A DNA stretch of 63,059 bases from a virus. The stretch spans positions 1 through 63,059 of IMG/VR virus record IMGVR_UViG_3300025879_000020; one strand, given 5' to 3'. The translations under genes and the position numbers were made by a program. This document shows positions 1-63,059 of the stretch, piece by piece. The notes under the pieces are model-generated. The model saw only the letters and a program-made list of their open reading frames with translations. It had not been told where the DNA came from and ran no database searches. The stretch's first letter is position 1. Each line of letters opens with the position of its first letter.

Positions 1-253
1 CATATTCTTCGTGGAGCTTACGAACGTATTTGATTGCATCACGAAGAGGCGGGATCTTACGAATGCTGGCACTTTCGTTAAACATTCGGATTAGTTTCTT
101 TGCTTCAGCACGAGGTAACCCGTACTTTAACTCCATTTTATATTCGCCTTGTGCCACAACCTTATAGCCGTGGCGGTCCATCCATTGACCAAAGCCATAC
201 TCCCAGTCAAGGAGAACACCATCACAGTCGACAAGTATAACCTTGTCTTTCAT
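1..253 (-). CDS. HAD-superfamily phosphohydrolase, N-terminal part (cut by window edge)
   Basis: The frame starts at ATG 253 and runs off the left edge, so about 84 residues are visible. The N-terminus MKDKVILVDCDGVLLDW carries the DxDGVLxDW motif I of HAD phosphohydrolases, where the first Asp is the expected nucleophile. The following helical sequence would suit a small 5'(3')-deoxyribonucleotidase-type enzyme that dephosphorylates nucleotides, but motifs II-IV lie outside the window and the substrate cannot be called. It is the last gene seen in the leftward transcription unit and lies just beyond the hairpin at 288-311. Confidence 0.75.
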   Translation of the reverse strand, partial: MKDKVILVDCDGVLLDWEYGFGQWMDRHGYKVVAQGEYKMELKYGLPRAEAKKLIRMFNESASIRKIPPLRDAIKYVRKLHEEY

Positions 254-287
254 ATATATCATACCAAAACAACCTTTTTAGTGTATA

Positions 288-311
288 GTAGGCAGTCCTT
301 CAACTGCCTAC
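288..311 (-). terminator. Hairpin between genes, possible terminator or processing site
   Basis: Perfect 9-bp inverted repeat GTAGGCAGT/ACTGCCTAC with a 6-nt loop, just after the stop of the 116-aa gene. No clear U-tract follows on the minus strand, so termination may be partial; an mRNA 3'-end stabiliser is an alternative. Confidence 0.45.
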
Positions 312-328
312 AGAATTAAATCAATAGC

Positions 329-679
329 TTACAGGACACCAGTCCAACGGACACGTTCAAACTCACCATTTAGCATATTACCACGAGCGAAGTTAGTAGC
401 TGGACCGTTCCAACCAGCAGACATGAGGAGGTCGCCAGTCACGAAACCCTTCTTAGGGTTATCCTTACGACAAACGAAGCCAGAGCAACAACGCTGATTA
501 CCCGATTTCTTAACGATCTTATCATAAGAGCGACCACTCTCAACAAAGAACATTTCTTCAGTTTCAGCGTAGGCTTCTTCTGGAGTTTTGTCATTGTAAG
601 GGCTGCGCAGGGTAGATTCAGCGTAGTCTTTACGCATTACTTCAAGGAGGGCAGTCATTGCTTCATCATATTTCATCAT
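329..679 (-). CDS. Hypothetical protein, 116 aa
   Basis: Unrecognised soluble protein. It begins MMKYDEAMTALLEVMRKDY and has an acidic, helical N-terminal half (residues 1-45). A CC pair in NQRCCSGFVC (about residues 61-70) hints at a metal or disulfide site but matches no motif I can name. The start is preceded by an AAAGAGAG ribosome binding site and lies about 30 nt downstream of the early promoter at 717-745, so this is probably an early gene. No transmembrane segment is visible. Confidence 0.7.
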   Translation of the reverse strand: MMKYDEAMTALLEVMRKDYAESTLRSPYNDKTPEEAYAETEEMFFVESGRSYDKIVKKSGNQRCCSGFVCRKDNPKKGFVTGDLLMSAGWNGPATNFARGNMLNGEFERVRWTGVL

Positions 680-716
680 AATAAACTCTCTTTCTCAATC
701 AATCAACAATATACCA

Positions 717-745
717 ATTATAGGTGATACCGCAGCAAAAGTAAA
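717..745 (-). promoter_or_regulatory. Early promoter (T4-like, -35 TTTACT / -10 TATAAT)
   Basis: On the minus strand the -35 TTTACT is at 745-740 and the -10 TATAAT at 722-717, with a 17-bp spacer. It serves the 116-aa gene at 329-679 and probably the HAD gene after it. Confidence 0.85.
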
Positions 746-787
746 GCCTTTTTTTAAACTATTTTGCTATATGGATATAACTTTTTG

Positions 788-919
788 TTATAAGAACTCG
801 GATAACCCTTGGGTGGGTCGGCTGAAGATCTCTTGGGTTTTGCGGTAGAACTTAAAGCCAAAGATGTTGTACTCCTTGACCTTCCAGACACGCTTGTCTG
901 ATATGATTATTGTAGTCAT
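788..919 (-). CDS. Small hypothetical protein, 43 aa
   Basis: Begins MTTIIISDKRVWKVKEYN and is rich in aromatic and basic residues. Its start ATG shares bases with the TAA stop of the upstream membrane protein (TAATG), which implies translational coupling. Short, so possibly spurious, but the tight junction and the absence of any other use of this stretch argue for a real gene. Function unknown. Confidence 0.5.
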   Translation of the reverse strand: MTTIIISDKRVWKVKEYNIFGFKFYRKTQEIFSRPTQGLSEFL

Positions 920-1095
920 TACTCAACCTCCGCAGCATTCATAGCCATAGCACCCCATCCAGCCAGAGCCAGACCAGCAAAGGCGATAAGGGTAGGAACT
1001 AGGGGAAGGGCAACAGCAGATTGGTCGGCTTCGATACCGCCAACTCCACCGAAAACCATCAAGAAACCGAGAACCAAACGAATAGTACCTTGCAT
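919..1095 (-). CDS. Small membrane protein, 58 aa
   Basis: The start chosen is the ATG at 1095, because AAGGAG lies 7 nt upstream; a longer frame to 1113 has no ribosome binding site. The protein has two hydrophobic stretches, about residues 6-20 (LVLGFLMVFGGVGGI) and 29-49 (LPLVPTLIAFAGLALAGWG), joined by an acidic turn, and ends NAAEVE. It is therefore probably a two-pass inner-membrane protein. It is the first gene after the early promoter at 1127-1154. Small membrane proteins of this kind are common among phage early genes and often target host functions, but nothing specific can be said here. Confidence 0.65.
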   Translation of the reverse strand: MQGTIRLVLGFLMVFGGVGGIEADQSAVALPLVPTLIAFAGLALAGWGAMAMNAAEVE

Positions 1096-1126
1096 AACAA
1101 AACTCCTTATCAATTCAATACCACCT

Positions 1127-1154
1127 ATTATACTGATATTTTCGATAAAGTAAA
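1127..1154 (-). promoter_or_regulatory. Early promoter, 16-bp spacer
   Basis: Minus-strand TTTACT (1154-1149) and TATAAT (1132-1127), preceded by GGGG. It lies directly downstream of the long terminator hairpin at 1165-1234 and reads into the 58-aa membrane protein. The 16-bp spacer is the only deviation from 17 among these promoters. Confidence 0.82.
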
Positions 1155-1164
1155 CCCCTAAACG

Positions 1165-1234
1165 AAAAAAAGTTTCTCAGTAAAATCAACGACTTACGTT
1201 GTCGCTTCTATAAGTCGTTGATTTGATTGAGAAA
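1165..1234 (-). terminator. Long-stem intrinsic terminator, copy 1 of a repeated hairpin
   Basis: Arms of 24 nt: TTTCTCA (1173-1179) pairs with TGAGAAA (1228-1234), and AAATCAACGACTTA (1183-1196) pairs with TAAGTCGTTGATTT (1211-1224), with a 3x3 internal loop and a 14-nt apical loop. On the minus strand seven T follow (1171-1165). It ends the metzincin transcript. A close relative lies at 23398-23465. Confidence 0.85.
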
Positions 1235-1252
1235 ATAAATTCAACTTTTTTT

Positions 1253-2161
1253 CTACTGAGTCCCTCGACCACGCTGGGTTTGTACTAAAGGTAGGAACTT
1301 CTCGAACCCTTCCCACTTAGGGGCGACTTCAGGAGGCTCCTCCTCAAATACGGGAAAGTTGTATGGACCGTTTAGCTCGTAGTTGAGGGAGATAGACATT
1401 CCTGCCGCATTTAGGGCAGCGACTGCGTTATTGTTCTCGTCGCCATACCTTGCCGAGTTGATTCGTAGGTATTCGGATGAAAAATACGGTTTTCTTTCCT
1501 TGGCATACGTCATTATCGTACCAAGACCAGAGTTAGGATTGCCGTCAGCATATTCGCCAAAGCCAACCTCAAAGGTAGGAGATCCTCCATCGACTCTGGA
1601 GTGAGCCAAACCTAACTGGTGACCGATTTCGTGAGCGAAGATGTACTCCGTAGAGGTTTCTTGGTCTGGATCGAGCATGGCAATATCGTCGGAGTCGTAG
1701 CAAGCAGTAAACCCAGCTGTCATACCTGTATTACGCCAAGTCCATCCTACACCACAGACATCCCAGTCTTGACTGGAATCAAGTAAGACGTGAACAAGGT
1801 CGGCTTCGTGTTTGTCGACAAGCCAAGCCTTCTCGTAGAATGGATCGAAGTTATACCATTCCTCTAGGTCGTACGCCAACTTAACGTTGTCGACCTCATA
1901 GTATGATTTTATGTCAACCTTCTTAACAAAGGCAACGGAGATATTGATGTTAACACCATTCTCCTTAAAGATTTGGTTAAGTTTACGAACCTCGTTGTAA
2001 GCAATTGTTGTTTTCATCCTGTCGTCGATATAAAGACCAAGCCTTATGTCTGCTGTTCCTGGTTTTATATACGTCGTTCCGGAACGAAGAACCGTTTCCA
2101 TCCCGAGGCAGTTTTCGTAAGCAACTATAGGACATTCAACATACTCTGCCGAAAAGTCCAT
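1253..2161 (-). CDS. Metzincin-type zinc metalloprotease
   Basis: A 302-aa protein with the full metzincin zinc site HEIGHQLGLAH at residues 177-187 (HExxHxxGxxH: three His ligands plus the catalytic Glu). A Met-turn candidate IMTYA follows at 216-220. This arrangement defines metzincins such as serralysin and matrixin relatives, which cut peptide bonds. No signal peptide or transmembrane segment is visible, so it acts inside the cell, is released at lysis, or is carried by the virion. The start is fixed by GGAGG 4 nt before ATG 2161. It is followed by a strong terminator. The N-terminal 100 residues and the acidic-proline C-terminus (EEEPPEVAP) match nothing I know. Confidence 0.85.
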   Translation of the reverse strand: MDFSAEYVECPIVAYENCLGMETVLRSGTTYIKPGTADIRLGLYIDDRMKTTIAYNEVRKLNQIFKENGVNINISVAFVKKVDIKSYYEVDNVKLAYDLEEWYNFDPFYEKAWLVDKHEADLVHVLLDSSQDWDVCGVGWTWRNTGMTAGFTACYDSDDIAMLDPDQETSTEYIFAHEIGHQLGLAHSRVDGGSPTFEVGFGEYADGNPNSGLGTIMTYAKERKPYFSSEYLRINSARYGDENNNAVAALNAAGMSISLNYELNGPYNFPVFEEEPPEVAPKWEGFEKFLPLVQTQRGRGTQ

Positions 2162-2170
2162 AAACCCTCC

Positions 2171-2881
2171 TTAGTCCCAAAGACCTTGATAATATTTCCC
2201 GAATAATTTAAAACCATTAGCGATTCTGGCTTCGTACTCCTTTCTACCTTCCGTGTCATACACTTTAGTATGGTTTAGACCTTCTAACATCTGGTAGTTA
2301 CCGTCTTCCAGTTTCTTCCATTGTAGATCGGTTTCGCCCGTTTCAAACTGCTCTTCCCAGTCGTCATTGACTTTGTTTTCGAACGCAAAGATCATTTCGT
2401 CCATTACCCAGTCCCAGCGTTCAAAATGGGTTTCGTCTGTATCGTACTTATTATCTTTTAGGTCGGGCTTGGGGCGAAGTTCTTCTGGCACGTCTTCGGG
2501 GTCAACATACGGAGCACCGTGCTTGCGTTCTTTCAGTTGCTTGAGCATAGGCAGGACGATGTAGGCAAGGGTATGATCCATGCTCCAAGTATCCCACGGA
2601 TCAATGTGTACTTTGATAGTACGCTCTTGTTTGCTGTGGATCCAAGATAGGAAACGATACAGCCAAGTAATATGACGCTCACGATCCCACGATGTAACTT
2701 CACCAACTTCTTGATCTGGCTCAATGCTACCGTGAGCAAGCCACTCGCCAAACTTATGTACACGATCCGCAGTTCGCGGAAAGCCGTGTTCGTCCACTTC
2801 TTTTGGCACCCAAAACATAAGTTTCTCGGCGAGTTGGTAAGGTCCAAACCAGTTTCTGTACTTTCCAATTTTAACTTTCAT
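2171..2881 (-). CDS. Conserved T4-like phage hypothetical protein, 236 aa
   Basis: Trp/Tyr-rich soluble protein opening MKVKIGKYRNWFGPYQLAEK, a start I associate with a family of unknown function found in many large marine myoviruses. A proline/acidic insert (about residues 118-150) separates two helical parts. The gene overlaps the end of the 127-aa gene upstream by 11 nt, so the two are probably translationally coupled. No catalytic motif can be recognised. Confidence 0.75.
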   Translation of the reverse strand: MKVKIGKYRNWFGPYQLAEKLMFWVPKEVDEHGFPRTADRVHKFGEWLAHGSIEPDQEVGEVTSWDRERHITWLYRFLSWIHSKQERTIKVHIDPWDTWSMDHTLAYIVLPMLKQLKERKHGAPYVDPEDVPEELRPKPDLKDNKYDTDETHFERWDWVMDEMIFAFENKVNDDWEEQFETGETDLQWKKLEDGNYQMLEGLNHTKVYDTEGRKEYEARIANGFKLFGKYYQGLWD

Positions 2882-3254
2882 CTACCCACCATCTTATCTT
2901 TTTACCATAATCTTTTTCAAACATTTCAATCAGTTCGTCGTACGGAACGACTTCTTCTGATTCGAAGTCCCATAGGAAATCGCCAAGAGCATTCCAATCT
3001 TCGCCATGCATTGGCGCAACTCCATATTCACCCCAACCGTCATAACCGTGCTTACTACTATCTCGGATATCGATACGACCAGCAGCATAATGAGTGTGGA
3101 CTGTTTCGATTGCGTAAGTGGCACCAATTGGTAGGTCTTTAATTTTAGAAATCATTTCAGACTCAACCGTTTCGGTGATGAAGTGCGTTAATCCACGTTC
3201 GCGAAACCAGTCCATCGAAATTGGACCCATGTAATTGGTACTATATGTCACCAT
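2871..3254 (-). CDS. Hypothetical protein, 127 aa
   Basis: Soluble protein beginning MVTYSTNYMGPISMDWF, rich in aromatic and acidic residues, with a mid-region WGEYGVAPMHGEDWNAL. The start ATG directly follows the stop of the gene at 3255-3509 (TAAATG), and its 3' end overlaps the next gene. It belongs to a run of small overlapping early genes between 2.2 and 3.9 kb. No function recognised. Confidence 0.7.
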   Translation of the reverse strand: MVTYSTNYMGPISMDWFRERGLTHFITETVESEMISKIKDLPIGATYAIETVHTHYAAGRIDIRDSSKHGYDGWGEYGVAPMHGEDWNALGDFLWDFESEEVVPYDELIEMFEKDYGKKIRWWVDES

Positions 3255-3509
3255 TTAAAAAACTTTATCGTCTTTAATAAAGATCTTCACTGTTCTATCA
3301 TCATCTTGTAGATCAATGTACATAAATTCTTCATCGTCAAAGTAGCGAGTGTACTCACGACCATTTTTGCCGATTACCTCTACACGACTCACGGCAGTAA
3401 ACTTACGATCACGCTCGAGTTGAGACATAGTCTTATACCACGACCATGCTAATTCTTGAAGTTGCTCAAGCTGTAGGTTCTTAATACTGTTTGGAATCTT
3501 ATCACTCAT
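3255..3509 (-). CDS. Hypothetical protein, 84 aa
   Basis: Begins MSDKIPNSIKNLQLEQLQEL. A helical N-terminal half precedes a charged beta-rich C-terminal half ending KIFIKDDKVF. It overlaps the upstream gene by 4 nt (ATGA), a typical coupled junction. Function unknown. Confidence 0.65.
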   Translation of the reverse strand: MSDKIPNSIKNLQLEQLQELAWSWYKTMSQLERDRKFTAVSRVEVIGKNGREYTRYFDDEEFMYIDLQDDDRTVKIFIKDDKVF

Positions 3510-3733
3510 TGTCCACTCCGCCCTACCTTCTCTTTACGATATATAGCAGTTGTGTTTATTCCCATATGAGGACAAACAAGAATAATCTCAGGCAGGTCAT
3601 GTTTATCAACCTCACCACCTGAACCGCAGATGAAGAATGAACGAGACCATTCTGGTTTTTCGTGGAACCAGATTTTCTTTAGTTTTTCAAAGAGCTCGTA
3701 TTCTTCCTTTGAGATTACTACATCATTATTCAT
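3506..3733 (-). CDS. Hypothetical protein, 75 aa
   Basis: Begins MNNDVVISKEEYELFEKLKK. Helical N-terminus, then a Gly/Ser segment and two isolated Cys residues (about 36 and 54) that do not form a CxxC pair. It overlaps the genes on both sides (8 nt upstream, 4 nt downstream). Function unknown. Confidence 0.65.
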   Translation of the reverse strand: MNNDVVISKEEYELFEKLKKIWFHEKPEWSRSFFICGSGGEVDKHDLPEIILVCPHMGINTTAIYRKEKVGRSGQ

Positions 3734-3896
3734 GATATTCCACCACTCCTACCCACTCTTCTGGGTTACCGTCGATTCGCCAAATCTCTGCGTGAAGTTC
3801 GGCTTCTTCTTTTGTGTCGAAGGTTTTTACCTGCATGCCAAGTTCAGTGACATACAGGTATGAGTCCTCAAATTTAACCTTGATCGCCCACTTCAT
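3726..3896 (-). CDS. Small hypothetical protein, 56 aa
   Basis: An unbroken ATG-to-TAA frame (MKWAIKVKFEDSYLYVTELG...) fills the space between the ClpP-like gene and the 75-aa gene, overlapping both. The composition, a beta-strand N-terminus then the acidic helix DTKEEAELHAEIWRI, is protein-like and resembles small WxIK-type phage proteins of unknown role. No other frame is open across this stretch. Confidence 0.6.
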   Translation of the reverse strand: MKWAIKVKFEDSYLYVTELGMQVKTFDTKEEAELHAEIWRIDGNPEEWVGVVEYHE

Positions 3897-4479
3897 CTTC
3901 AGACTCGCCTTCTTCCAACCTTGCTTTGGCTTTATCGGCTCGGAGTTTCATGCGTTCGGCAACTTCGTCTCCATCCATCCAGAGATCCTTATTGTTCAGC
4001 ATCATACCAATTTCGTCTTCAGTTAGGAAATCTTCATAAACCGAACGGAGTAGTTTCTCCGACCATGCGCTTTCGTATTTAAGCTGATCCATCATCTCAC
4101 CACCCTTACCGAAGGTTCCGCCCGAGTAGTTGTGGAACATAAACATCGAGTGTTCAGATACTTCGATTAAGTCAGCCTGTAAGAATATCATAGTAGCAGC
4201 AGACATACACTCACCTTCAACCGAGCAGACAATCGTCGCTGCCGATTCGTTGAGTGCACGCATTAACTGAATTGTAGTTAGTAGGTTGCCTCCAGGAGAG
4301 TTAATGTGAATCTTGATGATATCGTTTTCAGAAGCGTTCCGAATCGTATCGAACCAATCGGTATAGTCCGAAGGGTCAGTTACATCATAAAGATAAAACG
4401 AATGAAGGTGCGTAATTGCCTTGCTGTAAGATCCAATCCCACCAGTTAATTTTGTTAGATCAATTGTTTCGTTTCGCAT
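3874..4479 (-). CDS. ClpP-like serine protease
   Basis: A 201-aa protein with the ClpP/crotonase-fold protease signature: INSPGG at 59-64 (oxyanion region), GECMSAATMI at 89-98 with nucleophile Ser93, and FMFHNYSGG at 114-121 with catalytic His116. Length matches the proteolytic subunit of Clp-family proteases. ClpP normally degrades proteins fed by an ATPase. No ClpX/ClpA partner is encoded here, so it may use a host ATPase or act alone. The C-terminal tail (about 175-201) is charged and extra. It overlaps the 56-aa gene downstream and the coiled-coil protein upstream. Confidence 0.85.
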   Translation of the reverse strand: MRNETIDLTKLTGGIGSYSKAITHLHSFYLYDVTDPSDYTDWFDTIRNASENDIIKIHINSPGGNLLTTIQLMRALNESAATIVCSVEGECMSAATMIFLQADLIEVSEHSMFMFHNYSGGTFGKGGEMMDQLKYESAWSEKLLRSVYEDFLTEDEIGMMLNNKDLWMDGDEVAERMKLRADKAKARLEEGESEDEVGDQG

Positions 4480-4624
4480 CGAGTGCTTCCTCTAAGGTTT
4501 TAACCCTTTCTTCAAGGTGTTTTATGTAGTTGTATACTTCTTGCTTGTTACATAGGGTTTGACAACACATGTCAAGTTCATTGTAGCAAAGGTCAGATAG
4601 TTCTTTGTCGGTACTTGAATTCAT
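4460..4624 (-). CDS. Small coiled-coil protein, 54 aa
   Basis: Frame MNSSTDKELSDLCYNELDM... ending LEEALDAKRNN. The C-terminal half has a heptad-like pattern (YIKHLEERVKTLEEALDA) suggesting a short coiled coil. Four Cys (residues 13, 20, 21, 25) sit in the first half. It overlaps the ClpP-like gene (20 nt) and the nuclease gene (32 nt). Function unknown; a ClpP adaptor is conceivable only from position. Confidence 0.55.
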   Translation of the reverse strand: MNSSTDKELSDLCYNELDMCCQTLCNKQEVYNYIKHLEERVKTLEEALDAKRNN

Positions 4625-5264
4625 GTATGGTCTCTATAAGTTTTTTATCCCAATTATCACGGTCTTCTATAAAGACCTGTGGCTCTGAACCGTCAACAGC
4701 GATTATAGTAACCAGCTGCTTGATTGGTATAGTAGTACGTTCCTCCCAAGCAATAGCGTAAAATGTTTCCTGAATGAAATAGCTTTCGATCCATTCAGCC
4801 TTCTTTGGCTTCCTTGACGTTTTGAAATCTATAACAGATAACTTCCCATCAAACTCAGCAATACAGTCCACACGCCCAGCAACACCAAGGTAATCGGAGT
4901 ATAGACTTGCTTCTTGGACATATACTCGCCCAATGCGATCGTCGAGAATACGCTTAATATCAAGAAAAGAAGCGTAAACATCAGGCGTATATCCATCATT
5001 AAAATTGCCATCGTTGTTTATATACCTTTCAATTATTTCATGCACTTTAGTGCCACGAGTTGCTGCTCGGTAAGAAATCTTATTGGCTTCTTCCTCGCCT
5101 ACACGCTCACGCCACTTCCTAATTGATTCTTCCGACAGGATCGAAAGAACCGTAGTTATTGAAGGATACGCCGTACCTTCTGGTGTAAGGTAATGGCGCT
5201 TCTTGAATTCAGTAGCATAACCTAGATCCTCGTATCCGAGGTTTATATCAACATGTTCAAACAT
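4593..5264 (-). CDS. PD-(D/E)XK exonuclease, RecB/Cas4-like
   Basis: A 223-aa protein with the RecB-family nuclease core: helical N-terminus with RGTKVHEIIERY (about 71-82), then GRVDCIAEFDG (about 130-140) supplying the Asp, and LSVIDFKTSRKPK (about 142-154) supplying the D-x-K pair. YFIQETFYAIAWEE after the core resembles the QxxxY motif of Cas4/RecB nucleases. Such proteins process DNA ends and recur beside phoH in marine T4-like phages. Its start overlaps the phoH stop (TAATG), so both are made from one message. Confidence 0.8.
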   Translation of the reverse strand: MFEHVDINLGYEDLGYATEFKKRHYLTPEGTAYPSITTVLSILSEESIRKWRERVGEEEANKISYRAATRGTKVHEIIERYINNDGNFNDGYTPDVYASFLDIKRILDDRIGRVYVQEASLYSDYLGVAGRVDCIAEFDGKLSVIDFKTSRKPKKAEWIESYFIQETFYAIAWEERTTIPIKQLVTIIAVDGSEPQVFIEDRDNWDKKLIETIHEFKYRQRTI

Positions 5265-5950
5265 TATAGGTCTATCTTCATCATTTCTTTGGTCATGATG
5301 TAATCACGAACGATATCTGAACGAACGATATCTTTCCAGTCAAACTCCACGACAGTAAATAGGTTCATCCGGTCTACAATAGAAAGGAACTTCATAATAC
5401 CTTCTTTATCACCCTGACGGTGAAAGTCCGACTGGTAATAGTCGCCGCACATAATGAGTCGGCAGTTATTTCCGAGTCGAGTGATAACAGAATCTAGTTC
5501 GTGACCATTTAGGTTCTGCATCTCATCTACTACGATAATCGCATTAGAGAGGGTAATACCACGGATAAAAGAAGTAGAGATAAACTGTACCGTATTGAAG
5601 TTACTTAGTTTCATCCAAGCTTCTGCCTCATCGAACAGCTCAGTACAAATGCTTTTGTACGGTCCAGTATAGGCTTCTTTCTTTTCTTCCTCGTCTCCAG
5701 GGAGAAAGCCAATATCGCGAGTAGGTACGATAGATCGGATTACTACAACCTTATCGTATGGGGTGTCTTTATCTAACACTTGTTGTAAAGCGAGATACAT
5801 CCCCATAAAGGTTTTACCAGTACCAGCCGATCCAGATAGTACAAGGTGCTGACCTTTTTTCCATTCGGAAAACGCCAATCCTTGATTAGCGGTGGCTGGC
5901 TCGATTACTCGTAAGTTATCTAGGCGTAACTTCTGTGGCTTATTTTGCAT
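5264..5950 (-). CDS. phoH: PhoH-like P-loop ATPase
   Basis: A 228-aa single-domain protein with Walker A GSAGTGKT (about 40-47), Walker B AIIVVDEMQNL (about 133-143) and a RecA-like helicase fold typical of PhoH. PhoH ATPases are linked to RNA metabolism and, in marine phages, form a widespread marker gene with unproven function. It lies between a zinc-ribbon protein and a RecB-like nuclease, consistent with a nucleic-acid role. Phosphate-starvation control cannot be seen in the sequence. Confidence 0.92.
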   Translation of the reverse strand: MQNKPQKLRLDNLRVIEPATANQGLAFSEWKKGQHLVLSGSAGTGKTFMGMYLALQQVLDKDTPYDKVVVIRSIVPTRDIGFLPGDEEEKKEAYTGPYKSICTELFDEAEAWMKLSNFNTVQFISTSFIRGITLSNAIIVVDEMQNLNGHELDSVITRLGNNCRLIMCGDYYQSDFHRQGDKEGIMKFLSIVDRMNLFTVVEFDWKDIVRSDIVRDYIMTKEMMKIDL

Positions 5951-5953
5951 TCA

Positions 5954-6208
5954 TTAATCTCTAATGTTGTTAATAACGTGTTTTTCTTTGATCTTTGATA
6001 GGACTTCGCCCCAACCAGATCCCGCTCTTTTTAACGAACCGCCAGTCTCGGCTGCCAGTCCAGGTGCAGCACGTAGAAATTGGTGAACAACACCTTCGGC
6101 TTTACAGCTGGGGCAAGGTTCTTTCTCGGCGATCTTCCGATCATCCATTTTACAAAACTTGTCAAACTCTACTTCACACTTTTCGCATCTATACGAATAC
6201 GTTGGCAT
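5954..6208 (-). CDS. FmdB-like zinc ribbon protein
   Basis: An 84-aa protein starting MPTYSYRCEKCEVEFDKF. ATG 6208 is preferred over the longer frame because GGAG lies 9 nt upstream and the FmdB family always begins MPTYxYxC. Two CxxC knuckles, CEKC (8-11) and CPSC, form a single zinc ribbon. FmdB-type proteins are proposed regulators that bind nucleic acid or protein; their role is unsettled. It sits 4 nt before phoH, so it is probably co-translated. Confidence 0.8.
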   Translation of the reverse strand: MPTYSYRCEKCEVEFDKFCKMDDRKIAEKEPCPSCKAEGVVHQFLRAAPGLAAETGGSLKRAGSGWGEVLSKIKEKHVINNIRD

Positions 6209-6212
6209 ATCT

Positions 6213-6770
6213 TCATACTCCACTTCTTTGAAACCACTCGGGAACATTACGCTTACTCCAAATCATACTGAACCGTTGTTGCTTAGTTTTGTAGAACCTA
6301 CGATAAGACTCTACAGGGTTATTATTATCTATACACTCAGGATTAGAACCCATAGCTAACTTAAAGGGGGTTCTTCCGGTGTCAGGTATATTCTTCGGGG
6401 CATCCATCAAGAGGTATCTTAACTTGATGTCAGTAAGATGAATCTTACCGTATCTGTATCTATATTCGTTACAGAGGGCTACAAAATGATTGTAATGCCA
6501 ATTGTAGTTGCCTTTAGACTCTATAGTCCATATAGTACAGGGGTGAGAAGGGTGGGCAACCTTGTATAAGGCATTCTCTAAAGTCTGGTCTGGGTGAACC
6601 CAAACCTTTTTCTTACGTTTACCAGATTCGTCAATGTGTAGGTCGCCGTCTAGTAAACGATGAGCCGTTGATAACATCTGTCCCGACTCAAGAACCATCT
6701 TGACCACGTGTTTGTCGCACTGCTGTTGGGCTGCGAACGTAGGGTTTTCATCAATCACAAATATGTTCAT
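6213..6770 (-). CDS. Conserved phage protein of the 'pyrimidine dimer glycosylase-like' annotation group
   Basis: A 185-aa protein, MNIFVIDENPTFAAQQQCD..., with CDKHVVKMVLESGQMLSTAH near the N-terminus, the signature of a broad phage family often annotated as pyrimidine dimer DNA glycosylase-related. The conserved KHVVKM...Q..STAHR block and later aromatic residues look like a nucleic-acid enzyme, but it is not a clear homologue of T4 DenV. ATG 6770 is chosen because GGGAG precedes it by 8 nt. It follows the composite terminator-promoter at 6786-6832 and so begins an early unit. Confidence 0.6.
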   Translation of the reverse strand: MNIFVIDENPTFAAQQQCDKHVVKMVLESGQMLSTAHRLLDGDLHIDESGKRKKKVWVHPDQTLENALYKVAHPSHPCTIWTIESKGNYNWHYNHFVALCNEYRYRYGKIHLTDIKLRYLLMDAPKNIPDTGRTPFKLAMGSNPECIDNNNPVESYRRFYKTKQQRFSMIWSKRNVPEWFQRSGV

Positions 6771-6785
6771 AATATAGACTCCCAT

Positions 6786-6819
6786 AAAAAAGAGGATAGG
6801 GCTATTATACCCTATCCTC
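6786..6819 (-). terminator. Intrinsic terminator whose loop is the -10 box of an early promoter
   Basis: A perfect 10-bp stem, GAGGATAGGG/CCCTATCCTC, encloses an 8-nt loop holding TATAAT (minus strand), and six T follow. It terminates the 52-aa gene transcript. The promoter at 6804-6832 starts from inside it. Confidence 0.85.
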
Positions 6820-6832
6820 GAGTGAAAGTAAA
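6804..6832 (-). promoter_or_regulatory. Early promoter with -10 inside a terminator loop
   Basis: Minus-strand TTTACT (6832-6827), 17-bp spacer, TATAAT (6809-6804). The TSS is predicted near 6797, within the 3' arm of the hairpin, so initiating transcripts would not contain the full stem. It drives the gene at 6213-6770 and phoH beyond. Confidence 0.85.
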
Positions 6833-6840
6833 GTCTTTTT

Positions 6841-6999
6841 TTACGCTGCCTCCAGCTCCGAGATACACGAGGTTAAGAATTCGTACTTCTGCTTAACCTT
6901 AGTTGCGGTTTTCTCTTTCCCTTGTTTTTCCAACTTAAAGATATAATGTTTAGTTTCTTTAGCTTGGCGTTTTAGGCGTTCTAACTGACTAGGCGTCAT
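6841..6999 (-). CDS. Small basic helical protein, 52 aa
   Basis: MTPSQLERLKRQAKETKHYIF... is highly basic and helical (about 15 Lys/Arg) with a coiled-coil-like pattern, ending SCISELEAA. The start at 6999 has AGAGG 9 nt upstream; the longer frame to 7032 does not. Basic helical early proteins often bind nucleic acid or host proteins, but none is recognised here. Its message ends at the terminator 6786-6819. Confidence 0.6.
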   Translation of the reverse strand: MTPSQLERLKRQAKETKHYIFKLEKQGKEKTATKVKQKYEFLTSCISELEAA

Positions 7000-7065
7000 A
7001 CATGGTTTCCTCTTGGTTAAAATTGAAAACACATAACGAAGTAGACTTTAGCTCCTTACGGTTAT

Positions 7066-7092
7066 GTCGGGCTTCAACAAGGTTTGCCCGAC
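7066..7092 (-). other. Hairpin in the leader of the 52-aa gene
   Basis: A 7-bp perfect stem GTCGGGC/GCCCGAC with a 13-nt loop lies between the stop of the 140-aa gene (7110) and the start at 6999. No U-tract follows, so a leader structure or processing site fits better than a terminator. Confidence 0.4.
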
Positions 7093-7109
7093 GAGGTTGA
7101 TGAAATGGG

Positions 7110-7532
7110 TTACTTCCTTATAAGCGTATCCCATACCCCTTGGCAGAGCTTTTTGGTGATCCCTTTATATTTTTGCGCTAGTTGCTTGTCTTTAACCCAC
7201 AATACAAGTTGCGCATCTTTTGGGTGGATAGATTCCAGTAGCTCTATGAACATAGCTTCCCTTCGTGCCGCAGGCAATTTCTCGCCTGGACCACCCTTAA
7301 CAAAATAACGTAACGTTGTGGATTTATCCATGAGCGATGCGCTCGGATTCTCCGCTGGGGTATATGGGGGTGTGCCTTTCGGCAGAAGGGAAAAATCGAT
7401 AGAATCGTCGTAAGCACCCTTGATTACATCACGGAGTGCTAAGCAACTGTTATCTGACATGACTTGCTGTTTGTCTACACGTGTTGGTGCTTCAGCTGCC
7501 TTTTCTAGGATTTCAAAAACATGATCAGCCAT
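7110..7532 (-). CDS. Conserved marine T4-like phage protein (DUF6433-like), 140 aa
   Basis: MADHVFEILEKAAEAPTRV..., with a C-terminal block IHPKDAQLVLWVKDKQL...KGITKKLCQGVWD. This layout matches a family (DUF6433) common in cyanophages and related myoviruses, near rnh or replication genes, with no known function. It is mostly helical and lacks Cys pairs. It directly follows rnh (2-nt gap). A late-promoter-like TATAAATA inside rnh at 7636-7643 could give it a separate late transcript. Confidence 0.7.
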   Translation of the reverse strand: MADHVFEILEKAAEAPTRVDKQQVMSDNSCLALRDVIKGAYDDSIDFSLLPKGTPPYTPAENPSASLMDKSTTLRYFVKGGPGEKLPAARREAMFIELLESIHPKDAQLVLWVKDKQLAQKYKGITKKLCQGVWDTLIRK

Positions 7533-7534
7533 TA

Positions 7535-8383
7535 TTAGTAGAACTCCTCAATACATTCAATTAACATTTTACAACGGTTCTTTATTAGGTAATTTAAGAT
7601 CTTCATCTTCGATGCAGGTTTCTTATTCTCAGAGGTATTTATAATTTTTTCCTTTAGAGAGGGTGGCATTTCGGACAGGTCGATCAGCTTTTTGTTACGA
7701 CAATAGTTGCGGTAAACCTCCGAGTCCATGAATGTATCTAGCGACTCAGCGTTTTCCGTGTACGTCTCAAGTTTCTTCTTAGACATAGGACTTTGACGAA
7801 TGCCGTCAACTAATACGTTATCACCCGATAGTACATTCGGGATACCGTCACCAGCGTCACCTTTAAGAATATGCTCGAAAAGGTACTTACGAGGATTCGG
7901 ATCATTAAGATACTTCTTCATCATCGGAGAGTACTGTTTAACATTAGGGTACTTCTGAAGCTGAATGAAGTCTTTATCGGCTGAAACAATCATAACGTCT
8001 TCGTGTTTACCGAACTCTTGAGTCTCTTCAACGAGGGCGCCAATAATATCATCAGCTTCAGCACCCTGAACACGGACAACCTTATATGGGAAATTCTCCT
8101 CGAGGTCTTTGGTTACCTGATTGATAAGTTTGAACAGCTTATCCCAATCACGGTCGTCGTCTTGACGGGACTTCTTGCGATTGGCTTTATACTGCGGGAA
8201 AGAATCCCTACGCCAAGAACCGCCTTCACAGGCAATAACAACCTGTCCGTATTGATTACGGAACATCTTGTTGTACATACGGATGTTGTTTAGGATAAGG
8301 TGACGAATTAGGTCTTCGTCAGTATCCAACCTTTGCGCTAGAACTGCGCCAAGGGCAATACCATTATAATCTATGATTATCAT
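7535..8383 (-). CDS. rnh: RNase H, T4 Rnh-like 5'-3' exonuclease of the FEN family
   Basis: A 282-aa protein resembling T4 Rnh, the 5' nuclease that removes RNA primers and adjacent DNA from lagging-strand fragments. Visible marks: the N-terminal MIIIDYNGIALGAV (metal Asp), HLILNNIRMYNK, GGSWRRDSFPQYKANRKKSR (basic arch-like), GAEADDIIGAL and VSADKDFIQL (acidic metal cluster), then YPNVKQYSPM and KGDAGDGIPN (helix-3-turn-helix). The start at 8383 is preferred because GGAG lies 9 nt upstream. It follows the early promoter at 8419-8447. Confidence 0.92.
   Translation of the reverse strand: MIIIDYNGIALGAVLAQRLDTDEDLIRHLILNNIRMYNKMFRNQYGQVVIACEGGSWRRDSFPQYKANRKKSRQDDDRDWDKLFKLINQVTKDLEENFPYKVVRVQGAEADDIIGALVEETQEFGKHEDVMIVSADKDFIQLQKYPNVKQYSPMMKKYLNDPNPRKYLFEHILKGDAGDGIPNVLSGDNVLVDGIRQSPMSKKKLETYTENAESLDTFMDSEVYRNYCRNKKLIDLSEMPPSLKEKIINTSENKKPASKMKILNYLIKNRCKMLIECIEEFY
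7636..7643 (-). promoter_or_regulatory. Late-promoter-like TATAAATA inside rnh
   Basis: Exact TATAAATA on the minus strand, about 104 nt upstream of the 140-aa gene start. It lies inside coding sequence, so chance is possible. Confidence 0.35.
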
Positions 8384-8418
8384 TACAATACACTCCAAGT
8401 GTCATTAGTTGAAGGGGT

Positions 8419-8447
8419 ATTATACCTCTTTTTTGTCAAGAAGTAAA
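8419..8447 (-). promoter_or_regulatory. Early promoter upstream of rnh
   Basis: Minus-strand GGGTTTACT (-35 TTTACT 8447-8442), 17-bp spacer, TATAAT (8424-8419). TSS near 8412, about 29 nt before the rnh start. Confidence 0.87.
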
Positions 8448-8854
8448 CCCTTTAAATGACTTTTTCTCACTCTGGCTGAGATCCAGCCGTTATAATAGTC
8501 CTCTCGAAGTAGGACGTCACGCTCAAATTGGTACTTGGCTTCAAAATAGGTACATTCAGCCTTGGTTTTACATAACCTCAGGATAGTCCTTTTGAACCTT
8601 TCCTTACCCCTGCTGACAACTTCTTCGGTCAATATCTCAGAAGAACCGTAGTAGTCTCGCCAGTCGGACTCAACTTTAAGTCGCTTTCGACGCTTACGAG
8701 TTTTGGTTATCGGTAGAACCTTTGCTCGCCAGAACAACTTCTTGCCGATATACTTCATCCCGTTGTCGAGATCTTCAATCTCATAAACAAAGCCATACAA
8801 CTCTTTTGGATCTAGCTCCTCAGGGTTGTATGGCTCGCCTTCATAATACCACAC
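8420..8854 (-). CDS. GIY-YIG-like nuclease, Seg-type or free-standing
   Basis: About 144 aa. The N-terminus has LYGFVYEIEDLDNGMKYIGK, a GIY-YIG variant (GFVY...KYIG) in which Tyr and Gly residues form the nuclease core. A basic segment RAKVLPITKTRKRRKRLK follows, then DWRDYYGSSEILTEEV and ECTYFEAKYQFERDVL with the family's conserved Glu. Relatives in cyanophages are called Seg-like homing endonucleases, though this one is short and may act in repair. GTG 8854 is likelier than GTG 8863 because AGGTGG is spaced correctly. The promoter of rnh overlaps its 3' end. Confidence 0.75.
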   Translation of the reverse strand: MWYYEGEPYNPEELDPKELYGFVYEIEDLDNGMKYIGKKLFWRAKVLPITKTRKRRKRLKVESDWRDYYGSSEILTEEVVSRGKERFKRTILRLCKTKAECTYFEAKYQFERDVLLREDYYNGWISARVRKSHLKGLLLDKKEV

Positions 8855-8890
8855 TATAACCACCTATACAGAATATTCGATATAGGTTAT

Positions 8891-9037
8891 TTATTCGTCA
8901 TCTCCGAACATGTTAATAGGTTCTTCGCCTTCCATTTCTGTTCCACAAAAGGGGCAGTATAACACTTCTACTCCATCTTTCTCGTATGAGTATTCGTGTT
9001 CAACTTCGAACTCTAATCCGCAGTTGAAGCAATCCAT
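8891..9037 (-). CDS. Small zinc ribbon protein, 48 aa
   Basis: MDCFNCGLEFEVEH... has two knuckles, CFNC (3-6) and CPFC (28-31), 21 residues apart, forming a compact zinc ribbon with an acidic tail ending GDDE. It overlaps the glutaredoxin stop by one base and has a GGAGGTGA ribosome binding site. Zinc ribbons of this size usually bind nucleic acid or another protein; the partner is unknown. Confidence 0.65.
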   Translation of the reverse strand: MDCFNCGLEFEVEHEYSYEKDGVEVLYCPFCGTEMEGEEPINMFGDDE

Positions 9038-9279
9038 TATTCACCTCCGTCATAACGAATCTTTAGCTCTTTAAATCCACCGATATGCTCTACAACCGTT
9101 TCCGCTTCTTCAACTACAGCAAGAGGGACGGAACGAACTTCGGGGAAGGTTTTCATAAAGGCTTCGCGAGTAATGTCAGCGCCAATTTTAACCGCTTCAA
9201 ACTCAATACCCTTATTGGTCAAGAGAGTTTTAGCCATATCGCAATAAGGGCAATTATCCTTGGTGTAGATTTTTATCAT
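9037..9279 (-). CDS. nrdC: Glutaredoxin, electron donor for ribonucleotide reductase
   Basis: An 80-aa protein with the full glutaredoxin fold pattern: MIKIYTKDNCPYCDMAK with the CPYC redox site (10-13), the cis-Pro motif RSVPLAVV (about 49-56) and GGFKEL. It lies 3 nt overlapping the end of nrdB, so it most likely re-reduces the C-terminal Cys pair of NrdA after each turnover, the role of NrdC in T4. The T4 symbol is used by analogy; sequence type is glutaredoxin. Confidence 0.87.
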   Translation of the reverse strand: MIKIYTKDNCPYCDMAKTLLTNKGIEFEAVKIGADITREAFMKTFPEVRSVPLAVVEEAETVVEHIGGFKELKIRYDGGE

Positions 9280-10415
9280 AGAGATAATCCTTTTAAGGTG
9301 TCTTCTGTTACGTCTTGATTAACCCCACCGATGACATATGATGAGATTTCAGTTTCTTGTGGTGCTACTTGTACGTTACCGCCACCAATCCATTTTTCGG
9401 TCCAGGGTAGAGGATTAGCCTTGGGCACTGTGTACGGGCATGGTAGACCAATAGACTTCATGCGTTTACAAGCAATCCATTCTACATAGTCTGCTAGGAG
9501 CTTTTCGTTAAGACCGATCATAGACCCGTCTTTAAACAGGTACTTAGCCCAGCCCTTTTCTTGTTCTACCGCATCAACGAACATCTTAGTAACCATTTCT
9601 TCGCACTCTTTAGAAATCTTCTCAAAGTCCGGATCTTCTTTTACTAGGTTCTTAATGATCTGTTGAGAAGCAGCCAAGTGTGTGTTCTCATCCCGAGCAA
9701 TAAATTTAATAATCTTGGCGTTACCTTCCATCTTCTTGAGTTCAGCAAATGCCCACGAACAAGCAAACGAAACGTAGAAACGAATGCCTTCAAGGATGTT
9801 TACTGAATTCAAGCAGAGCCAGAGCTTCTTCTTTAACTCATAACGGTCTATGTTAACGAAATCCCTCTTTTGACTAACCTTATTCTCGATGGCATACCGA
9901 CCTTCGCCAACTAGGTCGTACCATTTAGCATAATGAATAAAGTCATCGTAATACTTCGAGATATCCGATGCGCAGTCAGTAATCTCTTTAGAATCCGTCA
10001 ACGTATCAAACACCAGAGTTGGGTTAGAATATACGTTGCGAATAATGTGAGTATAACTTCGCGAGTGAATAGTCTCGAAGAAAGACCAAGTCTCAACTAG
10101 AACCTCTAACTCAGGTAGAGATACGTGGGGGAGAAATGCCAAGTTAGGCGATCTCCCTTGTACCGAGTCTAGTAGGATTTGGCGCTTTAGGTTTGAAGTA
10201 AAGATATGCTTCTCGTTGTCAGTTAGGTCTCCGAAGTCCTTGCGATCTTTACTTACGTCAACTTCTTCTGGTCGCCAAAAGAAGCCGAGCATTTTGTCAG
10301 TCAACTTATCATACTGATTATACTTGACCGAATCGTATCTTGCGATATCGACTGCCTCATCAAAGAACATATTAGATTCTAGATGAGAGGTTTCCCTTTT
10401 CTTAAATACGCTCAA
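9276..10415 (-). CDS. nrdB: Ribonucleoside-diphosphate reductase, small subunit
   Basis: A 379-aa class Ia NrdB. It carries the di-iron site and tyrosyl radical that start catalysis in NrdA. Visible motifs include FFDEAVDIARYD, the helix with ETIHSRSYTHI (Glu and His iron ligands) and ARDENTHLAAS (Glu and His ligands). The C-terminus TEDTLKGLSL is hydrophobic, as expected for docking on NrdA. It lies 11 nt after nrdA and overlaps the glutaredoxin gene by 4 nt, giving a three-gene dNTP-supply unit under the promoter at 12744-12772. Confidence 0.95.
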   Translation of the reverse strand: MSVFKKRETSHLESNMFFDEAVDIARYDSVKYNQYDKLTDKMLGFFWRPEEVDVSKDRKDFGDLTDNEKHIFTSNLKRQILLDSVQGRSPNLAFLPHVSLPELEVLVETWSFFETIHSRSYTHIIRNVYSNPTLVFDTLTDSKEITDCASDISKYYDDFIHYAKWYDLVGEGRYAIENKVSQKRDFVNIDRYELKKKLWLCLNSVNILEGIRFYVSFACSWAFAELKKMEGNAKIIKFIARDENTHLAASQQIIKNLVKEDPDFEKISKECEEMVTKMFVDAVEQEKGWAKYLFKDGSMIGLNEKLLADYVEWIACKRMKSIGLPCPYTVPKANPLPWTEKWIGGGNVQVAPQETEISSYVIGGVNQDVTEDTLKGLSL

Positions 10416-10426
10416 TATAATTCCCC

Positions 10427-12715
10427 TTAAATCTTACAGCTTTCGCATTCTTCATCGTCGTAATCGACGGCTTCTAATTCCACAGGTTGCCTGTCATAAA
10501 TCTCGCCAGCACCATCAAACGTGTTATTGTAATAAAGTTGTTTGCCACCATACTTATAGAATGTAACAATATCCTTAATAAGCTGAGACATCGGCACCTT
10601 ACCATTCCAGTTTTCTGGGTTGTAGCTAGTGTTGACTGAAATGCCTTGGTCAATATATTTTTGTAATACAGAACACACCATTAGGTAACCTTCGGGAGAA
10701 GGATGATCCCATAGTAGGTCGTATTTATTCTTTAGATGATGTATGCCAGGAACTACCTGAGCCATGACGCCATCTTTAGATTGCTTATAACTTACCAACG
10801 AACGAGGTGGTTCGATACCGTTAGTTGAGTTAGAAATCTGAGCAGAAGTTTCCGCTGGCATTAGAGCCATCAACGTAGAGTTGCGAATACCAGTCATAGC
10901 AAGTTGGTTACGAAGCGATCTCCAGTCCATACGAACCTGCGGTTTGACCAATTCGTCAACGTCAGATTTGTACGTCATATTAGGAGTCACGCCTAATCCA
11001 TACTTAGTCTCGTCAGATTTAGGACAAGCACCCTTTTCAAGAGCAAGATCGGCAGATGCTTTGATTAGGTAGTAAGACCAAGCTTCTGCGTATTCGTCGA
11101 TTATTTCTAGCGCATCTTGATTATACTTTAACCCACGCTTCGCTAGGAAGTATGCTAGGTTGATAATCCCTACACCCAGTGGTCGACGTGCCATGGTTGA
11201 TACCCTAGCTGCGGGAACTGGGTAATCTTGATAGTCGAGGAGTGCATCGAGTGCTCGTACAGCCAGAGCACAGTATTTCTCGAAGTCTTTCGGGTCGTCA
11301 ATGAGTCCCCAGTTGATTGCTGATAGGGTGCAGAGGCTGATCTCCCCCGACTCATCGTTTGCTGATTTGAGTGGTTTCGTAGGTAGGTCGATTTCGCAGC
11401 ATAAATTGGACTGACGAATAGGTGCGACTTTCTCATCGAATGCTCCATGGGTATTAGCGTGGTCGACATTCATAAGATAGATACGACCCGTATCCTTACG
11501 TTCAGTCAAGAAAGACTGGAACAGTTCCATCGCCGGAACTACCTTCTTACGAATAGAAGCCTTACGCTCGTATTTCTCGTACAGTTCTTTAAACTTATCC
11601 TGATCTGAATAGAAAGCGTCGAACAAATCTGGTACGTCGTGTGGGCTGAATAACGTAATGTTACCGCCAGTTAGTAGACGCTCGTACATAGTCTTGTTAA
11701 ACTGGAAACAGTAGTCCATGTGACGTACACGGTTTTCTTCTGTACCCTTGTTATTCTTAAGTACAACTAGGTCTTCAAACTCAAGGTGCCAAGCTGGTAG
11801 GTATACCGTAGCAGCACCGCCACGAACGCCACCTTGCGAGCAAGACTTAACCGAAGCTTGGAATAGCTTTAGGAAAGGGATAAGACCAGTGTGTACAATT
11901 GAACCATCGCCAATACGAGAACCAACCGCACGGATAGCGCCAGCGCCAATACCTATCCCTGCCTTTTTCGAAATATATCGGACGACAGAAGTAGAGGTAG
12001 AGTTAATGCTATCGAGACTATCACCAGACTCAATGAGTACGCATGATGAGAACTGCCTAGTTGGTGTTCGTACTCCAGCCATAATAGGAGTAGGAAGGCT
12101 GATGTAGAAATTAGAAACTGCGTCATAGAATTCCTTAACGTATTTCATACGTGTTTCTATAGGGTAGTCGCTAAACAAAGTTGCTCCGATAAGCATATAT
12201 GCGACTTGCGGAGTTTCGTAAATCTTCTTCGTAGAACGGTCTTGTACAAGGTACTTACCACGGAACTGTTCCATGGCAACGAAAGCGAACTTATCGTCAC
12301 GCTCGTACTTAATGTACTCGTCCATCTCACGGATCTCTAGTTCTGAGTACAGCTCTAGGATCTCCGGATCGTATACACCGTGTTCAATGTTTTTCTTGAT
12401 CAGGTCGATAAGAGGGGAAGGCTGGTATGTGCCATATACCTCTTTTCGAAGTTTATAGTTGACCAATCGAGCAGCAACAAACTGATAGTTTGGAGTGTGC
12501 TCAGAGATCAGCTCAGACGCCGACTTGATCAAAAGTTCGTGAATATCCGACGAGGTAATCAGGTCGTATAGTTGGATATTCGCTTTAATCTCAATTTCAG
12601 ATACGGAAACGCCATTGATGCCGTCCGTTGCCCAGTCTAGGACTCGATGGATTTTGTCGAGTGAAAACATCTCGACCGATCCATCACGCTTAGTGATAGT
12701 GATAAGTTTATTCAT
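10427..12715 (-). CDS. nrdA: Ribonucleoside-diphosphate reductase, large subunit
   Basis: A 762-aa class Ia NrdA. Domains in order: ATP-cone (about 1-95, KRDGSVEMFSLDKIHRVLDW), then the ten-stranded barrel with RQFSSCVLIESGDSLDSI (active-site Cys of the redox pair), SNLCCEIDLPT (radical Cys region), STLMALMPAETSAQISN, and a C-terminal tail ending CESCKI, the CxxC pair re-reduced by glutaredoxin. With the ATP-cone present it should be allosterically switched by dATP/ATP. It reduces ribonucleotides to supply dNTPs for phage replication. First gene of its unit, 29 nt after the early promoter's -10 box. Confidence 0.95.
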   Translation of the reverse strand: MNKLITITKRDGSVEMFSLDKIHRVLDWATDGINGVSVSEIEIKANIQLYDLITSSDIHELLIKSASELISEHTPNYQFVAARLVNYKLRKEVYGTYQPSPLIDLIKKNIEHGVYDPEILELYSELEIREMDEYIKYERDDKFAFVAMEQFRGKYLVQDRSTKKIYETPQVAYMLIGATLFSDYPIETRMKYVKEFYDAVSNFYISLPTPIMAGVRTPTRQFSSCVLIESGDSLDSINSTSTSVVRYISKKAGIGIGAGAIRAVGSRIGDGSIVHTGLIPFLKLFQASVKSCSQGGVRGGAATVYLPAWHLEFEDLVVLKNNKGTEENRVRHMDYCFQFNKTMYERLLTGGNITLFSPHDVPDLFDAFYSDQDKFKELYEKYERKASIRKKVVPAMELFQSFLTERKDTGRIYLMNVDHANTHGAFDEKVAPIRQSNLCCEIDLPTKPLKSANDESGEISLCTLSAINWGLIDDPKDFEKYCALAVRALDALLDYQDYPVPAARVSTMARRPLGVGIINLAYFLAKRGLKYNQDALEIIDEYAEAWSYYLIKASADLALEKGACPKSDETKYGLGVTPNMTYKSDVDELVKPQVRMDWRSLRNQLAMTGIRNSTLMALMPAETSAQISNSTNGIEPPRSLVSYKQSKDGVMAQVVPGIHHLKNKYDLLWDHPSPEGYLMVCSVLQKYIDQGISVNTSYNPENWNGKVPMSQLIKDIVTFYKYGGKQLYYNNTFDGAGEIYDRQPVELEAVDYDDEECESCKI

Positions 12716-12743
12716 TAATATACTCCAACCGTAATAGACGTCT

Positions 12744-12772
12744 ATTATACCCTAAAATGGGAATAAAGTAAA
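12744..12772 (-). promoter_or_regulatory. Early promoter of the nrdA-nrdB-nrdC unit
   Basis: Minus-strand TTTACT (12772-12767), 17-bp spacer, TATAAT (12749-12744). The -35 lies in the loop of a weak inverted repeat GGAATA/TATTCC (12760-12781). Just downstream is a 16-bp perfect palindrome TAATAGACGTCTATTA, a possible operator over the initial transcribed region. Confidence 0.85.
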
Positions 12773-12774
12773 GC

Positions 12775-13143
12775 CTATTCCTCAGGTTTTTTCTCGTAAT
12801 AATCTTTATATTTGATGATGATAGTTCGTTGACTGTCTATATAGTTTCTTATCTTGACCATATTGATCGACAGCCTTTCGTACCCATCGTCGGTGAGACC
12901 GAATAGTACCAAATCAACCCCATCTTTCTGAAGTTTGGCAAACACCTCTTCAGCATTTTCTGGGGTTATAACTACCCACTTAACCTCTAAGGGTTCGATC
13001 GGTTGGGGGTCTGGTAGGTCGAGGGGCGCACGTTCCTTTGCCTTTGTTACGACCTCAATGGGTTTAACCTCATCCCGACCGAACGGTAGGATGGAGCAAC
13101 CCGAGACAGCAAGTGCTAGTGTTATGACAATAAGATTCTTCAT
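12775..13143 (-). CDS. Lipoprotein, probable outer-membrane spanin (o-spanin-like)
   Basis: A 122-aa protein with a signal peptide and lipobox: MKNLIVITLALAVSGCSIL, Cys16 being the predicted lipidated residue after cleavage by signal peptidase II. A proline-rich stretch (LDLPDPQPIEPLEV, about 42-54) precedes a folded domain with VVITPENAEEVFAKL and LFGLTDDGYERL. A lipoprotein beside a single-TM coiled-coil protein suggests a two-component spanin that fuses inner and outer membranes at lysis. That is inferred from architecture and overlap (4 nt) with the upstream gene; the proline-rich stretch fits an o-spanin. Confidence 0.6.
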   Translation of the reverse strand: MKNLIVITLALAVSGCSILPFGRDEVKPIEVVTKAKERAPLDLPDPQPIEPLEVKWVVITPENAEEVFAKLQKDGVDLVLFGLTDDGYERLSINMVKIRNYIDSQRTIIIKYKDYYEKKPEE

Positions 13144-13634
13144 GGGCGAACCTCTACATAGTTAGGGTTCGCGATTCCTGGGCACTCCGAATTAGCATTA
13201 GAAGCTGTGTCAGCTGCTAATTCCTTTTCAGTAAGTGGAGAACCAGATAGGATTTCTAAGCAACGCATAGCATTCTTAGTGCCTCTATTAACCAATCTCT
13301 CGATCAGCTTTGGCTTGCGTGATGCTATGAACCCAAAGTCTCTTGGGTCACCGTTTGCGCTTTGATTAAATTTAGATTGAAGATCTTGTACAGCTTTCTG
13401 TTGTGCTTGAAGCTCTTCGTTTAATTGACGATACGCCTCTTGCTGAAACTTGGAGTCTTGCTCCATGGCTTGAATAACCACTTGCTGGTCTTGAATGCCT
13501 TTTTCTAGTTTCTCAGCGTTTAGTTTTGCTACAGCCAGATCAGCTTGTAAGTTAGAAACGTACCAGAGACCGCCTGCGATAACTAGCACGATTATCAAGG
13601 CTGCGATAGCCTTGATAGCTGACATTATACCCAT
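13140..13634 (-). CDS. Single-TM coiled-coil protein, probable inner-membrane spanin (i-spanin-like)
   Basis: A 164-aa type II membrane protein: N-terminal TM (about residues 9-27, IAALIIVLVIAGGLWYVS), then a long coiled coil (about 30-92, rich in Gln and Glu). The C-terminal part has two Cys (about 125 and 150) in a periplasmic position. This is the layout of Rz-type i-spanins. It overlaps the lipoprotein gene by 4 nt, as spanin pairs often do. No holin or endolysin is seen nearby, so the assignment rests on architecture only. Confidence 0.6.
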   Translation of the reverse strand: MGIMSAIKAIAALIIVLVIAGGLWYVSNLQADLAVAKLNAEKLEKGIQDQQVVIQAMEQDSKFQQEAYRQLNEELQAQQKAVQDLQSKFNQSANGDPRDFGFIASRKPKLIERLVNRGTKNAMRCLEILSGSPLTEKELAADTASNANSECPGIANPNYVEVRP

Positions 13635-13651
13635 TATGTAAACCCATACGA

Positions 13652-13918
13652 TTAAAGTTGATTAGAAGCCTTACGTCGGATCGATCGCATTGCTCCAGTA
13701 GAAGAATCTCGCAGAACGATAGTGTTCTTTGGCTTCTTCTTAGCATAATCATATATAGCTCTTTGTTCTTCTTGGGTTGTGTCTAAGTATTTCGACCAAC
13801 GTTCAAACTTGTTACGACCAGTTTCGAACTTACGAAATACTTCTGGGGGAACGTCGAATAGACGGTATGTACTGGGAGCCATATTAACGGCTCCAGATCC
13901 TGCGTTGTTTGCGATCAT
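13652..13918 (-). CDS. Conserved phage hypothetical protein, 88 aa
   Basis: Begins MIANNAGSGAVNMAPSTYRLF and is basic and helical after residue 30, with a KKKPKNTIVLRDSSTG segment that could contact nucleic acid. Its start overlaps the upstream stop (ATGA). Similar proteins sit beside the next two genes in other marine T4-like phages as I recall them, but no function is known. Confidence 0.6.
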   Translation of the reverse strand: MIANNAGSGAVNMAPSTYRLFDVPPEVFRKFETGRNKFERWSKYLDTTQEEQRAIYDYAKKKPKNTIVLRDSSTGAMRSIRRKASNQL

Positions 13919-14490
13919 TTAGCGATATCCTTTTGACTCACGAAAATCTTTTGACCAGTTGGCTTATGCGTAACTTGGTAAATGTTCTCTCCGAGGATGT
14001 TGTCTACTGGCTCAGAAGCAACGTCTAGAATGACTTCATGCCCCTTTGCCGAGATAGATTCGCAAGTAGAAGGAATGATAATTTCTTCTGCTACAACCCT
14101 ATAAACTCCAGGAGCCAAAGGTTCTTGACTCGATTCAGTCAATGTAGTTCCGTAACCGTTTTCGGTCATCCACTCGTTAATAACTTCTAAGTCGACGTTA
14201 TCGTATTCAGCCTTCTCTTTGAGTAGGTATAGAGCTGCCGCATAGCTGGCAACGATGCTCTTACCGAACGGAAGCTTCTGAATGATTCGCCGAATCTTAA
14301 ATACGAGTCGATGGAACAGAGTGTACGCAGCCTTTTCTTCGCTCGATCGAAGTTCGGAAACCTTCTTAAGAGGGGTTCCTTCATCATCAATAATGCCTAG
14401 ATCGTAGGCTGGCATATCTTCCCACTTCTTCGTCAAAAGGCGAAGGAATCGGAAAGCGTAAATGCTATCGGCGATACTTGTTGCGCTCAT
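13915..14490 (-). CDS. Conserved marine T4-like phage protein, 191 aa
   Basis: The N-terminal block (YAFRFLRLLTKKWEDMPAYDLGIID, quoted here in two parts: YAFRFLRLL and PAYDLGIID) defines a conserved family in cyanophages and relatives. A basic region KIRRIIQKLPFGKSIVASYA (about 86-105) is amphipathic. The second half is beta-rich and may be a small separate domain. The gene overlaps neighbours by 4 nt on both sides. Function unknown; it lies in the unit between the CTS cassette and the spanins. Confidence 0.65.
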   Translation of the reverse strand: MSATSIADSIYAFRFLRLLTKKWEDMPAYDLGIIDDEGTPLKKVSELRSSEEKAAYTLFHRLVFKIRRIIQKLPFGKSIVASYAAALYLLKEKAEYDNVDLEVINEWMTENGYGTTLTESSQEPLAPGVYRVVAEEIIIPSTCESISAKGHEVILDVASEPVDNILGENIYQVTHKPTGQKIFVSQKDIAK

Positions 14491-14843
14491 ATCTTCCTCA
14501 ATGCTTTGGCGATATTCTCATCAATTGGGACTTCAACCTTTGTTGTATCGGTTATGAAGTTTAGGAATATCAAGAACGTCTTTAGGTAGCTCCAATATTC
14601 CTGTTCCATTCTAAAGAACATCATTTCGTTACAGGCTTTAACGCCAAACACGTTATACAGAACGATTATATGGTTTAGTATTAACCGTTCTTGTAGATCA
14701 GAGTTGACCTTATACCTTTTAAACAACCGTTTCATATATTTGAATCGACTGAGATCCTCGTAGAATTCGTCAGTCGATTCGCAATGGGGGTTGTTATAGT
14801 TCTTTGCTGCAAATATTAAAAAATTATCTTCGGTTAGCTTCAT
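14487..14843 (-). CDS. Conserved phage hypothetical protein, 118 aa
   Basis: All-helical protein, MKLTEDNFLIFAAKNYNNPHC..., with LILNHIIVLYNVFGVKACN in the middle. The NYNNPHC start and ILNHII block mark a family of unknown function common in T4-like marine phages. Despite hydrophobic helices it looks soluble. Translationally coupled to the 191-aa gene by a 4-nt overlap. Confidence 0.68.
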   Translation of the reverse strand: MKLTEDNFLIFAAKNYNNPHCESTDEFYEDLSRFKYMKRLFKRYKVNSDLQERLILNHIIVLYNVFGVKACNEMMFFRMEQEYWSYLKTFLIFLNFITDTTKVEVPIDENIAKALRKI

Positions 14844-14881
14844 TTCATTACCATTAGAATTGAGTTCTAATAGTATTTAGG

Positions 14882-15577
14882 TTAGTCCTTTAGACCGCCC
14901 ATCATGTTCTTATAAACCGATTTCTTGGCAGACTTAGCCGACATACTTGGGCGAGCCTTACCTTTATTTTCTTTTTTCTTATCAGCATCAATCTCTGCTT
15001 TAGTAGGGGCTTTGTACCCACCCTCTTCTAGGTCGGCAGAAACCTTAACCTTATGCTTGGCTTTGAAATCTTTCTCGCCTTTAGCACGTGGCTCTTCAAC
15101 TTCATTTACATCATCGTGGTAGCCTTTATCGTCACAGTGGTCGCATCCTTCGCCTTCGCACTTAGGGCATTCAGTCTTTTCGCTCTTTACAGCTTTAGAG
15201 ATTGCCTTACGACGCTTGGCTAGGTACTTATCGGAAGCATCTTTATCGCCATCGTTATCGATGTCGCCGTCTTCCTTACCTACTGGATCGAGAGCTTCTT
15301 CAACTTTCTCGAAGCCCATTTGGCTGTAGGTGTTCCACTCTACTTTGGAAATGTAAACCTGCTTGTTGCCTTTTTGTACAAGGAACTTACCCTTTCCAGG
15401 CTTACCTTTTACTACAACCTTCTCTTCAAGCTCAGAGGATTCTTGTACCTGCTCAGGCTCAACTTCAGGTTCAGGGGCAACCCCAACTTGTTCCTCTTCA
15501 GCTACGATTTCTTCTTTTGGCGCATACATAGAGTGATATGCCGCAGCGATTGATTTATTGATGTCTACATCTTTCAT
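14882..15577 (-). CDS. Acidic modular protein with EF-hand-like and DnaJ-type Cys motifs
   Basis: A 231-aa low-complexity protein, overall charged. Domains in order: acidic N-terminal half with Glu/Pro/Val repeats (about 21-52); a small beta segment (GKGKFLVQKGNKQVYISK); DGDIDNDGDKDASDKYLAKR (about 103-122), a calcium-binding EF-hand-like loop seen in many marine phage virion proteins; CPKCEGEGCDHCDDKGY, a DnaJ-like CxxC/CxxC zinc motif; then a basic C-terminus. ADLEE|GGY fits the T4 prohead protease consensus (L/I-x-E|A/G/S). It may be an internal head or scaffold-associated protein. Confidence 0.6.
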   Translation of the reverse strand: MKDVDINKSIAAAYHSMYAPKEEIVAEEEQVGVAPEPEVEPEQVQESSELEEKVVVKGKPGKGKFLVQKGNKQVYISKVEWNTYSQMGFEKVEEALDPVGKEDGDIDNDGDKDASDKYLAKRRKAISKAVKSEKTECPKCEGEGCDHCDDKGYHDDVNEVEEPRAKGEKDFKAKHKVKVSADLEEGGYKAPTKAEIDADKKKENKGKARPSMSAKSAKKSVYKNMMGGLKD

Positions 15578-15582
15578 GTTAA

Positions 15583-15906
15583 TTATCCTATGTATAGTTT
15601 GACTATTGCGCCGATTAAGGCAACTACGACTACGTATGTAATCTTATTTAAAATGTTTACGGTATGGGCGTTCTCTCTCGCCAAGTTATCAACTTCATCT
15701 AGGCGCTGCGAAAACCGATTCATACGATCGTAATGATGGTTCATGTTATGTTCAACAGAACCCATACGTTCTTCAGCCCGAGCCAACTTAATCATAGCCT
15801 CGGACAGCTTATCAATCTTGTCCTCAATACGATCTAGGCGGGATTCTTCCCTTTTTACGTGCTCGAACAGTTCTTTACTCATTGATACTTGGTCTTCCTG
15901 GTTCAT
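15583..15906 (-). CDS. Coiled-coil protein with C-terminal membrane anchor, 107 aa
   Basis: The start MNQEDQVSMSKELFE is taken at ATG 15906, which shares bases with the upstream TAA (TAATG). Residues about 10-80 form a heptad-patterned coiled coil (LDRIEDKIDKLSEAMIKL) and the last 20 residues a TM segment (TYVVVVALIGAIVKLYIG). Such tail-anchored coiled coils resemble XhlA-like haemolysin/holin accessory proteins, so a lysis or membrane-scaffold role is possible. A TATAAATA late promoter lies just upstream. Confidence 0.65.
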   Translation of the reverse strand: MNQEDQVSMSKELFEHVKREESRLDRIEDKIDKLSEAMIKLARAEERMGSVEHNMNHHYDRMNRFSQRLDEVDNLARENAHTVNILNKITYVVVVALIGAIVKLYIG

Positions 15907-16196
15907 TAGTAGCCAATCCCGCAATTCTTAGTATTTATAATTTCAACTATTAGGGGAGTGAACCCTTTGATTAACCTATGGTACTCCATCTTTGGGATGA
16001 AGTAAACCCCCTTTTCTTCTAACAAGAAAGGTAGACATCCTTCTAGTTGAAGTTGCCAGCCTTGCCCTTCTTTGATTACCAATTCTCTATCTTCTTCGTC
16101 TCTATGCCAGACGTACTCGTCTTGACTTTTATTGACGTCGAAGGTTCGAATAGATCCTTGGTCAGTATATGGCTTACCAGAAATAATCGCCACCAC
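15906..16196 (-). CDS. Small cupin-like beta-rich protein, 96 aa
   Basis: The frame starts with tandem GTG codons (16196 or 16193) inside the end of the upstream gene. Beta-rich: DEYVWHRDEEDRELVIKEG, GWQLQLEGCLPFLL, then VYFIPKMEYHRLIKGFTPL. The HRDEEDR and later MEYHRLI segments sit where cupin metal or ligand residues would be. I associate this small cupin-like fold with marine T4-like phages, where it is uncharacterised. The exact start is uncertain. Confidence 0.6.
   Translation of the reverse strand: MVAIISGKPYTDQGSIRTFDVNKSQDEYVWHRDEEDRELVIKEGQGWQLQLEGCLPFLLEEKGVYFIPKMEYHRLIKGFTPLIVEIINTKNCGIGY
15932..15939 (-). promoter_or_regulatory. Late promoter TATAAATA
   Basis: Exact T4-type late -10 on the minus strand, 26 nt upstream of the coiled-coil gene start at 15906; expected TSS near 15924. 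Confidence 0.6.
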
Positions 16197-16551
16197 CCTT
16201 TAGTCCAAGCGATTTAGCATATTTCGGTAATCGACATGCCCAGTAGCCTGGACTCATCTTATCTGTTTTGGTGTCGCAGTTGTGTCGGGCAGCAAAGTTC
16301 TTGGCAGCTTCTTTGTCATTGATCTTAGATGTAAGACCGCCTTGCTTATCTCCGAATTGAATCTTCCGAACGTTACCTGTTTCCGGATCCTTTACATAAA
16401 CAACATACTTCTTACCGTCACCAGAATTACGCTTGGGCGAGTTCAACTCTGGCTCCGCATCTTCCTTGATATACTCTATCATAGGAGAGTCTAGCGGAAC
16501 CATCTTACCGTTGTGTTCGCCAAAGTAACGTTCTTTGAAAGTTTCCATCAT
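16174..16551 (-). CDS. Conserved phage protein (DUF5872-like), 125 aa
   Basis: The C-terminal two thirds hold the family block: KKYVVYVKDPETGNVRKIQF (about 47-66), FGDKQGG, NFAARHNCDT (about 86-95) and SPGYWACRLP. The RHNCDT...YWxCR pattern is widespread in large phages with unknown function; Cys and His spacing could bind a metal. The N-terminus METFKERYFGEHNGKMV is vaguely like the capsid-targeting peptides of downstream-cassette proteins but lacks a good cleavage site. Confidence 0.65.
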   Translation of the reverse strand: MMETFKERYFGEHNGKMVPLDSPMIEYIKEDAEPELNSPKRNSGDGKKYVVYVKDPETGNVRKIQFGDKQGGLTSKINDKEAAKNFAARHNCDTKTDKMSPGYWACRLPKYAKSLGLKGGGDYFW

Positions 16552-16787
16552 TTAATACCGTATTTCTTACCGTCTACTTTACGAGCCAAAGTTCTAGCAT
16601 CTACACCATCGATTTGATTAGAGATAACGGCAGCATAGTATTCAATACCGTGTCTTAGTTTGCCGTTCTCTTTAAACTTTCTGTCTAGAACCGTAGTTAG
16701 CATTTCTAATGCGAAGTCGTACTTACGCTTTTTGAAAGAGATAGCAAGAAGCTTCTCTATATCCTGCATAGTAGTATCTTCGTTCAT
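16548..16787 (-). CDS. Hypothetical protein, 79 aa
   Basis: Helical basic protein, MNEDTTMQDIEKLLAISFKK..., with an RHGIEYYAAVISNQIDGVDAR segment (about 45-65). It overlaps the downstream gene start by 4 nt and follows the 311-aa gene by 1 nt. Not recognised. It belongs to the same operon as the putative internal head proteins. Confidence 0.55.
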   Translation of the reverse strand: MNEDTTMQDIEKLLAISFKKRKYDFALEMLTTVLDRKFKENGKLRHGIEYYAAVISNQIDGVDARTLARKVDGKKYGIK

Positions 16788-16788
16788 T

Positions 16789-17724
16789 TTAGTTTACTTC
16801 TTCTACGAAAGGTAGGACTTCGTACTTACCGCCAACTTTATCAACCTTGTTGCCCATAGCAGCTTTCTTTTCGGCAGCAGCCTTTGACATTGGACCAGTA
16901 GTCTTACCAGACTTACCTTTATCTGGACCAGTGTACTTAACAACGAATTTCTTTCCTTCATTGAGATCCGCTTCTTCCATCATATCTTGCAATTTCATGT
17001 ATTGATCTGATTTAACGAAACCACGATCGACTGGAACTTTATGTTTAGAACCTTTATACACGAATGTGATTGATCTATCGTCTTTCTTAACTTGTGTTCC
17101 ACCATTCTTTTTGATATCTTTTTCTACAGTAGAAACAGCAACTGCGCCTTCATTGAGATCCACTTCTTCTTTCTGAACCTTTCCAAGTTTAACAGTCTTC
17201 CAATCAACACCAGCTACTTTAGCAGCTTTCTTGATAGCTTCTTGAGAATTCCTAGCTCTAACTGGAACCTTCTTTTTAAGTGCAGGAAGTTCTACTGTCC
17301 AAGTGTCCATCATCGCTTCATCGATTTCTACTTCTTCTTTGGCATATATCCCTGTTTTCTTTTTGGGGTCGCCATACTTCTTATCAAGTGCTTTGAACAA
17401 ATCTGCCTTCGACACTACTTTCTTTTTAACTGCCGAATCAGAAGTGCGACCATACATTTTATTCGCCGCATTAGATTGAGCACTTGCCGCACGATAGTTT
17501 TCATCAGCCTGCTCGACTTCTTCTTTCACAAGCTCTAGATCTGATGGTTTGTAATCGATTTGTTTATTGCCAACGGCAACCTTAACAAAGTCTTTACCAA
17601 CGGTTAATACTTTACCAGTCTTTCCGCTTTTCTTACATTTAACAGTACCACCTTCAGGGAACTTACCCGAGTTTTTGGCGATGTCTTTACGAAGACCTTC
17701 ATACAATTCGAAAAAATCTTTCAT
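16789..17724 (-). CDS. Putative capsid-targeted internal protein with repeated protease-type sites
   Basis: A 311-aa Lys/Glu-rich protein. N-terminus MKDFFELYE|GLRK fits a short capsid-targeting peptide ending in the prohead-protease consensus (L/I-x-E before A/G/S). Three more sites lie at domain junctions: EIDE|AMMD (about 136), DLNE|GAVA (about 190), DLNE|GKKF (about 255). Between them are small units: a KOW/SH3-like strand set (GGTVKCKKSGKTGKVLTV, about 25-42), a coil region, and three compact alpha-beta segments. The pattern suggests a polyprotein-like chain cut into peptides during head maturation. Function of the pieces is unknown. Confidence 0.6.
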   Translation of the reverse strand: MKDFFELYEGLRKDIAKNSGKFPEGGTVKCKKSGKTGKVLTVGKDFVKVAVGNKQIDYKPSDLELVKEEVEQADENYRAASAQSNAANKMYGRTSDSAVKKKVVSKADLFKALDKKYGDPKKKTGIYAKEEVEIDEAMMDTWTVELPALKKKVPVRARNSQEAIKKAAKVAGVDWKTVKLGKVQKEEVDLNEGAVAVSTVEKDIKKNGGTQVKKDDRSITFVYKGSKHKVPVDRGFVKSDQYMKLQDMMEEADLNEGKKFVVKYTGPDKGKSGKTTGPMSKAAAEKKAAMGNKVDKVGGKYEVLPFVEEVN

Positions 17725-17727
17725 TTC

Positions 17728-19353
17728 TTATCCCTTATGTTGTTTCCAGAGGTCGGCATCCGCAGTCTTGCGAGTCTTACCGCCCACGATAAATGAATTT
17801 ACACGTGCCAAGCCCCACTGAGTAGGAGTAGTTCCTGGACGATGACCTGTACGCCATGCGGCAACACCACGGTCAAATACCTTCTTGAGGATACCGTATG
17901 AGATACCAGACTTTTCGGCTTTATTCTTTAACGCTTCATCAGTATCTTCGTTGAGCACGCCTTCGAAAGAGGACTCAAATTCTTCGTACGATAAAACCTT
18001 ATTCGGAGTTTTGAAGTTCTTCTTACGCATGATGGTTTTGTTAACCACTTCATACTCGCCATCTTTGTAGTTGATAGCAACAGGCAAGTTTAGGTCAGAA
18101 GCCAAGTCTTTGATAACGGCTTCGTCGTCAGCGTTTTGCTTGATGTTCTTACCCTTATTCTGGGCAATCTTCTTGAACAACTTCTGTAGCTCAGCAACCT
18201 TGATCTCAGGGCTGTTACGTTTATCGTTCATACGATCAACAAAGTGACGAGTAAACTCGACGTCGATATCGAACTTCTGAAGGAGACGGTCGCCGAACTT
18301 CTCTAGGTCGTCAATCTGCTTCTGCGATACTTCTTCGCCAAACATCTTCTTGTACTTCTTAGTGTACTCTGAAGGTTTAGTCTCAGCAGTTGCATCACCA
18401 GGAGCAGGTTTATAAGCATCCGGATCGTCGTCATCCATCTTCGCACCTTTCTCAAAGTGCGAATCGCGAGCCTTCTTAGTAGACTTCGCCTTGATGCCAG
18501 ACATATACTTCTTAGGCTGATCTGTATCTTTATCTTTGGCTTCTTCAATTACTTGAACGTCGGTAACCCACTTACGAGAGCGGATACCGTCAGCAGACTC
18601 AACGATAACATAGTTAGCGCCAAGCATAATAACCTGACCAACCTTATTATCATATTCTACTACGTCGCCTTCCGAAAGTAAATCCCCAGCAACATATGCT
18701 TCTCGTTCTTCAGAAACGGTTTCTAGTTCAACGTGCTGTCGAAATACATGGGACTCGGAAAGACCCATACCTTTACGAACCGCATTGAACAGTTCTTTTG
18801 CTTCTTTAAATCCAGAAGGCAATCCACGAACGAAAGTATCAAAGCTGTTTTCTGAAGCAGCAGCACGCATCTTAGATGCCGACATACCAGTTACGCCTTC
18901 GGCATCTGGATCACGCTCGCCAGCAGATACAACTGAAATCGATTCAAAATCGTAGAATCCATGACGACCATCAACGCCGTTGTACTTGGTTACGAGAGCT
19001 TCGAATTCTTTTACCCTATCAGAACCAACGACCATCGTTACTCGAGTAAACCCTTTATCGTGTAAAGAGGTCATAATGTCGAATACGTTACGAAGCTTCT
19101 TGTCTAGAATAATGTTGCGAGCAGCTTTAGGAAACATCTTCCGCATAAACTTGACTTTGGTTTGGTAGTCAAGTGGGTTCTTCTTAGAGTCCTGAGACTG
19201 AGAAGCATAGATAAAATACTTAGAAGAACCAGCAACCTTAATGACTGCGTCGATTAGCTTCTCGTGACCAACTGTTGGTGGATTGAATCGCCCGAAAGTA
19301 AATACTGCCTCTTCTGGAGCTTCGCTCACATATTGCTTAAACGACTTCATCAT
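17728..19353 (-). CDS. Nucleotidyltransferase fused to DUF5824-like domain, putative capsid-targeted enzyme
   Basis: A 541-aa multidomain protein. Residues 1-11 MMKSFKQYVSE resemble the T4 capsid-targeting peptide. About 15-185: cytidylyltransferase/NMN-adenylyltransferase fold with FGRFNPPTVGH (HxGH-type site, T27-H30) and GMSASKMR (ISSTxxR-type motif), which transfers a nucleotide onto a phosphorylated substrate. About 215-270: SH3/KOW-like domain. About 345-460: domain with FTRHFVDRMNDKRNSPEI. About 480-541: a block with RGVAAWRTGHRPGTTPTQWG, typical of DUF5824 phage proteins. Late-type operon. The substrate is not predictable; NMN, or a sugar or choline phosphate, are options. Confidence 0.7.
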   Translation of the reverse strand: MMKSFKQYVSEAPEEAVFTFGRFNPPTVGHEKLIDAVIKVAGSSKYFIYASQSQDSKKNPLDYQTKVKFMRKMFPKAARNIILDKKLRNVFDIMTSLHDKGFTRVTMVVGSDRVKEFEALVTKYNGVDGRHGFYDFESISVVSAGERDPDAEGVTGMSASKMRAAASENSFDTFVRGLPSGFKEAKELFNAVRKGMGLSESHVFRQHVELETVSEEREAYVAGDLLSEGDVVEYDNKVGQVIMLGANYVIVESADGIRSRKWVTDVQVIEEAKDKDTDQPKKYMSGIKAKSTKKARDSHFEKGAKMDDDDPDAYKPAPGDATAETKPSEYTKKYKKMFGEEVSQKQIDDLEKFGDRLLQKFDIDVEFTRHFVDRMNDKRNSPEIKVAELQKLFKKIAQNKGKNIKQNADDEAVIKDLASDLNLPVAINYKDGEYEVVNKTIMRKKNFKTPNKVLSYEEFESSFEGVLNEDTDEALKNKAEKSGISYGILKKVFDRGVAAWRTGHRPGTTPTQWGLARVNSFIVGGKTRKTADADLWKQHKG

Positions 19354-19805
19354 GATTCCTTATTCGCCATTCGTTCTTTTTCGTCAGCACGGACTTTCTT
19401 TATTAGCTTCTTAGATATCTTCTCGATAGCACCTTTCTTAGCAGCAACTCGTTTTTCGAGTTCTTTACGAGCAGAGAAGCCAAGTTCAGATTCGTCTTTA
19501 CCCTTCAAGAGTTTTTGCTTGATAACGTTAACTGCTTGTTTACGAGCACGTTTCTCGAGCTTCTCTTTAGAAGCCTTTTTGTTCATAGACTTCTTACGAG
19601 CAAGGGCAATCTTGTTCTTGTTTTTCTTCATGGCTTGCTTTAGCTTCATACGTGCTTGAGCGTCGAGAGCTTCGTCAACAGCAGAATCTTCAGTAGCGAT
19701 ACCGACCATATCTGAATGCTTACGCTTTTGTCTCATGTACTCTAGCCATTCATCATCCGCCATGCGTGGGTCAATCGCCACTACAAAATCTTTAAAGCTG
19801 TACAT
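19350..19805 (-). CDS. Highly basic helical protein, 151 aa, putative internal head protein
   Basis: MYSFKDFVVAIDPRMADD... begins with the SFKxF motif shared by its neighbours. From residue 48 it is almost entirely Lys/Arg/Ala helix (for example KLKQAMKKNKNKIALARKKS), with a predicted strong positive charge. AVDE|ALDA (about 43-47) is close to the prohead-protease consensus (Val in place of Leu/Ile). T4 internal proteins are similarly small, basic, packaged with DNA and injected. It overlaps the nucleotidyltransferase gene by 4 nt. Confidence 0.6.
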   Translation of the reverse strand: MYSFKDFVVAIDPRMADDEWLEYMRQKRKHSDMVGIATEDSAVDEALDAQARMKLKQAMKKNKNKIALARKKSMNKKASKEKLEKRARKQAVNVIKQKLLKGKDESELGFSARKELEKRVAAKKGAIEKISKKLIKKVRADEKERMANKES

Positions 19806-19808
19806 TTC

Positions 19809-21050
19809 TTATCCTCGAGAGGGGCTTTCCCAACCCTTAATTACTTCAGGGTCGAAGTTGTTTGTAGAAAATTCCATACGGTCAACCAATTTAACTGCCC
19901 CGCCTTCCATGCGGTCGATAGCTACAAACCCTTCGGCACCTGTTACCTTAAACCCTGTCTTGGTTTTAACGAAAGTGTTAATACCACTAAGGTCGTTTAA
20001 CTTATTTATAACGATTTTCTTAGCACGCTGAATAGCCAGCTGAAGTTCAAACATAGCGACCAGAGAAGCTTTATTCTTAGGGGAAAAGAAAGCAAGGAGA
20101 GCGTCACGCTTTTCGTATTGTGCTTGCTTACCCTTATCCGTCTTACGCTTATCCGCTTCTTTTTGAAACTTGTCTTGGATAAACTTGATCAACCCTTCTG
20201 CGTGCTTCTTGGTATTAGTTATCTCAGTCTTAGCACGAACGAACGAGTTGTTGTACGTCTCGATCATCTTAGGTAGTTCGGGTTCTTTTTCTAACTGTCG
20301 TAACGTATCGCCAGAAATCTTACGGAAAGTCTTACCTGCGAAAGATAGCTCTGTGTTAAGGGCATCGGTCTCTTTCTTGGTCAACGTAGCCTTACCCGAT
20401 AAGTCGTGGTAATCCGCCGATTGAATCCAAGCGTCCGCTGGTATTTTGTACTTAGAAATGTCAACACCAAAAGAGGCTTTCATATCTTCAAACGAAGCGC
20501 CAGAATATGATGTATGGAATACAATACCAACTTTACATTTAGCAACGTGCTTACCAGATTCGGAGTTCTTAGGTAAAGCGTATACAATGGTGTTCGGGTG
20601 GAAAGTTACAAACTCTTCACCGTTAATTGTTTCTTTCTTAAGATCTTCTTTGGTGAACATAATGTCGCCTTGGATAACACCATTAGTGATACCCATTTGA
20701 GACATAGCATCAAACGAAGCCTTCATCTTACGAGCTAGATCGTTTTCCATTTCGGCATCGATCTCGGCATGAGATTTATACACCTTTGGATTCTTAGCAA
20801 AGATACCTTTCTTGGCTACGAAGAACTTTCCGTCTGTAGGGTCGATTCCGCCGAATACTGCTGGCGCACCGTCCCACTTAACTGTAATGTCCGTTGAAGA
20901 TTTTGCGTTACCCGATAACATGTCGCGAATAGAACGGAGAGCCATAATGGCGTCGCGACAACCTTTAACCCCACCGTAGATCACTTGATCTTCGATGTGA
21001 GTCATGTGGGTGTTTTTCTGTTCCGATAGGTATTGTTTAAAACTTAGCAT
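19809..21050 (-). CDS. DUF6267-like putative nucleotidyltransferase/ligase-fold protein, capsid-targeting-like N-terminus
   Basis: A 413-aa protein. Residues 1-10 MLSFKQYLSE match the capsid-targeting pattern, followed by Gln rather than Ala/Gly. The core carries TVKWDGAPAVFGG (about 56-68), a KxDG motif as in ATP-dependent ligases and RNA ligases where Lys58 would be adenylylated, and GVIQGDIMFT (about 124-133) resembling ligase motif III/IV. FHPNTIVYALP lies next. The family (DUF6267) is frequent in marine T4-like phages without known function. The C-terminal helical half (about 270-350) is basic. Its start directly follows the stop of the gene at 21050-22396. Confidence 0.6.
   Translation of the reverse strand: MLSFKQYLSEQKNTHMTHIEDQVIYGGVKGCRDAIMALRSIRDMLSGNAKSSTDITVKWDGAPAVFGGIDPTDGKFFVAKKGIFAKNPKVYKSHAEIDAEMENDLARKMKASFDAMSQMGITNGVIQGDIMFTKEDLKKETINGEEFVTFHPNTIVYALPKNSESGKHVAKCKVGIVFHTSYSGASFEDMKASFGVDISKYKIPADAWIQSADYHDLSGKATLTKKETDALNTELSFAGKTFRKISGDTLRQLEKEPELPKMIETYNNSFVRAKTEITNTKKHAEGLIKFIQDKFQKEADKRKTDKGKQAQYEKRDALLAFFSPKNKASLVAMFELQLAIQRAKKIVINKLNDLSGINTFVKTKTGFKVTGAEGFVAIDRMEGGAVKLVDRMEFSTNNFDPEVIKGWESPSRG
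20003..20010 (-). promoter_or_regulatory. Late-promoter-like TATAAATA inside a gene
   Basis: Exact late -10 sequence on the minus strand, about 200 nt upstream of the basic 151-aa protein. Intragenic, so it may be chance. Confidence 0.3.
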
Positions 21051-22396
21051 TATGATACCTTACAATGAACAGACGAGAATTCATTTTTCTTAAGAGAGGA
21101 GAAGTAGCAGTCCTTGAGTATGGAAACGTCCGATGACAATAAAATGTCCAGATAGTATGTTAGGAATGCACCACTCTTAAGAGCAATTTGGTCGTCTATG
21201 GGGAACTCGCCGACGTTGTCTTGAACGTTGGAGTTCTTGAGTAGGCGTGGTAGAGTTTTGTTTAGATACGCCATTGGGTCGGTAAAGATCTTACGCTTAT
21301 CAGCTTCAATATCAAAGCCATTTCCTTTTGCTAGTTCCGCAAATGCTTTAGCAGATACCGCACCAAGCTGTACGTTCGAACCCTTCTCGCGACCTTCTAG
21401 GTAGATACGAATCTTACCTTCGTCTGTCACAGAAGCAGCCTTATAACCTGTACGAATCTGGAATCCGGAAGGAGTTCCCTGCGTCATGAAGATGAAGTTC
21501 TTAGCAAATGGGTTGAATATAGTAGGAGCTGGAGCCAGATCGACTTCTGGCAACTCGGTTGCCTTCACAACTTCAAACTTACCACTTTTTCCTTTAGATA
21601 CTTTCTTAAGGGATACGCCAACAATTTCCTTCGAGTCAAACTTAGCTTCGAGGTATGCATTAAACTCAGCCAGAGTCTTCATACCTTTACAGTCAGAGAT
21701 AATCTTAGTCTTGCTGATATTCATAATCCAGATATCGGCAGGGTTCCAGTTATCTTTAAGGTCTTTGAGACCGAGCTTACGTGCGATGTTAATTAGGATA
21801 TTAGAGTCGTTAGATCCGGAGTCAAGGTAAATCTTAGCTCCTTTCATAGAACCCATATTAGAATGGAATGCTTTGTATTGCTCTTGGAACGAGTAGTACC
21901 AGTTCTCGTCAAACTTGTAACCAACCTTCTTAGAAATATCTTCTACCGACATCGGCTTACCCTTCATAGCCGATTCAAAGTATAGGATAGTTCCCATCTC
22001 TTGCTGATCGGTTGACGGGATAGTAACCTCTTCGCCAACTTTAGGTAGTCGACCTGAGCCACGCATACCACCAGAAGGGTAAAGAATAACCTTCACTTTC
22101 TCAGTAGATTTGAAATTCTGACCTGAAGGCGTGAAGCCATACGCTGTCAAATACGGAGATGAAGCAACCTTCTTGATCAGTTGGCTATCAGTAACCTTAA
22201 TTGTTAGTTGTTTGTCTGCTTTCTTGAAGTCGTACTTTGGTTCGATGTAAAAGAACTCGGAATCGTTCTTGTAGTGTTTCTGTAGCAACTGAAAGAACGT
22301 GTAAATCTCTTTGTTCATACCTGTCTTAGAAGGTAGATGTTCGAAGCCGAACCATAGCTTCGTTGCCTCAGAGAGAAACTCCTTGAATGAGTGCAT
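21050..22396 (-). CDS. Putative PD-(D/E)XK-like nuclease with capsid-targeting-like N-terminus
   Basis: A 448-aa protein, first gene of the late cassette. Residues 1-10 MHSFKEFLSE followed by Ala give a near-perfect T4 capsid-targeting and gp21-type cleavage sequence (LSE|A). NWNPADIWIMNISK (about 231-244) followed by FDSKEIVGVSLKKVSK (about 264-279) resembles the D...x-x-K core of restriction-endonuclease-fold enzymes (PADIW then GVSLKK). The C-terminal domain is alpha-beta, with RKIFTDPMAYLNKTLPRL. The nuclease reading is inference only. The upstream TATAAATA at 22436-22443 points to late expression. Confidence 0.55.
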   Translation of the reverse strand: MHSFKEFLSEATKLWFGFEHLPSKTGMNKEIYTFFQLLQKHYKNDSEFFYIEPKYDFKKADKQLTIKVTDSQLIKKVASSPYLTAYGFTPSGQNFKSTEKVKVILYPSGGMRGSGRLPKVGEEVTIPSTDQQEMGTILYFESAMKGKPMSVEDISKKVGYKFDENWYYSFQEQYKAFHSNMGSMKGAKIYLDSGSNDSNILINIARKLGLKDLKDNWNPADIWIMNISKTKIISDCKGMKTLAEFNAYLEAKFDSKEIVGVSLKKVSKGKSGKFEVVKATELPEVDLAPAPTIFNPFAKNFIFMTQGTPSGFQIRTGYKAASVTDEGKIRIYLEGREKGSNVQLGAVSAKAFAELAKGNGFDIEADKRKIFTDPMAYLNKTLPRLLKNSNVQDNVGEFPIDDQIALKSGAFLTYYLDILLSSDVSILKDCYFSSLKKNEFSSVHCKVS

Positions 22397-22435
22397 GCGT
22401 CAGAATCCCATTTAATAAAACTTTATTGTTAACTA

Positions 22436-22443
22436 TATTTATA
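22436..22443 (-). promoter_or_regulatory. Late promoter TATAAATA for the 22.4-14.9 kb cassette
   Basis: Exact late -10 on the minus strand, 40 nt before ATG 22396 with expected TSS near 22428. An early -35-like TTTACT (22453-22448) overlaps it but has only AACAAT at the -10 distance. Confidence 0.75.
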
Positions 22444-22450
22444 TAAAAGT

Positions 22451-22470
22451 AAAGCCCAAGATAGGGCTTT
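22451..22470 (-). terminator. Intrinsic terminator after the 47-aa gene
   Basis: Stem AAAGCCC/GGGCTTT (7 bp) with a 6-nt loop. On the minus strand the 3' side reads TTTACTTTTAT. It separates the early small genes from the late cassette. Confidence 0.65.
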
Positions 22471-22480
22471 ATGGGGTTAT

Positions 22481-22624
22481 TTAGTAACGGTTTCTTTCGT
22501 GCTCCGCAATACATTGAATAACAAATTCCAATGTAGTGTTGGTCAAAGTTGCTATTTGCTGTAGAGAATAATCAGATTCGTATAATTCTTGTATTTCCAT
22601 AACGATATTTTTGACATTACCCAT
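22481..22624 (-). CDS. Small helix-turn-helix-like protein, 47 aa
   Basis: MGNVKNIVMEIQELYESDYSL... has the spacing of a small HTH: LQQIATLTNTTLEFVIQCI (helix, turn TNT, second helix). The ATG overlaps the end of the 76-aa gene (ATGGGTAA), and AGAAG lies upstream. It resembles the tiny HTH proteins found scattered in T4-like genomes, perhaps DNA- or RNA-polymerase-binding regulators. Confidence 0.55.
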   Translation of the reverse strand: MGNVKNIVMEIQELYESDYSLQQIATLTNTTLEFVIQCIAEHERNRY

Positions 22625-22847
22625 CTTCTCGGATCTCCTTTGTTCCTGGCTTGATAACTTCTTTACCGTTTTCGTCGTAATACCGCTCGATAACCCCAGC
22701 TTGTTCTAGGCTCGAAAGACATATGTTCAAGACGTCGGAAACGTGTTCCCTACGAGAAAAATCTTCCCCGTCCGTAAACCCCCTCCGATACGAAAACCAA
22801 GCTGCTGCTCCAACAAGTGCAACCACTAGAACTTCAAATTCTGTCAT
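22617..22847 (-). CDS. Small single-pass membrane protein, 76 aa
   Basis: MTEFEVLVVALVGAAAWFSY is an N-terminal membrane segment (about 5-19), followed by a charged soluble part with VLNICLSSLEQAGVIERYY, which looks like a winged-helix-type element. ATG 22847 is chosen because AGGAG lies 8 nt upstream and the ATG overlaps the upstream TAA. The longer frame to 23000 lies inside the protease gene and is ruled out. Confidence 0.6.
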   Translation of the reverse strand: MTEFEVLVVALVGAAAWFSYRRGFTDGEDFSRREHVSDVLNICLSSLEQAGVIERYYDENGKEVIKPGTKEIREDG

Positions 22848-23320
22848 TAACATTTCTCCTGTGCCCAAGGCTTGTGAGCCAAACCTTCTTTTTCTACCCA
22901 GCGTATGAACAAGCCAACCTCGCGACCATGGGCTTCGATTTCCCAAGGTTGATCCCAGTAGTCCAAACCGTCTTTGTAAAGTTCGCCGTTGTAACGACAA
23001 GCACGTTTAGTGGTTAGTTGGCGCATTTCGTCACGTGCGTACTGCTTAACGTGAACCATCTCGTGAGCCAAAGTTGTCATTGCTGTTTTAAGGTTTAAGC
23101 CACGATCTAACCGTATCATAAACTCGCGAGGACGGTAATCGTCATCTTCCCAGATACAATCGCCGTAGATACCCTCGTTCTTACGGAGATTAGAGACGTA
23201 CTGTACGGTGATACCCAGCCTACCTGCCATTCTTGGCATTAGCTTTTCTATGACAAAGTTTATCATAGAAACGCTGTAATCGGCTTTGGCTTTACCACAA
23301 TCTTTAACGTCAATATACAC
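22847..23320 (-). CDS. HExxH zinc metallopeptidase-like protein, SprT-like
   Basis: A 157-aa protein with TLAHEMVHVKQY (about 83-94): His-Glu-x-x-His zinc site and catalytic Glu, followed 30 residues on by DQPWEIEAHGRE, whose Glu can be the third ligand. This short gluzincin/SprT-like layout is common in phages; the substrates are unknown. The start is GTG 23320, with GGGAG 8 nt upstream. It is a different family from the metzincin at 1253-2161. It follows the early promoter at 23358-23386. Confidence 0.75.
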   Translation of the reverse strand: MYIDVKDCGKAKADYSVSMINFVIEKLMPRMAGRLGITVQYVSNLRKNEGIYGDCIWEDDDYRPREFMIRLDRGLNLKTAMTTLAHEMVHVKQYARDEMRQLTTKRACRYNGELYKDGLDYWDQPWEIEAHGREVGLFIRWVEKEGLAHKPWAQEKC

Positions 23321-23357
23321 TATTTAGACTCCCAAGGGTTTCGCAATTCATACAGAT

Positions 23358-23386
23358 ATTATACTGGATACCGATAGAAAAGTAAA
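23358..23386 (-). promoter_or_regulatory. Early promoter upstream of the SprT-like gene
   Basis: Minus-strand GGGGTTTACT (-35 23386-23381), 17-bp spacer, TATAAT (23363-23358). Directly follows the long hairpin terminator at 23398-23465. Confidence 0.87.
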
Positions 23387-23397
23387 CCCCAAAAGAC

Positions 23398-23465
23398 AAA
23401 AAAAATCCTCAATCAAATCAACGACTTAGGAAAGGGGAACGCTAAGTGGTTGATTCAATTGAGGA
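23398..23465 (-). terminator. Long-stem intrinsic terminator, copy 2 of a repeated hairpin
   Basis: TCCTCAAT (23406-23413) pairs with ATTGAGGA (23458-23465), and ATCAACGACTTA (23417-23428) pairs with TAAGTGGTTGAT (23443-23454) with one G-G mismatch; 3x3 internal loop, 14-nt apical loop. Eight T follow on the minus strand. The layout is identical to that of the copy at 1165-1234. Confidence 0.85.
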
Positions 23466-23521
23466 AAAGTAACTATAATATTTTCAAATAATAAAGGTAA
23501 GTTTAATAGCTTTTTGCTATA

Positions 23522-23695
23522 TTAGAACTCAGCCGAGCGACGGAGTTGTACGCAGTATTTAGAGTCAAAATCTTCGGTACGTTCAATAAAGGCGTCAAGG
23601 ACAGCTTTAGAGTAAACAGTAAAACCCCTACCAGTCACAAGGTCTTTAACCCAGTACAACTTGCCAGTAGTCAAAACTTCGTTACGACGATCCAT
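23522..23695 (-). CDS. Small hypothetical protein, 57 aa
   Basis: MDRRNEVLTTGKLYWVKDLV..., compact alpha-beta protein. ATG 23695 has GGGAG 6 nt upstream and lies 30 nt after the early promoter -10 (23730-23725). It forms a single-gene early unit bounded by the long terminator. Function unknown. Confidence 0.6.
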   Translation of the reverse strand: MDRRNEVLTTGKLYWVKDLVTGRGFTVYSKAVLDAFIERTEDFDSKYCVQLRRSAEF

Positions 23696-23724
23696 AATAT
23701 TCTCCCAAGTCAATTTCAGAGGGT

Positions 23725-23753
23725 ATTATACTATACCCCCAATCAAAAGTAAA
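23725..23753 (-). promoter_or_regulatory. Early promoter of the 57-aa gene
   Basis: Minus-strand GGGGTTTACT (-35 23753-23748), 17-bp spacer, TATAGTATAAT-type -10 (23730-23725). Confidence 0.88.
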
Positions 23754-23769
23754 CCCCTATTTTCTAAGT

Positions 23770-24378
23770 TTATTCCTCGTCCTCGAAGCTCTCTTCGAAG
23801 CACTCAACCAGCTCCTGCTGGTTTTTCTGCTGTAAGTCGCTGAGCCATTCGTAGAAGATATCCGAACAATTATCGTCAAATAGGACTTGCCCAATATCTT
23901 CAACTTCTTCCAAGTTGACATTAGCTTCAGCTAGTTCGGCAGCGTTATCTTCTAGGAACTTTTCGAACAACTCTTCTGGATCGTACTCAATATAGTCGTC
24001 AATGCCACCATCGTCAATGATGTTCACTCCGACGAAGTTATACGCCTCGTCTTCATACATCATCGTTGCGTATGTTCCTGGATACTTTTCGCAGAGCTTC
24101 TTAACAAGGGTTTCTACGAACGTGATCGGTGCTGACCAAGCTGACTCTGTGGTTAGATAATCGCCTTCAAGGTCTTCAATCGAACACCATTTAGCGCCAA
24201 TGTTATCAACGTACCAAGAACGAGTCTCAACTTCTTCCTCATCAGGTAGCTCGATACCAAGAGCCTCTAGAAGGACGTGGGCAGTTTCGCCGTTAATACC
24301 TTCGATGCCGTCAAAGGGGTTGAAGTCCTCAACGTTGGGGTTGTGAAATTGAGTGTTAGTCCAAACATGGTTAGCCAT
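23770..24378 (-). CDS. Acidic hypothetical protein, Api92-like ferredoxin-fold candidate
   Basis: A 202-aa strongly acidic protein, MANHVWTNTQFHNPNVEDF.... The block SWYVDNIGAKWCSIEDLEGD followed by STESAWSAPITFVETL (paraphrased: Trp/Tyr-rich region about 54-90) resembles the 'W...G.KW......W.PP' region of Api92-like proteins, phage and plasmid proteins of unknown role. The C-terminus is a Glu/Asp helix. The acidity suggests a DNA mimic or partner of a basic protein, which is only a guess. Single early unit behind 24409-24437. Confidence 0.55.
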   Translation of the reverse strand: MANHVWTNTQFHNPNVEDFNPFDGIEGINGETAHVLLEALGIELPDEEEVETRSWYVDNIGAKWCSIEDLEGDYLTTESAWSAPITFVETLVKKLCEKYPGTYATMMYEDEAYNFVGVNIIDDGGIDDYIEYDPEELFEKFLEDNAAELAEANVNLEEVEDIGQVLFDDNCSDIFYEWLSDLQQKNQQELVECFEESFEDEE

Positions 24379-24408
24379 ATCATCATTCTCCAGATTAAGT
24401 TACAGCGT

Positions 24409-24437
24409 ATTATACTATACTTACCGCCAGAAGTAAA
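24409..24437 (-). promoter_or_regulatory. Early promoter of the 202-aa acidic protein
   Basis: Minus-strand GGGTTTACT (-35 24437-24432), 17-bp spacer, TATAAT (24414-24409). Also lies just after the end of thyX. Confidence 0.88.
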
Positions 24438-24440
24438 CCC

Positions 24441-25127
24441 CTAGTCCGAAATAAATTCGTCAACCAGAGGAAAGATTTTGGCGATTGCTTCGGCACATGC
24501 TCGTGCCACCTCAATGTGCTCCTTCTGAGTACCGTTGCCAGATCGAAGCTCAATAAAGTGAATCCAAGAGCGGATGCTACCTTGCATGTACAACCGTGAC
24601 TTGGTGTTACCTTCAGGCAGTACCGCACGAGCCTGTTCTTTGGCAATACCATTTGAGATAGCCCAGTTGTAAGCACCTTTGGCTGCTCGGATTACGTCTT
24701 GCTGTTTCTCGACCCACATCTTATTCGTTTCCCTAGCATCGGGATCCGTTAGGTCGATCTCAATCGAGTTCTGGCGGTTCTTCGTATCTTGAAGTCGAGC
24801 TTCACGGATAACGAACTGTTCTCCAAAGTCTGCTGGGTTAGCGTACCGTTGCGAGAACTCCTGGAAAGCAAACGAACGGTGGCGTAGCATTTGACGAGCA
24901 ATGTCTCGAGTCGTTTCGATTTCCATAGTAGCCGAAGCCATTTCGAACGGAGACCAATGCTTATGCTTTGCTAGGTAGTTTAGCAGCTTCGGTGCTGTTT
25001 CCGAGTTAATCTGATTAGAAGGGTTCGAGACTCGAGCGCAAAACGCAATCAAATCCTGAACATCTTGTAGACCAACAGATTCTTCGCCTGCGACTGGTTG
25101 TGTGTAGCCAATTAGATTTACTTTCAT
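24441..25127 (-). CDS. thyX: Flavin-dependent thymidylate synthase ThyX
   Basis: A 228-aa ThyX. The signature RHRSFAFQEFSQRY (about 81-94) contains the RHR...S.RY residues that hold dUMP and FAD. HKHWSPFEMASATMEI and GNTKSRLYMQGSIRSW are further conserved blocks. The enzyme makes dTMP from dUMP using methylene-tetrahydrofolate and NAD(P)H. In this genome it complements NrdAB in dNTP supply. Since ThyX methylates C5 of dUMP, it should not be mistaken for a cytosine-modifying enzyme. It lies 3 nt after the gp41 helicase. Confidence 0.95.
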   Translation of the reverse strand: MKVNLIGYTQPVAGEESVGLQDVQDLIAFCARVSNPSNQINSETAPKLLNYLAKHKHWSPFEMASATMEIETTRDIARQMLRHRSFAFQEFSQRYANPADFGEQFVIREARLQDTKNRQNSIEIDLTDPDARETNKMWVEKQQDVIRAAKGAYNWAISNGIAKEQARAVLPEGNTKSRLYMQGSIRSWIHFIELRSGNGTQKEHIEVARACAEAIAKIFPLVDEFISD

Positions 25128-25129
25128 TA

Positions 25130-26524
25130 CTATACCTTAAACCCTGAGAAGTCACGCTTCTCGTTATTGCCAAATGTGTTTAACGGTTTATCTGGAACCG
25201 ATCCTCCAGTAGTGGGTGTACTCTGGATTAGGGTTTGAGCAGATTCCTCAACATCATACAACTTCATCCTAGAACGATCTACTCCAATCACGAATCGTTT
25301 ATGCATTCCTGGATCGTTGTAGCGGTTCTTTAACTGCTTAACCATAATCTGACCAAGGTTCTCTAACTCCTCAGTAGATATAAGAGCGAACATAAAGTCA
25401 GCCGTCGCTGGTAGACCGAACGACTCAGATGTATCTTCTAGACCAACGTCGGTGTTACCATAACCAGAACGAGTGGTCTGAGTAGCCGACATAATCGGAA
25501 CGTCTAGTTCAACAGCCAAGCCACGGATCTCTTCCGCAATCGACTTAACCAGTGAATATGTATTCACAGTACCGCCCATCTTCACACGTGATGATGCGCA
25601 GATGTTCAGGTAGTCGATAAAGATCATGTCTGGCTTGAAGTTCTTCTTCAGTTTCAGTTCATTAACCAACGCTCGGAAGTGGCCAACGTGCGCAGACGCA
25701 GTAGGATATTCCTTCACGATCAACTTACCTTGAGTCTTTTGAGCAATCTTACGAACCTTGCTTTCGAATGTTTGTAGGGGAAGATCCTCTAACTGGTCGA
25801 TAGGTAGGTTCATAAGGTTAGCGTCGATACGTTCTGCGATGCGTTCTTCTGCCATCTCCATAGTAATGTAAAGGACGTTACGACCTTCCATTAGCGAGTT
25901 CGCAGCACAGTGACACATAAACAAAGACTTACCAACGCCAGTACCAGCAAGAGCAATATTCAAAGTCTTACGTGGGAGACCACCTTTAGTAATCTTGTTG
26001 AAGTATTCGAGATCGAACGGTATGCGATCTTCTTCACGATGGTAGAAGTCGTAACGACTCTGGAATCCATCGATGTAGTCGTGACCAACGTTTCGGTCAA
26101 AGGAAACGCCAAGCGCAGACGATAAGATATCGGGTAATGCGTTCTTGGTCAGCTCCTTATGCTTTCCGTCGATAATGTTGATAGACTCCATGATCGCCAA
26201 GTGAATGGCTCGATCCTGGCACCACTTTTCAGTATTCTCCATCAACCAATCTTCGTTCACTTCTTGAGGAGTAAAGACCGACTCAAGTAAAGTAGATACT
26301 TCTGAGGCATCTACTCCACGAGGGTCGGATTGATCCAACTCAATTAGGAACGCTTCTTTAGTAGGTAGTGCGTTGTATTTGGCTACAAACGCACCAACCT
26401 GCTTAAAGAGAAAGGCATGCGATTCGGAGAAATACTCAGCCTTCAGAAATGGTATAACCTGTCGAACGAACTGCTCGTTGGTCAGTAGATTCCGAAGTAT
26501 CGTTGTTTCCAAATTCGCTTCCAC
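25130..26524 (-). CDS. gp41: Replicative DNA helicase, T4 gp41/DnaB-like
   Basis: A 464-aa hexameric helicase that unwinds DNA ahead of the replisome and loads primase. The helical N-terminal domain begins VEANLETTILRNLL and the RecA core has Walker A AGTGVGKS (about 193-200), Walker B DMIFIDYLN and the TQTTRSGYGNTD loop region. GTG 26524 is preferred (GGAG 10 nt upstream); the longer frame would add a spurious hydrophobic extension. The 5' end overlaps the upstream 128-aa gene by 89 nt, unusually long. Confidence 0.93.
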   Translation of the reverse strand: MEANLETTILRNLLTNEQFVRQVIPFLKAEYFSESHAFLFKQVGAFVAKYNALPTKEAFLIELDQSDPRGVDASEVSTLLESVFTPQEVNEDWLMENTEKWCQDRAIHLAIMESINIIDGKHKELTKNALPDILSSALGVSFDRNVGHDYIDGFQSRYDFYHREEDRIPFDLEYFNKITKGGLPRKTLNIALAGTGVGKSLFMCHCAANSLMEGRNVLYITMEMAEERIAERIDANLMNLPIDQLEDLPLQTFESKVRKIAQKTQGKLIVKEYPTASAHVGHFRALVNELKLKKNFKPDMIFIDYLNICASSRVKMGGTVNTYSLVKSIAEEIRGLAVELDVPIMSATQTTRSGYGNTDVGLEDTSESFGLPATADFMFALISTEELENLGQIMVKQLKNRYNDPGMHKRFVIGVDRSRMKLYDVEESAQTLIQSTPTTGGSVPDKPLNTFGNNEKRDFSGFKV

Positions 26525-26822
26525 TCTTTTTGTTCTCCAAAATAGAATCAATAATAATATTAGTAAGAATGTCGCCAAGGTTCTTCTGGAACTCAGTAGA
26601 CTCGTCTAACATTTCTTGGGTAAACGCTTCGGTGAAGTCGTGTACATGATAGTCGAACGTTAGAGTTGCGTTACCGCCTTCTCCTTCTTCAATCTCTTTA
26701 ACAGAGACTTGTCCATAAGAAAACTCCACGCCAGCATACTTACCTTTGGTGATTCGAATCGCCCAATGATCTTTAAGATCGTCACGCTCAACCAAATCAT
26801 AACCCGTATCAGGCAACTCCAT
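26436..26822 (-). CDS. Conserved phage hypothetical protein between uvsX and gp41, 128 aa
   Basis: MELPDTGYDLVERDDLKDHW..., beta-rich first 60 residues (YAGVEFSYGQVSVKEIEEG), then an amphipathic helix (LGDILTNIIIDSIL) and a Ser/Asp-rich tail. ATG 26822 has GGAG 7 nt upstream and overlaps uvsX. Its last 29 codons are also the 5' end of gp41 in another frame. Position suggests a replication or recombination accessory role. Confidence 0.65.
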   Translation of the reverse strand: MELPDTGYDLVERDDLKDHWAIRITKGKYAGVEFSYGQVSVKEIEEGEGGNATLTFDYHVHDFTEAFTQEMLDESTEFQKNLGDILTNIIIDSILENKKSGSEFGNNDTSESTDQRAVRSTGYTISEG

Positions 26823-27873
26823 CAGCAATCTCCTCCATATTAATCATCTCTTCGGCATCAGTTGCCAAACCAAACTGGTACTGCTTACGGATAAACTCTT
26901 TGAAGTCAGTACCGTCGAAGATAGGATCCCAGAACTCTTTCTCAAGAGTATCTTTAATCCTTACCTTTGCTCCGATTTCTCCAGTCGTTTTATCAACCAC
27001 AGAATACCAACCATTGGAAGGCTTAACAACAAACCCACCAGCGATAGCAACATCAAGCAAACCAGAGTAATTGGCAATACCACCATCGAAAGATACTTTA
27101 ATAGGGATACAAGACTTTTCTCGAACATATCTAGATTTCTCCACGTTGATTACGAAGTCGTAACCTTCGATTTGACCAGAACTCGCTTTGTTCTGACGAC
27201 GACCGATAATCCAGATATTGTCAGCAGAGTAGTAAATACCTGTGCCACCCGATACAACCGCTTTAGGGAATAGACCCATCTCTTGGTAGGTATGGTTGAC
27301 AGCCAACAACGGAATATCTTTCATAGTCAGATAAGGAGTTGTCATGCGGAAGAGACCTTTCAATGCTTTCGCTCTTGTCATATCCGCAACGGACTTCTCG
27401 TTAAGAGCATCGTCTAGCTCTTTCTTAGAAGCCAAGTTACCAATAGAGTCAATTACAACGATGACTTTTTCGTCTCGGTCGATACCGTCAAGCTGATTGA
27501 TTAGATCAAACTTGAGTTCTTCAACATCCTTAATGGGGGTATGTAAGACTCGGTTAAGATCAATGCCGAATGTACTAAAGTATGATTGCGGAGAACCAAA
27601 CTCTGAATCGTAAAACAGCATGATTGCTTCAGGATACTTCTTAAGATAGGCAGCAGCCATCTTGAGGGCAAACGAAGTTTTAAAGTGTTTACTTGGACCA
27701 GCCAGGACGGTGAGTCCGGAAGTAATACCACCATCTATATCACCCGAAAGGGCAACGTTCATCATAGGGACGTCCGTAGGGATAACGTCCTTCTGATTAA
27801 AGAAGGCGGAGTCGGCGAGAGTGTCCGACTCCTTAACCTTCGAGTTTTTCTTTAACTTTTCCATCAAACTCAT
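26809..27873 (-). CDS. uvsX: UvsX RecA-like recombinase
   Basis: A 354-aa RecA/UvsX protein, which coats ssDNA and carries out strand exchange in recombination-dependent replication. Walker A is GPSKHFKT (59-66), an unusual P-loop typical of UvsX, and Walker B is VIVVIDSIGNLA (about 138-149). AVNHTYQEMG and SGGTGIYYSAD (loop region) follow. The C-terminus is acidic. It partners UvsY (52551-52997) and gp41. It has its own early promoter at 27902-27930. Confidence 0.95.
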   Translation of the reverse strand: MSLMEKLKKNSKVKESDTLADSAFFNQKDVIPTDVPMMNVALSGDIDGGITSGLTVLAGPSKHFKTSFALKMAAAYLKKYPEAIMLFYDSEFGSPQSYFSTFGIDLNRVLHTPIKDVEELKFDLINQLDGIDRDEKVIVVIDSIGNLASKKELDDALNEKSVADMTRAKALKGLFRMTTPYLTMKDIPLLAVNHTYQEMGLFPKAVVSGGTGIYYSADNIWIIGRRQNKASSGQIEGYDFVINVEKSRYVREKSCIPIKVSFDGGIANYSGLLDVAIAGGFVVKPSNGWYSVVDKTTGEIGAKVRIKDTLEKEFWDPIFDGTDFKEFIRKQYQFGLATDAEEMINMEEIADGVA

Positions 27874-27901
27874 ATCAAATCTCCAATGATGAGAAACAAC
27901 T

Positions 27902-27930
27902 ATTATACTACATTACAAAGGGAAAGTAAA
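27902..27930 (-). promoter_or_regulatory. Early promoter of uvsX
   Basis: Minus-strand TTTACT (27930-27925), 17-bp spacer, TATAAT (27907-27902); about 29 nt to the uvsX ATG. Confidence 0.87.
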
Positions 27931-27938
27931 GGTTTTTT

Positions 27939-28199
27939 TTACTTGCTTTGCTGCTTTTGAATAACCTTACGAGCTTCATGGCGAGCTAGTCCACGGTCTA
28001 GCTTGATACCATTCTCTTTTGCATAGTTGTACAGTTCAGCAACGCCCATTGTGTCAATGTCGGGTACTGCTTCTGCTTCTACCTTAGCAACGGCGACTTC
28101 AACATACTCGGTAGTTTCGGCAGCAATGCCAACCTCTACTTTGGTTTCTTCTGCCACAGGAGCTTCAGCTTTAGCTTTAGTAGTCTTTCTCTTAGCCAT
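27939..28199 (-). CDS. Ala/Val/Glu-rich protein with C-terminal HeH/SAP-like helix pair, 86 aa
   Basis: N-terminal half is a low-complexity Lys then Ala/Glu/Val linker (residues 1-50). The C-terminal 36 residues, TMGVAELYNYAKENGIKL onward, form a helix-extension-helix like HeH/LEM or Rho-N domains that bind nucleic acids. The next gene upstream has the same domain. Together they look like small DNA- or RNA-binding helpers next to uvsX. Function unproven. Confidence 0.6.
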   Translation of the reverse strand: MAKRKTTKAKAEAPVAEETKVEVGIAAETTEYVEVAVAKVEAEAVPDIDTMGVAELYNYAKENGIKLDRGLARHEARKVIQKQQSK

Positions 28200-28204
28200 T
28201 GTTA

Positions 28205-28375
28205 TTAAACCTCATTTTGGATGATAAAGATCATACGATCCTTATTGATACGTTGGGGGAGTTTTACTCCATTGTTTTCAGCATACTCTCGGAGTTGTGC
28301 CTTAGTCATTGAATTTAGATCTACATCAGGCGTCTTATCACCTAACAATCGATTAATAATATTAATGATCCACAT
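28205..28375 (-). CDS. Small HeH/SAP-like protein, 56 aa
   Basis: Frame MWIINIINRLLGDKTPDVDL..., then SMTKAQLREYAENNGVKLPQ, matching the 86-aa neighbour's MGVAELYNYAKENGIKLDRG at the same positions. An amphipathic N-terminal helix could anchor it to membrane or partner. GAGG lies 9 nt before ATG 28375. The gene is missing from simple long-ORF listings because of its size. Confidence 0.6.
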   Translation of the reverse strand: MWIINIINRLLGDKTPDVDLNSMTKAQLREYAENNGVKLPQRINKDRMIFIIQNEV

Positions 28376-28376
28376 T

Positions 28377-28384
28377 TATTTATA
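28377..28384 (-). promoter_or_regulatory. TATAAATA adjoining the 56-aa gene start
   Basis: Exact late -10 sequence, overlapping the stop of the primase-like gene and touching ATG 28375. A transcript starting there would lack this ATG, so it could only serve the 86-aa gene, or be chance. Confidence 0.3.
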
Positions 28385-29315
28385 CCTCGCTATTCTTATA
28401 AGCATAGTTAAGAGCCGAGTTAGCTTCCCCACGAAGGGGTCGCTTCTCGTACCAATTGCCAGTCTGTAGGTCTAGTTCCCTCGCCAGCTGTTCAACCTCA
28501 ATATCCGTAATAGGATACCCACATCGAATAGCATTAAAGGAAACGGAAACCATAAACTGGTACATTTTAAGATACCACCCAGTTTCAGTAATAGATTTGT
28601 ACTCATCTATCATTCGTCGATTTACAAAGGGGCAATCTCCGATGCCGTTCCACGAATACTTGTCTTTGTTAGGTAACATAGACTTACGATGAGCCAAAAC
28701 CTGTTCCTGAAGTTCAGGTGGCAGTTTGTCCAAGAAAGATTTACTACCGCTTGGCTCGGTATAGGGGTGACGACCCATGAGTTCGGTTGGTTCTATAAAC
28801 TTGCCCTTGTTCGTAAAGATAAAGTTATCCGCACCTTCATAGTTCCCTGGAACATAATACATACGGCTCAGATCCTTAGTCTGTTTATCGCCGATGGAAC
28901 CAAGATACGTATTAAGGGCGAACCAAAAATGGCGTATTCTATCTTGCGGAACAGGTTCTGCGAGCGGAAACACCAGTCTAAACTTTGGTTTCCCTACGGT
29001 AGAACTAGCAGTGGAGTAGCAAATAAAGTAGTCCTCACCGTATTTCTCACACAGTTCCGAGCGAAGATCGCCTCCGAACTCATGGTCGTCAACATCAACA
29101 GCAGCCCAACCAGCCCAATTAACCACGTTCTTGTTAGCACGAGTCGTATCGGGTTGGTATGTGGCTGGCGAAAATAGTTGAGCATCCTTTTTGTTTGCGT
29201 ACGGAAGCTCCGACAGTTTGTACAACAAGCCTTCAAACTTATCCCAACTGTCAAAGTCCATACGCTTATGCGTCTTATTATCGAAGACGCTTTTAAACAA
29301 AGTCAATGAATACAT
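28380..29315 (-). CDS. Primase-polymerase-like (AEP fold) protein
   Basis: A 311-aa protein, MYSLTLFKSVFDNKTHKRMD.... WAGWAAVDVDDHEF (about 67-80) resembles the catalytic DxD of archaeo-eukaryotic primases, FICYSTASSTVGKPKFRLVF (about 97-116) the conserved S..K....R strand, and DLSRMYYVPGNY (about 147-158) the final motif. The C-terminal 100 residues are helical. Such proteins could act as phage primase beside gp41; T4 gp61 is of a different type and is not seen. The start lies at the predicted TSS, so translation may be leaderless. Confidence 0.65.
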   Translation of the reverse strand: MYSLTLFKSVFDNKTHKRMDFDSWDKFEGLLYKLSELPYANKKDAQLFSPATYQPDTTRANKNVVNWAGWAAVDVDDHEFGGDLRSELCEKYGEDYFICYSTASSTVGKPKFRLVFPLAEPVPQDRIRHFWFALNTYLGSIGDKQTKDLSRMYYVPGNYEGADNFIFTNKGKFIEPTELMGRHPYTEPSGSKSFLDKLPPELQEQVLAHRKSMLPNKDKYSWNGIGDCPFVNRRMIDEYKSITETGWYLKMYQFMVSVSFNAIRCGYPITDIEVEQLARELDLQTGNWYEKRPLRGEANSALNYAYKNSEV

Positions 29316-29324
29316 CACGAGGTT

Positions 29325-29353
29325 ATTATACTATACTTCATCTAAGAAGTAAA
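29325..29353 (-). promoter_or_regulatory. Early promoter abutting the primase-like start codon
   Basis: Minus-strand TTTACT (29353-29348), 17-bp spacer, TATAAT (29330-29325). The expected TSS (29318) coincides with GTG-ATG at 29318-29313. Confidence 0.87.
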
Positions 29354-29698
29354 GTCCTTTTTCATAAACTCATTGATGTTCATCGCTTTGTCATCAACGT
29401 AGTAACTTGAGGCATATGGCTTACCGAATACGAGTTCGTCATATGGAACCTCGTATTCTGCTAACCAGTCCTGGGTTACCACGCCAACATCAGCAACAAT
29501 CTTGCCAACATCACCGTTGTGAGTTAACATTCTTCTCGCTGAGCTGATAATTATATAGTATCCCTGATCCTTCAGGGTTTGCATCTTCTCAATAAGAGAA
29601 ACGTTTGGTTTTGCGAGCCTATACTTACCGTGTGTTTCCTTAACATCATGGTTAGGGTAACAGATAGTGTCATCCAGATCAAAGACTATACTTTTCAA
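29342..29698 (-). CDS. HAD phosphatase of the capsule/LPS-type family
   Basis: A 118-aa protein with a TTG start (29698; GGAG 7 nt upstream) that opens LKSIVFDLDDTICYPN: HAD motif I DLDDT. IIISSARRMLTHNG (about 60-73) carries motif II Ser/Thr, FGKPYASSYYVDDKAMN carries Lys and the final DD. This subtype recurs in capsular polysaccharide and sugar-nucleotide loci, removing phosphate from sugar phosphates. It overlaps the nucleotidyltransferase-kinase gene by 20 nt and is presumably its pathway partner. Confidence 0.75.
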   Translation of the reverse strand: MKSIVFDLDDTICYPNHDVKETHGKYRLAKPNVSLIEKMQTLKDQGYYIIISSARRMLTHNGDVGKIVADVGVVTQDWLAEYEVPYDELVFGKPYASSYYVDDKAMNINEFMKKDFTS

Positions 29699-31190
29699 TG
29701 TTATTCTCCACGTAGTCAATGAAGCGTTGTTGGCGCTTCTCATCATCATAATGTAGCGGAACGCAACTAGCAATAAGAAGCAGCCCACCGCCGAGGATTA
29801 GGTCAACTGGCAGGTTGTACTCTCGGAGTTTACGAACGAAGATTTCTTTAACATCCTCGTTATGAGTAACGTTAGAAACCATACCGTTGTAACCATGGTA
29901 CAAGTCGTGCGCCAGTTTAGCCCAATCGTACAGGTCATCACCAAGTACTCCAGAATGCTCAGAATAAGAACCACGTGGGTCTAGTAGTCTGATCTGATCA
30001 GTTTGCTGATCGTACATGATGTTACCGAAGTGCAAATCACCGTGCATACCAGAGATAGGTTTAGACCTAACATAACACGCTTCGGATAGAGCAATTATAC
30101 TTGATTTTGTCGAAGAAGTAAAGCTAGTATTATCAACCCTTTCGGTAGTTTTACCGACCCACATTTCGCGAGATAACTCGGAAAAGTTCGAAACGAACCT
30201 AACATCCTCGCAGCGATTGTTGAAGAACTTCATCTTAACACGGAATACCTTATCTATGATGTACTCCCAAACAGATGGCGGAAGATTATCATATAACATA
30301 AGGTCGGACAATAACGTACCAGACTCGTATGACATAATCAGGTCAAACTCAGTATCAAATACTCTAGGAACAAACATAGATTGATGCTGAGATAAGTTAC
30401 GATACCATTCCTTCTCGAGCTGTAAGGTTCGAACAGATTCTGGCTTGTGATAATCAGGAGACTTACGAATAGTTCCAAGCTCCGGATCATACTCCATCGT
30501 ATTGAAGTCACGACTCTTTAGGTTCAACAGCTCGGCGCAAGTTTTGTAGAAAGATGGCAGATTGCCAATATCATACCACTTGTTAGTCGTTACTGACTTG
30601 AACGAACGGGTGTAGTCGTTAATGTAGTTTATAAGAGCTTCCGAAATCTCATAACCTTTAGCGTTGTTAAAGGCATTCTTGGCTTGAGTACCATACTCGA
30701 AAGAGTAAAGACCAACCAGAGCAACTGAGTTTGGAACCATGTAGCTCGGCTTGTCGTGAAACTCGTTACCGTCCCACATACACCAAGCAGAGTGATTATC
30801 ATCTTCTTTGTTCAGTAGGAAATCTGTACCCCAAGGCATATCTTCTTCTAAGATAATAGCGTCGCCGAGCCACACAACCAGAGGCAACTCAGGTTTAGAG
30901 AGTTCGTTGATACCCTTCATGATAGCATCACGAGGTCCATTTAACGAACCTTGCTTAACGAACCTAATGTCAGGGTGCTTGAGTTTACAGTACTGACGAA
31001 TGTCGTCAAACGCACCATCTACGATAATGATCTCGTTGATGTTCGCAGTCTTTTTCGCCTGCTCAACGATATAATCCAAGCATGGCTTACCGTTTACACG
31101 CACCATAATCTTAGATGTGTTAGAAGATAGCGGACGGAGTCGGGTTGCCGACCCAGCCGCAGGGATAACTAAATTAACCAAAGAACTCAT
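29679..31190 (-). CDS. Sugar/choline-type nucleotidyltransferase fused to a choline-kinase-like domain
   Basis: A 503-aa fusion. About 5-225: NTP-transferase (VIPAAGSATRLRPLSSNTSK, P-loop-like GxGxRL with Lys; VVWLGDAIIL with metal Asp110), related to GlmU/RfbA/LicC enzymes that make NDP-sugars or CDP-choline. About 255-500: APH/choline-kinase-like domain with GMHGDLHFGN (HGDLHxxN, 383-390) and RLLDPRG (402-407). One chain could phosphorylate a small molecule and activate it with a nucleotide. ATG 31190 has GGAG 9 nt upstream and overlaps the glycosyltransferase stop. An early promoter lies inside the gene. Confidence 0.8.
   Translation of the reverse strand: MSSLVNLVIPAAGSATRLRPLSSNTSKIMVRVNGKPCLDYIVEQAKKTANINEIIIVDGAFDDIRQYCKLKHPDIRFVKQGSLNGPRDAIMKGINELSKPELPLVVWLGDAIILEEDMPWGTDFLLNKEDDNHSAWCMWDGNEFHDKPSYMVPNSVALVGLYSFEYGTQAKNAFNNAKGYEISEALINYINDYTRSFKSVTTNKWYDIGNLPSFYKTCAELLNLKSRDFNTMEYDPELGTIRKSPDYHKPESVRTLQLEKEWYRNLSQHQSMFVPRVFDTEFDLIMSYESGTLLSDLMLYDNLPPSVWEYIIDKVFRVKMKFFNNRCEDVRFVSNFSELSREMWVGKTTERVDNTSFTSSTKSSIIALSEACYVRSKPISGMHGDLHFGNIMYDQQTDQIRLLDPRGSYSEHSGVLGDDLYDWAKLAHDLYHGYNGMVSNVTHNEDVKEIFVRKLREYNLPVDLILGGGLLLIASCVPLHYDDEKRQQRFIDYVENNIEKYSL
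30094..30122 (-). promoter_or_regulatory. Early promoter inside the nucleotidyltransferase-kinase gene
   Basis: Perfect minus-strand TTTACT (30122-30117), 17-bp spacer, TATAAT (30099-30094), lying within codons of the kinase half. It may give extra transcripts for the HAD phosphatase. Confidence 0.7.
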
Positions 31191-31989
31191 CAAGTGTTGC
31201 TCCAGATCTATCAATAAACGCCTTCTTCCAACTGATTACTGCTTCTACACGAGAGGTAGAATCTTCGTCGGTTGTCCAGGATGCGTTTTCTTTTACAGTC
31301 AACTTAACCACTCCAGGGAACTCACGTTGAAGTGCCTTGTAGCACATCTCTTGTAGTTCACCGTTACGGAAGGTAGAGTTGCCTCCAGGCTTACCGTGTG
31401 GGTGGTTAAAAGCATAATTATATATCACAGCATTCTTCATACCAGCCTTCAACAAAGATAGGATAGCATAGAAGTCTTCAAACAGTTTGATTTGGTTGTC
31501 TTTTCTATACATACCGTCGAAGGTAACACCATTATCGTTGAACATCTTGGTGTTGATACCATAGCAAGAGTACGAACGTGTAATCTCAACTAGATCTTCC
31601 TCGATACGGTTATTGCCAGCTCGGTCAGAAACGCCAACCCAAGCATACTCGTCAAGGTTTTTCTCAATAGTATCTAGCATGTCGAACCACTGTTCTTCCG
31701 ACTCTAGTTTCTTGAGCTTCATCTCATCGTCACGATACATAAAGGTACAGTTGTCATCAATGATAAGAATCTTACCGTTGTCACCAAGATTTACCAAACG
31801 CTGGCGGACATCAGCAATACCGTCAGTCATACCGATATCTAGAACGTCAGCATCAGGATAGTTTTCTTTTAAGATATCTACACGATCGCTTCGGGTACAC
31901 AGGGTGGTTCGCGAACGAACCGCCTCTGGCATATTGTCCCAACAGCGTTGGTTATCTTCACGCATTAATGTAGGGATTAAGATTCTCAT
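31174..31989 (-). CDS. TET/JBP-associated glycosyltransferase (TAGT-like)
   Basis: A 271-aa GT-A-like protein. N-terminus MRILIPTLMREDNQRCWDNM (substrate PTxxR block), then GDNGKILIIDDNCTFMYRDD with a DD metal-binding site (about 73-91). NAVIYNYAFNHPHGKPGGNS (about 184-203) and the Asp/Glu pattern fit TAGT enzymes, found beside phage TET/JBP dioxygenases and proposed to glycosylate hydroxymethylated bases. The last residues GATLDEFFG look like a clamp-binding peptide. Its ATG overlaps the dioxygenase TGA (ATGA). Confidence 0.7.
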   Translation of the reverse strand: MRILIPTLMREDNQRCWDNMPEAVRSRTTLCTRSDRVDILKENYPDADVLDIGMTDGIADVRQRLVNLGDNGKILIIDDNCTFMYRDDEMKLKKLESEEQWFDMLDTIEKNLDEYAWVGVSDRAGNNRIEEDLVEITRSYSCYGINTKMFNDNGVTFDGMYRKDNQIKLFEDFYAILSLLKAGMKNAVIYNYAFNHPHGKPGGNSTFRNGELQEMCYKALQREFPGVVKLTVKENASWTTDEDSTSRVEAVISWKKAFIDRSGATLDEFFG

Positions 31990-33392
31990 CCAAAGAAGTC
32001 CTCCAAACTTGCTTTCTCTTCAACAGCAGCTGGGTCATTACGCTCAGCCATTTCACGCCCACCGTTTTCCAGTAGGTAGTCATACCACTCTTGGCTATGC
32101 CACATACCTGGACTTACACCGTTCCAACGATCTCGCCATTCGGAATGCTCTTTATTCAATCGACGGTCGTCAACGAACTTACGTCGAAGCTGTTCGTAAT
32201 CCCAATCGCCAAGCTCTAGCATATCCTCACGGAAGTAGAACACAAGAGACATACGGAGTAGGTCATCTTCGCCAGACTCTGGGTTTTCGATAGGCATGTT
32301 ACCATGGATAATACGCATATTGTCAATCAACAGTAGGTCTCCTGGACGAACGTTAATCGCAGCACGAACTTCTGGAGTTACCAAGTAACCGCCTTTCCAG
32401 TCCTTACCTTCCGGAGAGATTACCGTTAGGTTAGAGAAACCTTCATTCAACGAGCCAGCATCACGATGGCAAGCCATACGGGCATTACGATCTTTCATTG
32501 TAGTGTTTACAGTGACAGTCGTAAAGGTAGTATCCTCGCCGATAAGGAACTTCTTATCAATCGAGTCAGCGCACTTCTTCTGAGCAGCATACCGATCTGG
32601 CAGTAAGTCCGCCATAGTCTGGTCTAGCTTACGAGCAAACGGATAACACTTCTCGAAGGTCTCACGGTTATTCTCAACGTGAGAAGTTGCTCGACCATAC
32701 GGAATACGTGGATAACGACCATAGAAACCTGTAATACCTGACCAGAGAGGGGTGGCATAAGAGGTGTCAGAGATCATCGTATCTTGTAGCTTCTGAGCAT
32801 ACTCTTTTGACTGCGAGACCGACATAAACTTCAGCCGTTCCATAGCAACATCAAAGAAGCCATCATATGTATCGAACTCAGCTTCGATCTTAGAACGAAG
32901 CCACACTTCTCCTCGTGTTTCATATTGAGCAACCTTGTGCTTCTCAATAATCTCTTCGATGGGGTCGTCCCCATAAACACCTTGACGAGAACCGCCGATA
33001 TAGTAGTCTAGAATGTCACGATGGAAAGGGGTAACCCAATCTCGCCCACCAGACTTCTCGGCACGTGGACCTGCCGCCATGCCTCGGTTATTTGATTCAC
33101 CAGCAGCAGAGAACAGCCCTTCAAAAGCACCATTTTGTTCAGCCTGAGTGAATACATTCTTACGGAATTTAAACGCACAACGATCTTCGGTTAGTTCACC
33201 ATTACCAGTAACGTCCGAAGATGGTAGGTAGAAGTCAGCGTCAGAATCAACAAGAATGTCGTACGAACTCTCATCGGCATACTTACCGATAATGTCCTCT
33301 TGGCTCACAGTGAACAAAGCGACATACACTTCTTGACCTTCAGAGCCAACGCCCTTTTGCCACTTATACCCACCAAACTCAACTATTTCCAT
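31986..33392 (-). CDS. TET/JBP-type 2-oxoglutarate/Fe(II) dioxygenase
   Basis: A 468-aa protein. The C-terminal half has a jelly-roll core: MACHRDAGSLNEGFSNLTV (HxD iron ligands His309/Asp311 followed by GFS), GGYLVTPEVRAAINVRPGDLL, MRIIHGNMPIE (His363) and LLRMSLVFYF (Arg380, 2-oxoglutarate). These match phage TET/JBP enzymes that oxidise 5-methyl- or thymine-type methyl groups in DNA. The N-terminal 280 residues are helical and unassigned. The C-terminus EKASLEDFFG matches the polymerase tail. It has its own early promoter (33416-33444) and GGAGG ribosome binding site. Confidence 0.8.
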   Translation of the reverse strand: MEIVEFGGYKWQKGVGSEGQEVYVALFTVSQEDIIGKYADESSYDILVDSDADFYLPSSDVTGNGELTEDRCAFKFRKNVFTQAEQNGAFEGLFSAAGESNNRGMAAGPRAEKSGGRDWVTPFHRDILDYYIGGSRQGVYGDDPIEEIIEKHKVAQYETRGEVWLRSKIEAEFDTYDGFFDVAMERLKFMSVSQSKEYAQKLQDTMISDTSYATPLWSGITGFYGRYPRIPYGRATSHVENNRETFEKCYPFARKLDQTMADLLPDRYAAQKKCADSIDKKFLIGEDTTFTTVTVNTTMKDRNARMACHRDAGSLNEGFSNLTVISPEGKDWKGGYLVTPEVRAAINVRPGDLLLIDNMRIIHGNMPIENPESGEDDLLRMSLVFYFREDMLELGDWDYEQLRRKFVDDRRLNKEHSEWRDRWNGVSPGMWHSQEWYDYLLENGGREMAERNDPAAVEEKASLEDFFG

Positions 33393-33415
33393 ACAACCTC
33401 CATCATAATAGCCAT

Positions 33416-33444
33416 ATTATACCCTACTTTAAAAGGAAAGTAAA
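33416..33444 (-). promoter_or_regulatory. Early promoter of the TET-TAGT-kinase-HAD unit
   Basis: Minus-strand TTTACT (33444-33439), 17-bp spacer, TATAAT (33421-33416); TSS near 33409, 17 nt before the ATG. Confidence 0.87.
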
Positions 33445-33447
33445 GCA

Positions 33448-33852
33448 TTATTTATCCTGATCTCCCAATTTAAGGGTTCGGGCGAGGTCTGGTTCGGAAA
33501 ACCCTGGACCCTTTAGGATCTTACCATCCTCACGATAGATCGGCTTACCGTCCGCTCCCAACTTAGACATATTTGACCGCTGTACTTCAACGAAGCAGTC
33601 ATCAAGGTTAATACCGAATGCGTGACCAGCGCCATACGTGACGTACAGAATGTCGGTTAGCGCATCAGCGACTTCAACGATATCGTTGTTATCAAGAGCT
33701 TCGATCAGTTCCTCAAGTTCTTCCTTGATCAAATCGACTCGAAGGTCTTGTACTTCTTTTGAAGGCAGCTCAGGTTCTGAACGAACCTCTTGCCCAAAGG
33801 CATCCATAAAGACTTTAACTTTAAGGAAGTTGGTTCTATAGTAAGGCATCAT
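33448..33852 (-). CDS. mazG: MazG-like NTP pyrophosphohydrolase
   Basis: A 134-aa all-helical protein. Motif EELEELIEALDNNDIVEVAD plus ALTDILYVTYG matches the all-alpha NTP-PPase (MazG/HisE/dUTPase-like) Glu-Glu...Glu-x-x-Asp metal site. The family cleaves NTPs to NMP and pyrophosphate, and phage MazG is debated as a (p)ppGpp or dNTP-pool enzyme. The start is ATG 33852 or 33849, overlapping the polymerase stop, with its ribosome binding site AGAGGA encoded in the polymerase tail. If base modification occurs, it could also sanitise the nucleotide pool; that is speculative. Confidence 0.8.
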   Translation of the reverse strand: MMPYYRTNFLKVKVFMDAFGQEVRSEPELPSKEVQDLRVDLIKEELEELIEALDNNDIVEVADALTDILYVTYGAGHAFGINLDDCFVEVQRSNMSKLGADGKPIYREDGKILKGPGFSEPDLARTLKLGDQDK

Positions 33853-36368
33853 ACAAAAAAGTCCTCTAGGCTGACAGTATCTTCTTCGTTCCAACCGATG
33901 GCAGCCAGTATCGGGCGGACGACTTCAAGGAACGCCTTCTCAAACTGAAGGTCGTAGTCAATATATTTATGGATTTTCAATTCTTCGGGTAGGTAATCCG
34001 GAAACGCAATTACATTCTCCTTTATCGGGTTAGGGGTCTTAAGATAACAGAACTTGATCTTCTCGCCGTCTTTTATTGTAGCGTATCGTTTAAGGTTATT
34101 TTCCTGTAGCGCCTTATTATATAGAATAGAACCACGCACGTGAATGGGGCAACCTTTCTTGTACACCGTCGACCGATCCATCCAGTCGGTAACCTTTGAA
34201 ACTCCACGGGGAAAGGCGATCTGTTCTGGAGGCAGCTTAGTGAAGTGATCTTTAAACTGCGCAATTGCTTTCTGCGTATCTTTCTCGGTTCCAGTGACAA
34301 TCACCTTAAACAGAGCCTTTAACGCTTCACGGCAAGACATAGGAGTCGAAGACTTAACAGCTTCAATACCCATAATCTTTAGTTTCGGCTTGGCATACTG
34401 TACGCCTTCATTGTTGTGTACGTTTAGTATGTATCGCTTCTTCGCAGTCCAGATACCAGCATCGGCAATAGCTTCTCGAGCCATAACCATCTTATTCTCG
34501 TACGCATCCATGTACTCGGCAAGTTGATTGTAAGAACGTTCTAGCATAGGTTCAAACTGCTCACGACATACCTTATCAATCAAAGCAACAACTTCATCTT
34601 TTGGTTTCTTATCCCAACCAAGTTTATTAACCAAAGGTTCAAAATCGAGGTATAGGGAATCTGTATCGATAGCTATAACATGATCACCTTTTTCTTGACC
34701 AAGTATCTTATTAAGGAAAGTGTTTACGCTATGCTCTGCCCATCGGATCGATAGCTGACCAGATAATGTAATACCTTCAGCAATACGCAGGTCAAAGTAT
34801 CGGAACCAACGGTTACCAATCGCACCATAAAGTGAGTTCATCATAATCTTGTAAGCCATCTGCTCGTTATCGAGCGTGGTGATGGTTTTCTCTAGACGAT
34901 ACACTTCAGTATGGTTGCTCTTATCAACATGCTGTAGTTCTTGTTCGGCAGTAAGCATTTGCTTCTTAACAATCTTACGACCAGCATACATTTCCTCAAC
35001 CAGTTTAGGAATAATACCACGGATATCCTTACGATAGTGCGTACCGTTAGCAGCCATTGTACAATCAGGTCTAATCGATTCTGGCTTTCTAAGGGAAAGT
35101 ACCGAATCAACGTTCACTCCAGGAGTAATATCGTTTACAATGGTTTCCGGACTCATGTTGTACTGCATAATAAGGTGCGGATACAGTGAGTTCAAGTCAA
35201 AGGAAACCACCCAAGAGTGGCGACCAACTCGAGGTGCCTTAACATACCCACCAGGAAAGTCTGATTTAAACTTATCTTCTTTTGGCGGTGGAGCAACCTT
35301 ATCGTCGTGTAGAACCCGATAGATGTAGGTATCCCAGATACCAGTAGTACCAAACGCCTCTGTATAGTTTACGCCAGCCTTATACGCTAGTGTCATACAA
35401 AGGGTAATCAAGCCCATCTTATCTTCCATACGGTCAACCAACTCAACGTCTTTGATGTTGTAGTCGATAAACTTCTGGTGATCTTCTTTGTACAGGGTAT
35501 AAAGGTTACCGTGTTCTTCGTATGATAACTTCTTCTCGCCGAGAACTACGTGGGCGATGTGATCGAGTTTGTACGATTCCTCAGCTGTGTAGGTAAACTT
35601 CTTGTACAGGTCAAGGTAGTCAAGCAACTCGATACCCATCAACTCGAACTTCTGCTCGGTGCGGTTCATTATCTTGACTTCACGCTCGTTGATCTTACCC
35701 CAAGGTGATAGCTTCTTGACCATATCTTCGCCAATAACACGAGACATACGGTTTACCAAGTACGGAATATCAAATAGAGTAGAGTTCCAGCCAGTTACAA
35801 CATCGGGCATATTGCGTGGGCTAGACCAGTGGGTTACGAAATCCATTAGCAAACGAGCTTCAGACTCGCACTTATAGTAAACGACCTGATTCTCTTTCAT
35901 AAGTGACTTAGATACGTCGTAGTCGTCGAGACCCCATACATAGTAAGTATTATCTATGTTGTTCTTTAACGCAATAGAGATTACGGGATAGTTTGCTTGC
36001 CTTGGCTCGGGGAAACCTTCATCCGAAGCAACCTCAATATCGATAGTAGTTACGTTAATACTCTCGCGATTGAAGTCGATCTTTCCAGGATATTCTTTCT
36101 GAACATACTGGGCAAGGTAGTTGGTGTTGCCATACACCTTGAAGTTCGAGGCTTCTCCGTATTGTTGGATAAACTCGCGAGCTTCTTTCATTGTGTCGAA
36201 GTCGATATCCATTAAGGAGATACCGTCTAACGACTTCCAAGTACCCTTCTCGGAAGGTACAAATAGGGTGGGGGAGAACTTTACTCGTTCTGCGAATCGG
36301 TGGTTGTCTTTGTAGCCACGAACCAGAAGATCGTTACCAAAACGAGATACATTAGTGTAGAATTTCAT
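33849..36368 (-). CDS. gp43: Family B DNA polymerase, T4 gp43-like
   Basis: An 839-aa replicative polymerase. N-terminal domain, then 3'-5' exonuclease with TIDIEVASDEGFPEP (Exo I), GWNSTLFDIPYL (Exo II) and YNIKDVELVDR (Exo III). The palm has SFDLNSLYPHLIMQYNM (motif A), KIMMNSLYGAIGN (motif B) and AIDTDSLYLDF (motif C). The C-terminus EDTVSLEDFFV is the clamp-binding tail typical of gp43. RegA and gp62/44 lie just upstream and the clamp gp45 is at 42289. Own early promoter at 36396-36424. Confidence 0.97.
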   Translation of the reverse strand: MKFYTNVSRFGNDLLVRGYKDNHRFAERVKFSPTLFVPSEKGTWKSLDGISLMDIDFDTMKEAREFIQQYGEASNFKVYGNTNYLAQYVQKEYPGKIDFNRESINVTTIDIEVASDEGFPEPRQANYPVISIALKNNIDNTYYVWGLDDYDVSKSLMKENQVVYYKCESEARLLMDFVTHWSSPRNMPDVVTGWNSTLFDIPYLVNRMSRVIGEDMVKKLSPWGKINEREVKIMNRTEQKFELMGIELLDYLDLYKKFTYTAEESYKLDHIAHVVLGEKKLSYEEHGNLYTLYKEDHQKFIDYNIKDVELVDRMEDKMGLITLCMTLAYKAGVNYTEAFGTTGIWDTYIYRVLHDDKVAPPPKEDKFKSDFPGGYVKAPRVGRHSWVVSFDLNSLYPHLIMQYNMSPETIVNDITPGVNVDSVLSLRKPESIRPDCTMAANGTHYRKDIRGIIPKLVEEMYAGRKIVKKQMLTAEQELQHVDKSNHTEVYRLEKTITTLDNEQMAYKIMMNSLYGAIGNRWFRYFDLRIAEGITLSGQLSIRWAEHSVNTFLNKILGQEKGDHVIAIDTDSLYLDFEPLVNKLGWDKKPKDEVVALIDKVCREQFEPMLERSYNQLAEYMDAYENKMVMAREAIADAGIWTAKKRYILNVHNNEGVQYAKPKLKIMGIEAVKSSTPMSCREALKALFKVIVTGTEKDTQKAIAQFKDHFTKLPPEQIAFPRGVSKVTDWMDRSTVYKKGCPIHVRGSILYNKALQENNLKRYATIKDGEKIKFCYLKTPNPIKENVIAFPDYLPEELKIHKYIDYDLQFEKAFLEVVRPILAAIGWNEEDTVSLEDFFV

Positions 36369-36395
36369 TCAAAACCTCATATCATTACAACGCAT

Positions 36396-36424
36396 ATTAT
36401 ACTATATCTAGAGGTAAAAGTAAA
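36396..36424 (-). promoter_or_regulatory. Early promoter of gp43, fused to a terminator
   Basis: Minus-strand GGGGTTTACT (-35 36424-36419), 17-bp spacer, TATAAT (36401-36396). The GGGGTTTA is the 3' arm of the terminator hairpin at 36422-36443. Confidence 0.88.
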
Positions 36425-36443
36425 CCCCTCCGAAGAGGGGTTT
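36422..36443 (-). terminator. cUUCGg-type terminator after the 78-aa gene
   Basis: 9-bp stem AAACCCCTC/GAGGGGTTT closed by a UUCG tetraloop on the minus strand, followed by TTTACTTTT that doubles as -35 region of the next promoter. Confidence 0.85.
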
Positions 36444-36453
36444 GGGGTAGTTT

Positions 36454-36690
36454 TTAGTCTTTTTTGACTACAAACTTATACAACTGTTCAGCCTTTTCCA
36501 TGACTTCATGGGGTTTGTACATCTTAGGAGTGTACTTCTCGTAGACTTCGGTAATGTCCTTACCTTGCTCTTTGAAGTTTTCCATCTGTGACCAGAACTG
36601 CTGTTCAGCAATAGAATACTGCTGATCCATCATTTCTTTAGCCATTTTGAGTACGTCGAACCGAAGTTCGAAAGGGTTCTTGTTGGACAT
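36454..36690 (-). CDS. Hypothetical helical protein, 78 aa
   Basis: MSNKNPFELRFDVLKMAKEM..., all helical, with MMDQQYSIAEQQFWSQMENF in the middle, a pattern I have seen in small conserved proteins of cyanophages near gp43. ATG 36690 has GGAG 8 nt upstream; the listed longer frame to 36759 has none. It ends at a strong terminator. Function unknown. Confidence 0.65.
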   Translation of the reverse strand: MSNKNPFELRFDVLKMAKEMMDQQYSIAEQQFWSQMENFKEQGKDITEVYEKYTPKMYKPHEVMEKAEQLYKFVVKKD

Positions 36691-36806
36691 AGTTATGTCT
36701 CCTGTGTTGTGGTTGTGTGTTACTAAGTAGTTTGTTCCTACCAGCCGAGCCAGTAGCAACGATTGCTGCTAGTATAATCCATACTAGCAATTCCTTGTTG
36801 TCCTTC

Positions 36807-36902
36807 TTAAAGCAATGGTTGGAGTGTAAAAACCACCCCAACCAAAGTAAGAAAGACTATAGAAACTTCACCGTATGTATCTAGTCTAACCTTCTTCATC
36901 AT
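36807..36902 (-). CDS. Very small hydrophobic protein, 31 aa
   Basis: A frame MMKKVRLDTYGEVSIVFLTL..., one membrane segment over residues 14-31. ATG 36902 overlaps the stop of the 67-aa gene (ATGA) and has AAGGGGG just upstream. Too short to be certain. The following 36638-36841 frame overlaps it and the 78-aa gene and is not accepted. Confidence 0.4.
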   Translation of the reverse strand: MMKKVRLDTYGEVSIVFLTLVGVVFTLQPLL

Positions 36903-37102
36903 ACCCCCTTAACTGAAGTGTAGATTTCTCGTGCGGAATGATTATCCGCTAAGATTCTTTGCTCCAGCTCGCCGACCGAAGTACGGCGGAAGTCTGCGTT
37001 GGTCATTACTAGATATTGAGCAACATGGCGTGCTGCTTGTCTCCGGCGACCTTCTATTACTCCATTAAGAAGCTTCGTTAAGAAGCTGTGGATCTTTCTC
37101 AT
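36899..37102 (-). CDS. Small basic protein, 67 aa
   Basis: MRKIHSFLTKLLNGVIEGRR..., basic helical, with ARHVAQYLVMTNADFRRTSV then ELEQRILADN. The layout recalls DUF1127-type small Arg-rich proteins, but the match is weak. ATG 37102 has GAGGAA 6 nt upstream and the gene overlaps the end of hsp20 by 38 nt. Confidence 0.5.
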   Translation of the reverse strand: MRKIHSFLTKLLNGVIEGRRRQAARHVAQYLVMTNADFRRTSVGELEQRILADNHSAREIYTSVKGV

Positions 37103-37529
37103 TTGTTATTCCTCGAATGTTTGAATTGATTTCAATTTGACGAGGACGCTTTTCTTCAGGGACTACGACTTCCAAGTTAATGGCAAGTATACCGTCCGCT
37201 AGATCTGCTCCTTTTACTTCCACGTATTCGGATAATCGGAATGTCCGATTAAACTTCTTCGCAGAGATCCCCTTATGGATATAGTCTCTACCAGTTCCCG
37301 ACTGCTCACCGCTGACAAAGAGAGTGCGGTCTTTGACTTCAATAGTCAATTCGCTTTCTTTAAATCCAGCAACAGCTAGTTCTACAAGGTATCGGTTATC
37401 GTCTACCTTGATGATATTGTGCGGGGGATAGTTATCCTTTGACTGTCTCGCGACACGATCCAGTTCATCGAATAGGTGATCGAATCCTACAAAGGCTGAT
37501 CGAGGGAAGAGTGTGTTTACGTTGGTCAT
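37065..37529 (-). CDS. hsp20: Hsp20 small heat-shock protein
   Basis: A 154-aa alpha-crystallin-domain chaperone, IbpA-like. N-terminal FVGFDHLFDELDRVARQ, then the crystallin core (about 36-125) with NIIKVDDNRYLVELAVAGFK, ELTIEVKDRTLFVSG and YIHKGISAKKFNRTFRL; then ADLADGILAINLEVVVPEEK with the AxxxxGxLxI motif. It is a holdase that keeps unfolding proteins soluble. hsp20 is one of the genes shared by marine T4-like phages, perhaps aiding head or replication protein folding. Confidence 0.9.
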   Translation of the reverse strand: MTNVNTLFPRSAFVGFDHLFDELDRVARQSKDNYPPHNIIKVDDNRYLVELAVAGFKESELTIEVKDRTLFVSGEQSGTGRDYIHKGISAKKFNRTFRLSEYVEVKGADLADGILAINLEVVVPEEKRPRQIEINSNIRGITNEKDPQLLNEAS

Positions 37530-37618
37530 AAAGTTTCTCCTTTATATTAAGCAAGAATGTTAATGATCCCGAACATCGGCGACCAAAAGTGAGCAGTTTG
37601 GGAGCATGCTCAGGCTAC

Positions 37619-37638
37619 AGTCCCAAGGTAGTGGGACT
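37619..37638 (-). terminator. Hairpin after the 54-aa membrane protein gene
   Basis: Stem AGTCCCA/TGGGACT (7 bp), loop 6 nt, abutting the TGA stop. No U-run follows. The rest of 37530-37637 holds only a GAGCATGCTC palindrome and no tRNA-like cloverleaf. Confidence 0.45.
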
Positions 37639-37802
37639 CAAATTCTTTTATCGATAATCATATGGGTTCCGATGGTAATCATATACATCATTGCTGGGAT
37701 TGAACCGAGCACAACCAGAAAGGGTGCAGCTCCGTCAACCAACCTGTAATATATTGCCATCGTTATAAACAAAGCCGATAGTGCTAACAAAACGTATCTC
37801 AT
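37638..37802 (-). CDS. Small membrane protein, 54 aa
   Basis: Frame MRYVLLALSALFITMAIYYR..., two hydrophobic segments (about 3-19 and 26-45), ending IIDKRI. GAGG lies 12 nt upstream, rather far. Two-TM protein, probably in the host inner membrane, expressed with regA. Not recognised. Confidence 0.5.
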   Translation of the reverse strand: MRYVLLALSALFITMAIYYRLVDGAAPFLVVLGSIPAMMYMITIGTHMIIDKRI

Positions 37803-37838
37803 AATATACTAAAACCTCATTTCGTTTAATATAAGCAA

Positions 37839-38255
37839 CTATTTGACGTTGCCGATATTATACTTAGGACATAATTCCCAATTAGACTTATCCCTATGCG
37901 GAATCACTTTCACTTGCCGCAATGGTGCCACGTCTTTAACCTGCTGTTTATCCAGTACAGTCAACAAACCCCAATCCGACAAAAGCGTCGCAATTGTGTT
38001 TCTACGTTGGATATCGTTTTCCAGTAGGTTAGACGGTTTACCATCCAGAAGGAATAGCTCTTTAAAGTGAACAATGAAGTACCTACCTTGCTTGTGTAGA
38101 ATATGGCAAGACTGATATAGTTTTTGCTCTTTCTTAGAAGCCACTCCCATACGTGTAAGTGTTTCACGAATCTTTAGGAAATCGTCAGGCTCGTTGAGCA
38201 ACACCTCCAACATAATAGCTGGAGTCCACTCAATTTTATGGTTTTCTAGTTCCAC
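37839..38255 (-). CDS. regA: RegA translational repressor
   Basis: A 138-aa RegA homologue. It binds ribosome binding sites of early phage mRNAs and blocks their translation. Highly similar to T4 RegA in LNEPDDFLKIRETLTRMG (about 20-37), YQSCHILHKQGRYFIVHFKE (about 47-66) and NTIATLLSDWGLL (about 85-97). It overlaps gp62 by 20 nt in the standard T4 order 44-62-regA. RegA also represses its own mRNA in T4. Confidence 0.95.
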   Translation of the reverse strand: MELENHKIEWTPAIMLEVLLNEPDDFLKIRETLTRMGVASKKEQKLYQSCHILHKQGRYFIVHFKELFLLDGKPSNLLENDIQRRNTIATLLSDWGLLTVLDKQQVKDVAPLRQVKVIPHRDKSNWELCPKYNIGNVK

Positions 38256-38628
38256 CTTTGTATACCTTCTTCTTCAACTCAAGTAATTGATCATTAGTTA
38301 ATAATCCAAGCACATCACGAGCTTTCTCGTAGGAATACCCATAACACTCTTTTATTATTTCCAGTTCTTCGGACTTCACAGCCTTTGGCCATTTGCCGAA
38401 TAGCTTTTTCTTTCTGATACTATTTATAAGAAATTGAAATTGAAGAGTACCATCTAAGTGGTGGTCTATGTTCATTTCGTTAGCATACAAAACGGTTTCT
38501 ATATGCTGGCTTAACGCACGGTTGACGATGAAAGCGACTTTCTCATAGTTACGATCTGCGTTAGGATCGTCAGAGATAAGGTCTTTCTTAGATGAAGTCA
38601 CAGCAGTTACATAATCAAAAGGGTTCAT
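38236..38628 (-). CDS. gp62: Clamp loader small subunit, T4 gp62-like
   Basis: A 130-aa protein in the T4 position between gp44 and regA, beginning MNPFDYVTAVTSSKKDLIS. Gp62 forms a complex with four gp44 and opens the gp45 clamp using ATP. Motifs are few: RNYEKVAFIVNRALSQH and KECYGYSYEKARDVLGLL (about 93-110). It is shorter than T4 gp62 (187 aa) but of the length seen in marine relatives. Position and sequence together are convincing. Confidence 0.88.
   Translation of the reverse strand: MNPFDYVTAVTSSKKDLISDDPNADRNYEKVAFIVNRALSQHIETVLYANEMNIDHHLDGTLQFQFLINSIRKKKLFGKWPKAVKSEELEIIKECYGYSYEKARDVLGLLTNDQLLELKKKVYKGGTRKP
38421..38428 (-). promoter_or_regulatory. Late-promoter-like TATAAATA inside gp62
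   Basis: Exact late -10, about 166 nt upstream of regA. Intragenic; may be chance. Confidence 0.3.
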
Positions 38629-38630
38629 TA

Positions 38631-39227
38631 CTATCCTCGCAAAGCCTGTGCCAAAGATTGCATACGCATAACATCCATTACAATATCATGACGGCAGTCG
38701 TGCGCTATAAACTTCTCTTCTAGACCTTCAGGAATAAAGGAGTTCTTTAGCTTATGCCCGAACGCCATACCATCAATTGTAGAACGAGTATCCCGAACGA
38801 TCCAGAACGGGAAAGGATCTTTCTTACCAGCAGCCTCTAGTAACTCACGAAGCAGAATCGGGTCAAAGGTATTACCACGAGTATATGCTTTCTTAAGAGC
38901 CGAGAAGTTGATATTATCAAACAAGAACTGCTCGAGTTCAGTAATAGACTTATCCTCATCAGAAGGTTTTAATACAACACGAGCTTCTGCTGGTTGAGAC
39001 TTCCACCAACTAAGGGTTTCTGGGTCGATCTTTCGGTTGTAAATCTCTACCTGCTCGGCAACATCGAACTTAATGTACCTTGTTTCACGAAGGAGTTCTT
39101 CGTAGCCGTAGGGGTTGTCCGAAGATAACCGAGACTCGTCATAAGAAACGAGCGCCAAGTTAATAGCAGCCCCACGAATAGGGTCTTGACTCAAGGTCTC
39201 AAAATCATAGATTACAGTATTCATCAT
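38631..39227 (-). CDS. dexA: DexA-like 3'-5' exonuclease (DEDD family)
   Basis: A 198-aa protein resembling T4 DexA exonuclease A. Exo I MNTVIYDFETLSQDP (Asp and Glu of DEDD), QVEIYNRKIDPETLSWWKSQ like the T4 STIEWWKNQ block, GNTFDPILLRELL (Exo II), IVRDTRSTID and AHDCRHDIVMDVM (Exo III). T4 DexA degrades DNA 3'-5'; here it is inserted between gp44 and gp62. ATG 39227 has GGAG 5 nt upstream and overlaps the gp44 stop. Confidence 0.85.
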   Translation of the reverse strand: MMNTVIYDFETLSQDPIRGAAINLALVSYDESRLSSDNPYGYEELLRETRYIKFDVAEQVEIYNRKIDPETLSWWKSQPAEARVVLKPSDEDKSITELEQFLFDNINFSALKKAYTRGNTFDPILLRELLEAAGKKDPFPFWIVRDTRSTIDGMAFGHKLKNSFIPEGLEEKFIAHDCRHDIVMDVMRMQSLAQALRG

Positions 39228-40171
39228 TTCCACTCCGCAACAGTCATAATCTCAGTCAAACACGCAACAGTATTTAGCTCGTGATCAGCTACAAAGGCAT
39301 CTTGATACGCATACCGACCAATAATCAGTACAACGTTAGGTACGGACTGCGGGAGCAAGAAGTTAGTCGCCTGATCAAAGATCTTACGAAACAGGACTGT
39401 TGCTTCTAAGTCTGAGTTGTTAGTAACCCAAGCACGAACCGACTTATAGTTCCTATCTTTCATGTAACCCATGAGAGTTTTGAAGTTCTCGTCGGATACG
39501 TTTACTAAGATACCTGCGTCGATCTTACCAGAAAGAGAATACCGCTGACATTCATTAAGCATACGTCGGAAGTCGGGGAAGTGCTTCTGAACCAACTCGG
39601 CAACCGCTGCTCTATCATACTCGATACCTTCTTGTCCGAGGATATTTGTAACACGCTTAAAGATTTCCGCTGCGATAGCTGGCTTCTCGTCTTTAGGGAT
39701 ACCGAACTCATACACTGAGCATCGAGAATGTAGTGGCTCAATGATCTTGTTCTTGAAGTTACAGGTTAAGATAAAACGACAGTTGTTAGAGAACTCTTCA
39801 ATGAACCCACGAAGGGCTGGTTGAGTCGACTGCGCATTAAGGTAATCTGCCTCATCTAGGATCACAACCTTGTAACCGCCTTGTAAGGATACGGTTGACG
39901 CAAACTGGCGGATCTTGTTTCGTAGGGTATCGATGTTACCATCTTCCGATGCGTTCACGATAATGTGATCGAGGTCTAACTCGTTACACAGCGCTTTGGC
40001 GACGGTAGTCTTACCGACACCAGCCGTTCCAGCGAAGAGCATGTTAGGTAGCTCTCCGCCTTTAACGATTTCAGAAAAGGTAGACTTCAGTCCTTTAGGT
40101 AGGATAGTATCTTCGACAGTTTGTGGTCGATACTTTTCAACAAAGAGGAATTCATTTGATTGGTTTGACAT
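39224..40171 (-). CDS. gp44: Clamp loader ATPase subunit, T4 gp44-like
   Basis: A 315-aa AAA+ ATPase. Walker A FAGTAGVGKTT (about 46-56), Walker B VVILDEADYL (about 105-114), sensor 1 FILTCNFKN, and SRC-like HSRCSVYEFG. It loads gp45 onto primer-template junctions for gp43. Preceded by a zinc-finger gene with an 85-nt overlap and followed by dexA and gp62. Confidence 0.96.
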   Translation of the reverse strand: MSNQSNEFLFVEKYRPQTVEDTILPKGLKSTFSEIVKGGELPNMLFAGTAGVGKTTVAKALCNELDLDHIIVNASEDGNIDTLRNKIRQFASTVSLQGGYKVVILDEADYLNAQSTQPALRGFIEEFSNNCRFILTCNFKNKIIEPLHSRCSVYEFGIPKDEKPAIAAEIFKRVTNILGQEGIEYDRAAVAELVQKHFPDFRRMLNECQRYSLSGKIDAGILVNVSDENFKTLMGYMKDRNYKSVRAWVTNNSDLEATVLFRKIFDQATNFLLPQSVPNVVLIIGRYAYQDAFVADHELNTVACLTEIMTVAEWK

Positions 40172-40413
40172 TCACTTTCTCCATCATTTAAAAACATATC
40201 AAGGGTGTTGCTGGGTTGGTAGTTATACTTCTCGAGGTGAACCTTACCGTTGTTATCAAGGTAGCAAGGTTTACATCCAGAAGATTGGCGCACATCCCCA
40301 GGAAACTTGGAATCTCGTTTAGACTTCGGGTAGAACTCAGAACGAGGTTTCCATGTCTCACATTTATCACAGTAAACTAGGTCGGGCGTTTCCTGCCCTA
40401 ACAAGTTATTCAT
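40087..40413 (-). CDS. Zinc finger protein with clamp-motif-like segment, 108 aa
   Basis: Zinc motif YCDKCETWKPRSEFYPK ... GCKPCY (CxxC at 15-18 and 47-50) as in many phage zinc proteins. NTLDMFLNDGE (about 69-79) resembles hydrophobic-acidic clamp-binding motifs, and the C-terminus is an amphipathic helix. The last 28 codons overlap gp44 in another frame. The ATG immediately abuts the promoter -10, so the true start or the promoter used is uncertain. A T4 gp33-like role is a speculation based only on the motif. Confidence 0.5.
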   Translation of the reverse strand: MNNLLGQETPDLVYCDKCETWKPRSEFYPKSKRDSKFPGDVRQSSGCKPCYLDNNGKVHLEKYNYQPSNTLDMFLNDGESECQTNQMNSSLLKSIDHKLSKILSYLKD

Positions 40414-40442
40414 ATTATACCTCTTTTACATAGCAAAGTAAA
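40414..40442 (-). promoter_or_regulatory. Early promoter overlapping the start of the zinc finger gene
   Basis: Minus-strand TTTACT (40442-40437), 17-bp spacer, TATAAT (40419-40414), followed directly by ATG. The expected TSS near 40407 is inside the frame, so it may serve mainly gp44. Confidence 0.82.
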
Positions 40443-40443
40443 G

Positions 40444-40464
40444 GGGGATTAGATAATAATCCCC
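40444..40464 (-). terminator. Terminator at the end of the 88-aa gene
   Basis: 8-bp stem GGGGATTA/TAATCCCC with a 5-nt loop covering the stop codon, running straight into CCCTTTACTTT of the next promoter. Confidence 0.7.
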
Positions 40465-40715
40465 GAGGTCGCCGACCGATACGCTTTCTCAACTTCAATG
40501 TTAGTCGGAACAACAAAAACGTATTGTGCAAAAGTGACTTCAGTCGGGTTTTGCTCACCAGTTACTGCGATCCCCGCAGCAAAGCCCATACCAGATTCGT
40601 TTTGAATCAACATGCGTGGGTCAGACAGAGTGAGAGTGCCTTCCCCCTGATCTTTCAACTTGCCAACATACTCACCAGAGATGGTGACAACGGTTACAAC
40701 ATCATTTGCCTTCAT
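40449..40715 (-). CDS. Conserved small beta-barrel-like protein, 88 aa
   Basis: MKANDVVTVVTISGEYVGKL... with GTLTLSDPRMLI, GFAAGIAVTGEQNPTEVTFA and VVPTNIEVEKAYRSATSGI. The pattern (VxTxSGEYVGK, then a short beta set) recalls Sm/Hfq-like barrels and is conserved beside gp44/gp45 in marine phages. Role unknown. Confidence 0.65.
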   Translation of the reverse strand: MKANDVVTVVTISGEYVGKLKDQGEGTLTLSDPRMLIQNESGMGFAAGIAVTGEQNPTEVTFAQYVFVVPTNIEVEKAYRSATSGIII

Positions 40716-40716
40716 A

Positions 40717-41256
40717 TCATACTTCCATTTGTTTTAAATCATTAAGAACTCGCTCTGGAGTAGTTGTGTCATATGGGTCAGTTGGACAGTTGTCCATAAA
40801 ATCATCTTCTTCCCAAATATACTTAATACGACAGTTTTCGATCAAAGCGACATAACGCCAAGAACGCTTACCAAAGCCAAGGTTGGTTTTGTCGACCAAC
40901 ATATTCATGCCTTTAGCAAAATCGCCGTTACCGTCAGGAAGCATCTCGATGTTTTCGACTCCAAGTTGCTTTTTCCATTGGTACATAACGAACGCATCGT
41001 TAACAGAAGTACAATAAACTTCATCAATTCCGTGACTCAACAGGTCAGGATAGATTGATTCAAACCCAGGAAGTTGACTATTAGAGCAGGTTGGCGTAAA
41101 CGCTCCAGGGAGACCAATAACCAAAACCTTCTTATCTTCAAACAACTCAGAGGTTTTAACGATTTTCCAATCGAACGGGTTATCTCCGTCGATTTCATCA
41201 TTTCGGACACGAGTGTGAAGGGTTACATCAGGCGCCAGTGATAGCATATGCATCAT
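40717..41256 (-). CDS. Peroxiredoxin (Redoxin/Prx5-like)
   Basis: A 179-aa thioredoxin-fold protein. GLPGAFTPTCSNSQLPGFES (about 48-67) holds the PxxxTxxC peroxidatic Cys in Prx5 style. EVYCTSVNDAFVMYQWKKQL and KRSWRYVALIENCRIKYIW match the family. It reduces peroxides using a thiol donor such as the phage or host glutaredoxin. An oxidant-defence gene lodged in the replisome cluster is unusual, and other marine phages carry such genes as auxiliary metabolism. Confidence 0.8.
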   Translation of the reverse strand: MMHMLSLAPDVTLHTRVRNDEIDGDNPFDWKIVKTSELFEDKKVLVIGLPGAFTPTCSNSQLPGFESIYPDLLSHGIDEVYCTSVNDAFVMYQWKKQLGVENIEMLPDGNGDFAKGMNMLVDKTNLGFGKRSWRYVALIENCRIKYIWEEDDFMDNCPTDPYDTTTPERVLNDLKQMEV

Positions 41257-41517
41257 TTATCCTTTCAAAATGTTGTTGAGATAATTCTCAAATTGGTCAA
41301 CCTTCTCAACTCGGTTTGGCCAATAGATGTAGTCCTTCTCGGGGTTTGCTTTCAGGTTCGATAACAACGGAAGGATTGCGTTGTACAGCTGGTCGACTTT
41401 GTCCTGGAGGTTTTCAACTTCAGAGGAAGTATCGGTTACTGCCTTCTGCGCTTGTTGTACTGCTTCCAGTTCTGTTTCGTCTACAGCCGTGAACCCGAAG
41501 TCGAATATATCTGTCAT
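41257..41517 (-). CDS. Conserved phage coiled-coil protein, 86 aa
   Basis: MTDIFDFGFTAVDETELEAV..., coiled coil (about 15-55), then ANPEKDYIYWPNRVEKVDQF (about 57-76), a block conserved among cyanophages near the replisome genes. Overlaps the next upstream gene by 4 nt. Function unknown. Confidence 0.62.
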   Translation of the reverse strand: MTDIFDFGFTAVDETELEAVQQAQKAVTDTSSEVENLQDKVDQLYNAILPLLSNLKANPEKDYIYWPNRVEKVDQFENYLNNILKG

Positions 41518-41774
41518 TTGACAATCGCCTCGTAAAGTTCTTCGAAGCCTTCGTTCTCTTCTTGAACAGATACAAACGTTTGCTTGTGATAAACGTTAGC
41601 CAGCTTCTTTAGGAATTTAGGGTTAAGCCCAACTTCATCTTTAATCCTATCGCAGACGTCTTTTTGGAAGTCACGCTCAGAGTCCATACGGACTAAGGAG
41701 TTAGAGAGTTCTTCTACAGCATCTTTGATCTTTTGACGGTCAGCTGGTGAGGAAGGAACTATAATATTGCTCAT
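41514..41774 (-). CDS. dsbA: DsbA-like dsDNA-binding protein (late transcription)
   Basis: An 86-aa helical protein, DRQKIKDAVEELSNSLVRMD, GLNPKFLKKLANVYHKQTF and a C-terminal EGFEELYEAIV. The KxxVYHKQ...F..EYE... pattern matches the T4 DsbA family, a small dsDNA-binding protein proposed to aid late transcription. Near gp45 and upstream of the coiled-coil gene. Assignment is by recollected family likeness, so moderate. Confidence 0.65.
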   Translation of the reverse strand: MSNIIVPSSPADRQKIKDAVEELSNSLVRMDSERDFQKDVCDRIKDEVGLNPKFLKKLANVYHKQTFVSVQEENEGFEELYEAIVK

Positions 41775-41805
41775 TTCAATCTCCTAACAAATCAATAATA
41801 AAGTT

Positions 41806-41823
41806 GAGACCCCGAAGGGTCTC
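41806..41823 (-). terminator. UUCG-loop terminator after the 84-aa gene
   Basis: 7-bp stem GAGACCC/GGGTCTC with UUCG loop on the minus strand, then AACTTTATTATT. Separates two gene groups. Confidence 0.8.
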
Positions 41824-41830
41824 GGTTGGT

Positions 41831-42085
41831 TTACTCGGCAGCTTCAGCTTCTTCAGTATCAGCTTCAGCTTCGTCCACTGGAGTAGTGTTGGCTTTCAAG
41901 AAAGAAACCAAGCGACCACGAAGTGCCCCAACAGATTCCAACTCGGTGCCTTCAAACGCACCACGCTTAGAACAGATATCGATAATCTGTACAGCAGCAG
42001 CCAAATCGGCTACACCAAGTTGTACAGGTTCCGCAGCAGCATTTACTGCTTCTTCGACAACTTCTTGATTTTCTACTTCGCTCAT
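41831..42085 (-). CDS. Conserved acidic protein, 84 aa
   Basis: MSEVENQEVVEEAVNAAAEP..., with a folded middle LGVADLAAAVQIIDICSKRG and AFEGTELESVGALRGRL, a block common in cyanophages and relatives near gp44/gp45. Acidic tails on both sides. Function unknown. Confidence 0.68.
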   Translation of the reverse strand: MSEVENQEVVEEAVNAAAEPVQLGVADLAAAVQIIDICSKRGAFEGTELESVGALRGRLVSFLKANTTPVDEAEADTEEAEAAE

Positions 42086-42101
42086 ATTAATCTCCTATGA
42101 T

Positions 42102-42284
42102 TTACTTAGTTTCGAGGGTTACTTTAATTGACCCAAATCCGATAGCATCGGTCATCTTTTGAAAGGCTTCTTCTAGCTCTTCAGGGTTGGTTACTGAAGT
42201 TCGGAAGGATAACTCTTCCCAGCCTTCTGCACCGTAGTCGGTGTCCGCTGTTTCTGCTCTCAGGTCGAGAATATATTTACTCAT
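42102..42284 (-). CDS. Small hypothetical protein, 60 aa
   Basis: MSKYILDLRAETADTDYGAE... then WEELSFRTSVTNPEELEEAF, an acidic alpha-beta protein. ATG 42284 (GGAG 9 nt upstream) replaces the longer frame that reads back into gp45. Function unknown. Confidence 0.6.
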   Translation of the reverse strand: MSKYILDLRAETADTDYGAEGWEELSFRTSVTNPEELEEAFQKMTDAIGFGSIKVTLETK

Positions 42285-42288
42285 TACA

Positions 42289-42978
42289 TTAGTCTCCAAA
42301 GCTAGAGTTTTTCTCAAGGGCAACCCAGTAGGTCGCAGAAGCATCAGAGTTTGAGAACTCCGAGATCAACTTTGACGAGACCGAAACAGTCATACTACCA
42401 GGAAGGAACTTGAAGTTGTTGATGTTGAACACCAACTTAAACGCACCATCGGGGCGAGATTCTACCGAACCCAAATCCATACGGAACGTGTTCGCAGTAG
42501 ATACCTTAACATCAGTCACTTCAATACGAACGTCGCCACCACCTTCTTCGCCGATCACAACCACATCTGTAGAAGAGATAGCATTAGCAGCTCGGCGGAT
42601 AGCCTGCATCTGGGCGTCAGTCAACGAAAACTTAACTTCGCAATCTGGCATAGTTAGGTCTTTTGTAGGACTGGTCAAGATAGAGGCGTCCGAGAAATAG
42701 TAACGATAGGACTGGCTATCAGCGCCAGACAAGAGGACAGAATTGCCATCTTCCTCAAACGTCAAATCAGGTTCAGTCAACGCACCATAAATGGTTAGGA
42801 ACTGGTTCAAGTCATAGATACCCACCGACACTGGGAACGTTTCTTCTACATTAGCAGAAGCCAAGATCGTCTTGCTTTCAGCAATAGTCTTCAGGGTGCT
42901 ACCAGTATTGATGACCAAGTTAGGGTTAATGCTGGCGAAGTTTCGCAGCACTTCCAGGGTGTTAGTGGATAGTTTCAT
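42289..42978 (-). CDS. gp45: Sliding clamp, T4 gp45-like
   Basis: A 229-aa clamp subunit (trimer expected). MKLSTNTLEVLRNFASINPN starts the first domain; the second begins near VKFSLTDAQMQAIRRAA. Fold and length match T4 gp45 (228 aa). It tethers gp43 to DNA and, in T4, also links gp55/gp33 RNA polymerase to replication. ATG 42978 has GGAG 5 nt upstream. Early promoter at 43006-43034. Confidence 0.94.
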   Translation of the reverse strand: MKLSTNTLEVLRNFASINPNLVINTGSTLKTIAESKTILASANVEETFPVSVGIYDLNQFLTIYGALTEPDLTFEEDGNSVLLSGADSQSYRYYFSDASILTSPTKDLTMPDCEVKFSLTDAQMQAIRRAANAISSTDVVVIGEEGGGDVRIEVTDVKVSTANTFRMDLGSVESRPDGAFKLVFNINNFKFLPGSMTVSVSSKLISEFSNSDASATYWVALEKNSSFGD

Positions 42979-43005
42979 AATATCTCCATTAAGTTTACAA
43001 GTCAT

Positions 43006-43034
43006 ATTGTACTACGTTTTGGCTCGAAAGTAAA
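43006..43034 (-). promoter_or_regulatory. Early promoter of gp45
   Basis: Minus-strand TTTACT (43034-43029), 17-bp spacer, TACAAT (43011-43006). Confidence 0.83.
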
Positions 43035-43043
43035 GAACTTTTT

Positions 43044-43484
43044 TTACTTTTTTTCGCTGTAGTCGTTATCAGAGTCGGCTAGGACGTATGAGTAGTTAGA
43101 GTATCTACGGCTGACAGCATCCCACTCTTCGGGGGTAGCGTCATCGATAGACATCCGAGTAGACGAACCTACATCTTCTTGAATGGTCAGCTCAAACTCG
43201 GGCTCTTCCTTCTTGTTGATCCGATCGTGCTCAAACAACATCAAGAACCCATAATGGATAATCTTCATAATGTCTTTACGGTGATCAGCGGGAGTACCCT
43301 TCTTACCGTATCTGCCATTATACTTATCCACATTCCCAGAGAAGAAACCCATACCATGACCACGATCTACAATCACTTCGGAGGACTGGAGTCCTCCTTT
43401 ACCGTAGTGGGCAGAATAGGTTGAGTCGACGTAGTTCTTAAACTCCTCAATCAACTCACCTTCTCGGAACTTATAATCAATCAT
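43044..43484 (-). CDS. DUF3310-like protein, 146 aa
   Basis: MIDYKFREGELIEEFKNYVD...; GFFSGNVDKYNGRYGKKGTP (about 54-73) followed by RKDIMKIIHYGFLMLFEHD matches the DUF3310/'nucleotide kinase-like' pattern (VxKY..R.GKK....DI.K..HY) frequent in phages; biochemical role unproven. ATG 43484 has AAGGAG 6 nt upstream. Confidence 0.68.
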   Translation of the reverse strand: MIDYKFREGELIEEFKNYVDSTYSAHYGKGGLQSSEVIVDRGHGMGFFSGNVDKYNGRYGKKGTPADHRKDIMKIIHYGFLMLFEHDRINKKEEPEFELTIQEDVGSSTRMSIDDATPEEWDAVSRRYSNYSYVLADSDNDYSEKK

Positions 43485-43494
43485 TATATTCTCC

Positions 43495-44667
43495 TTAGAA
43501 AATGTCATTTACAATATCATCTATAGAAGCTCCAGTTGGCTCAGAAACGTCAGCCACGGGAGCTCCTACTTCAGCGTCGACCTTAGTGTACAGGTCACGG
43601 AACGCTTCTTTGGTATCATCGTCGAAGCGATTAATACAAAGGTCGATTGCCTTCATCTTATCGTTAAAGATAGCAAAGGTTTGGACGATATGGCAGAGGC
43701 GACGAGTTGAAATGATCTCGTCAACGCCACCGTCCACATAGGTCTTGCGGATAATCTCAGACCAAATAGTAAGGTTAACTGCGAAGTCTTCGTCCATGCG
43801 ACCATATTTATCCATATGGTTCAGGACGATTTTCTTCTCAATCGAAGAGGTTGGGTAAGGCTGCTCAATAGTGATTGAGAAACGCTCCAGGAACGCTTCG
43901 TCAATGATGGTAGCCGATACGAACTTACCATCATCAGATCCCTGCCCTTTAGTGTTAGCAGTAGCGATAACATTAAAGCCAGGAGCAGGTTTAACAACCT
44001 CGCCAGTCTTTTTGATCATCACAGGCTTACCTTCTAGCACACCCTGTAAAGCCATCAAACGGTTAGAAGAACGGTCGATCTCATCGATCAGCAGGATCGC
44101 ACCTGCCTCCATCGCTTTGATAACTGGACCTTTCGAGAAAACGGTCTCGCCGTTAATCAAACGGAAGCCACCGATCAAATCATCTTCATCGGTTTCTGGC
44201 GTAATCTGAACACGGACATACTCACGCTTCAGTTTAGCACAGGCTTGCTCAACCATCATGGTTTTACCATTACCAGAAAGACCAGTAATGAACGTGGGGT
44301 AGAACATGCGAGACTCAAGGATAGTGCGGAGGTCTTTGAAGTTACCCCACGTCACATAAGTAGAATCAGAATCGGGAATGTAGACCTCGTCATTTGACAA
44401 AGAATGGATAGCCGATACCATAGCAGGAGCAGGAGCAGGAGCAACTGCCTCAGCCACAGCTTTAGTACGGAATGGCATGACCTTGGCTTCAAGGTTCCAG
44501 ACGCCACGGGAAATACGATCAGCCTCTTTGTCAAGCATCTTATCGTAAATCGAAGACAGGCTGTAGCCCAACTCGTTGGCCACTTCATTCAACTCAGCGT
44601 TGCGGAAAGAACTCTTGTCGGGGTAGCGAGCAGCGAGAGCTTTCAAAAAGGGAGCAAAGTTATTCAT
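43495..44667 (-). CDS. cobS: CobS/MoxR-like AAA+ ATPase
   Basis: A 390-aa protein. An Ala/Pro linker (PAPAPAM, about 75-82) joins a helical N-terminus to the AAA+ core: Walker A ITGLSGNGKTMM (about 128-139), Walker B AILLIDEIDRSSNRLM, then FNVIATANTKGQGS and a C-terminal lid. Closest family is the CobS subunit of cobaltochelatase/MoxR ATPases. Marine T4-like phages call it cobS, though a B12 role is unproven. It lies beside a CobT-like VWA protein, so the two probably work together. Confidence 0.85.
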   Translation of the reverse strand: MNNFAPFLKALAARYPDKSSFRNAELNEVANELGYSLSSIYDKMLDKEADRISRGVWNLEAKVMPFRTKAVAEAVAPAPAPAMVSAIHSLSNDEVYIPDSDSTYVTWGNFKDLRTILESRMFYPTFITGLSGNGKTMMVEQACAKLKREYVRVQITPETDEDDLIGGFRLINGETVFSKGPVIKAMEAGAILLIDEIDRSSNRLMALQGVLEGKPVMIKKTGEVVKPAPGFNVIATANTKGQGSDDGKFVSATIIDEAFLERFSITIEQPYPTSSIEKKIVLNHMDKYGRMDEDFAVNLTIWSEIIRKTYVDGGVDEIISTRRLCHIVQTFAIFNDKMKAIDLCINRFDDDTKEAFRDLYTKVDAEVGAPVADVSEPTGASIDDIVNDIF

Positions 44668-44705
44668 AATATAATCCTCAAAGTCAATCAATCAATTCAG
44701 GAGCT

Positions 44706-44734
44706 ATTGTACCCTAACTGGGCAGGGAAGTAAA
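44706..44734 (-). promoter_or_regulatory. Early promoter of the CobS-like gene
   Basis: Minus-strand GGGGTTTACT (-35 44734-44729), 17-bp spacer, TACAAT (44711-44706). Preceded by the A/T-rich 36-nt repeat. Confidence 0.85.
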
Positions 44735-44739
44735 CCCCC

Positions 44740-44775
44740 AAAACGAACTTTTTTTCGTTTTTTTCAAATTATTTT
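44740..44775. repeat. 36-nt repeat, copy 1 (downstream end of CobT-like gene)
   Basis: AAAACGAAC-T7-CGT7-CAAATTATTTT. Differs at one position from the copy at 47102-47137. Contains AAAACGA/TCGTTTT arms. Sits next to the -35 of the CobS promoter. Confidence 0.85.
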
Positions 44776-44812
44776 GTTATAAGCATATAACTAATACTTA
44801 TGACGTACCTCC

Positions 44813-47035
44813 TCACGCCACCATTTCGGTGAATTTGGTAACCAGGACTCGGTTACCCTTCTTAGAGCCAGTGAACTTCTTAAACTGGCGAGTGAGCTCA
44901 CCCTTCTTGGCGCCAGCCAGAACGTCAAACTCCTCATCGGTCGGGTCGAGTTCCTTACCACCCTTGATCACAAACATACGGTCGTAACCCATAGCTTCGT
45001 CCATAACGGAGAACTTGTTTTTGCGGAAGAACCTGACTTCTTCTTCGATCTTCTCAAAGCTGTCAACATTTCGCTGAATCATCCAGCGAGCTTCGTGGTT
45101 ACGGCTCACCAAGAAGTAGTTAATCACAGAACCAGAGGTGTACTTGCGGTACGCATTAATCAGCTGTTCGGTAACACCGAAGTTATCGTGGTACTTCTTG
45201 TCGATTTTCAGACGACGACCGTTAACAGTGAGATAGTAGTAAGTGTCGCGATATCCGATGTAACGATCACGCACGTTGACCTCATTACTAGAGCCATCGG
45301 TCAAGAACACGGTGTTCAGCTTGTCAACGTTGTAACGGCTCTTGAACTTGTCAGCCAATTTGAAGGCACAAAGGACAGTCGTATCCAGAGGTGTACCACC
45401 CAGTTGCTCAAAGCGAGAAGCAACTTCATACCAGTTACCCCAGCGAGTCGTAAGAGCCATAGACTGGAAGTAGAGGTCTCGAACAGCACGGTCGTATTCG
45501 GCGCGAGACATACGGTTATTAATCAGCTCAAAGATGCTAACGTCGCTCAAGTCGATATTAGTCTTAATGTTCTCTCGAGTGATAGGAGTTGCCCGATACT
45601 CGTTGGAATAGTTAGAAGTGAAGCCATACACCTCAAACGGGATGTTCACTTTACGGCAGAACATGGCGAGGTTGATAATCTGGCGGAGGACTGAAGAAAT
45701 TGTATCCGCCATAGAACCAGAATAGTCAACGTACATAATCATGCCGTGGTTCTTGGCGTCAGCCATCACTAGGTTACGAGCAAAGATGTCATCGTTGTAC
45801 TTGTAAGAGTGAACCTTCGCCATGTCAAGCGTACCAGAACGAGCGGTTTTGGCACGAGAATAACGGAAGGCAGCTTTCTTGATTTCAAACTCCTTCGCCA
45901 TGGTAGAAACTACCTTATCGGTGTCAGCGACAAACTTCTTTAATTCAGCTTGCCTTTCGGGGTCACCATAGACGGTCTCCCCAGGATACCTAGGATTGTA
46001 GTGACCATATTCTTTAGCACATTCGTCACGAGAAGCGAAAACCTCTTTGTACCCAATAACAACTTTCTCAACGTCAGAGGCTGTTATTTCGGTAGCATTA
46101 ACTGGAATGCTACCGTCATCTTTCGTCTCGACGAGCTTAGACTCATTAGAGCGGAAAGCGTCATCAGTTTCAACCGTAACGTCGTTCTCGGAAGCACCGC
46201 CAGCGGACTTAGTCGATACAGACTGGTTGTCCTCGGCGGGTTCTTCTTCTACCTCTTTAGCAGGCTGGTCACTGCTTCCTTTACCGTCCGAAACATCTTC
46301 GTCAGACTCATCTTCAGCATCAGGATCGATATCTGAAGGTTGATCAGCCGAATCTCCTTTTTCAGTTCCTTCTCGATCTCCGTCTTCTCTTGTTTCATCA
46401 TCTTCTTCACCCCCAATAGATTGTTCGCCCAGATAACTAGCTTGAGGGAAGTTAGGAACTTCTTGGTCAGGCTGGTCGGGCTGATCAACAGACGCTTTGT
46501 AAAACTCGCACAACTCACGAGCTGCTTCAACAACGTCACCCCACGTAACGACCGAGAAACACTTCGCTACAATAGGAGCTTCCTCGTCGCTAAACTTGAT
46601 GTCAACCAAGTCGTTCAGCTTGGCTTTAATATTGATGCGGTCAGGCAGACCGTAAGAAGTTAGGTCACGATCTTTGGTGCCAAAGAAGTTTTCTTTAAAG
46701 AGGACGTTATACCCTTCTTTGAAAGAGCGAACCAAACCAGGATAGCGAGCCTGAACAGCTCGCTCGATGCGGATGTCTTCGATGATGTTAAGGAAAGCAC
46801 GTGGGATACCTTCAACGTCGGTGGCGGCATCGTGCCAACCATCAGCTGGGGTAAACAATGCGTGACCAACCTCGTGACCAATCAAAAGGTCATGAACAGA
46901 AGCACCCATGTCTTTCCAAAGAGGGATATTAAGTACACGATTCACTACGTCAAAAGAGGCAGTCCTGAAGTTACCTTCAACCACCTCAATATTTTCTTTC
47001 GCCAGTAGGCGAGCCAGCATAGACTTAGAACTCAT
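44813..47035 (-). CDS. cobT: CobT-like VWA protein with zinc-protease-like motif
   Basis: A 740-aa protein. About 45-60: LLIGHEVGHALFTPADGWHD with HExxH metal site. About 200-320: a long acidic Asp/Glu/Ser linker. About 430-445: YVDYSGSMADT, the DxSxS MIDAS motif of a VWA domain, with FLTDGSSN further on (about 590). VWA proteins pair with MoxR/CobS AAA+ ATPases as chaperone or metal-insertion machines, here encoded by the next gene. The domain layout recalls cobaltochelatase CobT, but the role in the phage is unknown. The HEVGH motif is additional to that domain pair. Confidence 0.8.
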   Translation of the reverse strand: MSSKSMLARLLAKENIEVVEGNFRTASFDVVNRVLNIPLWKDMGASVHDLLIGHEVGHALFTPADGWHDAATDVEGIPRAFLNIIEDIRIERAVQARYPGLVRSFKEGYNVLFKENFFGTKDRDLTSYGLPDRINIKAKLNDLVDIKFSDEEAPIVAKCFSVVTWGDVVEAARELCEFYKASVDQPDQPDQEVPNFPQASYLGEQSIGGEEDDETREDGDREGTEKGDSADQPSDIDPDAEDESDEDVSDGKGSSDQPAKEVEEEPAEDNQSVSTKSAGGASENDVTVETDDAFRSNESKLVETKDDGSIPVNATEITASDVEKVVIGYKEVFASRDECAKEYGHYNPRYPGETVYGDPERQAELKKFVADTDKVVSTMAKEFEIKKAAFRYSRAKTARSGTLDMAKVHSYKYNDDIFARNLVMADAKNHGMIMYVDYSGSMADTISSVLRQIINLAMFCRKVNIPFEVYGFTSNYSNEYRATPITRENIKTNIDLSDVSIFELINNRMSRAEYDRAVRDLYFQSMALTTRWGNWYEVASRFEQLGGTPLDTTVLCAFKLADKFKSRYNVDKLNTVFLTDGSSNEVNVRDRYIGYRDTYYYLTVNGRRLKIDKKYHDNFGVTEQLINAYRKYTSGSVINYFLVSRNHEARWMIQRNVDSFEKIEEEVRFFRKNKFSVMDEAMGYDRMFVIKGGKELDPTDEEFDVLAGAKKGELTRQFKKFTGSKKGNRVLVTKFTEMVA

Positions 47036-47067
47036 ATATCACCTCATCATCATCAAATTACCCGTCC

Positions 47068-47096
47068 ATTTTAACCTATCCTGCCCCAGAAGTAAA
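47068..47096 (-). promoter_or_regulatory. Early promoter of the CobT-like gene
   Basis: Minus-strand GGGGTTTACT (-35 47096-47091), 17-bp spacer, TAAAAT (47073-47068), a weaker -10. Confidence 0.78.
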
Positions 47097-47101
47097 CCCC
47101 T

Positions 47102-47137
47102 AAAACGAACTTTTTTTCGTTTTTTTCATATTATTTT
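47102..47137. repeat. 36-nt repeat, copy 2 (upstream of CobT-like gene)
   Basis: 35 of 36 positions identical to 44740-44775. Both copies lie directly upstream of the -35 box of an early promoter and so flank the CobT-like gene. Confidence 0.85.
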
Positions 47138-47185
47138 CCTATGAAAGAGACAGTTTTAATAGCTAAATGCTATAAGGATACGTAA

Positions 47186-48901
47186 CTACTTGATTTTACT
47201 GAAGTTTCTTTCTTTGGTGAACTCGATCTTATTCCGGAACTTACTATCCAGGACGTCCCCTTTGTGGCTGATAATGAAGGTATTTGTACCCTCTTCCAGC
47301 GTATCAAGGATCTTGAGTAGGTTTTCGATGCCATCATTATCCAGTGAACTGTCAAAGGTTTCGTCTAGTATCAGTAGGTTGGTGGCAGCCGAGTTCTTCA
47401 TTCGAGCGATTTGGCGCCACGTAAACAGTAACGCCAAATCGATCCTTTGCTTCTCGCCCTCCGAGAAAGAAGCGTAGTTGAACATGTCACGGTATCTAGA
47501 CTTAATAGTTTCTTGAAACGATTCGTCTAGGTTAAACGAGACGTAGAAATCCATAACCTGTAGATACTGATTGATAAGTTTATTCATCACTGGCAAGTAC
47601 TGCTTAATGACTTTGGTCTTGATGCCCGTGTCCTTCAGCATCTCTGAGATAACATCGTAGTAGTTGCGTTTATCAATCAGTTCTAGTTTGCGCTCCGTGG
47701 AATCATCCCTTTCTTGGTACAACTTACCCAACTCTTTATTGGACTCGGATACATTAGACCCGTTATTTGACAGCTTTGCGATTTCAGCTTCAAGCGATTC
47801 TATCTGTCCCTGTAGGTTGGTAATGGTAACGTTGTTGACTGAGATCTTACTTTGGCGCTCGGTCAGCTCAGCTAGTGATTCGCTGGCTCGTGCGACTCCT
47901 TCCGAGGCTCCTTTAATTTCCTGAGAGCACTTCGCCATACCTTCCTTGAGCTCGCTTGCCTTTGCTTTTGCTTCGCGAAGCTTTGTTTCCTTAAACTCAT
48001 CTTCAATCTCCTGATCACACGTCGGGCAGGTAGTGTTAGACTCAAAGAATTTAGCATCGTCGACTAGTCGCTTAATACCCGACTTAATACCAACCTCGTA
48101 CTTCTCTAGAGACGACTTCTTCGAGTTAAGTTTGGCAAGTTCTTCTGTAATACTTACCATGTTATCCGAAAGGTTAAGGCTCAGCTCGCTGTTCAGTGAT
48201 TGGGTATCTTCAATCTTGGTTCGCAACTCTGCGATAGATTGCTGCTTTTCTTTGGCTTGTTCAGCGTTTAACGACTCGACTTCTCGGATGTATTTCTTAG
48301 TTAGGTTTATCTTCTCTTTTACCATATCTATAGAATAAGTAACTTCTTTGATGTCCTCCCGAACCTTTTGCTTGCGCTCGTTCAGAAGCTGCGACATCTT
48401 ACCGAATACCTGAATATCCAGCAGATCCTCAATAACCTCACGACGGTGGTTAGTAGGTAACTGCATGAAAGGGATAAACGAAGAAGAGCCGAGTACCACG
48501 ACTTGGTGGAACGACTTGTGGTTCAGCTTCAGGATATTCTTCTCAAGGTATGCTTGGTAATCGCGAACAGAAGCTTCTTGGTTTATCATATTACCGTTCT
48601 GATAAATCTCAAACTTGTTAGGCTTGATAGAACGGAAGATACGGAACTGATGCTTACCAATAGAGAACTCTACGGTTACTTCGCACGCCTTATTATTAAT
48701 TGAGTTGACAAGTTGTAACTTCTTAATGTCCCTGTGTGGCTTGCCGAACAAACCAAACGAAAGGGCATCAAGGATAGTCGACTTGCCAGAACCGTTATGA
48801 CCAACAATCAAGGTTGAAGGAGAGCGGTCCAACTGTATCTTGGTTTCGTTGTTTCCTGTAGACAGGAAGTTTCGGTAAGATACCGAGTGGAAATTAATCA
48901 T
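47186..48901 (-). CDS. gp46: Recombination endonuclease subunit gp46 (SbcC/Rad50-like)
   Basis: A 571-aa SMC-like ATPase. Walker A GHNGSGKS (34-41), two coiled-coil arms (about 170-255 and 310-400) joined at a zinc hook CPTCDQE (about 292-298), signature FSEGEKQRID (about 500) and Walker B NLLILDETFDSSLDNDG. With gp47 it processes DNA ends for recombination-dependent replication. It overlaps none; gp47 ends 1 nt upstream. Confidence 0.95.
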   Translation of the reverse strand: MINFHSVSYRNFLSTGNNETKIQLDRSPSTLIVGHNGSGKSTILDALSFGLFGKPHRDIKKLQLVNSINNKACEVTVEFSIGKHQFRIFRSIKPNKFEIYQNGNMINQEASVRDYQAYLEKNILKLNHKSFHQVVVLGSSSFIPFMQLPTNHRREVIEDLLDIQVFGKMSQLLNERKQKVREDIKEVTYSIDMVKEKINLTKKYIREVESLNAEQAKEKQQSIAELRTKIEDTQSLNSELSLNLSDNMVSITEELAKLNSKKSSLEKYEVGIKSGIKRLVDDAKFFESNTTCPTCDQEIEDEFKETKLREAKAKASELKEGMAKCSQEIKGASEGVARASESLAELTERQSKISVNNVTITNLQGQIESLEAEIAKLSNNGSNVSESNKELGKLYQERDDSTERKLELIDKRNYYDVISEMLKDTGIKTKVIKQYLPVMNKLINQYLQVMDFYVSFNLDESFQETIKSRYRDMFNYASFSEGEKQRIDLALLFTWRQIARMKNSAATNLLILDETFDSSLDNDGIENLLKILDTLEEGTNTFIISHKGDVLDSKFRNKIEFTKERNFSKIK

Positions 48902-48902
48902 A

Positions 48903-49964
48903 TTATACGATCTCGTGATTTTGAGCTTCGACGTACAGCTCTCTTACAATGCCTTTTATGCGAGATAGATCTAAGTCGGTTTCTACCGCATCTACATAAG
49001 TATCTAACAACTCAGCGGTATCTTCTAGAGAAACCTTATTATCATCTACGTTCTCGCCCGAGAACTCTTCAAAGGTTTCAGCAATCTTCAGCTCGTGAGT
49101 ATTAACGTATTGTAACTTATCTATAAAGCGATCGAAGGTGTATGGATCCTTCTTGTTTACAACGACTACCTTTACGAACTTATCTGCGTATTGGTCAACG
49201 TCTGGCTTTTCGTAGTTACTCTTGACGTCATCGTAGTAGACTTTCTGGAACAGGGTTATAGGGTTGGGAATAGCAGTTATCTCCCTTGTTTCTGTATCCA
49301 GGACGTGGAAGTATTTCTGGTCTTCACAGTCAGCCCAAGTAAACTCCATCTGCGAACCGAAGTACGAGATGTTACCCTGCGTAGACTTAGTGTGGAAGTG
49401 CCCAGAGAATACACTCTCGAATCGCTTGAAATGAGTAGCCGACATACCGTGTGGGTTCGGCATACCTTTATGCATCTCAAACCCTTCAATCTCAAAGTGC
49501 CCACCCAACATAGAGGCTTCGCAGTTAGCAATGAAGTCCATAGAGTCGGAATAGTTACTAGCATTGATCCAAGGGACAACGCCAACCTTACAACCGTCAT
49601 AGTCTAAGACCTTCGGCTCCATAATGATGTTAACATTAGAAGTGAAGTAACCGAGTAACTCTTTTAATGAGCAGAGCTCGTTGGTGTTCTTATAGAATAC
49701 GTCGTGGTTGCCAGGAATGATATCCATCGTCATACCATACTTCTTCAAAGGGTTCAAGAAGTGCTGGCGATTAGAGTTTAGAGCTTTGAAGTTTACAAAC
49801 TTGCGATGCTCGTAATAGTCGCCAAGGTGTAAGACGGTTTTAACATCATTGTCTAGGCAATACGGGAAGAACACTTCCTCGTAGAACTTTCGTTGGTACT
49901 CAATAAAGATATCTGAGCTGTTGCGGGTTCCGCAGTGTGTATCATTTAGTATTGCTATCTTCAT
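48903..49964 (-). CDS. gp47: Recombination endonuclease subunit gp47 (SbcD/Mre11-like)
   Basis: A 353-aa metallophosphoesterase nuclease: MKIAILNDTHCGTRN (motif I), VLHLGDYYEHRK (motif II), IPGNHDVFY (motif III), SVFSGHFHTKS (motif V). It is the nuclease partner of gp46. ATG 49964 has GGAGG 9 nt upstream. The 5' end overlaps gp55 by 23 nt. Confidence 0.95.
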   Translation of the reverse strand: MKIAILNDTHCGTRNSSDIFIEYQRKFYEEVFFPYCLDNDVKTVLHLGDYYEHRKFVNFKALNSNRQHFLNPLKKYGMTMDIIPGNHDVFYKNTNELCSLKELLGYFTSNVNIIMEPKVLDYDGCKVGVVPWINASNYSDSMDFIANCEASMLGGHFEIEGFEMHKGMPNPHGMSATHFKRFESVFSGHFHTKSTQGNISYFGSQMEFTWADCEDQKYFHVLDTETREITAIPNPITLFQKVYYDDVKSNYEKPDVDQYADKFVKVVVVNKKDPYTFDRFIDKLQYVNTHELKIAETFEEFSGENVDDNKVSLEDTAELLDTYVDAVETDLDLSRIKGIVRELYVEAQNHEIV

Positions 49965-50532
49965 TCGCACCATCCTCCATAAACAACTCTAACGACTTTT
50001 TCTGAGCCTTCTCTTTCTTCTCAAACTCCTTTACTACTCGGTCGGATTCTTTAACCCGATCGATTCTAGTACGGAGCTCTTCAACGAAGTTCTGCTCAAT
50101 AATATAGTCGTCCCCTTCTGCGAGTACCATAAACTCGTCAAAGGAGGCTTGCTCTATGAACTTCATCTTAACGTCAAACTGCTTCTTTTCCTTCTGGATC
50201 CTTCGTACAAAGGCGTAGAAACAGATCTGAGTAAAGTATGAGAATGCGTTGGGGGTGCCCGTTCGAGTCTTGGTGTTGATATCGTAGTTCCGAATCGCTT
50301 TAAGGCAATTCTCGACTGCGTCCATAACCATCTCTTCACGGTAGGTGTAGCGGATAAAGTTGGGTCGGTGGGATAGTCCTTCAGAGATACGAAGGAAACA
50401 TTTTGCGATGTACTCCGTAACGATAGGGGCTTCTTTACCCTGCTCGATCGCTTCGTTGACACTGGTCACATAATCAACGACAGCGAGTGAGAACTCTTTG
50501 TTGTTAACATAGTGGGGTTTATTTTGAGACAT
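49942..50532 (-). CDS. gp55: Late transcription sigma factor, T4 gp55-like
   Basis: A 196-aa sigma-like protein. HYVNNKEFSLAVVDYV at the N-terminus as in T4 gp55; LRISEGLSHRPNFIRYTYRE (about 50-69), MVMDAVENCLKAIRNYD and SYFTQICFYAFVRRIQKEKK (sigma region 2-like). KKSLELFMEDG near the C-terminus is like the clamp-binding tail. With host RNA polymerase it recognises TATAAATA promoters, which match those seen in this window. ATG 50532, GGAGGAG 7 nt upstream. Confidence 0.92.
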   Translation of the reverse strand: MSQNKPHYVNNKEFSLAVVDYVTSVNEAIEQGKEAPIVTEYIAKCFLRISEGLSHRPNFIRYTYREEMVMDAVENCLKAIRNYDINTKTRTGTPNAFSYFTQICFYAFVRRIQKEKKQFDVKMKFIEQASFDEFMVLAEGDDYIIEQNFVEELRTRIDRVKESDRVVKEFEKKEKAQKKSLELFMEDGANEDSNTK

Positions 50533-50574
50533 TATCTCTCCTCCATCAAGGTTCAAAAGTTTACATAATAAGGT

Positions 50575-50603
50575 ATTATACTATAGTTTCGCCATGAAGT
50601 AAA
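50575..50603 (-). promoter_or_regulatory. Early promoter of gp55-gp47-gp46
   Basis: Minus-strand TTTACT (50603-50598), 17-bp spacer, TATAGTATAAT-type -10 (50580-50575). Confidence 0.87.
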
Positions 50604-50627
50604 GGGTTATTTTTTTTCTTTTAGGGG

Positions 50628-50656
50628 TTTACTTTTAGCCGAAAGTATAGTATAAT
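50628..50656 (+). promoter_or_regulatory. Plus-strand early promoter, antisense to uvsW region
   Basis: GGGGTTTACT (-35 50628-50633), 17-bp spacer, TATAGTATAAT (-10 50651-50656): every feature of the minus-strand promoters, but pointing right. No convincing plus-strand gene follows. The RNA would be antisense to the 116-aa gene and uvsW. Confidence 0.82.
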
Positions 50657-50689
50657 CAAGAAGTCGCCGCAGGAGTGGGGGATATACCT

Positions 50690-51040
50690 TTAGTGGATGG
50701 TCTCGTCACCATCGATCATATACTGATCAGTATTATCAACCTCAGGCTCAAGCTCTTTTTGAGGAGTTGTAACTACTGACTGTATGTAGGTTTCCTTCAC
50801 TCGCTCGGTACATTCCCCAAGAGAAATGACAGAAGCAGCGTTTACATATACTGGGCTCTTAAACTCACAGAGGCTCATCCAATTAGAAAACCAGAATCCC
50901 GAGTCTTTCCTTGAGTACTCGATCTTAACTGGTCGTTCTAATATATAGCCAGTCTCATCAGCACCCTGCATGTATGCAACCAGCTCTTCCCCTGATATCA
51001 ACTTAAACTGTTTTATTCTAACATCGCTCAAATCGTTCAA
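50690..51040 (-). CDS. Conserved phage hypothetical protein, 116 aa
   Basis: MNDLSDVRIKQFKLISGEEL... with LERPVKIEYSRKDSGFWFS, a small beta-barrel-like protein (KLISGEEL...Y at the start of many Sm-like phage proteins) conserved beside uvsW in cyanophages. Overlaps uvsW by 4 nt. It lies just downstream of the plus-strand promoter and is antisense to it. Confidence 0.65.
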   Translation of the reverse strand: MNDLSDVRIKQFKLISGEELVAYMQGADETGYILERPVKIEYSRKDSGFWFSNWMSLCEFKSPVYVNAASVISLGECTERVKETYIQSVVTTPQKELEPEVDNTDQYMIDGDETIH

Positions 51041-52554
51041 AGCTGTACCTCGTAAATTGTATACTCAAACTTTTCTTTAGAGTAAATCTTAATTCTTTCG
51101 CCAGCGTGGTTTAGTGTGTAGTTCTTATGTTGCTTCCAATGTAAGTCATCGGCAATATCGTATAAGATAGTTCCCTTGCCGTCGTCAGCCTTACGAAGCC
51201 CACGCCCAATTGACTGCAAAATCTTAATCTGCGACTTAGAAGGCGAGGCAAAGATAACGTTGTTAAGGTTTCTTATGTTAACGCCTGTAGAGAAGGTTCC
51301 CAACGAAGCCACGATGATAGCGTCTTTTTCTTTCTCGGTAATCTGTCTAACCCTTTCTCTATCGTCTACGTCGGTTTCACCCGAAACAAAGAAGATCTTC
51401 CTTCCAGAGTGTACTTTCTCTAGTATCATATTATATAGGGGTTTTCCATGCTTCTCCACGAAATTGAATAGGACTAGGGTATTACCCTCTTGATCAACCG
51501 CAAGGTTTGTAATAAACTTGTTTCGCTTTTCGTGACGAACGATGAAGTCTACTTCTTCTTGATACTTGGCTTTCTTTAGCTGTTGACAAGTAACGTCATC
51601 GTACTTCAATAGAAGAACCTTAATGTCTAGGTCGGCGAGAGCGCCAGAGTCAATTAGGTCTTTGGTTGAAGTAACTTTGAATACAGAACCGAAGTGCCCT
51701 TCTAGTACGAGCCTGTGGGTTTGAGTTCCGTCTAGAGTACCTGTAGCTCCGATACGAAACTCAGCCTCTTTCAGCTTAGACATAATTGCGCCAAGGGATT
51801 TGGCTTTGAAGTTGTGAGCTTCGTCGCCAATAACCATACCGAAGTCTTTAAACCATTCAACGCCCAGCTTGTAAATAGACTGCCATGTGGTAATCACTAT
51901 ACGAGGATTGTGACTAGGGTATTTCTCTTTTCCGCCATAGATCTTATGAATCTCAGCTTCGGCATCAAAGTTCTCATCCCATTTAGAATAATCCGCAAAG
52001 TCAGAAGCCATTTGCTCCACGAGAGAGGTAGTTGGTACAACGATTAGAACGTTCTTATCCCTTTTCTCTAGGTAATACCGCATGGCGCAGTAGATGATAA
52101 GGGATTTGCCCGAAGCGGTTGGGGACAATAGGAGGGATCGCTTAGTTTCGAGAGCATGTTCTATAGCGGTTAGCTGATAATCCCGTGGCTCGATTTTCTT
52201 ATCTGAAGCAGTAAGGTTTAGCGAATCTATAAACTCACGAAACCAATTATAGTCTAAAGGTTCGGTTGAGTCTGGTCGCCCATAGTATGGGTTATGCTCT
52301 ACCTGTAGGTCGTAGTCCCTAACAGCCACAAACTCCGATAGGTACGGATAAAGTCCAATCGGTAGTTCTTTGCTCCTAGCATCGTATAACCTAATCTTAC
52401 CATCCCATATCTTATTCTTGTACGCAGGCATAAACTTATATCCTGGCACAAAGAAGCAAAAGAAGTCCGATAGTTCGGCTTCGATTGCTGGGTCTGTATT
52501 GATTTCTAGGAAGGCGTGGTTCTTCTTCTTAACAGAAAGTATCTCTGACATCAT
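51037..52554 (-). CDS. uvsW: UvsW-like SF2 DNA/RNA helicase
   Basis: A 505-aa helicase. N-terminal region, then Walker A SPTASGKSLI (about 142-151), VVPTTSLVEQMASD, VIGDEAHNF (about 237-245, DEAH-type), IGATGTLDG and FGSVFKVTSTK, ending SIGRGLRKADDGKGT (motif VI). T4 UvsW unwinds R-loops and branched DNA and helps switch to recombination-dependent replication. Followed by the 116-aa gene, preceded by uvsY (4-nt overlap). Confidence 0.94.
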   Translation of the reverse strand: MMSEILSVKKKNHAFLEINTDPAIEAELSDFFCFFVPGYKFMPAYKNKIWDGKIRLYDARSKELPIGLYPYLSEFVAVRDYDLQVEHNPYYGRPDSTEPLDYNWFREFIDSLNLTASDKKIEPRDYQLTAIEHALETKRSLLLSPTASGKSLIIYCAMRYYLEKRDKNVLIVVPTTSLVEQMASDFADYSKWDENFDAEAEIHKIYGGKEKYPSHNPRIVITTWQSIYKLGVEWFKDFGMVIGDEAHNFKAKSLGAIMSKLKEAEFRIGATGTLDGTQTHRLVLEGHFGSVFKVTSTKDLIDSGALADLDIKVLLLKYDDVTCQQLKKAKYQEEVDFIVRHEKRNKFITNLAVDQEGNTLVLFNFVEKHGKPLYNMILEKVHSGRKIFFVSGETDVDDRERVRQITEKEKDAIIVASLGTFSTGVNIRNLNNVIFASPSKSQIKILQSIGRGLRKADDGKGTILYDIADDLHWKQHKNYTLNHAGERIKIYSKEKFEYTIYEVQL

Positions 52555-52997
52555 ACACCGCTGGTAAACTTATGCCACTCGATGATATTACGGATGGTTT
52601 GGTGTCGCCATTTCAAAGTGTCCATAATTTCAGTGAGAGTAGCGATTATCTCTGTAACCAAATCTATCTTAGCCGATAGCTCTTGGAGGTCTTGGTCTTC
52701 TTTAAAGTAATGCTCTACTTCACCCTTCAGGATTTTGATCCCGTCGGTTGGGTCGGGGTTCCAGCCAAGGCGATTAACCTCGTCCACTGACATGCGACCC
52801 ATATAGTATCTATACTTCTTAGATTGCATCATTTCGAGCTGCGTCTCGAAGTAACGCCTTTCTAACTTAGACTTGGTTAGCATCTCGAGGTATTTGGCAT
52901 GTAGCTTCGCCGTATTACGAGAGCTCTCATCAAGTTTTAGCTGATCGATCTCAGTTTCTTGTTTCCATTCTTCAAGGATCTTTTCAATTTTATACAT
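52551..52997 (-). CDS. uvsY: UvsY recombination mediator
   Basis: A 148-aa helical protein. EEWKQETEIDQLKLDESSR near the N-terminus, RYFETQLEMMQSKKYRYYMG, and the C-terminal block IIATLTEIMDTLKWRHQTIR plus EWHKFTSG match UvsY of marine T4-like phages. It loads UvsX on ssDNA. Overlaps uvsW by 4 nt. Confidence 0.85.
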   Translation of the reverse strand: MYKIEKILEEWKQETEIDQLKLDESSRNTAKLHAKYLEMLTKSKLERRYFETQLEMMQSKKYRYYMGRMSVDEVNRLGWNPDPTDGIKILKGEVEHYFKEDQDLQELSAKIDLVTEIIATLTEIMDTLKWRHQTIRNIIEWHKFTSGV

Positions 52998-53012
52998 AAT
53001 GTCTCCATAGTG

Positions 53013-53474
53013 TTACTCAATAGTGATGTCAGTGAACCTCATTGTAACATCAGCAGTAAGGTAGTTAGTACCAGTTTCAGCAGAGGAAAACTGGAGGCTA
53101 CCTATAGAAGTCGGGAATGCGTTATGAAACCTAAACGTCTTCGCCTTGTTGTTATGGGAAGTAGTTATAACAACCGAGACATCCGACATATATTCCGAAA
53201 GTTGGGTTCCGTTAGTTACACAGTCCCTCATCCAATTATAGACCTCGATATAACCTTCCATGTCCTCGTCTATCATGATACTTATAGTTAGACCAGAAAA
53301 GGAAATCTTATCTCCGAGCAACGGGACGTTAGTATACCGAAACCCTGTTTCTGATTCTTGTACGGTGATATCCGGAATCGTTACCCCTCTACAGAAGAAC
53401 TGTACGTTGGGCAATCGTTCAATCATCAACCGATACGAAGTTGGGTCTATGTAGTTAATGTTATCTGGGTTCAT
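53013..53474 (-). CDS. Tail-tube or baseplate-family structural protein
   Basis: A 153-aa beta-rich protein: DPTSYRLMIERLPNVQFFCR near the N-terminus, GVTIPDITVQE, LLGDKISFSGLTISIMIDED (about 62-81), and NWMRDCVTNG. The DxxxFsxltvsfmvDEDm...yNW pattern is typical of gp19-like tail-tube-fold proteins, used in tube and baseplate hub. Which T4 counterpart it is cannot be fixed; gp54 or a tube-cap protein are candidates. Both an early and a late promoter precede it. Confidence 0.65.
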   Translation of the reverse strand: MNPDNINYIDPTSYRLMIERLPNVQFFCRGVTIPDITVQESETGFRYTNVPLLGDKISFSGLTISIMIDEDMEGYIEVYNWMRDCVTNGTQLSEYMSDVSVVITTSHNNKAKTFRFHNAFPTSIGSLQFSSAETGTNYLTADVTMRFTDITIE

Positions 53475-53492
53475 GATAATACTCGCTTCGTT

Positions 53493-53521
53493 ATTATACC
53501 TTTATTTATACGAAAAGTAAA
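53493..53521 (-). promoter_or_regulatory. Early promoter overlapping a late promoter
   Basis: Minus-strand TTTACT (53521-53516), 17-bp spacer, TATAAT (53498-53493). The spacer contains the late -10 TATAAATA. Predicted to serve the tail protein, uvsY and uvsW in both phases. Confidence 0.85.
53503..53510 (-). promoter_or_regulatory. Late promoter TATAAATA within the early promoter spacer
   Basis: Exact late -10, 29 nt upstream of ATG 53474. Overlap with the early promoter implies mutually exclusive use. Confidence 0.78.
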
Positions 53522-53526
53522 GGGCG

Positions 53527-53553
53527 AAAAAAAGGGGGATCCGAAGATCCCCC
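53527..53553 (-). terminator. Strong UUCG-loop terminator after gp23
   Basis: 8-bp stem GGGGGATC/GATCCCCC, UUCG loop (minus strand), then seven T. Ends the capsid transcript. Confidence 0.93.
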
Positions 53554-53590
53554 AAAGACTTAACTAACTATAGAGTTATTATTATAAGTC

Positions 53591-54916
53591 TTATGCAGCA
53601 GCCATTACGTTCTTCACACCGAAGATACGGAAGTACTGGTTAGCACGATCAGTACCAAGCTCAGAAGCGCCAGCGCCACCCGCAAATGGGTTTGCAACCA
53701 TGCCGTAACGAGTCTTGAAGCCAATCTTAGGCTGGAAAGTCTGCTCGCCAACTGCTTTAACCATAGTCAATGGAACGTATGGGCAGTAGAACATACCAGC
53801 GTCGTAAGGGTTAGCACCACGGTAACCAACAGTCACGTAGTTGATAGTTGCATAAGGATCGATGTAGACCTTCATGCGACCGTTCAATACACCAGCGAAA
53901 GTGTTGCCAGTGTCATCAACGTTCAAGTTGGTAGCCAAAGCGGGAGTGTAGTCCAGAAGACCAGCAGCTGCCAAAGCAGAAGCAACGTCAGAAGAACAGA
54001 TGATGAAGTTACCCTTGCCACGACGAGTGTCTTTAGCAATTGCGTTAGCTTCAAGTTCGATCTTCATGATCAGAGCCTTGTACTTCTCAACAGACCAACG
54101 ACCATCGGTGTCAGCGTCAAGATCGAATAGACCAGCTTTAGCGCCAGTACCTGCGCCAGCAGCAGCAAGTTTAGCTTTCTGGTTTACAGTACGAACCACT
54201 TCACGGTTGATTTCAGCCAAGATCTCTGCAGACAGGATGTTAGCCAACTCAGTTTCAGCGTCCAGACCGTGAACGTTTTTCAGGTCTTGAGCCAATTCCA
54301 TGGTGTACTCAGCTTTCAACGCACGAGTCTTAGCAGTTACGCTAGTACGCTCGATTGAGAACGCCATTTCCTGGAAGTTGTTACCGCCCATGCCGAGCTG
54401 TTCGCCAGCAGCAGTACCCATACCACGACCAACACCGAATGCAGCGTCAACATCAACGTCACCGTCGGTGTTGCCGTCAGCGAAGTCAGCGTCAAGAGAT
54501 GAGCTGTTACCGCCGTGAGCAGAAGTGCCAGTAGAAGCAACGCCAGAGAAGCCAGTGTTAGCTTCGCCGAATAGAGCTTCGCCGCCAGACTGAGTATCGT
54601 AATGAGATTTCATTGCGAAGATCAGACCAGTAGGCTGAGTCATAGGCTGAACGCCAGCGATGTCGTATGCCATTAGGTTAGGCATAGCACGACGCACGAG
54701 GCTGATCAACACAGGGTCGAAGCCAACAGCGCCGCCAGCTACGTTAGTTGTTTCAGTCATGAAAGACTGCTGAGCACGCTCTTCTTGAAGGGCTTTCTCA
54801 GTGTTTTCGAGTAACTGAGCAGTTACAGCTTTACGGTGAGCGTCAGCAATAGGAGCCGCACCTTCAGCTTCGAGGACCGGAGTCCACTTTTCGTTTAATT
54901 TTTCGTTACCAAACAT
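53591..54916 (-). CDS. gp23: Major capsid protein, T4 gp23-like
   Basis: A 441-aa HK97-fold capsid protein: LNEKWTPVLEAEGAAPIADA (about 6-25), RKAVTAQLLENTEKALQEER (about 28-47), IAGVQPMTQPTGLIFAMKSH (about 81-100) and a C-terminus with YCPYVPLTMVKAVGEQTFQP. T4 gp23 is cut by gp21 near residue 65; the site here is unclear, the candidate LEAE|GAAP is at residue 16-20. Gene ends at a strong terminator, as expected for the most abundant late transcript. Confidence 0.95.
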   Translation of the reverse strand: MFGNEKLNEKWTPVLEAEGAAPIADAHRKAVTAQLLENTEKALQEERAQQSFMTETTNVAGGAVGFDPVLISLVRRAMPNLMAYDIAGVQPMTQPTGLIFAMKSHYDTQSGGEALFGEANTGFSGVASTGTSAHGGNSSSLDADFADGNTDGDVDVDAAFGVGRGMGTAAGEQLGMGGNNFQEMAFSIERTSVTAKTRALKAEYTMELAQDLKNVHGLDAETELANILSAEILAEINREVVRTVNQKAKLAAAGAGTGAKAGLFDLDADTDGRWSVEKYKALIMKIELEANAIAKDTRRGKGNFIICSSDVASALAAAGLLDYTPALATNLNVDDTGNTFAGVLNGRMKVYIDPYATINYVTVGYRGANPYDAGMFYCPYVPLTMVKAVGEQTFQPKIGFKTRYGMVANPFAGGAGASELGTDRANQYFRIFGVKNVMAAA

Positions 54917-54937
54917 TTTTGATTCTCCTAATGGAAA

Positions 54938-56092
54938 TTACTTAGATTTTAGGGCTTTCAGGTACGCAGCCATAGATGGGCTATGAATCTGCTCTTTGGT
55001 ACCCTCTTGAAGTTCTTCTTGGATGTCAGCGTTTTTAACTTTAAAGTAAGACTCTTTGACGGTTTGTACCTTATCAGTAAAGGTTTCAATATCGTCAAAG
55101 TCTAGGTTCTCAGTCAAGGAACGTAACTTTTCAACTTCGGTTTCTGCCATACCAACAGTTGCTTCACGAATAATATCTTCGCGAGCAAAGTTAGCGACTT
55201 TTTCAGTTAACTCGATGTTCTCGCCGATAGCTTTGTTGAGGTTTTCCTCAAGCTCTTCGTTAGCAGCAGCAAGTTCGTCTACCAAGTCAACCTTAGTTTC
55301 TGGTACTTCGATGTAGTTTTCAACGAAAACAGTTTGAAGCTGGTTGATGAAGTTTTCAGCGATGCTGGCACGTAGACCATTATTAATCGCAACTTCGTTT
55401 TGCTCCATCCAGTTCTCAACCACGTAGTTTAAGTATCCGTCTACTTTTTCTACAAGATCGCTATGTACGGTTTCTACTTGCTGAGCAAGCTTCTCTTCGT
55501 AGCTCTCTTCCAGTTTTTCGATTTCGGCAGAAAGTTTAGATTTAACAGCAGCTTCAAAGATAACGGCAGCTTTGTCTTTGAAACCTTCAGTCAGGTCAGC
55601 TTCTTCAGAGACAAGGGCATCCAAGTCTTCTTCAAAGTTAAACTTAACTTCTGGCTCAACAGATTCAGCAACAGCTTCTTCTTCAACTACTACTTCTTCA
55701 GACATAACCTTAGTGTAGGCTGTCGTCAAGTCGTCTTTGCTCATTTCAGACAAAGTGTCGAACATAGCTTTCATCATACCAGCTTTAGTAGTAGGCACTT
55801 CTGCTGATTCTTTAGCCATCTTCTTAGACTCAGTTTTCTTCTTAGACTCGGCAGGCTCTTCGTCCTCATCCCCGTCTTCGTCGTCTTCGTCATCTTCTTC
55901 GTCATCATCGTCGTCCTCGACTTCGCCCTCTTCGTCGTCTACTTCGACTTCGGCTTCTTTTTCTTCAGCCTTTTTCTTAGCAGCTTCGGAGAGTTCCTCG
56001 TCAACTTCAACGTCTTCAGCAACTGTTTCCAATTGCTCTTCATTGATGTCTTCAATGAGATCAACTTCTTGATCTTGAATTTCTTCAGACAT
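54938..56092 (-). CDS. gp22: Prohead scaffold core protein, gp22-like
   Basis: A 384-aa acidic helical scaffold: N-terminal Glu/Asp-rich region (EVEVDDEEGEVEDDDDDEED, about 47-66), Lys/Ser part with KKKTESKKMAKESA, then long helices. It fills the prohead and is degraded by gp21; ELSE|AAKK and DLTE|GFKD match the L-x-E|A/G consensus. ATG 56092 has AAGGAG 5 nt upstream. Lies between gp21 and gp23 in T4 order. Confidence 0.88.
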   Translation of the reverse strand: MSEEIQDQEVDLIEDINEEQLETVAEDVEVDEELSEAAKKKAEEKEAEVEVDDEEGEVEDDDDDEEDDEDDEDGDEDEEPAESKKKTESKKMAKESAEVPTTKAGMMKAMFDTLSEMSKDDLTTAYTKVMSEEVVVEEEAVAESVEPEVKFNFEEDLDALVSEEADLTEGFKDKAAVIFEAAVKSKLSAEIEKLEESYEEKLAQQVETVHSDLVEKVDGYLNYVVENWMEQNEVAINNGLRASIAENFINQLQTVFVENYIEVPETKVDLVDELAAANEELEENLNKAIGENIELTEKVANFAREDIIREATVGMAETEVEKLRSLTENLDFDDIETFTDKVQTVKESYFKVKNADIQEELQEGTKEQIHSPSMAAYLKALKSK

Positions 56093-56111
56093 GTTCACTC
56101 CTTACAAAGTG

Positions 56112-56762
56112 TTAAAGTTTCGAGAGGAAATCTTGGAACACACGGATCTGGGCTTCAGCCAAGTCCGCTTTAGATGCTCTTTTGATCTCAGTCTCATACT
56201 TTTCAATTTCTTGCGCTTTGAGAATACCGTTATCCCAAACCCAATCCACACCTTCCATGATGCCATTTACAAAGGCTTCTGGTGCGCTGGGGTCTTGTAC
56301 GATGTCGACAGTAGAAAGCATAAAATCTTCCTTAACGTACATCGCACCTTCGCGACGCTCAAGACTACCCATACCACGACTTGAGACGCCTAACTGACAT
56401 CCGCCATCGACAAGACCCTTTACGATCTTACCCATAGGAGTATCCAGTATCAACGCCTTCCCGATCACATTAGAGCCTTCAATACGAAGGTCGGTAATGC
56501 GATGCGAAACTTTATCTAGGTTTACAGTTGGACCATCTGGGTGGTTTAGTTCCCCAACTGCACGACCTTTCTTAACTTGTTCGTTTACATATTTTTCTAC
56601 TGCAGGACCCAAAACCGACATGGGGTAAACACGACCATTGCGGTTTTTCTTATCGCCCTGCATAAAGATACCTTCTATATATACCTTCTTTTCGCCCTTT
56701 TCGGTGGCTTCGGTAATATAGCTTAGATTTATATCTTCATTGTGTTCTGTTATTAGCTTCAT
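56112..56762 (-). CDS. gp21: Prohead protease, T4 gp21-like
   Basis: A 216-aa serine protease of the herpesvirus-assemblin-like group. GIFMQGDKKNRNGRVYPMSV (about 31-50), AVGELNHPDGPTVNLDKVSH (about 70-89, His site) and GVSSRGMGSLER (about 125-136, catalytic Ser) match T4 gp21. It cuts scaffold, gp23 and internal proteins after L/I-x-E. Its likely substrates include the cassette at 16.8-22.4 kb. Confidence 0.94.
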   Translation of the reverse strand: MKLITEHNEDINLSYITEATEKGEKKVYIEGIFMQGDKKNRNGRVYPMSVLGPAVEKYVNEQVKKGRAVGELNHPDGPTVNLDKVSHRITDLRIEGSNVIGKALILDTPMGKIVKGLVDGGCQLGVSSRGMGSLERREGAMYVKEDFMLSTVDIVQDPSAPEAFVNGIMEGVDWVWDNGILKAQEIEKYETEIKRASKADLAEAQIRVFQDFLSKL

Positions 56763-56763
56763 C

Positions 56764-56997
56764 TTACTTACCCATTAGGTCGGCGAATTCTTTGGCAGAA
56801 GCTTCTGCTTCTTTTTCCGACTTATATTCGTCTAACTTGGTGCCGTCGATGTAGACCATAAACTTGGAGCCTTTCTTGGTAATCAAGGCATCGACCTTTG
56901 ATTTACCAACGGTAAACTCTTTGACCTTTTTCTCTCCAGAAGGGACTTTAGTCTTCGCTTCCGAGAGATTCGTCATCAGTTGCTTGAATGTCAACAT
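56764..56997 (-). CDS. gp68: Prohead core protein gp68-like
   Basis: A 77-aa protein with N-terminus MLTFKQLMTNLSE|AKTK, which has an F-K-x-L and LSE|A pattern as in the cassette proteins and T4 core-protein termini. The remainder is Lys-rich alpha-beta. T4 position between gp67 and gp21 fits the core protein gp68. ATG 56997 is preferred over the longer frame. It overlaps the gp67-like gene by 50 nt. Confidence 0.68.
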   Translation of the reverse strand: MLTFKQLMTNLSEAKTKVPSGEKKVKEFTVGKSKVDALITKKGSKFMVYIDGTKLDEYKSEKEAEASAKEFADLMGK

Positions 56998-57160
56998 CGT
57001 CCTCACCTGTAGTTGCGTTATAAATCGAGGCAGCAACGTCGATCCGCTTACTGTCCAGTGCTGCGGAAACCTTCGTTGCCATCACAGCATCAAAGGTTGC
57101 TTTCGTCGCTTCATCGTCGCCCGTTTGAAGGGCTGAAATTAAATCAGTAACATTGCTCAT
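56948..57160 (-). CDS. gp67: Prohead core protein gp67-like
   Basis: A 70-aa protein: helical N-terminus MSNVTDLISALQTGDDEATK, VMATKVSAALDSKRIDVAAS then an acidic tail DDVDIQATDDESLGSED. This helix plus acidic tail matches T4 gp67 (prohead core). It follows a late promoter by 22 nt, starts the gp67-68-21-22-23 head operon, and overlaps the gp68-like gene. Confidence 0.72.
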   Translation of the reverse strand: MSNVTDLISALQTGDDEATKATFDAVMATKVSAALDSKRIDVAASIYNATTGEDDVDIQATDDESLGSED

Positions 57161-57181
57161 AATAATCACCTTTTATACACT

Positions 57182-57189
57182 TATTTATA
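57182..57189 (-). promoter_or_regulatory. Late promoter TATAAATA of the head operon
   Basis: Exact late -10, TSS near 57174, 14 nt before ATG 57160. Confidence 0.82.
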
Positions 57190-57201
57190 CTAAAGTGGTT
57201 T

Positions 57202-58692
57202 TTAGAAGTCGACGTCTTCGTCGTCTCCGTAAGTACCTTTCTCGTCTTCAATCTGCTTGTCGATTTCTTCCATCTCTTCGTCAGACTGCATCAAGATATT
57301 TCGACGAACATACTCAACAGAGTAGTATTTACCCACATATTCGTCAAGCTCACGTAACGTATTCACTCGTTCGCGAAGAATCTCGGCTTCTTTCAATTCA
57401 GCAAAGTAAGATTCCTGCTGATAGTCTACATTGATATCAGAACGCATCCAATGCCAATCATCACGAGTAGCGATACCCTTTAAGATCAACTGGACCTTTA
57501 GCGCCTGATAGAACATGTCCGAGAACTTGTTACGCAGTTTAGAAACGAAGCGTGCAAACTTAACTTCGTCTCGAGTAATCTCTGATGTACGACCCAAGCT
57601 GAATTGCGCTTCTTGCTCTAAACGATTTAACGGAACGTTCAGCGCCTTATACAACTTCTTCTGGAAGTACATAATGTCGTCAATCTGACCAAGGTTCTCA
57701 CCGCCAGGAAGGGTAGTGATCTCAGTTCCACGACCACCCTCTCGACGAGGTAACCAGAAGTCTTCTAGCATCGACATATGCGAACGATCGTCTGAGACTT
57801 CGCCCGACTGAGCATCGTAAACCATTTTGTTACGATAGTTGTTCATAATAGAACGAAGGTATTCTTCAGCCTTACCTTTCGGCAGGTTACCAACGTCAAT
57901 ATAGAAAACTCGACGCTCTGGCGCACGAGACATACGATAAATCACCAACGCATCTTCCATCATACGAAGTTGATTGGCTGGCTTCATAGCCTTATCTAAG
58001 TAAGAAACTACACGATCCTTTTGCGGCGATAGTAGCCCAGAAGGAACATAGATAATAGAGTCTTTTGAGATCTTCAAACCTTGACCAGATTTGTTCAACC
58101 CAGAATCTTGATAAATGTAATACTCTTCGATCCCCTTGACTATAGCTGCGCCAGTCTTAGGATCCTTTTCTTCAAACACTTCTTTTACTTTACGGATTCT
58201 TGTTGGGTCGATTGGACGCAACTCTAGAATACCTTTCTTGGGTGACTTCTCGTCAATTACAATATGGAAGTATAACCGCCCGTCCACGTACCAACGTCGG
58301 AATAGGTCGTGCGCATTATTCTTAAAGTTTAAGAGAGATAGAATATTATCAAACTCTTCTCGAATCATCTTCTTGATACGGTCTGGTTGATCTAACCGAT
58401 CAAGCGCCAATTCGAGGGCAGTACCATCATCATCAATTACAATAGACTCATTAACTATATCTTCGATAGCAGCGTCGACTTCTGGATGTTGAGCAACCTC
58501 ACGATACTTTTTGATAAGCTCGTTTTCGTTTTTGGCTTGTCCGCCAGACATGTCAAGGTATTGACCAAAATGTCCACCAGCTTTAATAACGCCAGCACCG
58601 TCGTCTTCCATCGGTGCTACAAAAGAACGCTTCCTTTCGTTTTCTTTAGAATCGTCCTTTCGTTTTATCTCAAACCCAAATAATTCAGCCAT
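57202..58692 (-). CDS. gp20: Portal vertex protein, T4 gp20-like
   Basis: A 496-aa portal protein forming the dodecameric gate for DNA. Visible blocks include VDAAIEDIVNESIVIDDDGT (about 72-91), NNAHDLFRRWYVDGRLYFHI and NVPLNRLEQEAQFSLGRTSE (about 353-372). Length and order (after gp19, before gp67) fit T4. It follows a late promoter and a leader hairpin. Confidence 0.95.
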   Translation of the reverse strand: MAELFGFEIKRKDDSKENERKRSFVAPMEDDGAGVIKAGGHFGQYLDMSGGQAKNENELIKKYREVAQHPEVDAAIEDIVNESIVIDDDGTALELALDRLDQPDRIKKMIREEFDNILSLLNFKNNAHDLFRRWYVDGRLYFHIVIDEKSPKKGILELRPIDPTRIRKVKEVFEEKDPKTGAAIVKGIEEYYIYQDSGLNKSGQGLKISKDSIIYVPSGLLSPQKDRVVSYLDKAMKPANQLRMMEDALVIYRMSRAPERRVFYIDVGNLPKGKAEEYLRSIMNNYRNKMVYDAQSGEVSDDRSHMSMLEDFWLPRREGGRGTEITTLPGGENLGQIDDIMYFQKKLYKALNVPLNRLEQEAQFSLGRTSEITRDEVKFARFVSKLRNKFSDMFYQALKVQLILKGIATRDDWHWMRSDINVDYQQESYFAELKEAEILRERVNTLRELDEYVGKYYSVEYVRRNILMQSDEEMEEIDKQIEDEKGTYGDDEDVDF

Positions 58693-58720
58693 TTTTCACC
58701 TGCTATTGAAGATATAGCTA

Positions 58721-58740
58721 GGAGGGGACGAATCCCCCCC
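58721..58740 (-). terminator. GC-rich hairpin between gp19 and gp20
   Basis: GGGGA/TCCCC stem with UUCG loop (minus strand), 28 nt before the portal start and downstream of a late promoter. May be a terminator for gp19 read-through or a leader structure. Confidence 0.5.
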
Positions 58741-58768
58741 AAGCCATTCAGTTAACTAATACTAAGAT

Positions 58769-58776
58769 TATTTATA
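58769..58776 (-). promoter_or_regulatory. Late promoter TATAAATA of gp20
   Basis: Exact late -10 just after the gp19 stop; TSS near 58761, giving a 69-nt leader that includes the hairpin 58721-58740. Confidence 0.75.
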
Positions 58777-58780
58777 CCGC

Positions 58781-59302
58781 TTATGAAGTGGTATTAGATT
58801 CCCAGTATTGTACTTGCATCTCAACGGTGAACTCTTCGATAGTGTTTTCGCTATCGTAAGAAACTTCGATTGCCGATACGTTAGTTGGGAAACAACCACG
58901 GAAATCGTATTTCTTAACCGCAGAACCATCTTTATCAAGCTGCTCAACAGCAAGGTCAGCCATATAAGAAATCGGGTTAGTTAGACCGTCGTTCGAAGTA
59001 TGCCCGTTGATGGTGTTCATCCAACGCTCCATCGGATCACGAATAGAGAAGTTCGTGTCGTTGATGATAGTAATAGTCCAAGGTTCGAACGTGCGGTCGC
59101 CAGCAATTTGAAGCTGACGTCCACGGAACGGAATAGTAATTGGAGCAATGATTGATGCTGGCAGCTGAGCTGCTTTACACATAAACGATGCCAATTCTAC
59201 TGGACCACCTACTGGACCAAAGTTTACAGTAGCTTTGAAGAGGTTAGCACGAGCGCCACCACCTGTCAGCTTACCTTTAAAGTCGTCAATTCGTAGTGCC
59301 AT
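58781..59302 (-). CDS. gp19: Tail tube protein, T4 gp19-like
   Basis: A 173-aa tube protein: MALRIDDFKGKLTGGGARAN, PASIIAPITIPFRGRQLQIA (about 49-68), GDRTFEPWTITIINDTNFSI. Length is close to T4 gp19 (163 aa). It stacks in hexamers inside the sheath. Translated 5 nt after gp18. Confidence 0.94.
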   Translation of the reverse strand: MALRIDDFKGKLTGGGARANLFKATVNFGPVGGPVELASFMCKAAQLPASIIAPITIPFRGRQLQIAGDRTFEPWTITIINDTNFSIRDPMERWMNTINGHTSNDGLTNPISYMADLAVEQLDKDGSAVKKYDFRGCFPTNVSAIEVSYDSENTIEEFTVEMQVQYWESNTTS

Positions 59303-59307
59303 TGTTA

Positions 59308-61338
59308 TTAACCCCCAACGATTTCTGAGAACTCAACGCCAGTACGAGTGGCAATGAAATTCAATGTGATGAAGTTAATCGAGCGTGCAGGCTTGATGTA
59401 GATATCGGCTACGAAACGGTTAGTATCGATTACCTGACCAGTGTTGTTAGTCTCGTCACAAACAACCAAGAAGTCAGTGATACCACGACGACCCTGTACG
59501 TCACGAAGGAAGGGTTCTACCAGATTGCGGAACTGCGCACGGGTGAACTCGTCGTTATATTCGAAGAGCGAGAAGCGAGAAGATTTCGCAATTGCTTTTT
59601 CGAGAACGATAAACAGGCGACGAACGTTAATGCGGTCAAACGCAGAAGGTTTGGCAAGTGCGGTCTTGTCACCGAACAGAACAGTACCTTCTCCTGGGAA
59701 CGAAACAAGAGGGTTGACACGAGCTTTGTAAAGCGTATCACGCTCAGCTTGCTTAGGATTCCAAGCGAGTTTAACAACACCACGAAGCTGACCACGGTTC
59801 AGACCAGCTGGCGAGAACCAAGCGTCTGCAACGTTATCTGTGTTAGCACACAGACCAGCAATCGTACCTGCTGATGAGATCCAACGATATGTGTCGTTGT
59901 ACTTGTCGTAAACGTAGATAGCGCCTGAATCAAACACACCATAAGAAGATGAGTTGATCGCATCAGCCCACTCTTTAACAGAGTCTACGTCACGAGCAGA
60001 GATTGGAGGAGAAACAAATGCCACAGCATCTTTACGACTTTCAGCAACTTCAATTACTGCCTGCGCATCAGCAGAAGCAAGTGAAGAACCGATAATCAGG
60101 TTTACGTCCAGAGTATCAGCGTCGTTAAAGATATCGTAACCAGCTCCAGTATCATTGCTGTCGGCGATAGTGTTAGCACCACCAGCAAGGGTATAGGATT
60201 TAGCAACAGCGCTTGTAGCAACTTCCGAGTCTTCTTCACCAAACCACAAGTAGTTTGAAGTACCGTTAATAACTTCCGGATAGTAGTTATTGGTACCATC
60301 TTCTTTCTTAGCGCCTTCAACAGTAGAAAGGTATGCGAACGTTTCTAGTACAGTGTTAGCCGTACCAGTGAAGCTGCCGTTAGTGTCGAGAACAACGATG
60401 TGAATTTCGCCCGCATCAGGTGCAGTGTCGAACAAACCAGCGAAGTCTTCGAAAGAAGTGTGAGAGAATGAAGTTGAGTTAGCAACGATAACCTCAATAG
60501 AGTTACCGACTTCACCAGGACAGCGTGCAATCCAAGCACCTGCACCAGCCAAAACCAGAGACTCGTAGTGATCTTCGTTCTTAACAAGCAAACCAGCGGA
60601 AGCAACGGTAGCTGTACCAGTGGCAGAGCCAGTGATTGATACAGTAGGAGCAGAAGTATAGCCAGAACCGCCATTGGTTACTGTAACACTTTCTACGCCA
60701 AGGTCGATATCCACGGACAGACCAGTACCTGCGCCAACTTCAAGTAGGACACCAGTGAGACCAGCAGAGATAGCGCCATAAGAACCGCCATCTACAACTT
60801 CGATTCCAGATACGGAACCACCAGTACCGACAGAAGTGATGCGAAGAGAAGCTTCGCGACCAGCGCCGATGTTGAGTACGAGAATATCGCCTACCGAGTA
60901 GTCAGCACCAGCAGCGTCGATTGATGCGTCAACTACTTTAAGAGTAGCTGTCGCAGCTGCGTCAGTACCGCCACCGCCTGTGAAAGACACAGTTGGTAAG
61001 CTAGTGTAAGCCGAACCAGCGCTAGTTACTTCTACTGAAGATACTGCGTCAGTTGCGGATGTTGCGTTTTTGAGTCCAGACGTATTGATACGAGCTACAC
61101 GCAAGTCGTTGCCATAAGACAAAAACTGAGCAGCGTTAAAGAAGAACGGAGCGGTAGCGGAATCAGGTGATCCGAATTTAGCAACCAAATCTTTTTCGCT
61201 TGTAACTTGAACAACTTGTTCTACTGGACCCCATTTGAATGAACCAGCAATAGCACCGATAGAGGTAGATACGGCTGGAACAACATTGGTTAGGTCGATT
61301 TCTTTGACCTGAACTCCAGGGGATACTAGAAAAGCCAT
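59308..61338 (-). CDS. gp18: Tail sheath protein, T4 gp18-like
   Basis: A 676-aa contractile sheath: FLVSPGVQVKEIDLTNVVPA at the start, SIGAIAGSFKWGPVEQVVQV, and a C-terminal core YIKPARSINFITLNFIATRT. The middle (about 100-275) is a Gly/Ser/Thr-rich insertion with repeated units such as VTSAGSAYTSLPTVSFTGGG and VTNGGSGYTSAPTVSITGSA, a decoration-type repeat. Late -10-like site at 61380. Confidence 0.95.
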   Translation of the reverse strand: MAFLVSPGVQVKEIDLTNVVPAVSTSIGAIAGSFKWGPVEQVVQVTSEKDLVAKFGSPDSATAPFFFNAAQFLSYGNDLRVARINTSGLKNATSATDAVSSVEVTSAGSAYTSLPTVSFTGGGGTDAAATATLKVVDASIDAAGADYSVGDILVLNIGAGREASLRITSVGTGGSVSGIEVVDGGSYGAISAGLTGVLLEVGAGTGLSVDIDLGVESVTVTNGGSGYTSAPTVSITGSATGTATVASAGLLVKNEDHYESLVLAGAGAWIARCPGEVGNSIEVIVANSTSFSHTSFEDFAGLFDTAPDAGEIHIVVLDTNGSFTGTANTVLETFAYLSTVEGAKKEDGTNNYYPEVINGTSNYLWFGEEDSEVATSAVAKSYTLAGGANTIADSNDTGAGYDIFNDADTLDVNLIIGSSLASADAQAVIEVAESRKDAVAFVSPPISARDVDSVKEWADAINSSSYGVFDSGAIYVYDKYNDTYRWISSAGTIAGLCANTDNVADAWFSPAGLNRGQLRGVVKLAWNPKQAERDTLYKARVNPLVSFPGEGTVLFGDKTALAKPSAFDRINVRRLFIVLEKAIAKSSRFSLFEYNDEFTRAQFRNLVEPFLRDVQGRRGITDFLVVCDETNNTGQVIDTNRFVADIYIKPARSINFITLNFIATRTGVEFSEIVGG

Positions 61339-61379
61339 TTGTTATTCCTCATTTGAATTTACAAGACACATTACAAGGT

Positions 61380-61387
61380 AATTTATA
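61380..61387 (-). promoter_or_regulatory. Late promoter (TATAAATT) of gp18
   Basis: 7 of 8 match to the late consensus; TSS near 61372, 34 nt before ATG 61338. Confidence 0.6.
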
Positions 61388-61409
61388 TTCACTACCATTA
61401 TTTAGTAAT

Positions 61410-63011
61410 TTAGAAAACTCCAGTATTTAGGGTAGTTTCCCAGACGTTACCGTCGCCATCAACTTCGTACTCTTTCTCGGTTCCATCGTTGATTATACCG
61501 AAGGGGACTAGATCATTCTCGATAGCGGATATTTGCTCCCTGTACATTAATTCTTTTAAGTCGATGTCCGTCATCTCGGAGAAGAACGGAGTCGTTGCGA
61601 ACCAAGAAAACATCACTAGGTTCATAACCAAGTCATCGTGATTGTTATCAGAAGCTTCGTAAGACGAGCCCCTTGCTACGAATGTAGATAATTCTACGAT
61701 CGTATCCGAATCGAGCACCTCAATCTTATTCTGTTCTATAAGGTCTTTAAGGTTAGAGCAACCAATACGCTTAATCTTTCGGTTCATCATAACACCGATT
61801 GCGCCAGCTTTAACCATAGATTCGACGTGAGTGTTTTCGTACTCTAGCTCGTAATAGAGACCATTTGCTACGACAGCACCCTGATCGTTCGATTCAATAA
61901 CAACATATGCCTTATTAAAAGTGTTAGCATATTTATATATTATATCGGGAAAGAGTAACGGCGAGATCATATTGTTACGATACACCGCAACCTGTTTAAA
62001 GGGTCTTTCCGTTATGTCAATTATGTTAAATGTAGAATAGTCTTGTCCTCGACCTTTAGCCACGTCTACAGTCATAATGTATTCGTGGTCTTCTACTGGT
62101 TTATGGTATACCGAAACTCCATCTTGTCGGTATAAAGGGTTAGAAGATTTAAGCTGTAACAACTTATCTCCAGCAATCAGAGTATTACCGTTACCCATGA
62201 ATGTGTTACCAAATTCTTGGTCAAACTGTAACTCTGACGTATTAGAAACCGTTTGTCGCTTCCATTCTTCGTCTCGCCCAGGAACGTCCCACCAATCAAC
62301 CCTGAAAGATTTATATTCGTTCGTTCCTTGGACGGCTCCTTCCCACAGCTTATGATAAATGTTACCGATACCATTAGCAGTAGAAGTAATGATTACTCGC
62401 GATGTCTTACCTGATGACACCACTGGATAAGTGGAAGTGTAAAACTCTCCTGCGTTTTCGACGAATGCGAACTCGTCCAAGAATAGGAGGTTGACAGACA
62501 TACCACGGATGGAGGATCCAGAAGTAGCGGCAGCGATAATACGACTATTATTGGAAAACTCAATTGAACCTTTGTTTAACGTTTTACATCCAGGTTGTAA
62601 GAAGAATGGTAAGTTTTCCAGCGCCAAAGTAATCCTAGTAAGCATTTCCCTAGCAGTGGCGCCTTTGTTCGCCAATATAGCGATGGTCTTTTCGGGGTGG
62701 AATATCGCAAACCAAAGCAAATAAACCACTGAAGAAATAGATTTACCCGACTGTCTACAAGCAAGGACGATAGAAAACCTATTATCGTTGAAGTGATCAA
62801 ACATCTCTCTCTGATAAGGGTAAAGGTTAAACGGAACCAATCCTTTATCGAGCGATACGATCTTAATGTAAGTCTCCGCAAAGTATGAAGGGTCTTTCAT
62901 ACACTTTGCGTATTCCCTCACTTCATCTGCTGTCCACTGTTGCTCAACGCCATCTCGCTTTACATTTGGATTGCCGAGGTATCCGAGCTCGTTATTCTTG
63001 ATCTTGTGCAT
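61410..63011 (-). CDS. gp17: Terminase large subunit, T4 gp17-like
   Basis: A 533-aa packaging motor. ATPase domain with Walker A ACRQSGKSIS (about 84-93) and Walker B LLFLDEFAFVE (about 176-186); nuclease domain with MTVDVAKGRGQDYSTF (about 315-330). It cuts concatemers and pumps DNA through gp20. ATG 63011 lies inside gp16 (20-nt overlap). Confidence 0.95.
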   Translation of the reverse strand: MHKIKNNELGYLGNPNVKRDGVEQQWTADEVREYAKCMKDPSYFAETYIKIVSLDKGLVPFNLYPYQREMFDHFNDNRFSIVLACRQSGKSISSVVYLLWFAIFHPEKTIAILANKGATAREMLTRITLALENLPFFLQPGCKTLNKGSIEFSNNSRIIAAATSGSSIRGMSVNLLFLDEFAFVENAGEFYTSTYPVVSSGKTSRVIITSTANGIGNIYHKLWEGAVQGTNEYKSFRVDWWDVPGRDEEWKRQTVSNTSELQFDQEFGNTFMGNGNTLIAGDKLLQLKSSNPLYRQDGVSVYHKPVEDHEYIMTVDVAKGRGQDYSTFNIIDITERPFKQVAVYRNNMISPLLFPDIIYKYANTFNKAYVVIESNDQGAVVANGLYYELEYENTHVESMVKAGAIGVMMNRKIKRIGCSNLKDLIEQNKIEVLDSDTIVELSTFVARGSSYEASDNNHDDLVMNLVMFSWFATTPFFSEMTDIDLKELMYREQISAIENDLVPFGIINDGTEKEYEVDGDGNVWETTLNTGVF

Positions 63012-63059
63012 CTTGCTCGATCACTACCCGTTCTTTCTTAGCGTGCAACATCTTTTGTA
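62992..63059 (-). CDS. gp16: Terminase small subunit gp16, C-terminal end (partial)
   Basis: An open frame enters from the right edge and ends KMLHAKKERVVIEQDAQDQE before TAA at 62994-62992. Position upstream of and overlapping gp17 makes it the C-terminus of the small terminase, which recognises DNA for packaging. Only about 21 residues are seen, so family similarity cannot be tested. Confidence 0.6.
   Translation of the reverse strand, partial: QKMLHAKKERVVIEQDAQDQE

Follow-up and report, generated by a model that had tools for sequence, protein, structure and literature searches.

A TET/JBP dioxygenase, a TAGT glycosyltransferase and a two-gene sugar-donor module form a candidate DNA-base glycosylation cassette in a T4-like phage

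A compact four-gene cassette of a T4-like phage most probably specifies a pathway for the post-replicative glycosylation of DNA bases, as judged from sequence comparisons and predicted structures. The window, by which we mean the whole stretch of DNA that was analysed, is the entire IMG/VR record of 63,059 bases and represents a genome fragment of this phage. As had been annotated initially, the four genes are located on the minus strand at 29342-33392 and each overlaps the next head to tail. They are referred to as TET, TAGT, FUS (a fused two-domain protein) and HAD, and are listed here with their promoters and with landmarks of the surrounding region.

31986..33392, minus strand: TET/JBP 2OG-Fe(II) dioxygenase (TET), 468 aa; PF12851 above gathering cut-off
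31174..31989, minus strand: TAGT-family glycosyltransferase (TAGT), 271 aa; PF20691 above gathering cut-off, phrog_842 with E 7e-40
29679..31190, minus strand: nucleotidyltransferase (N-terminal) fused to a PKL/APH-type kinase (C-terminal) (FUS); PF00483, motifs, AlphaFold
29342..29698, minus strand: HAD phosphatase (HAD), about 118 aa; TIGR01689-like below cut-off, phrog_1238/phrog_415
33416..33444, minus strand: early promoter TTTACT-N17-TATAAT ahead of the cassette, exact copy
30094..30122, minus strand: promoter copy within the FUS gene, exact TTTACT-N17-TATAAT
29325-29353: promoter copy just past HAD, exact TTTACT-N17-TATAAT
33448..33894, minus strand: MazG/PRA-PH-like pyrophosphohydrolase, upstream neighbour outside the cassette; PF01503, E 1e-22
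33849..36368, minus strand: family B DNA polymerase (gp43-like), marking the upstream side of this modification hotspot; PF00136
26809..27873, minus strand: UvsX-like recombinase, marking the downstream side of that hotspot; named from sequence

For two of the genes the likely start differs from that of the ORF. The FUS ORF opens with a TTG at 31214 (29679-31214) and the HAD ORF with a GTG at 29788, but relatives and the gene overlaps point to an ATG at 31190 and a TTG at 29698, respectively. This results in a HAD protein of 118 aa, which is also the length of its orthologue in locus L022. The promoter sequence occurs at 16 exact sites in the window (e.g. 717-745, 33416-33444 and 53493-53521), 15 of them on the minus strand, while only 0.01 are expected, and it thus represents a real phage promoter class. 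The early promoter at 33416-33444 that had been proposed for the cassette is an exact member of this class. To speak of a single promoter is slightly simplified, however, given the further copies within FUS and past HAD, the first of which could drive HAD separately. The whole set of genes, with its order kept, is also found in L010 and in L011/L012, where TET, TAGT and FUS are 75-88% and HAD is 63% identical to the window proteins. The UvsX-like gene adjoins the cassette or its counterpart also in L011, L022 and L155. Elsewhere, the window codes for a ThyX-type thymidylate synthase (24441-25127, minus strand; PF02511, E 1.4e-46).

Assignment of the dioxygenase to the TET/JBP family is considered firm on the basis of sequence profiles and of the structural model. 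It matches PF12851 with 58.6 bits (E 5.9e-16), well over the cut-off of 34.9 bits, and the HxD...H and Arg pattern noted initially corresponds to the iron ligands H309, D311 and H363 and to the 2OG-binding R380, which are invariant across 24 relatives. When a profile of these 24 relatives was compared to the PDB, human TET2 was matched with E 1.6e-4 and the HxD and H...R blocks were collinear. In a fold search with the predicted structure (pLDDT 83), all of the top 26 PDB matches belong to the TET family (CcTet, NgTet1, TET2 and CMD1). The profile alignment also places R388 at H1904 and S314 at N1387 of TET2, which we take to be its base-reading residues. Their use as a substrate test was dropped, because the equivalent of R388 is an arginine also in L155, which has a C5-methyltransferase, and so this residue does not separate 5mC from T.

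The second gene was correctly recognized as a TAGT glycosyltransferase, with 34.8 bits against PF20691 (E 2.1e-8) at a cut-off of 27.5 bits. DNA hypermodification by the combined action of TET/JBP and TAGT, which had been suggested from the letters alone, is thus supported by protein family, profile, fold, genomic position and relatives.

The two remaining genes would supply what TAGT transfers. FUS is indeed a fusion that starts with an NTP-transferase domain (PF00483, E 6e-14), but its second domain, initially described as choline-kinase-like, is an APH-type kinase: the choline-kinase model yields 17.6-18.2 bits, below the cut-off of 29 bits. K251, E267, HGDLHFGN and DPRG of this PKL kinase are invariant, and among 24 relatives the domain was matched by APH in 13 cases, by fructosamine kinase in 13 and by choline kinase in 7. 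A PDB search with the kinase domain by itself gave weak matches. In the AlphaFold model (pLDDT 90) the N-terminal domain is GalU/RmlA-like, and sugar-1-phosphate nucleotidylyltransferases of this kind (GalU/RmlA) lead its fold search, with LicC at rank 44. By sequence, however, the nearest solved protein is LicC (E 2.2e-10; profile 2.3e-12), and the class of the donor has therefore to be read from the context. The HAD protein, annotated as a phosphatase from the outset, resembles TIGR01689 (EcbF/BcbF capsule phosphatase) with E 2.8e-25 and 88.7 bits, below the cut-off of 162, and has the motif residues DLDDT, the S of SSARR, the K of GKP, and VDD.

A choline or ethanolamine headgroup had been among the initial proposals: a LicA-like kinase and a LicC-like cytidylyltransferase would make a CDP-alcohol, from which a phosphate-linked group is placed on the hydroxymethyl base. 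The similarity to LicC and a kinase domain that weakly resembles choline kinases speak for it, but we consider this very unlikely. Besides the subthreshold kinase score and the rank of LicC behind sugar enzymes, the proposal leaves a dedicated phosphatase unexplained, and the partner gene is a glycosyltransferase. A phosphatase, a kinase and a nucleotidyltransferase side by side are what one would expect for the activation of a sugar phosphate, as in the heptose pathways, while choline needs no phosphatase. HAD and FUS look like a swappable module for a nucleotide-sugar donor rather than a choline or ethanolamine route.

A survey of IMG/VR retrieved 220 relatives of FUS, and 87 loci were analysed for their neighbourhoods (8-10 kb). 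As many loci are near-copies of each other, the counts given for FUS and TET refer to records rather than to independent events, and the sequences behind our home-made HAD and FUS models come from the set itself. HAD is adjacent to FUS in 83 of the 87 loci, which again argues against a choline-type headgroup. TET is found near FUS in 7 loci and a TS-family base hydroxylase in 59, but the two never occur together (0 of 87). Many loci of the second type are from marine T4-like phages, with a cassette of TS-family enzyme, FUS, HAD, a candidate glycosyltransferase of about 415 aa and a C5-methyltransferase-like protein (PCxGLS); it is seen in L022:4865-10471, in L154, L144 and L137, and in about 60 further loci, often between polymerase and uvsX. 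L022 is a close relative of the window. Its UvsX is 74% identical and its HAD and FUS, in the same polymerase-uvsX interval, are 60% identical, but the place of TET and TAGT is taken by a TS-family enzyme, a C5-methyltransferase homologue and a candidate glycosyltransferase of 415 aa that has no match in Pfam.

These loci also bear on the suggestion that FUS and HAD have nothing to do with DNA and instead provide a nucleotide sugar for glycans of the capsule, the LPS or the virion. This would fit the resemblance of HAD to the EcbF/BcbF capsule phosphatases, and in cyanophage S-SRM01 the HAD-FUS pair does lie within a large glycosyltransferase cluster. That phage, however, has the only FUS locus that resembles a glycan cluster. 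In the other 86 of 87 loci, FUS is accompanied by genes for DNA-base modification, namely by TET, by a TS-family hydroxylase or, on fragment contigs, by the gene for the C5-methyltransferase-like protein that belongs to the TS-type cassette. The early promoter, the position among replication genes and the exclusive swap of TET against TS-family enzymes at one locus point in the same direction, and a role in surface glycans is highly improbable.

A close parallel is the arabinose locus of phage RB69, to which HAD and FUS are akin by sequence. The RB69 arabinosylation genes occupy the DNA polymerase-uvsX interval (PMC6024577), and phages of this type carry 5-ara-dC (PMC13390438). Even with SIS-linked seeds excluded, ORF051c of RB69 matched our HAD model and ORF052c/053c (ORF53_52c) matched the FUS model, so that both halves of FUS have a homologue there, with 67, 44 and 40 bits. 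As in the window, HAD and an NTP-transferase/kinase protein are encoded within this interval in RB69 and other Mosigvirus members. That homologues of FUS and HAD belong to an arabinose locus is a further argument against choline. The RB69 locus differs in having a SIS isomerase that resembles KdsD and a 5-hydroxy-dCMP synthase of the TS family, and none of eight tested proteins of the RB69 module matched TET or TAGT. Conversely, the TS-family hydroxylase (PF00303) is absent from the 63,059-base window, where TET appears to stand in for it. The SIS isomerase (PF01380), present in RB69 and AbTZA1, was not found in the TET-linked cassette relatives searched (the near-identical record G002, DLP6 and S-CBWM1). 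This counts against the proposed pathway; the sugar phosphate may, however, come from the host, and the window record is a fragment. With the exclusive TET and TS-family partners and the L022 and RB69 loci, the simplest reading is that HAD and FUS are a swappable donor module for an NDP-sugar, connected in this phage to TET and TAGT.

The transferase seems to belong to the donor rather than to the hydroxylase. The TAGTs of six loci with TET and FUS (the window, L011, L127, L155, L107 and DLP6) form one clade with a support of 98/98, while their TETs are scattered in the tree among TETs that lack FUS. The association of transferase and donor is thus closer than that of the hydroxylase with either of them. 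The TAGT of S-CBWM1, where kinase and nucleotidyltransferase are encoded by separate genes, is long-branched and does not group with this clade, and three TAGT-like genes that neighbour FUS loci of the TS type are only distantly related to it.

It remains to consider which base is modified. As stated initially, there is no cytosine methyltransferase in the window (PF00145 search); since the window is a fragment, such a gene may lie beyond it. Among 71 records bearing the TET clade of the window, however, PF00145 was found in only one (L155). The six complete genomes among them (C48C1, DLP6, Cr30, S-CBWM1, HTVC112P and P12024L) all lack it, including DLP6 with its same four genes. TS-family genes are likewise lacking in DLP6, C48C1 and S-CBWM1, so that no source of 5mC at the nucleotide level is seen in these three phages. 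ADDT (PF18724), presumably an amino-acid:DNA transferase of the hmU-pathway type as its Pfam name implies, is present at 41 of 81 TET loci, and the P-loop kinase Ploopntkinase3 (PF18751) at 38 of 81, most ADDT loci having the kinase as well; none of these is a FUS locus. In phages M6, ViI and phiW-14, hmU is the substrate of a 5hmdU DNA kinase and of alkylamine transferases (PMC6449724). The rarity of the C5-methyltransferase and the ADDT and kinase partners within the clade favour thymine (hmU), which we regard on sequence grounds as somewhat more probable than 5mC.

The cytosine route would require a C5-methyltransferase outside of the fragment to form 5mC, which TET converts to 5hmC and TAGT then decorates with the sugar of the NDP-sugar made by HAD and FUS. 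L155 speaks for it and makes cytosine a realistic alternative: a genuine C5-methyltransferase (PF00145, E 1.4e-55; L155:235-1434) is encoded just upstream of TET, and TET, TAGT, FUS and HAD follow in the same stretch; a second methyltransferase-like gene also lies just upstream of TET. The RB69-type donors, for which the product is known, serve cytosine (PMC13390438), and the phage TETs characterised so far use 5mC, according to a passage of PMC12730594 that cites Burke 2021. In view of the genomes described above, we nevertheless consider this route less likely than not. A phage analogue of base J, in which TET/JBP converts T to hmU in replicated DNA and TAGT then attaches a pentose or heptose taken from a nucleotide sugar that the phage makes itself, is a reading with a substantial, if less than even, chance of being correct. 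A JBP-like thymine hydroxylase is therein a serious possibility from the sequence data. Nothing on thymine dioxygenases of phages emerged from a search of the literature, and we know of no earlier phage JBP-like thymine hydroxylase.

Several TET loci have other partners. In L013:11446-16404 and L015:11392-16752, TET occurs with a class-II glutamine amidotransferase, an amidoligase-like protein, a GNAT acetyltransferase, ADDT and the P-loop kinase; these operons are candidates for a TET-initiated hypermodification of the amino-acid type. UDP-galactopyranose mutase is encoded near TET in phage C48C1 (L001:9001-12448; GLF, E 5.6e-52), together with a 344-aa protein of no assigned family, and in five further loci, so that galactofuranose on DNA is possible there. 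In Caulobacter phage Cr30 (L003:8992-15465) and in L209:7491-12420, TET is found with ADDT and inositol-1-phosphate synthase, and the base modification is possibly inositol-derived. If thymine is indeed the substrate, this TET clade would be a polymer-level thymine hydroxylase that feeds interchangeable modules: amino-acid transferase, galactofuranose-type, inositol-type, and the HAD-FUS sugar.

All four genes are found again in DLP6, L107, L127 and L155, and S-CBWM1 has them in a split form. To call the pathway new, as was done initially, is therefore too strong. In Stenotrophomonas phage DLP6 (KU682439; L002) all four are together in the AAY80_028-030 region, with 48% (TAGT), 55% (HAD), 52% (TET) and 24% (FUS) identity to the window, but in the order TAGT-HAD-FUS-TET. 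There, HAD is unannotated (L002:6895-7275, between the TAGT and FUS genes), TET is annotated as SNF2 repair protein, and the DLP6 paper assigns the FUS locus tag AAY80_029 to the ModA ADP-ribosyltransferase. DLP6 DNA is listed as restriction-enzyme resistant in a review (PMC8228603). Its use to distinguish C from T was dropped, because the review has no per-enzyme results and the thymine-modified DNA of phiW-14 likewise resists some GC-only sites (PMC6449724). DLP6 is, however, a cultured phage with published restriction resistance, and the question of the base is directly testable there.

For the cassette as a whole, the analysis establishes the gene content, the protein families, the promoter, the swapping of modules and the kinship of HAD and FUS to the RB69 arabinose locus. 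From these we infer each of the reactions, whether phosphatase or kinase acts first, and the sugar with its nucleotide and linkage. TET/JBP would hydroxylate a pyrimidine of the phage DNA at its 5-methyl group. HAD would remove the phosphate from a host sugar phosphate, likely of the pentose or heptose type; of the individual candidates, D-arabinose-5-phosphate seems the best. The free sugar would then be phosphorylated at C1 by the C-terminal PKL kinase of FUS, the N-terminal domain of FUS would make the NDP-sugar, and TAGT would move the sugar onto the hydroxymethyl group.

The cassette is thus of a known kind, TET-glycosyltransferase hypermodification, while glycosylated hmU in a phage would be a new and testable reading. 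A sugar-donor module known from cytosine arabinosylation is now tied to a TET/JBP hydroxylase, and the natural swaps at one locus show that the supply of the sugar and the hydroxylation of the base can be exchanged independently. Should the base be thymine, the cassette would have a bearing on the idea that TET/JBP arose in phages, and it would offer new enzymes with which glycosylated hmU or hmC could be written. Phage clusters of C5-methyltransferase, TET and glycosyltransferase have reportedly been described (Burke 2021; Pyle 2024). As in these, a TET-made hydroxymethylpyrimidine would be decorated by a phage glycosyltransferase, but in the window no C5-methyltransferase is seen and phage genes would make the sugar donor. 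ADDT and P-loop kinase of the kind used for hmU hypermodification in M6, ViI and phiW-14 occur in TET-clade relatives of the window; those phages, however, make hmU at the nucleotide level, and the window cassette has a glycosyltransferase instead. The base J pathway of kinetoplastids (JBP1/2 and JGT) likewise combines a TET/JBP hydroxylase with a separate glycosyltransferase, and thymine is a possible substrate here as well, but that pathway is eukaryotic, adds glucose and acts at sparse sites.

Follow-up and report, generated by a model that had tools for sequence, protein, structure and literature searches.

A backwards-pointing promoter in marine T4-like phages is very probably a regulatory switch that makes a non-coding antisense RNA

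Next to uvsW, marine T4-like phages carry a conserved early-type promoter that points backwards, against the genes around it, and on sequence evidence we conclude that this promoter is, very probably, a genuine regulatory switch producing a non-coding antisense RNA. We give about an even chance to a more specific reading, in which this is a functional antisense promoter, kept at the 3′ boundary of the uvsY–uvsW operon, whose opposing transcription in cis limits or insulates that operon. Kyanoviridae are among the commonest phages of the ocean, and the element bears on the question of how transcription is timed and replication is started in this family without MotA/AsiA. An opposing promoter with its own leader, present in all tested cyanophage loci and in most of the other tested relatives, is a precise and testable regulatory element. 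The window analyzed here is the whole stretch of 63,059 nucleotides of IMG/VR virus record IMGVR_UViG_3300025879_000020, and its features are collected in Table 1.

The plus-strand promoter matches the phage's own consensus (TTTACT/TATAAT with 17-bp spacing) at 12 of 12 positions, placing it among sigma70-type promoters. A scan of both strands for perfect TTTACT-N17-TATAAT sites returned 15 on the minus strand (plus about four near-perfect ones) and one on the plus strand, with 0.016 expected by base composition per strand of the window, and a census of the looser pattern TTKACW-N17-TANAAT gave 19 minus-strand sites, one plus-strand site, and none in the reversed control. The best minus-strand sites and the plus-strand site also have in common the flanks GGGG..TTTACTT and TATAGTATAAT. 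Thus, the original prediction that this promoter is as good as those of the minus strand, and is the only early promoter on the plus strand, holds. The coordinates likewise confirm that it diverges from the gp55 promoter, with the −35 boxes 24 bp apart; their sequences pair as a 29-nt inverted repeat, 83% complementary, of which the plus-strand site is the outer arm. The antisense promoter lies on the strand opposite an annotated gene, which its transcript would overlap, as befits a cis-antisense RNA. From the predicted start, that RNA would cross the 3′ end of the 116-aa gene and then uvsW, as had been proposed, while the proposed reach to uvsY and the late head genes assumes a long transcript. 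Late TATAAATA boxes number ten on the minus strand of the window and none on the plus strand; one of them overlaps the early promoter of the gp19-like/uvsY/uvsW/116-aa operon just behind a terminator, which makes this site a tandem early/late control point.

Table 1. Features of the uvsY–uvsW–gp55 region, in window coordinates.
Feature	Position	Strand	Remarks
gp55, late sigma factor	49942..50532	−	PHROG_234
gp55 early promoter	50575..50603	−	TTTACT-N17-TATAAT; divergent partner of the antisense promoter
Antisense early promoter	50624..50656	+	GGGG, −35 TTTACT (50628-50633), N17, −10 TATAAT (50651-50656); kept in relatives
Predicted transcription start	50663	+	Seventh base after the −10, as sigma70 geometry predicts; both clades most often have G at this column
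G/purine-rich initial transcribed block	50671..50687	+	AGGAGTGGGGGATATAC; nearly fixed distance from the −10 in relatives
116-aa gene	50690..51040	−	PHROG_527/471; cyanophage homologues labeled "methylamine utilization"; an antisense RNA would first overlap its 3′ end
uvsW helicase	51037..52554	−	0.4 kb downstream of the antisense start
uvsY	52551..52997	−	
Early promoter of the gp19-like/uvsY/uvsW/116-aa operon	53493..53521	−	Perfect match
Late TATAAATA box of the same operon	53510-53503	−	
Intrinsic terminator	53534..53553	−	Strong; ends the gp23 transcript and precedes the gp19-like/uvsY/uvsW operon

Conservation was assessed in 160 IMG/VR loci fetched with gp55 and UvsW as queries, a sample of relatives chosen by conserved gp55 or UvsW peptides. 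Of the loci collected, 144 carry gp55 along with uvsW, the small gene, or both, nearly always in the order uvsW–small gene–gp55. Most loci have a good promoter directed away from gp55, its −35 element varying by lineage (TTTACT, TTTACA, TGTACA, or TTGACA). Counting sites that score at least 11 of 12 and lie 40–260 bp upstream of gp55, and with near-duplicates removed, we found the antisense site in 65 of 92 loci, compared to 0.042 sites per such stretch elsewhere on the same strand (binomial P ~1e-67; the four −35 variants were also allowed in the control but were picked after the data were seen). In 45 of 68 loci, the antisense and gp55 promoters have the same −35 type, which suggests that the antisense promoter co-evolves with the host polymerase. 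In most records that are complete or long, at most one good promoter besides the junction site opposes the genes, and a model of the promoter with its leader yields essentially one opposing match per genome. Two further matches to this model in G003 (56555 and 25191) were set aside as ordinary promoters of genes on the same strand.

The same arrangement extends to cyanophages. The GenBank Synechococcus phages S-RIM14, S-SRM01, S-BM3, ACG-2014f, and S-RIM2 have the same gene order with the antisense promoter in the same place, and a count that drew on 80 more IMG/VR loci found the promoter in 64 of 64 non-redundant cyanophage loci (null 29% at the looser threshold used), with TTGACA in 63 of the 64, 17-bp spacing in every one, and a −10 of the form TANAAT. 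Here the promoter is followed by the palindrome AACYCTGTNAGGGTTCAARGG (also given as AACCCTGTCAGGGTT), which lies over the predicted start and which cyanophages carry in place of the G block; its form and placement suggest an operator. The palindrome AACYCTGTNAGGGTT also occurs at the start of a few sense promoters (L278 990, L279 961, L281 974, and L282 1012). In S-RIM2, these promoters serve cpeT and one more small gene; in two IMG/VR phages, they serve a gene for a PDDEXK-like nuclease. Copies behind sense promoters indicate that this start sequence is the hallmark of a small class of promoters, of which the junction member is the one that points backwards, and the junction promoter and these sense promoters possibly constitute a small regulon. 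Sequenced cyanophages such as S-RIM2, S-RIM14, and S-BM3 carry the element, which makes it accessible to laboratory infections and perhaps to strand-specific RNA-seq data that already exist.

The inverted repeat formed by the two promoters in the window raises the question of whether the antisense promoter has no function, having arisen either as a side effect of a strong divergent promoter region or when the gp55 promoter was recently duplicated in inverted orientation. We regard this as hardly credible given that the promoter is retained, with a conserved leader of its own, in the 65 of 92 and 64 of 64 diverged loci. Moreover, a cytidylyltransferase-like gene is inserted before gp55 in L024, L044, L055, L057, L062, L073, and L052, and in these loci the antisense promoter and its block remain where the 116-aa-type gene ends; in the first six named, a gene separates the antisense promoter from the gp55 promoter, yet the former is kept. 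Conservation and insertions together essentially exclude the side-product explanation offered in the original prediction.

In relatives other than cyanophages, the G/purine-rich block ends in TATAC, which lies 25–27 nt past the −10 in most loci with that motif. G makes up at least 50% of the block stretch at 71% of the antisense junction promoters versus 0.4% of 237 sense promoters from the same loci. Conservation of the start sequence ends ~30 nt past the −10, and the convergent gene has its stop codon 27–41 nt past it. A near-identical phage (G009), whose UvsW is 100% identical to that of the window, carries a second antisense copy (L180 2990-3065; G009 40989-41064) at a locus before which the window ends. 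This copy faces an oxygenase-like gene at an operon end, ~35 nt from that gene's stop codon, and the two G009 copies share an identical stretch of ~39 nt.

A short RNA that acts in trans or binds ribosomes could account for several of these observations: only its first 25–30 nt would matter, and its Shine-Dalgarno-like purine block would bind the 30S subunit or another RNA. The abrupt end of conservation, the restriction of the block to the junction promoter, and the stretch repeated within one phage all agree with this proposal, but we consider it improbable because the element always sits at the junction, a placement that a trans-acting RNA would not need, and because we found no fixed start codon, structure, Rfam match, or terminator for a short product. 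Specifically, an Rfam search of eight loci returned tRNA only, consensus folding of 54 antisense starts gave no pairs, the antisense RNA of the window folded no better than its shuffles (z −1.15), and the signal for an antisense intrinsic terminator within 500 nt was not above that of shuffled sequence. A reading of the G block as a Shine-Dalgarno sequence was rejected, as no start codon lies at a fixed distance from it.

We likewise found little sign of a protein product. Behind the promoter in the window are a 34-codon GTG ORF at 50675, which abuts AGGAG, and then ORFs of 40 and 36 codons; none of the plus-strand ORFs that follow has a proper ribosome-binding site, as the original prediction had stated. 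Among the relatives, no protein-coding frame behind the promoter is conserved, as expected for a cis-antisense RNA, with L051 as the exception. In that locus, a ~300-codon amidinotransferase-like frame (identified by eye) runs on the minus strand from ~2342 down, directly behind the antisense promoter; it has no in-frame ATG or GTG near the Shine-Dalgarno-like block, and ATA ATA occupies the expected start position. The L051 frame is what would favor a promoter that belongs to a coding gene, one since lost in most relatives or read from an unusual start codon. We judge this very unlikely because the antisense ORFs of the other loci span 1–95 codons, are unrelated, and often consist of an ATG followed by a stop. 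Downstream of the start block, conservation did not exceed that of a control gene end; raised conservation at synonymous sites of the overlapped gene end was dropped as a candidate signal when the uvsW control showed the same.

The original prediction put forward, as one possibility, an early antisense RNA specific to one gene, which would delay UvsW until late infection. The orientation and early type of the promoter fit this proposal, as does the short distance to uvsW, and T4 UvsW is made from a late promoter (PMC3016281). Against it, the uvsW operon is served by an early promoter of its own, a perfect match standing in tandem with a late TATAAATA box, which weakens the case for a delay, and no antisense terminator signal rises above shuffled sequence within 500 nt. 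In addition, genes other than the 116-aa type may stand between the promoter and uvsW: in L022, L053, L127, L154, and L068, the last gene facing the promoter is not of that type, and the promoter is kept. This tolerance of different genes in front indicates that no single gene is the obligatory target. The operon's own early promoter and the retention of the antisense promoter behind intervening genes speak against a delay of UvsW, which we now consider quite unlikely.

Tolerance of inserted genes would also suit an R-loop replication origin of the T4 oriF/oriG/oriE kind, in which the purine-rich antisense RNA would prime the leading strand and UvsW would later unwind the R-loop. The element resembles those origins in being a short promoter unit near uvsW that would put a non-coding transcript to use, and it occurs once per genome as a promoter with a short conserved start. 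T4 origins comprise a promoter plus ~100 bp, with an early promoter serving oriE, and their R-loops are unwound by UvsW (PMC3016281); MotA and AsiA are absent from cyanophages (PMC2984593). The purine- and G-rich transcript, not found at sense promoters, would form a very stable RNA:DNA hybrid through its 5′ part. However, shifts in strand composition or transcription direction have been reported near T4 oriE, oriF, and oriG, whereas here a change of GC skew at the site is absent in C48C1 and in the window, and the flanking genes on both sides run in the same direction. The predicted element also differs from the T4 origins in having neither a MotA box nor an AT-rich unwinding element (AT 0.64 at the overlapped gene end versus 0.65 for the rest; 0.69 versus 0.67 in cyanophages). 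Finally, the second copy abuts an ordinary operon end, and cyanophages have a palindrome instead of the G block. Taking both sides together, we think an origin doubtful. A broader formulation, that a single backwards promoter with a conserved start beside uvsW is a family-wide Kyanoviridae element serving either as an R-loop origin or as a dedicated transcription-boundary element, also seems to us rather unlikely.

We therefore return to opposing transcription at the operon boundary. No intrinsic terminator was found 3′ of the 116-aa gene to part the uvsW operon from gp55. In Escherichia coli, antisense promoters at gene 3′ ends cause repression that scales with promoter strength, with collision and antisense RNA contributing about equally (Brophy and Voigt 2016, PMC4731013). 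The E. coli result and the missing terminator make limiting or insulating the operon the simplest reading. Host sigma70 RNA polymerase would start at about 50663, its product would be a non-coding RNA rich in purines at the 5′ end, and this polymerase would meet head-on those completing the operon that ends there. Opposing polymerases and antisense pairing would then reduce read-through into gp55 and the replication and recombination genes behind it, and the same opposition in cis may lower expression of the uvsY–uvsW operon. The E. coli constructs likewise place the reverse promoter directly beyond the target gene's 3′ end, but are synthetic and lack the conserved initial transcribed sequence of the junction element. 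Of note, simple collision needs neither the G block nor the palindrome, so we postulate that something more is probably going on.

The promoter shares its −35/−10 architecture with T4 early promoters (sigma70, TTTACT/TATAAT-like), but it opposes genes, has no gene behind it, and carries a unique G/purine-rich initial sequence. The closest precedent is CfrI of phage S-PM2, an antisense RNA of ~225 nt at psbA and a homing endonuclease gene, demonstrated experimentally according to the accounts of Millard et al. 2010 in PMC2984593 and PMC5931967, and described as the earliest antisense RNA to be reported for T4-like phages (PMC2984593). Both cases involve a non-coding transcript antisense to the coding strand of a lytic, T4-like marine phage; CfrI is demonstrated and tied to the psbA region, whereas the uvsW/gp55 element is predicted and kept across the family. 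We found no report of an antisense promoter or RNA at uvsW/gp55 in the literature searched, in which subscription papers were thinly covered, and provisionally regard the junction element as not previously described. Separately, we observed that the PHROG_471-type proteins, which are ~25–35% identical to one another, have histidine as their C-terminal residue in 45 of 55 loci with the element.
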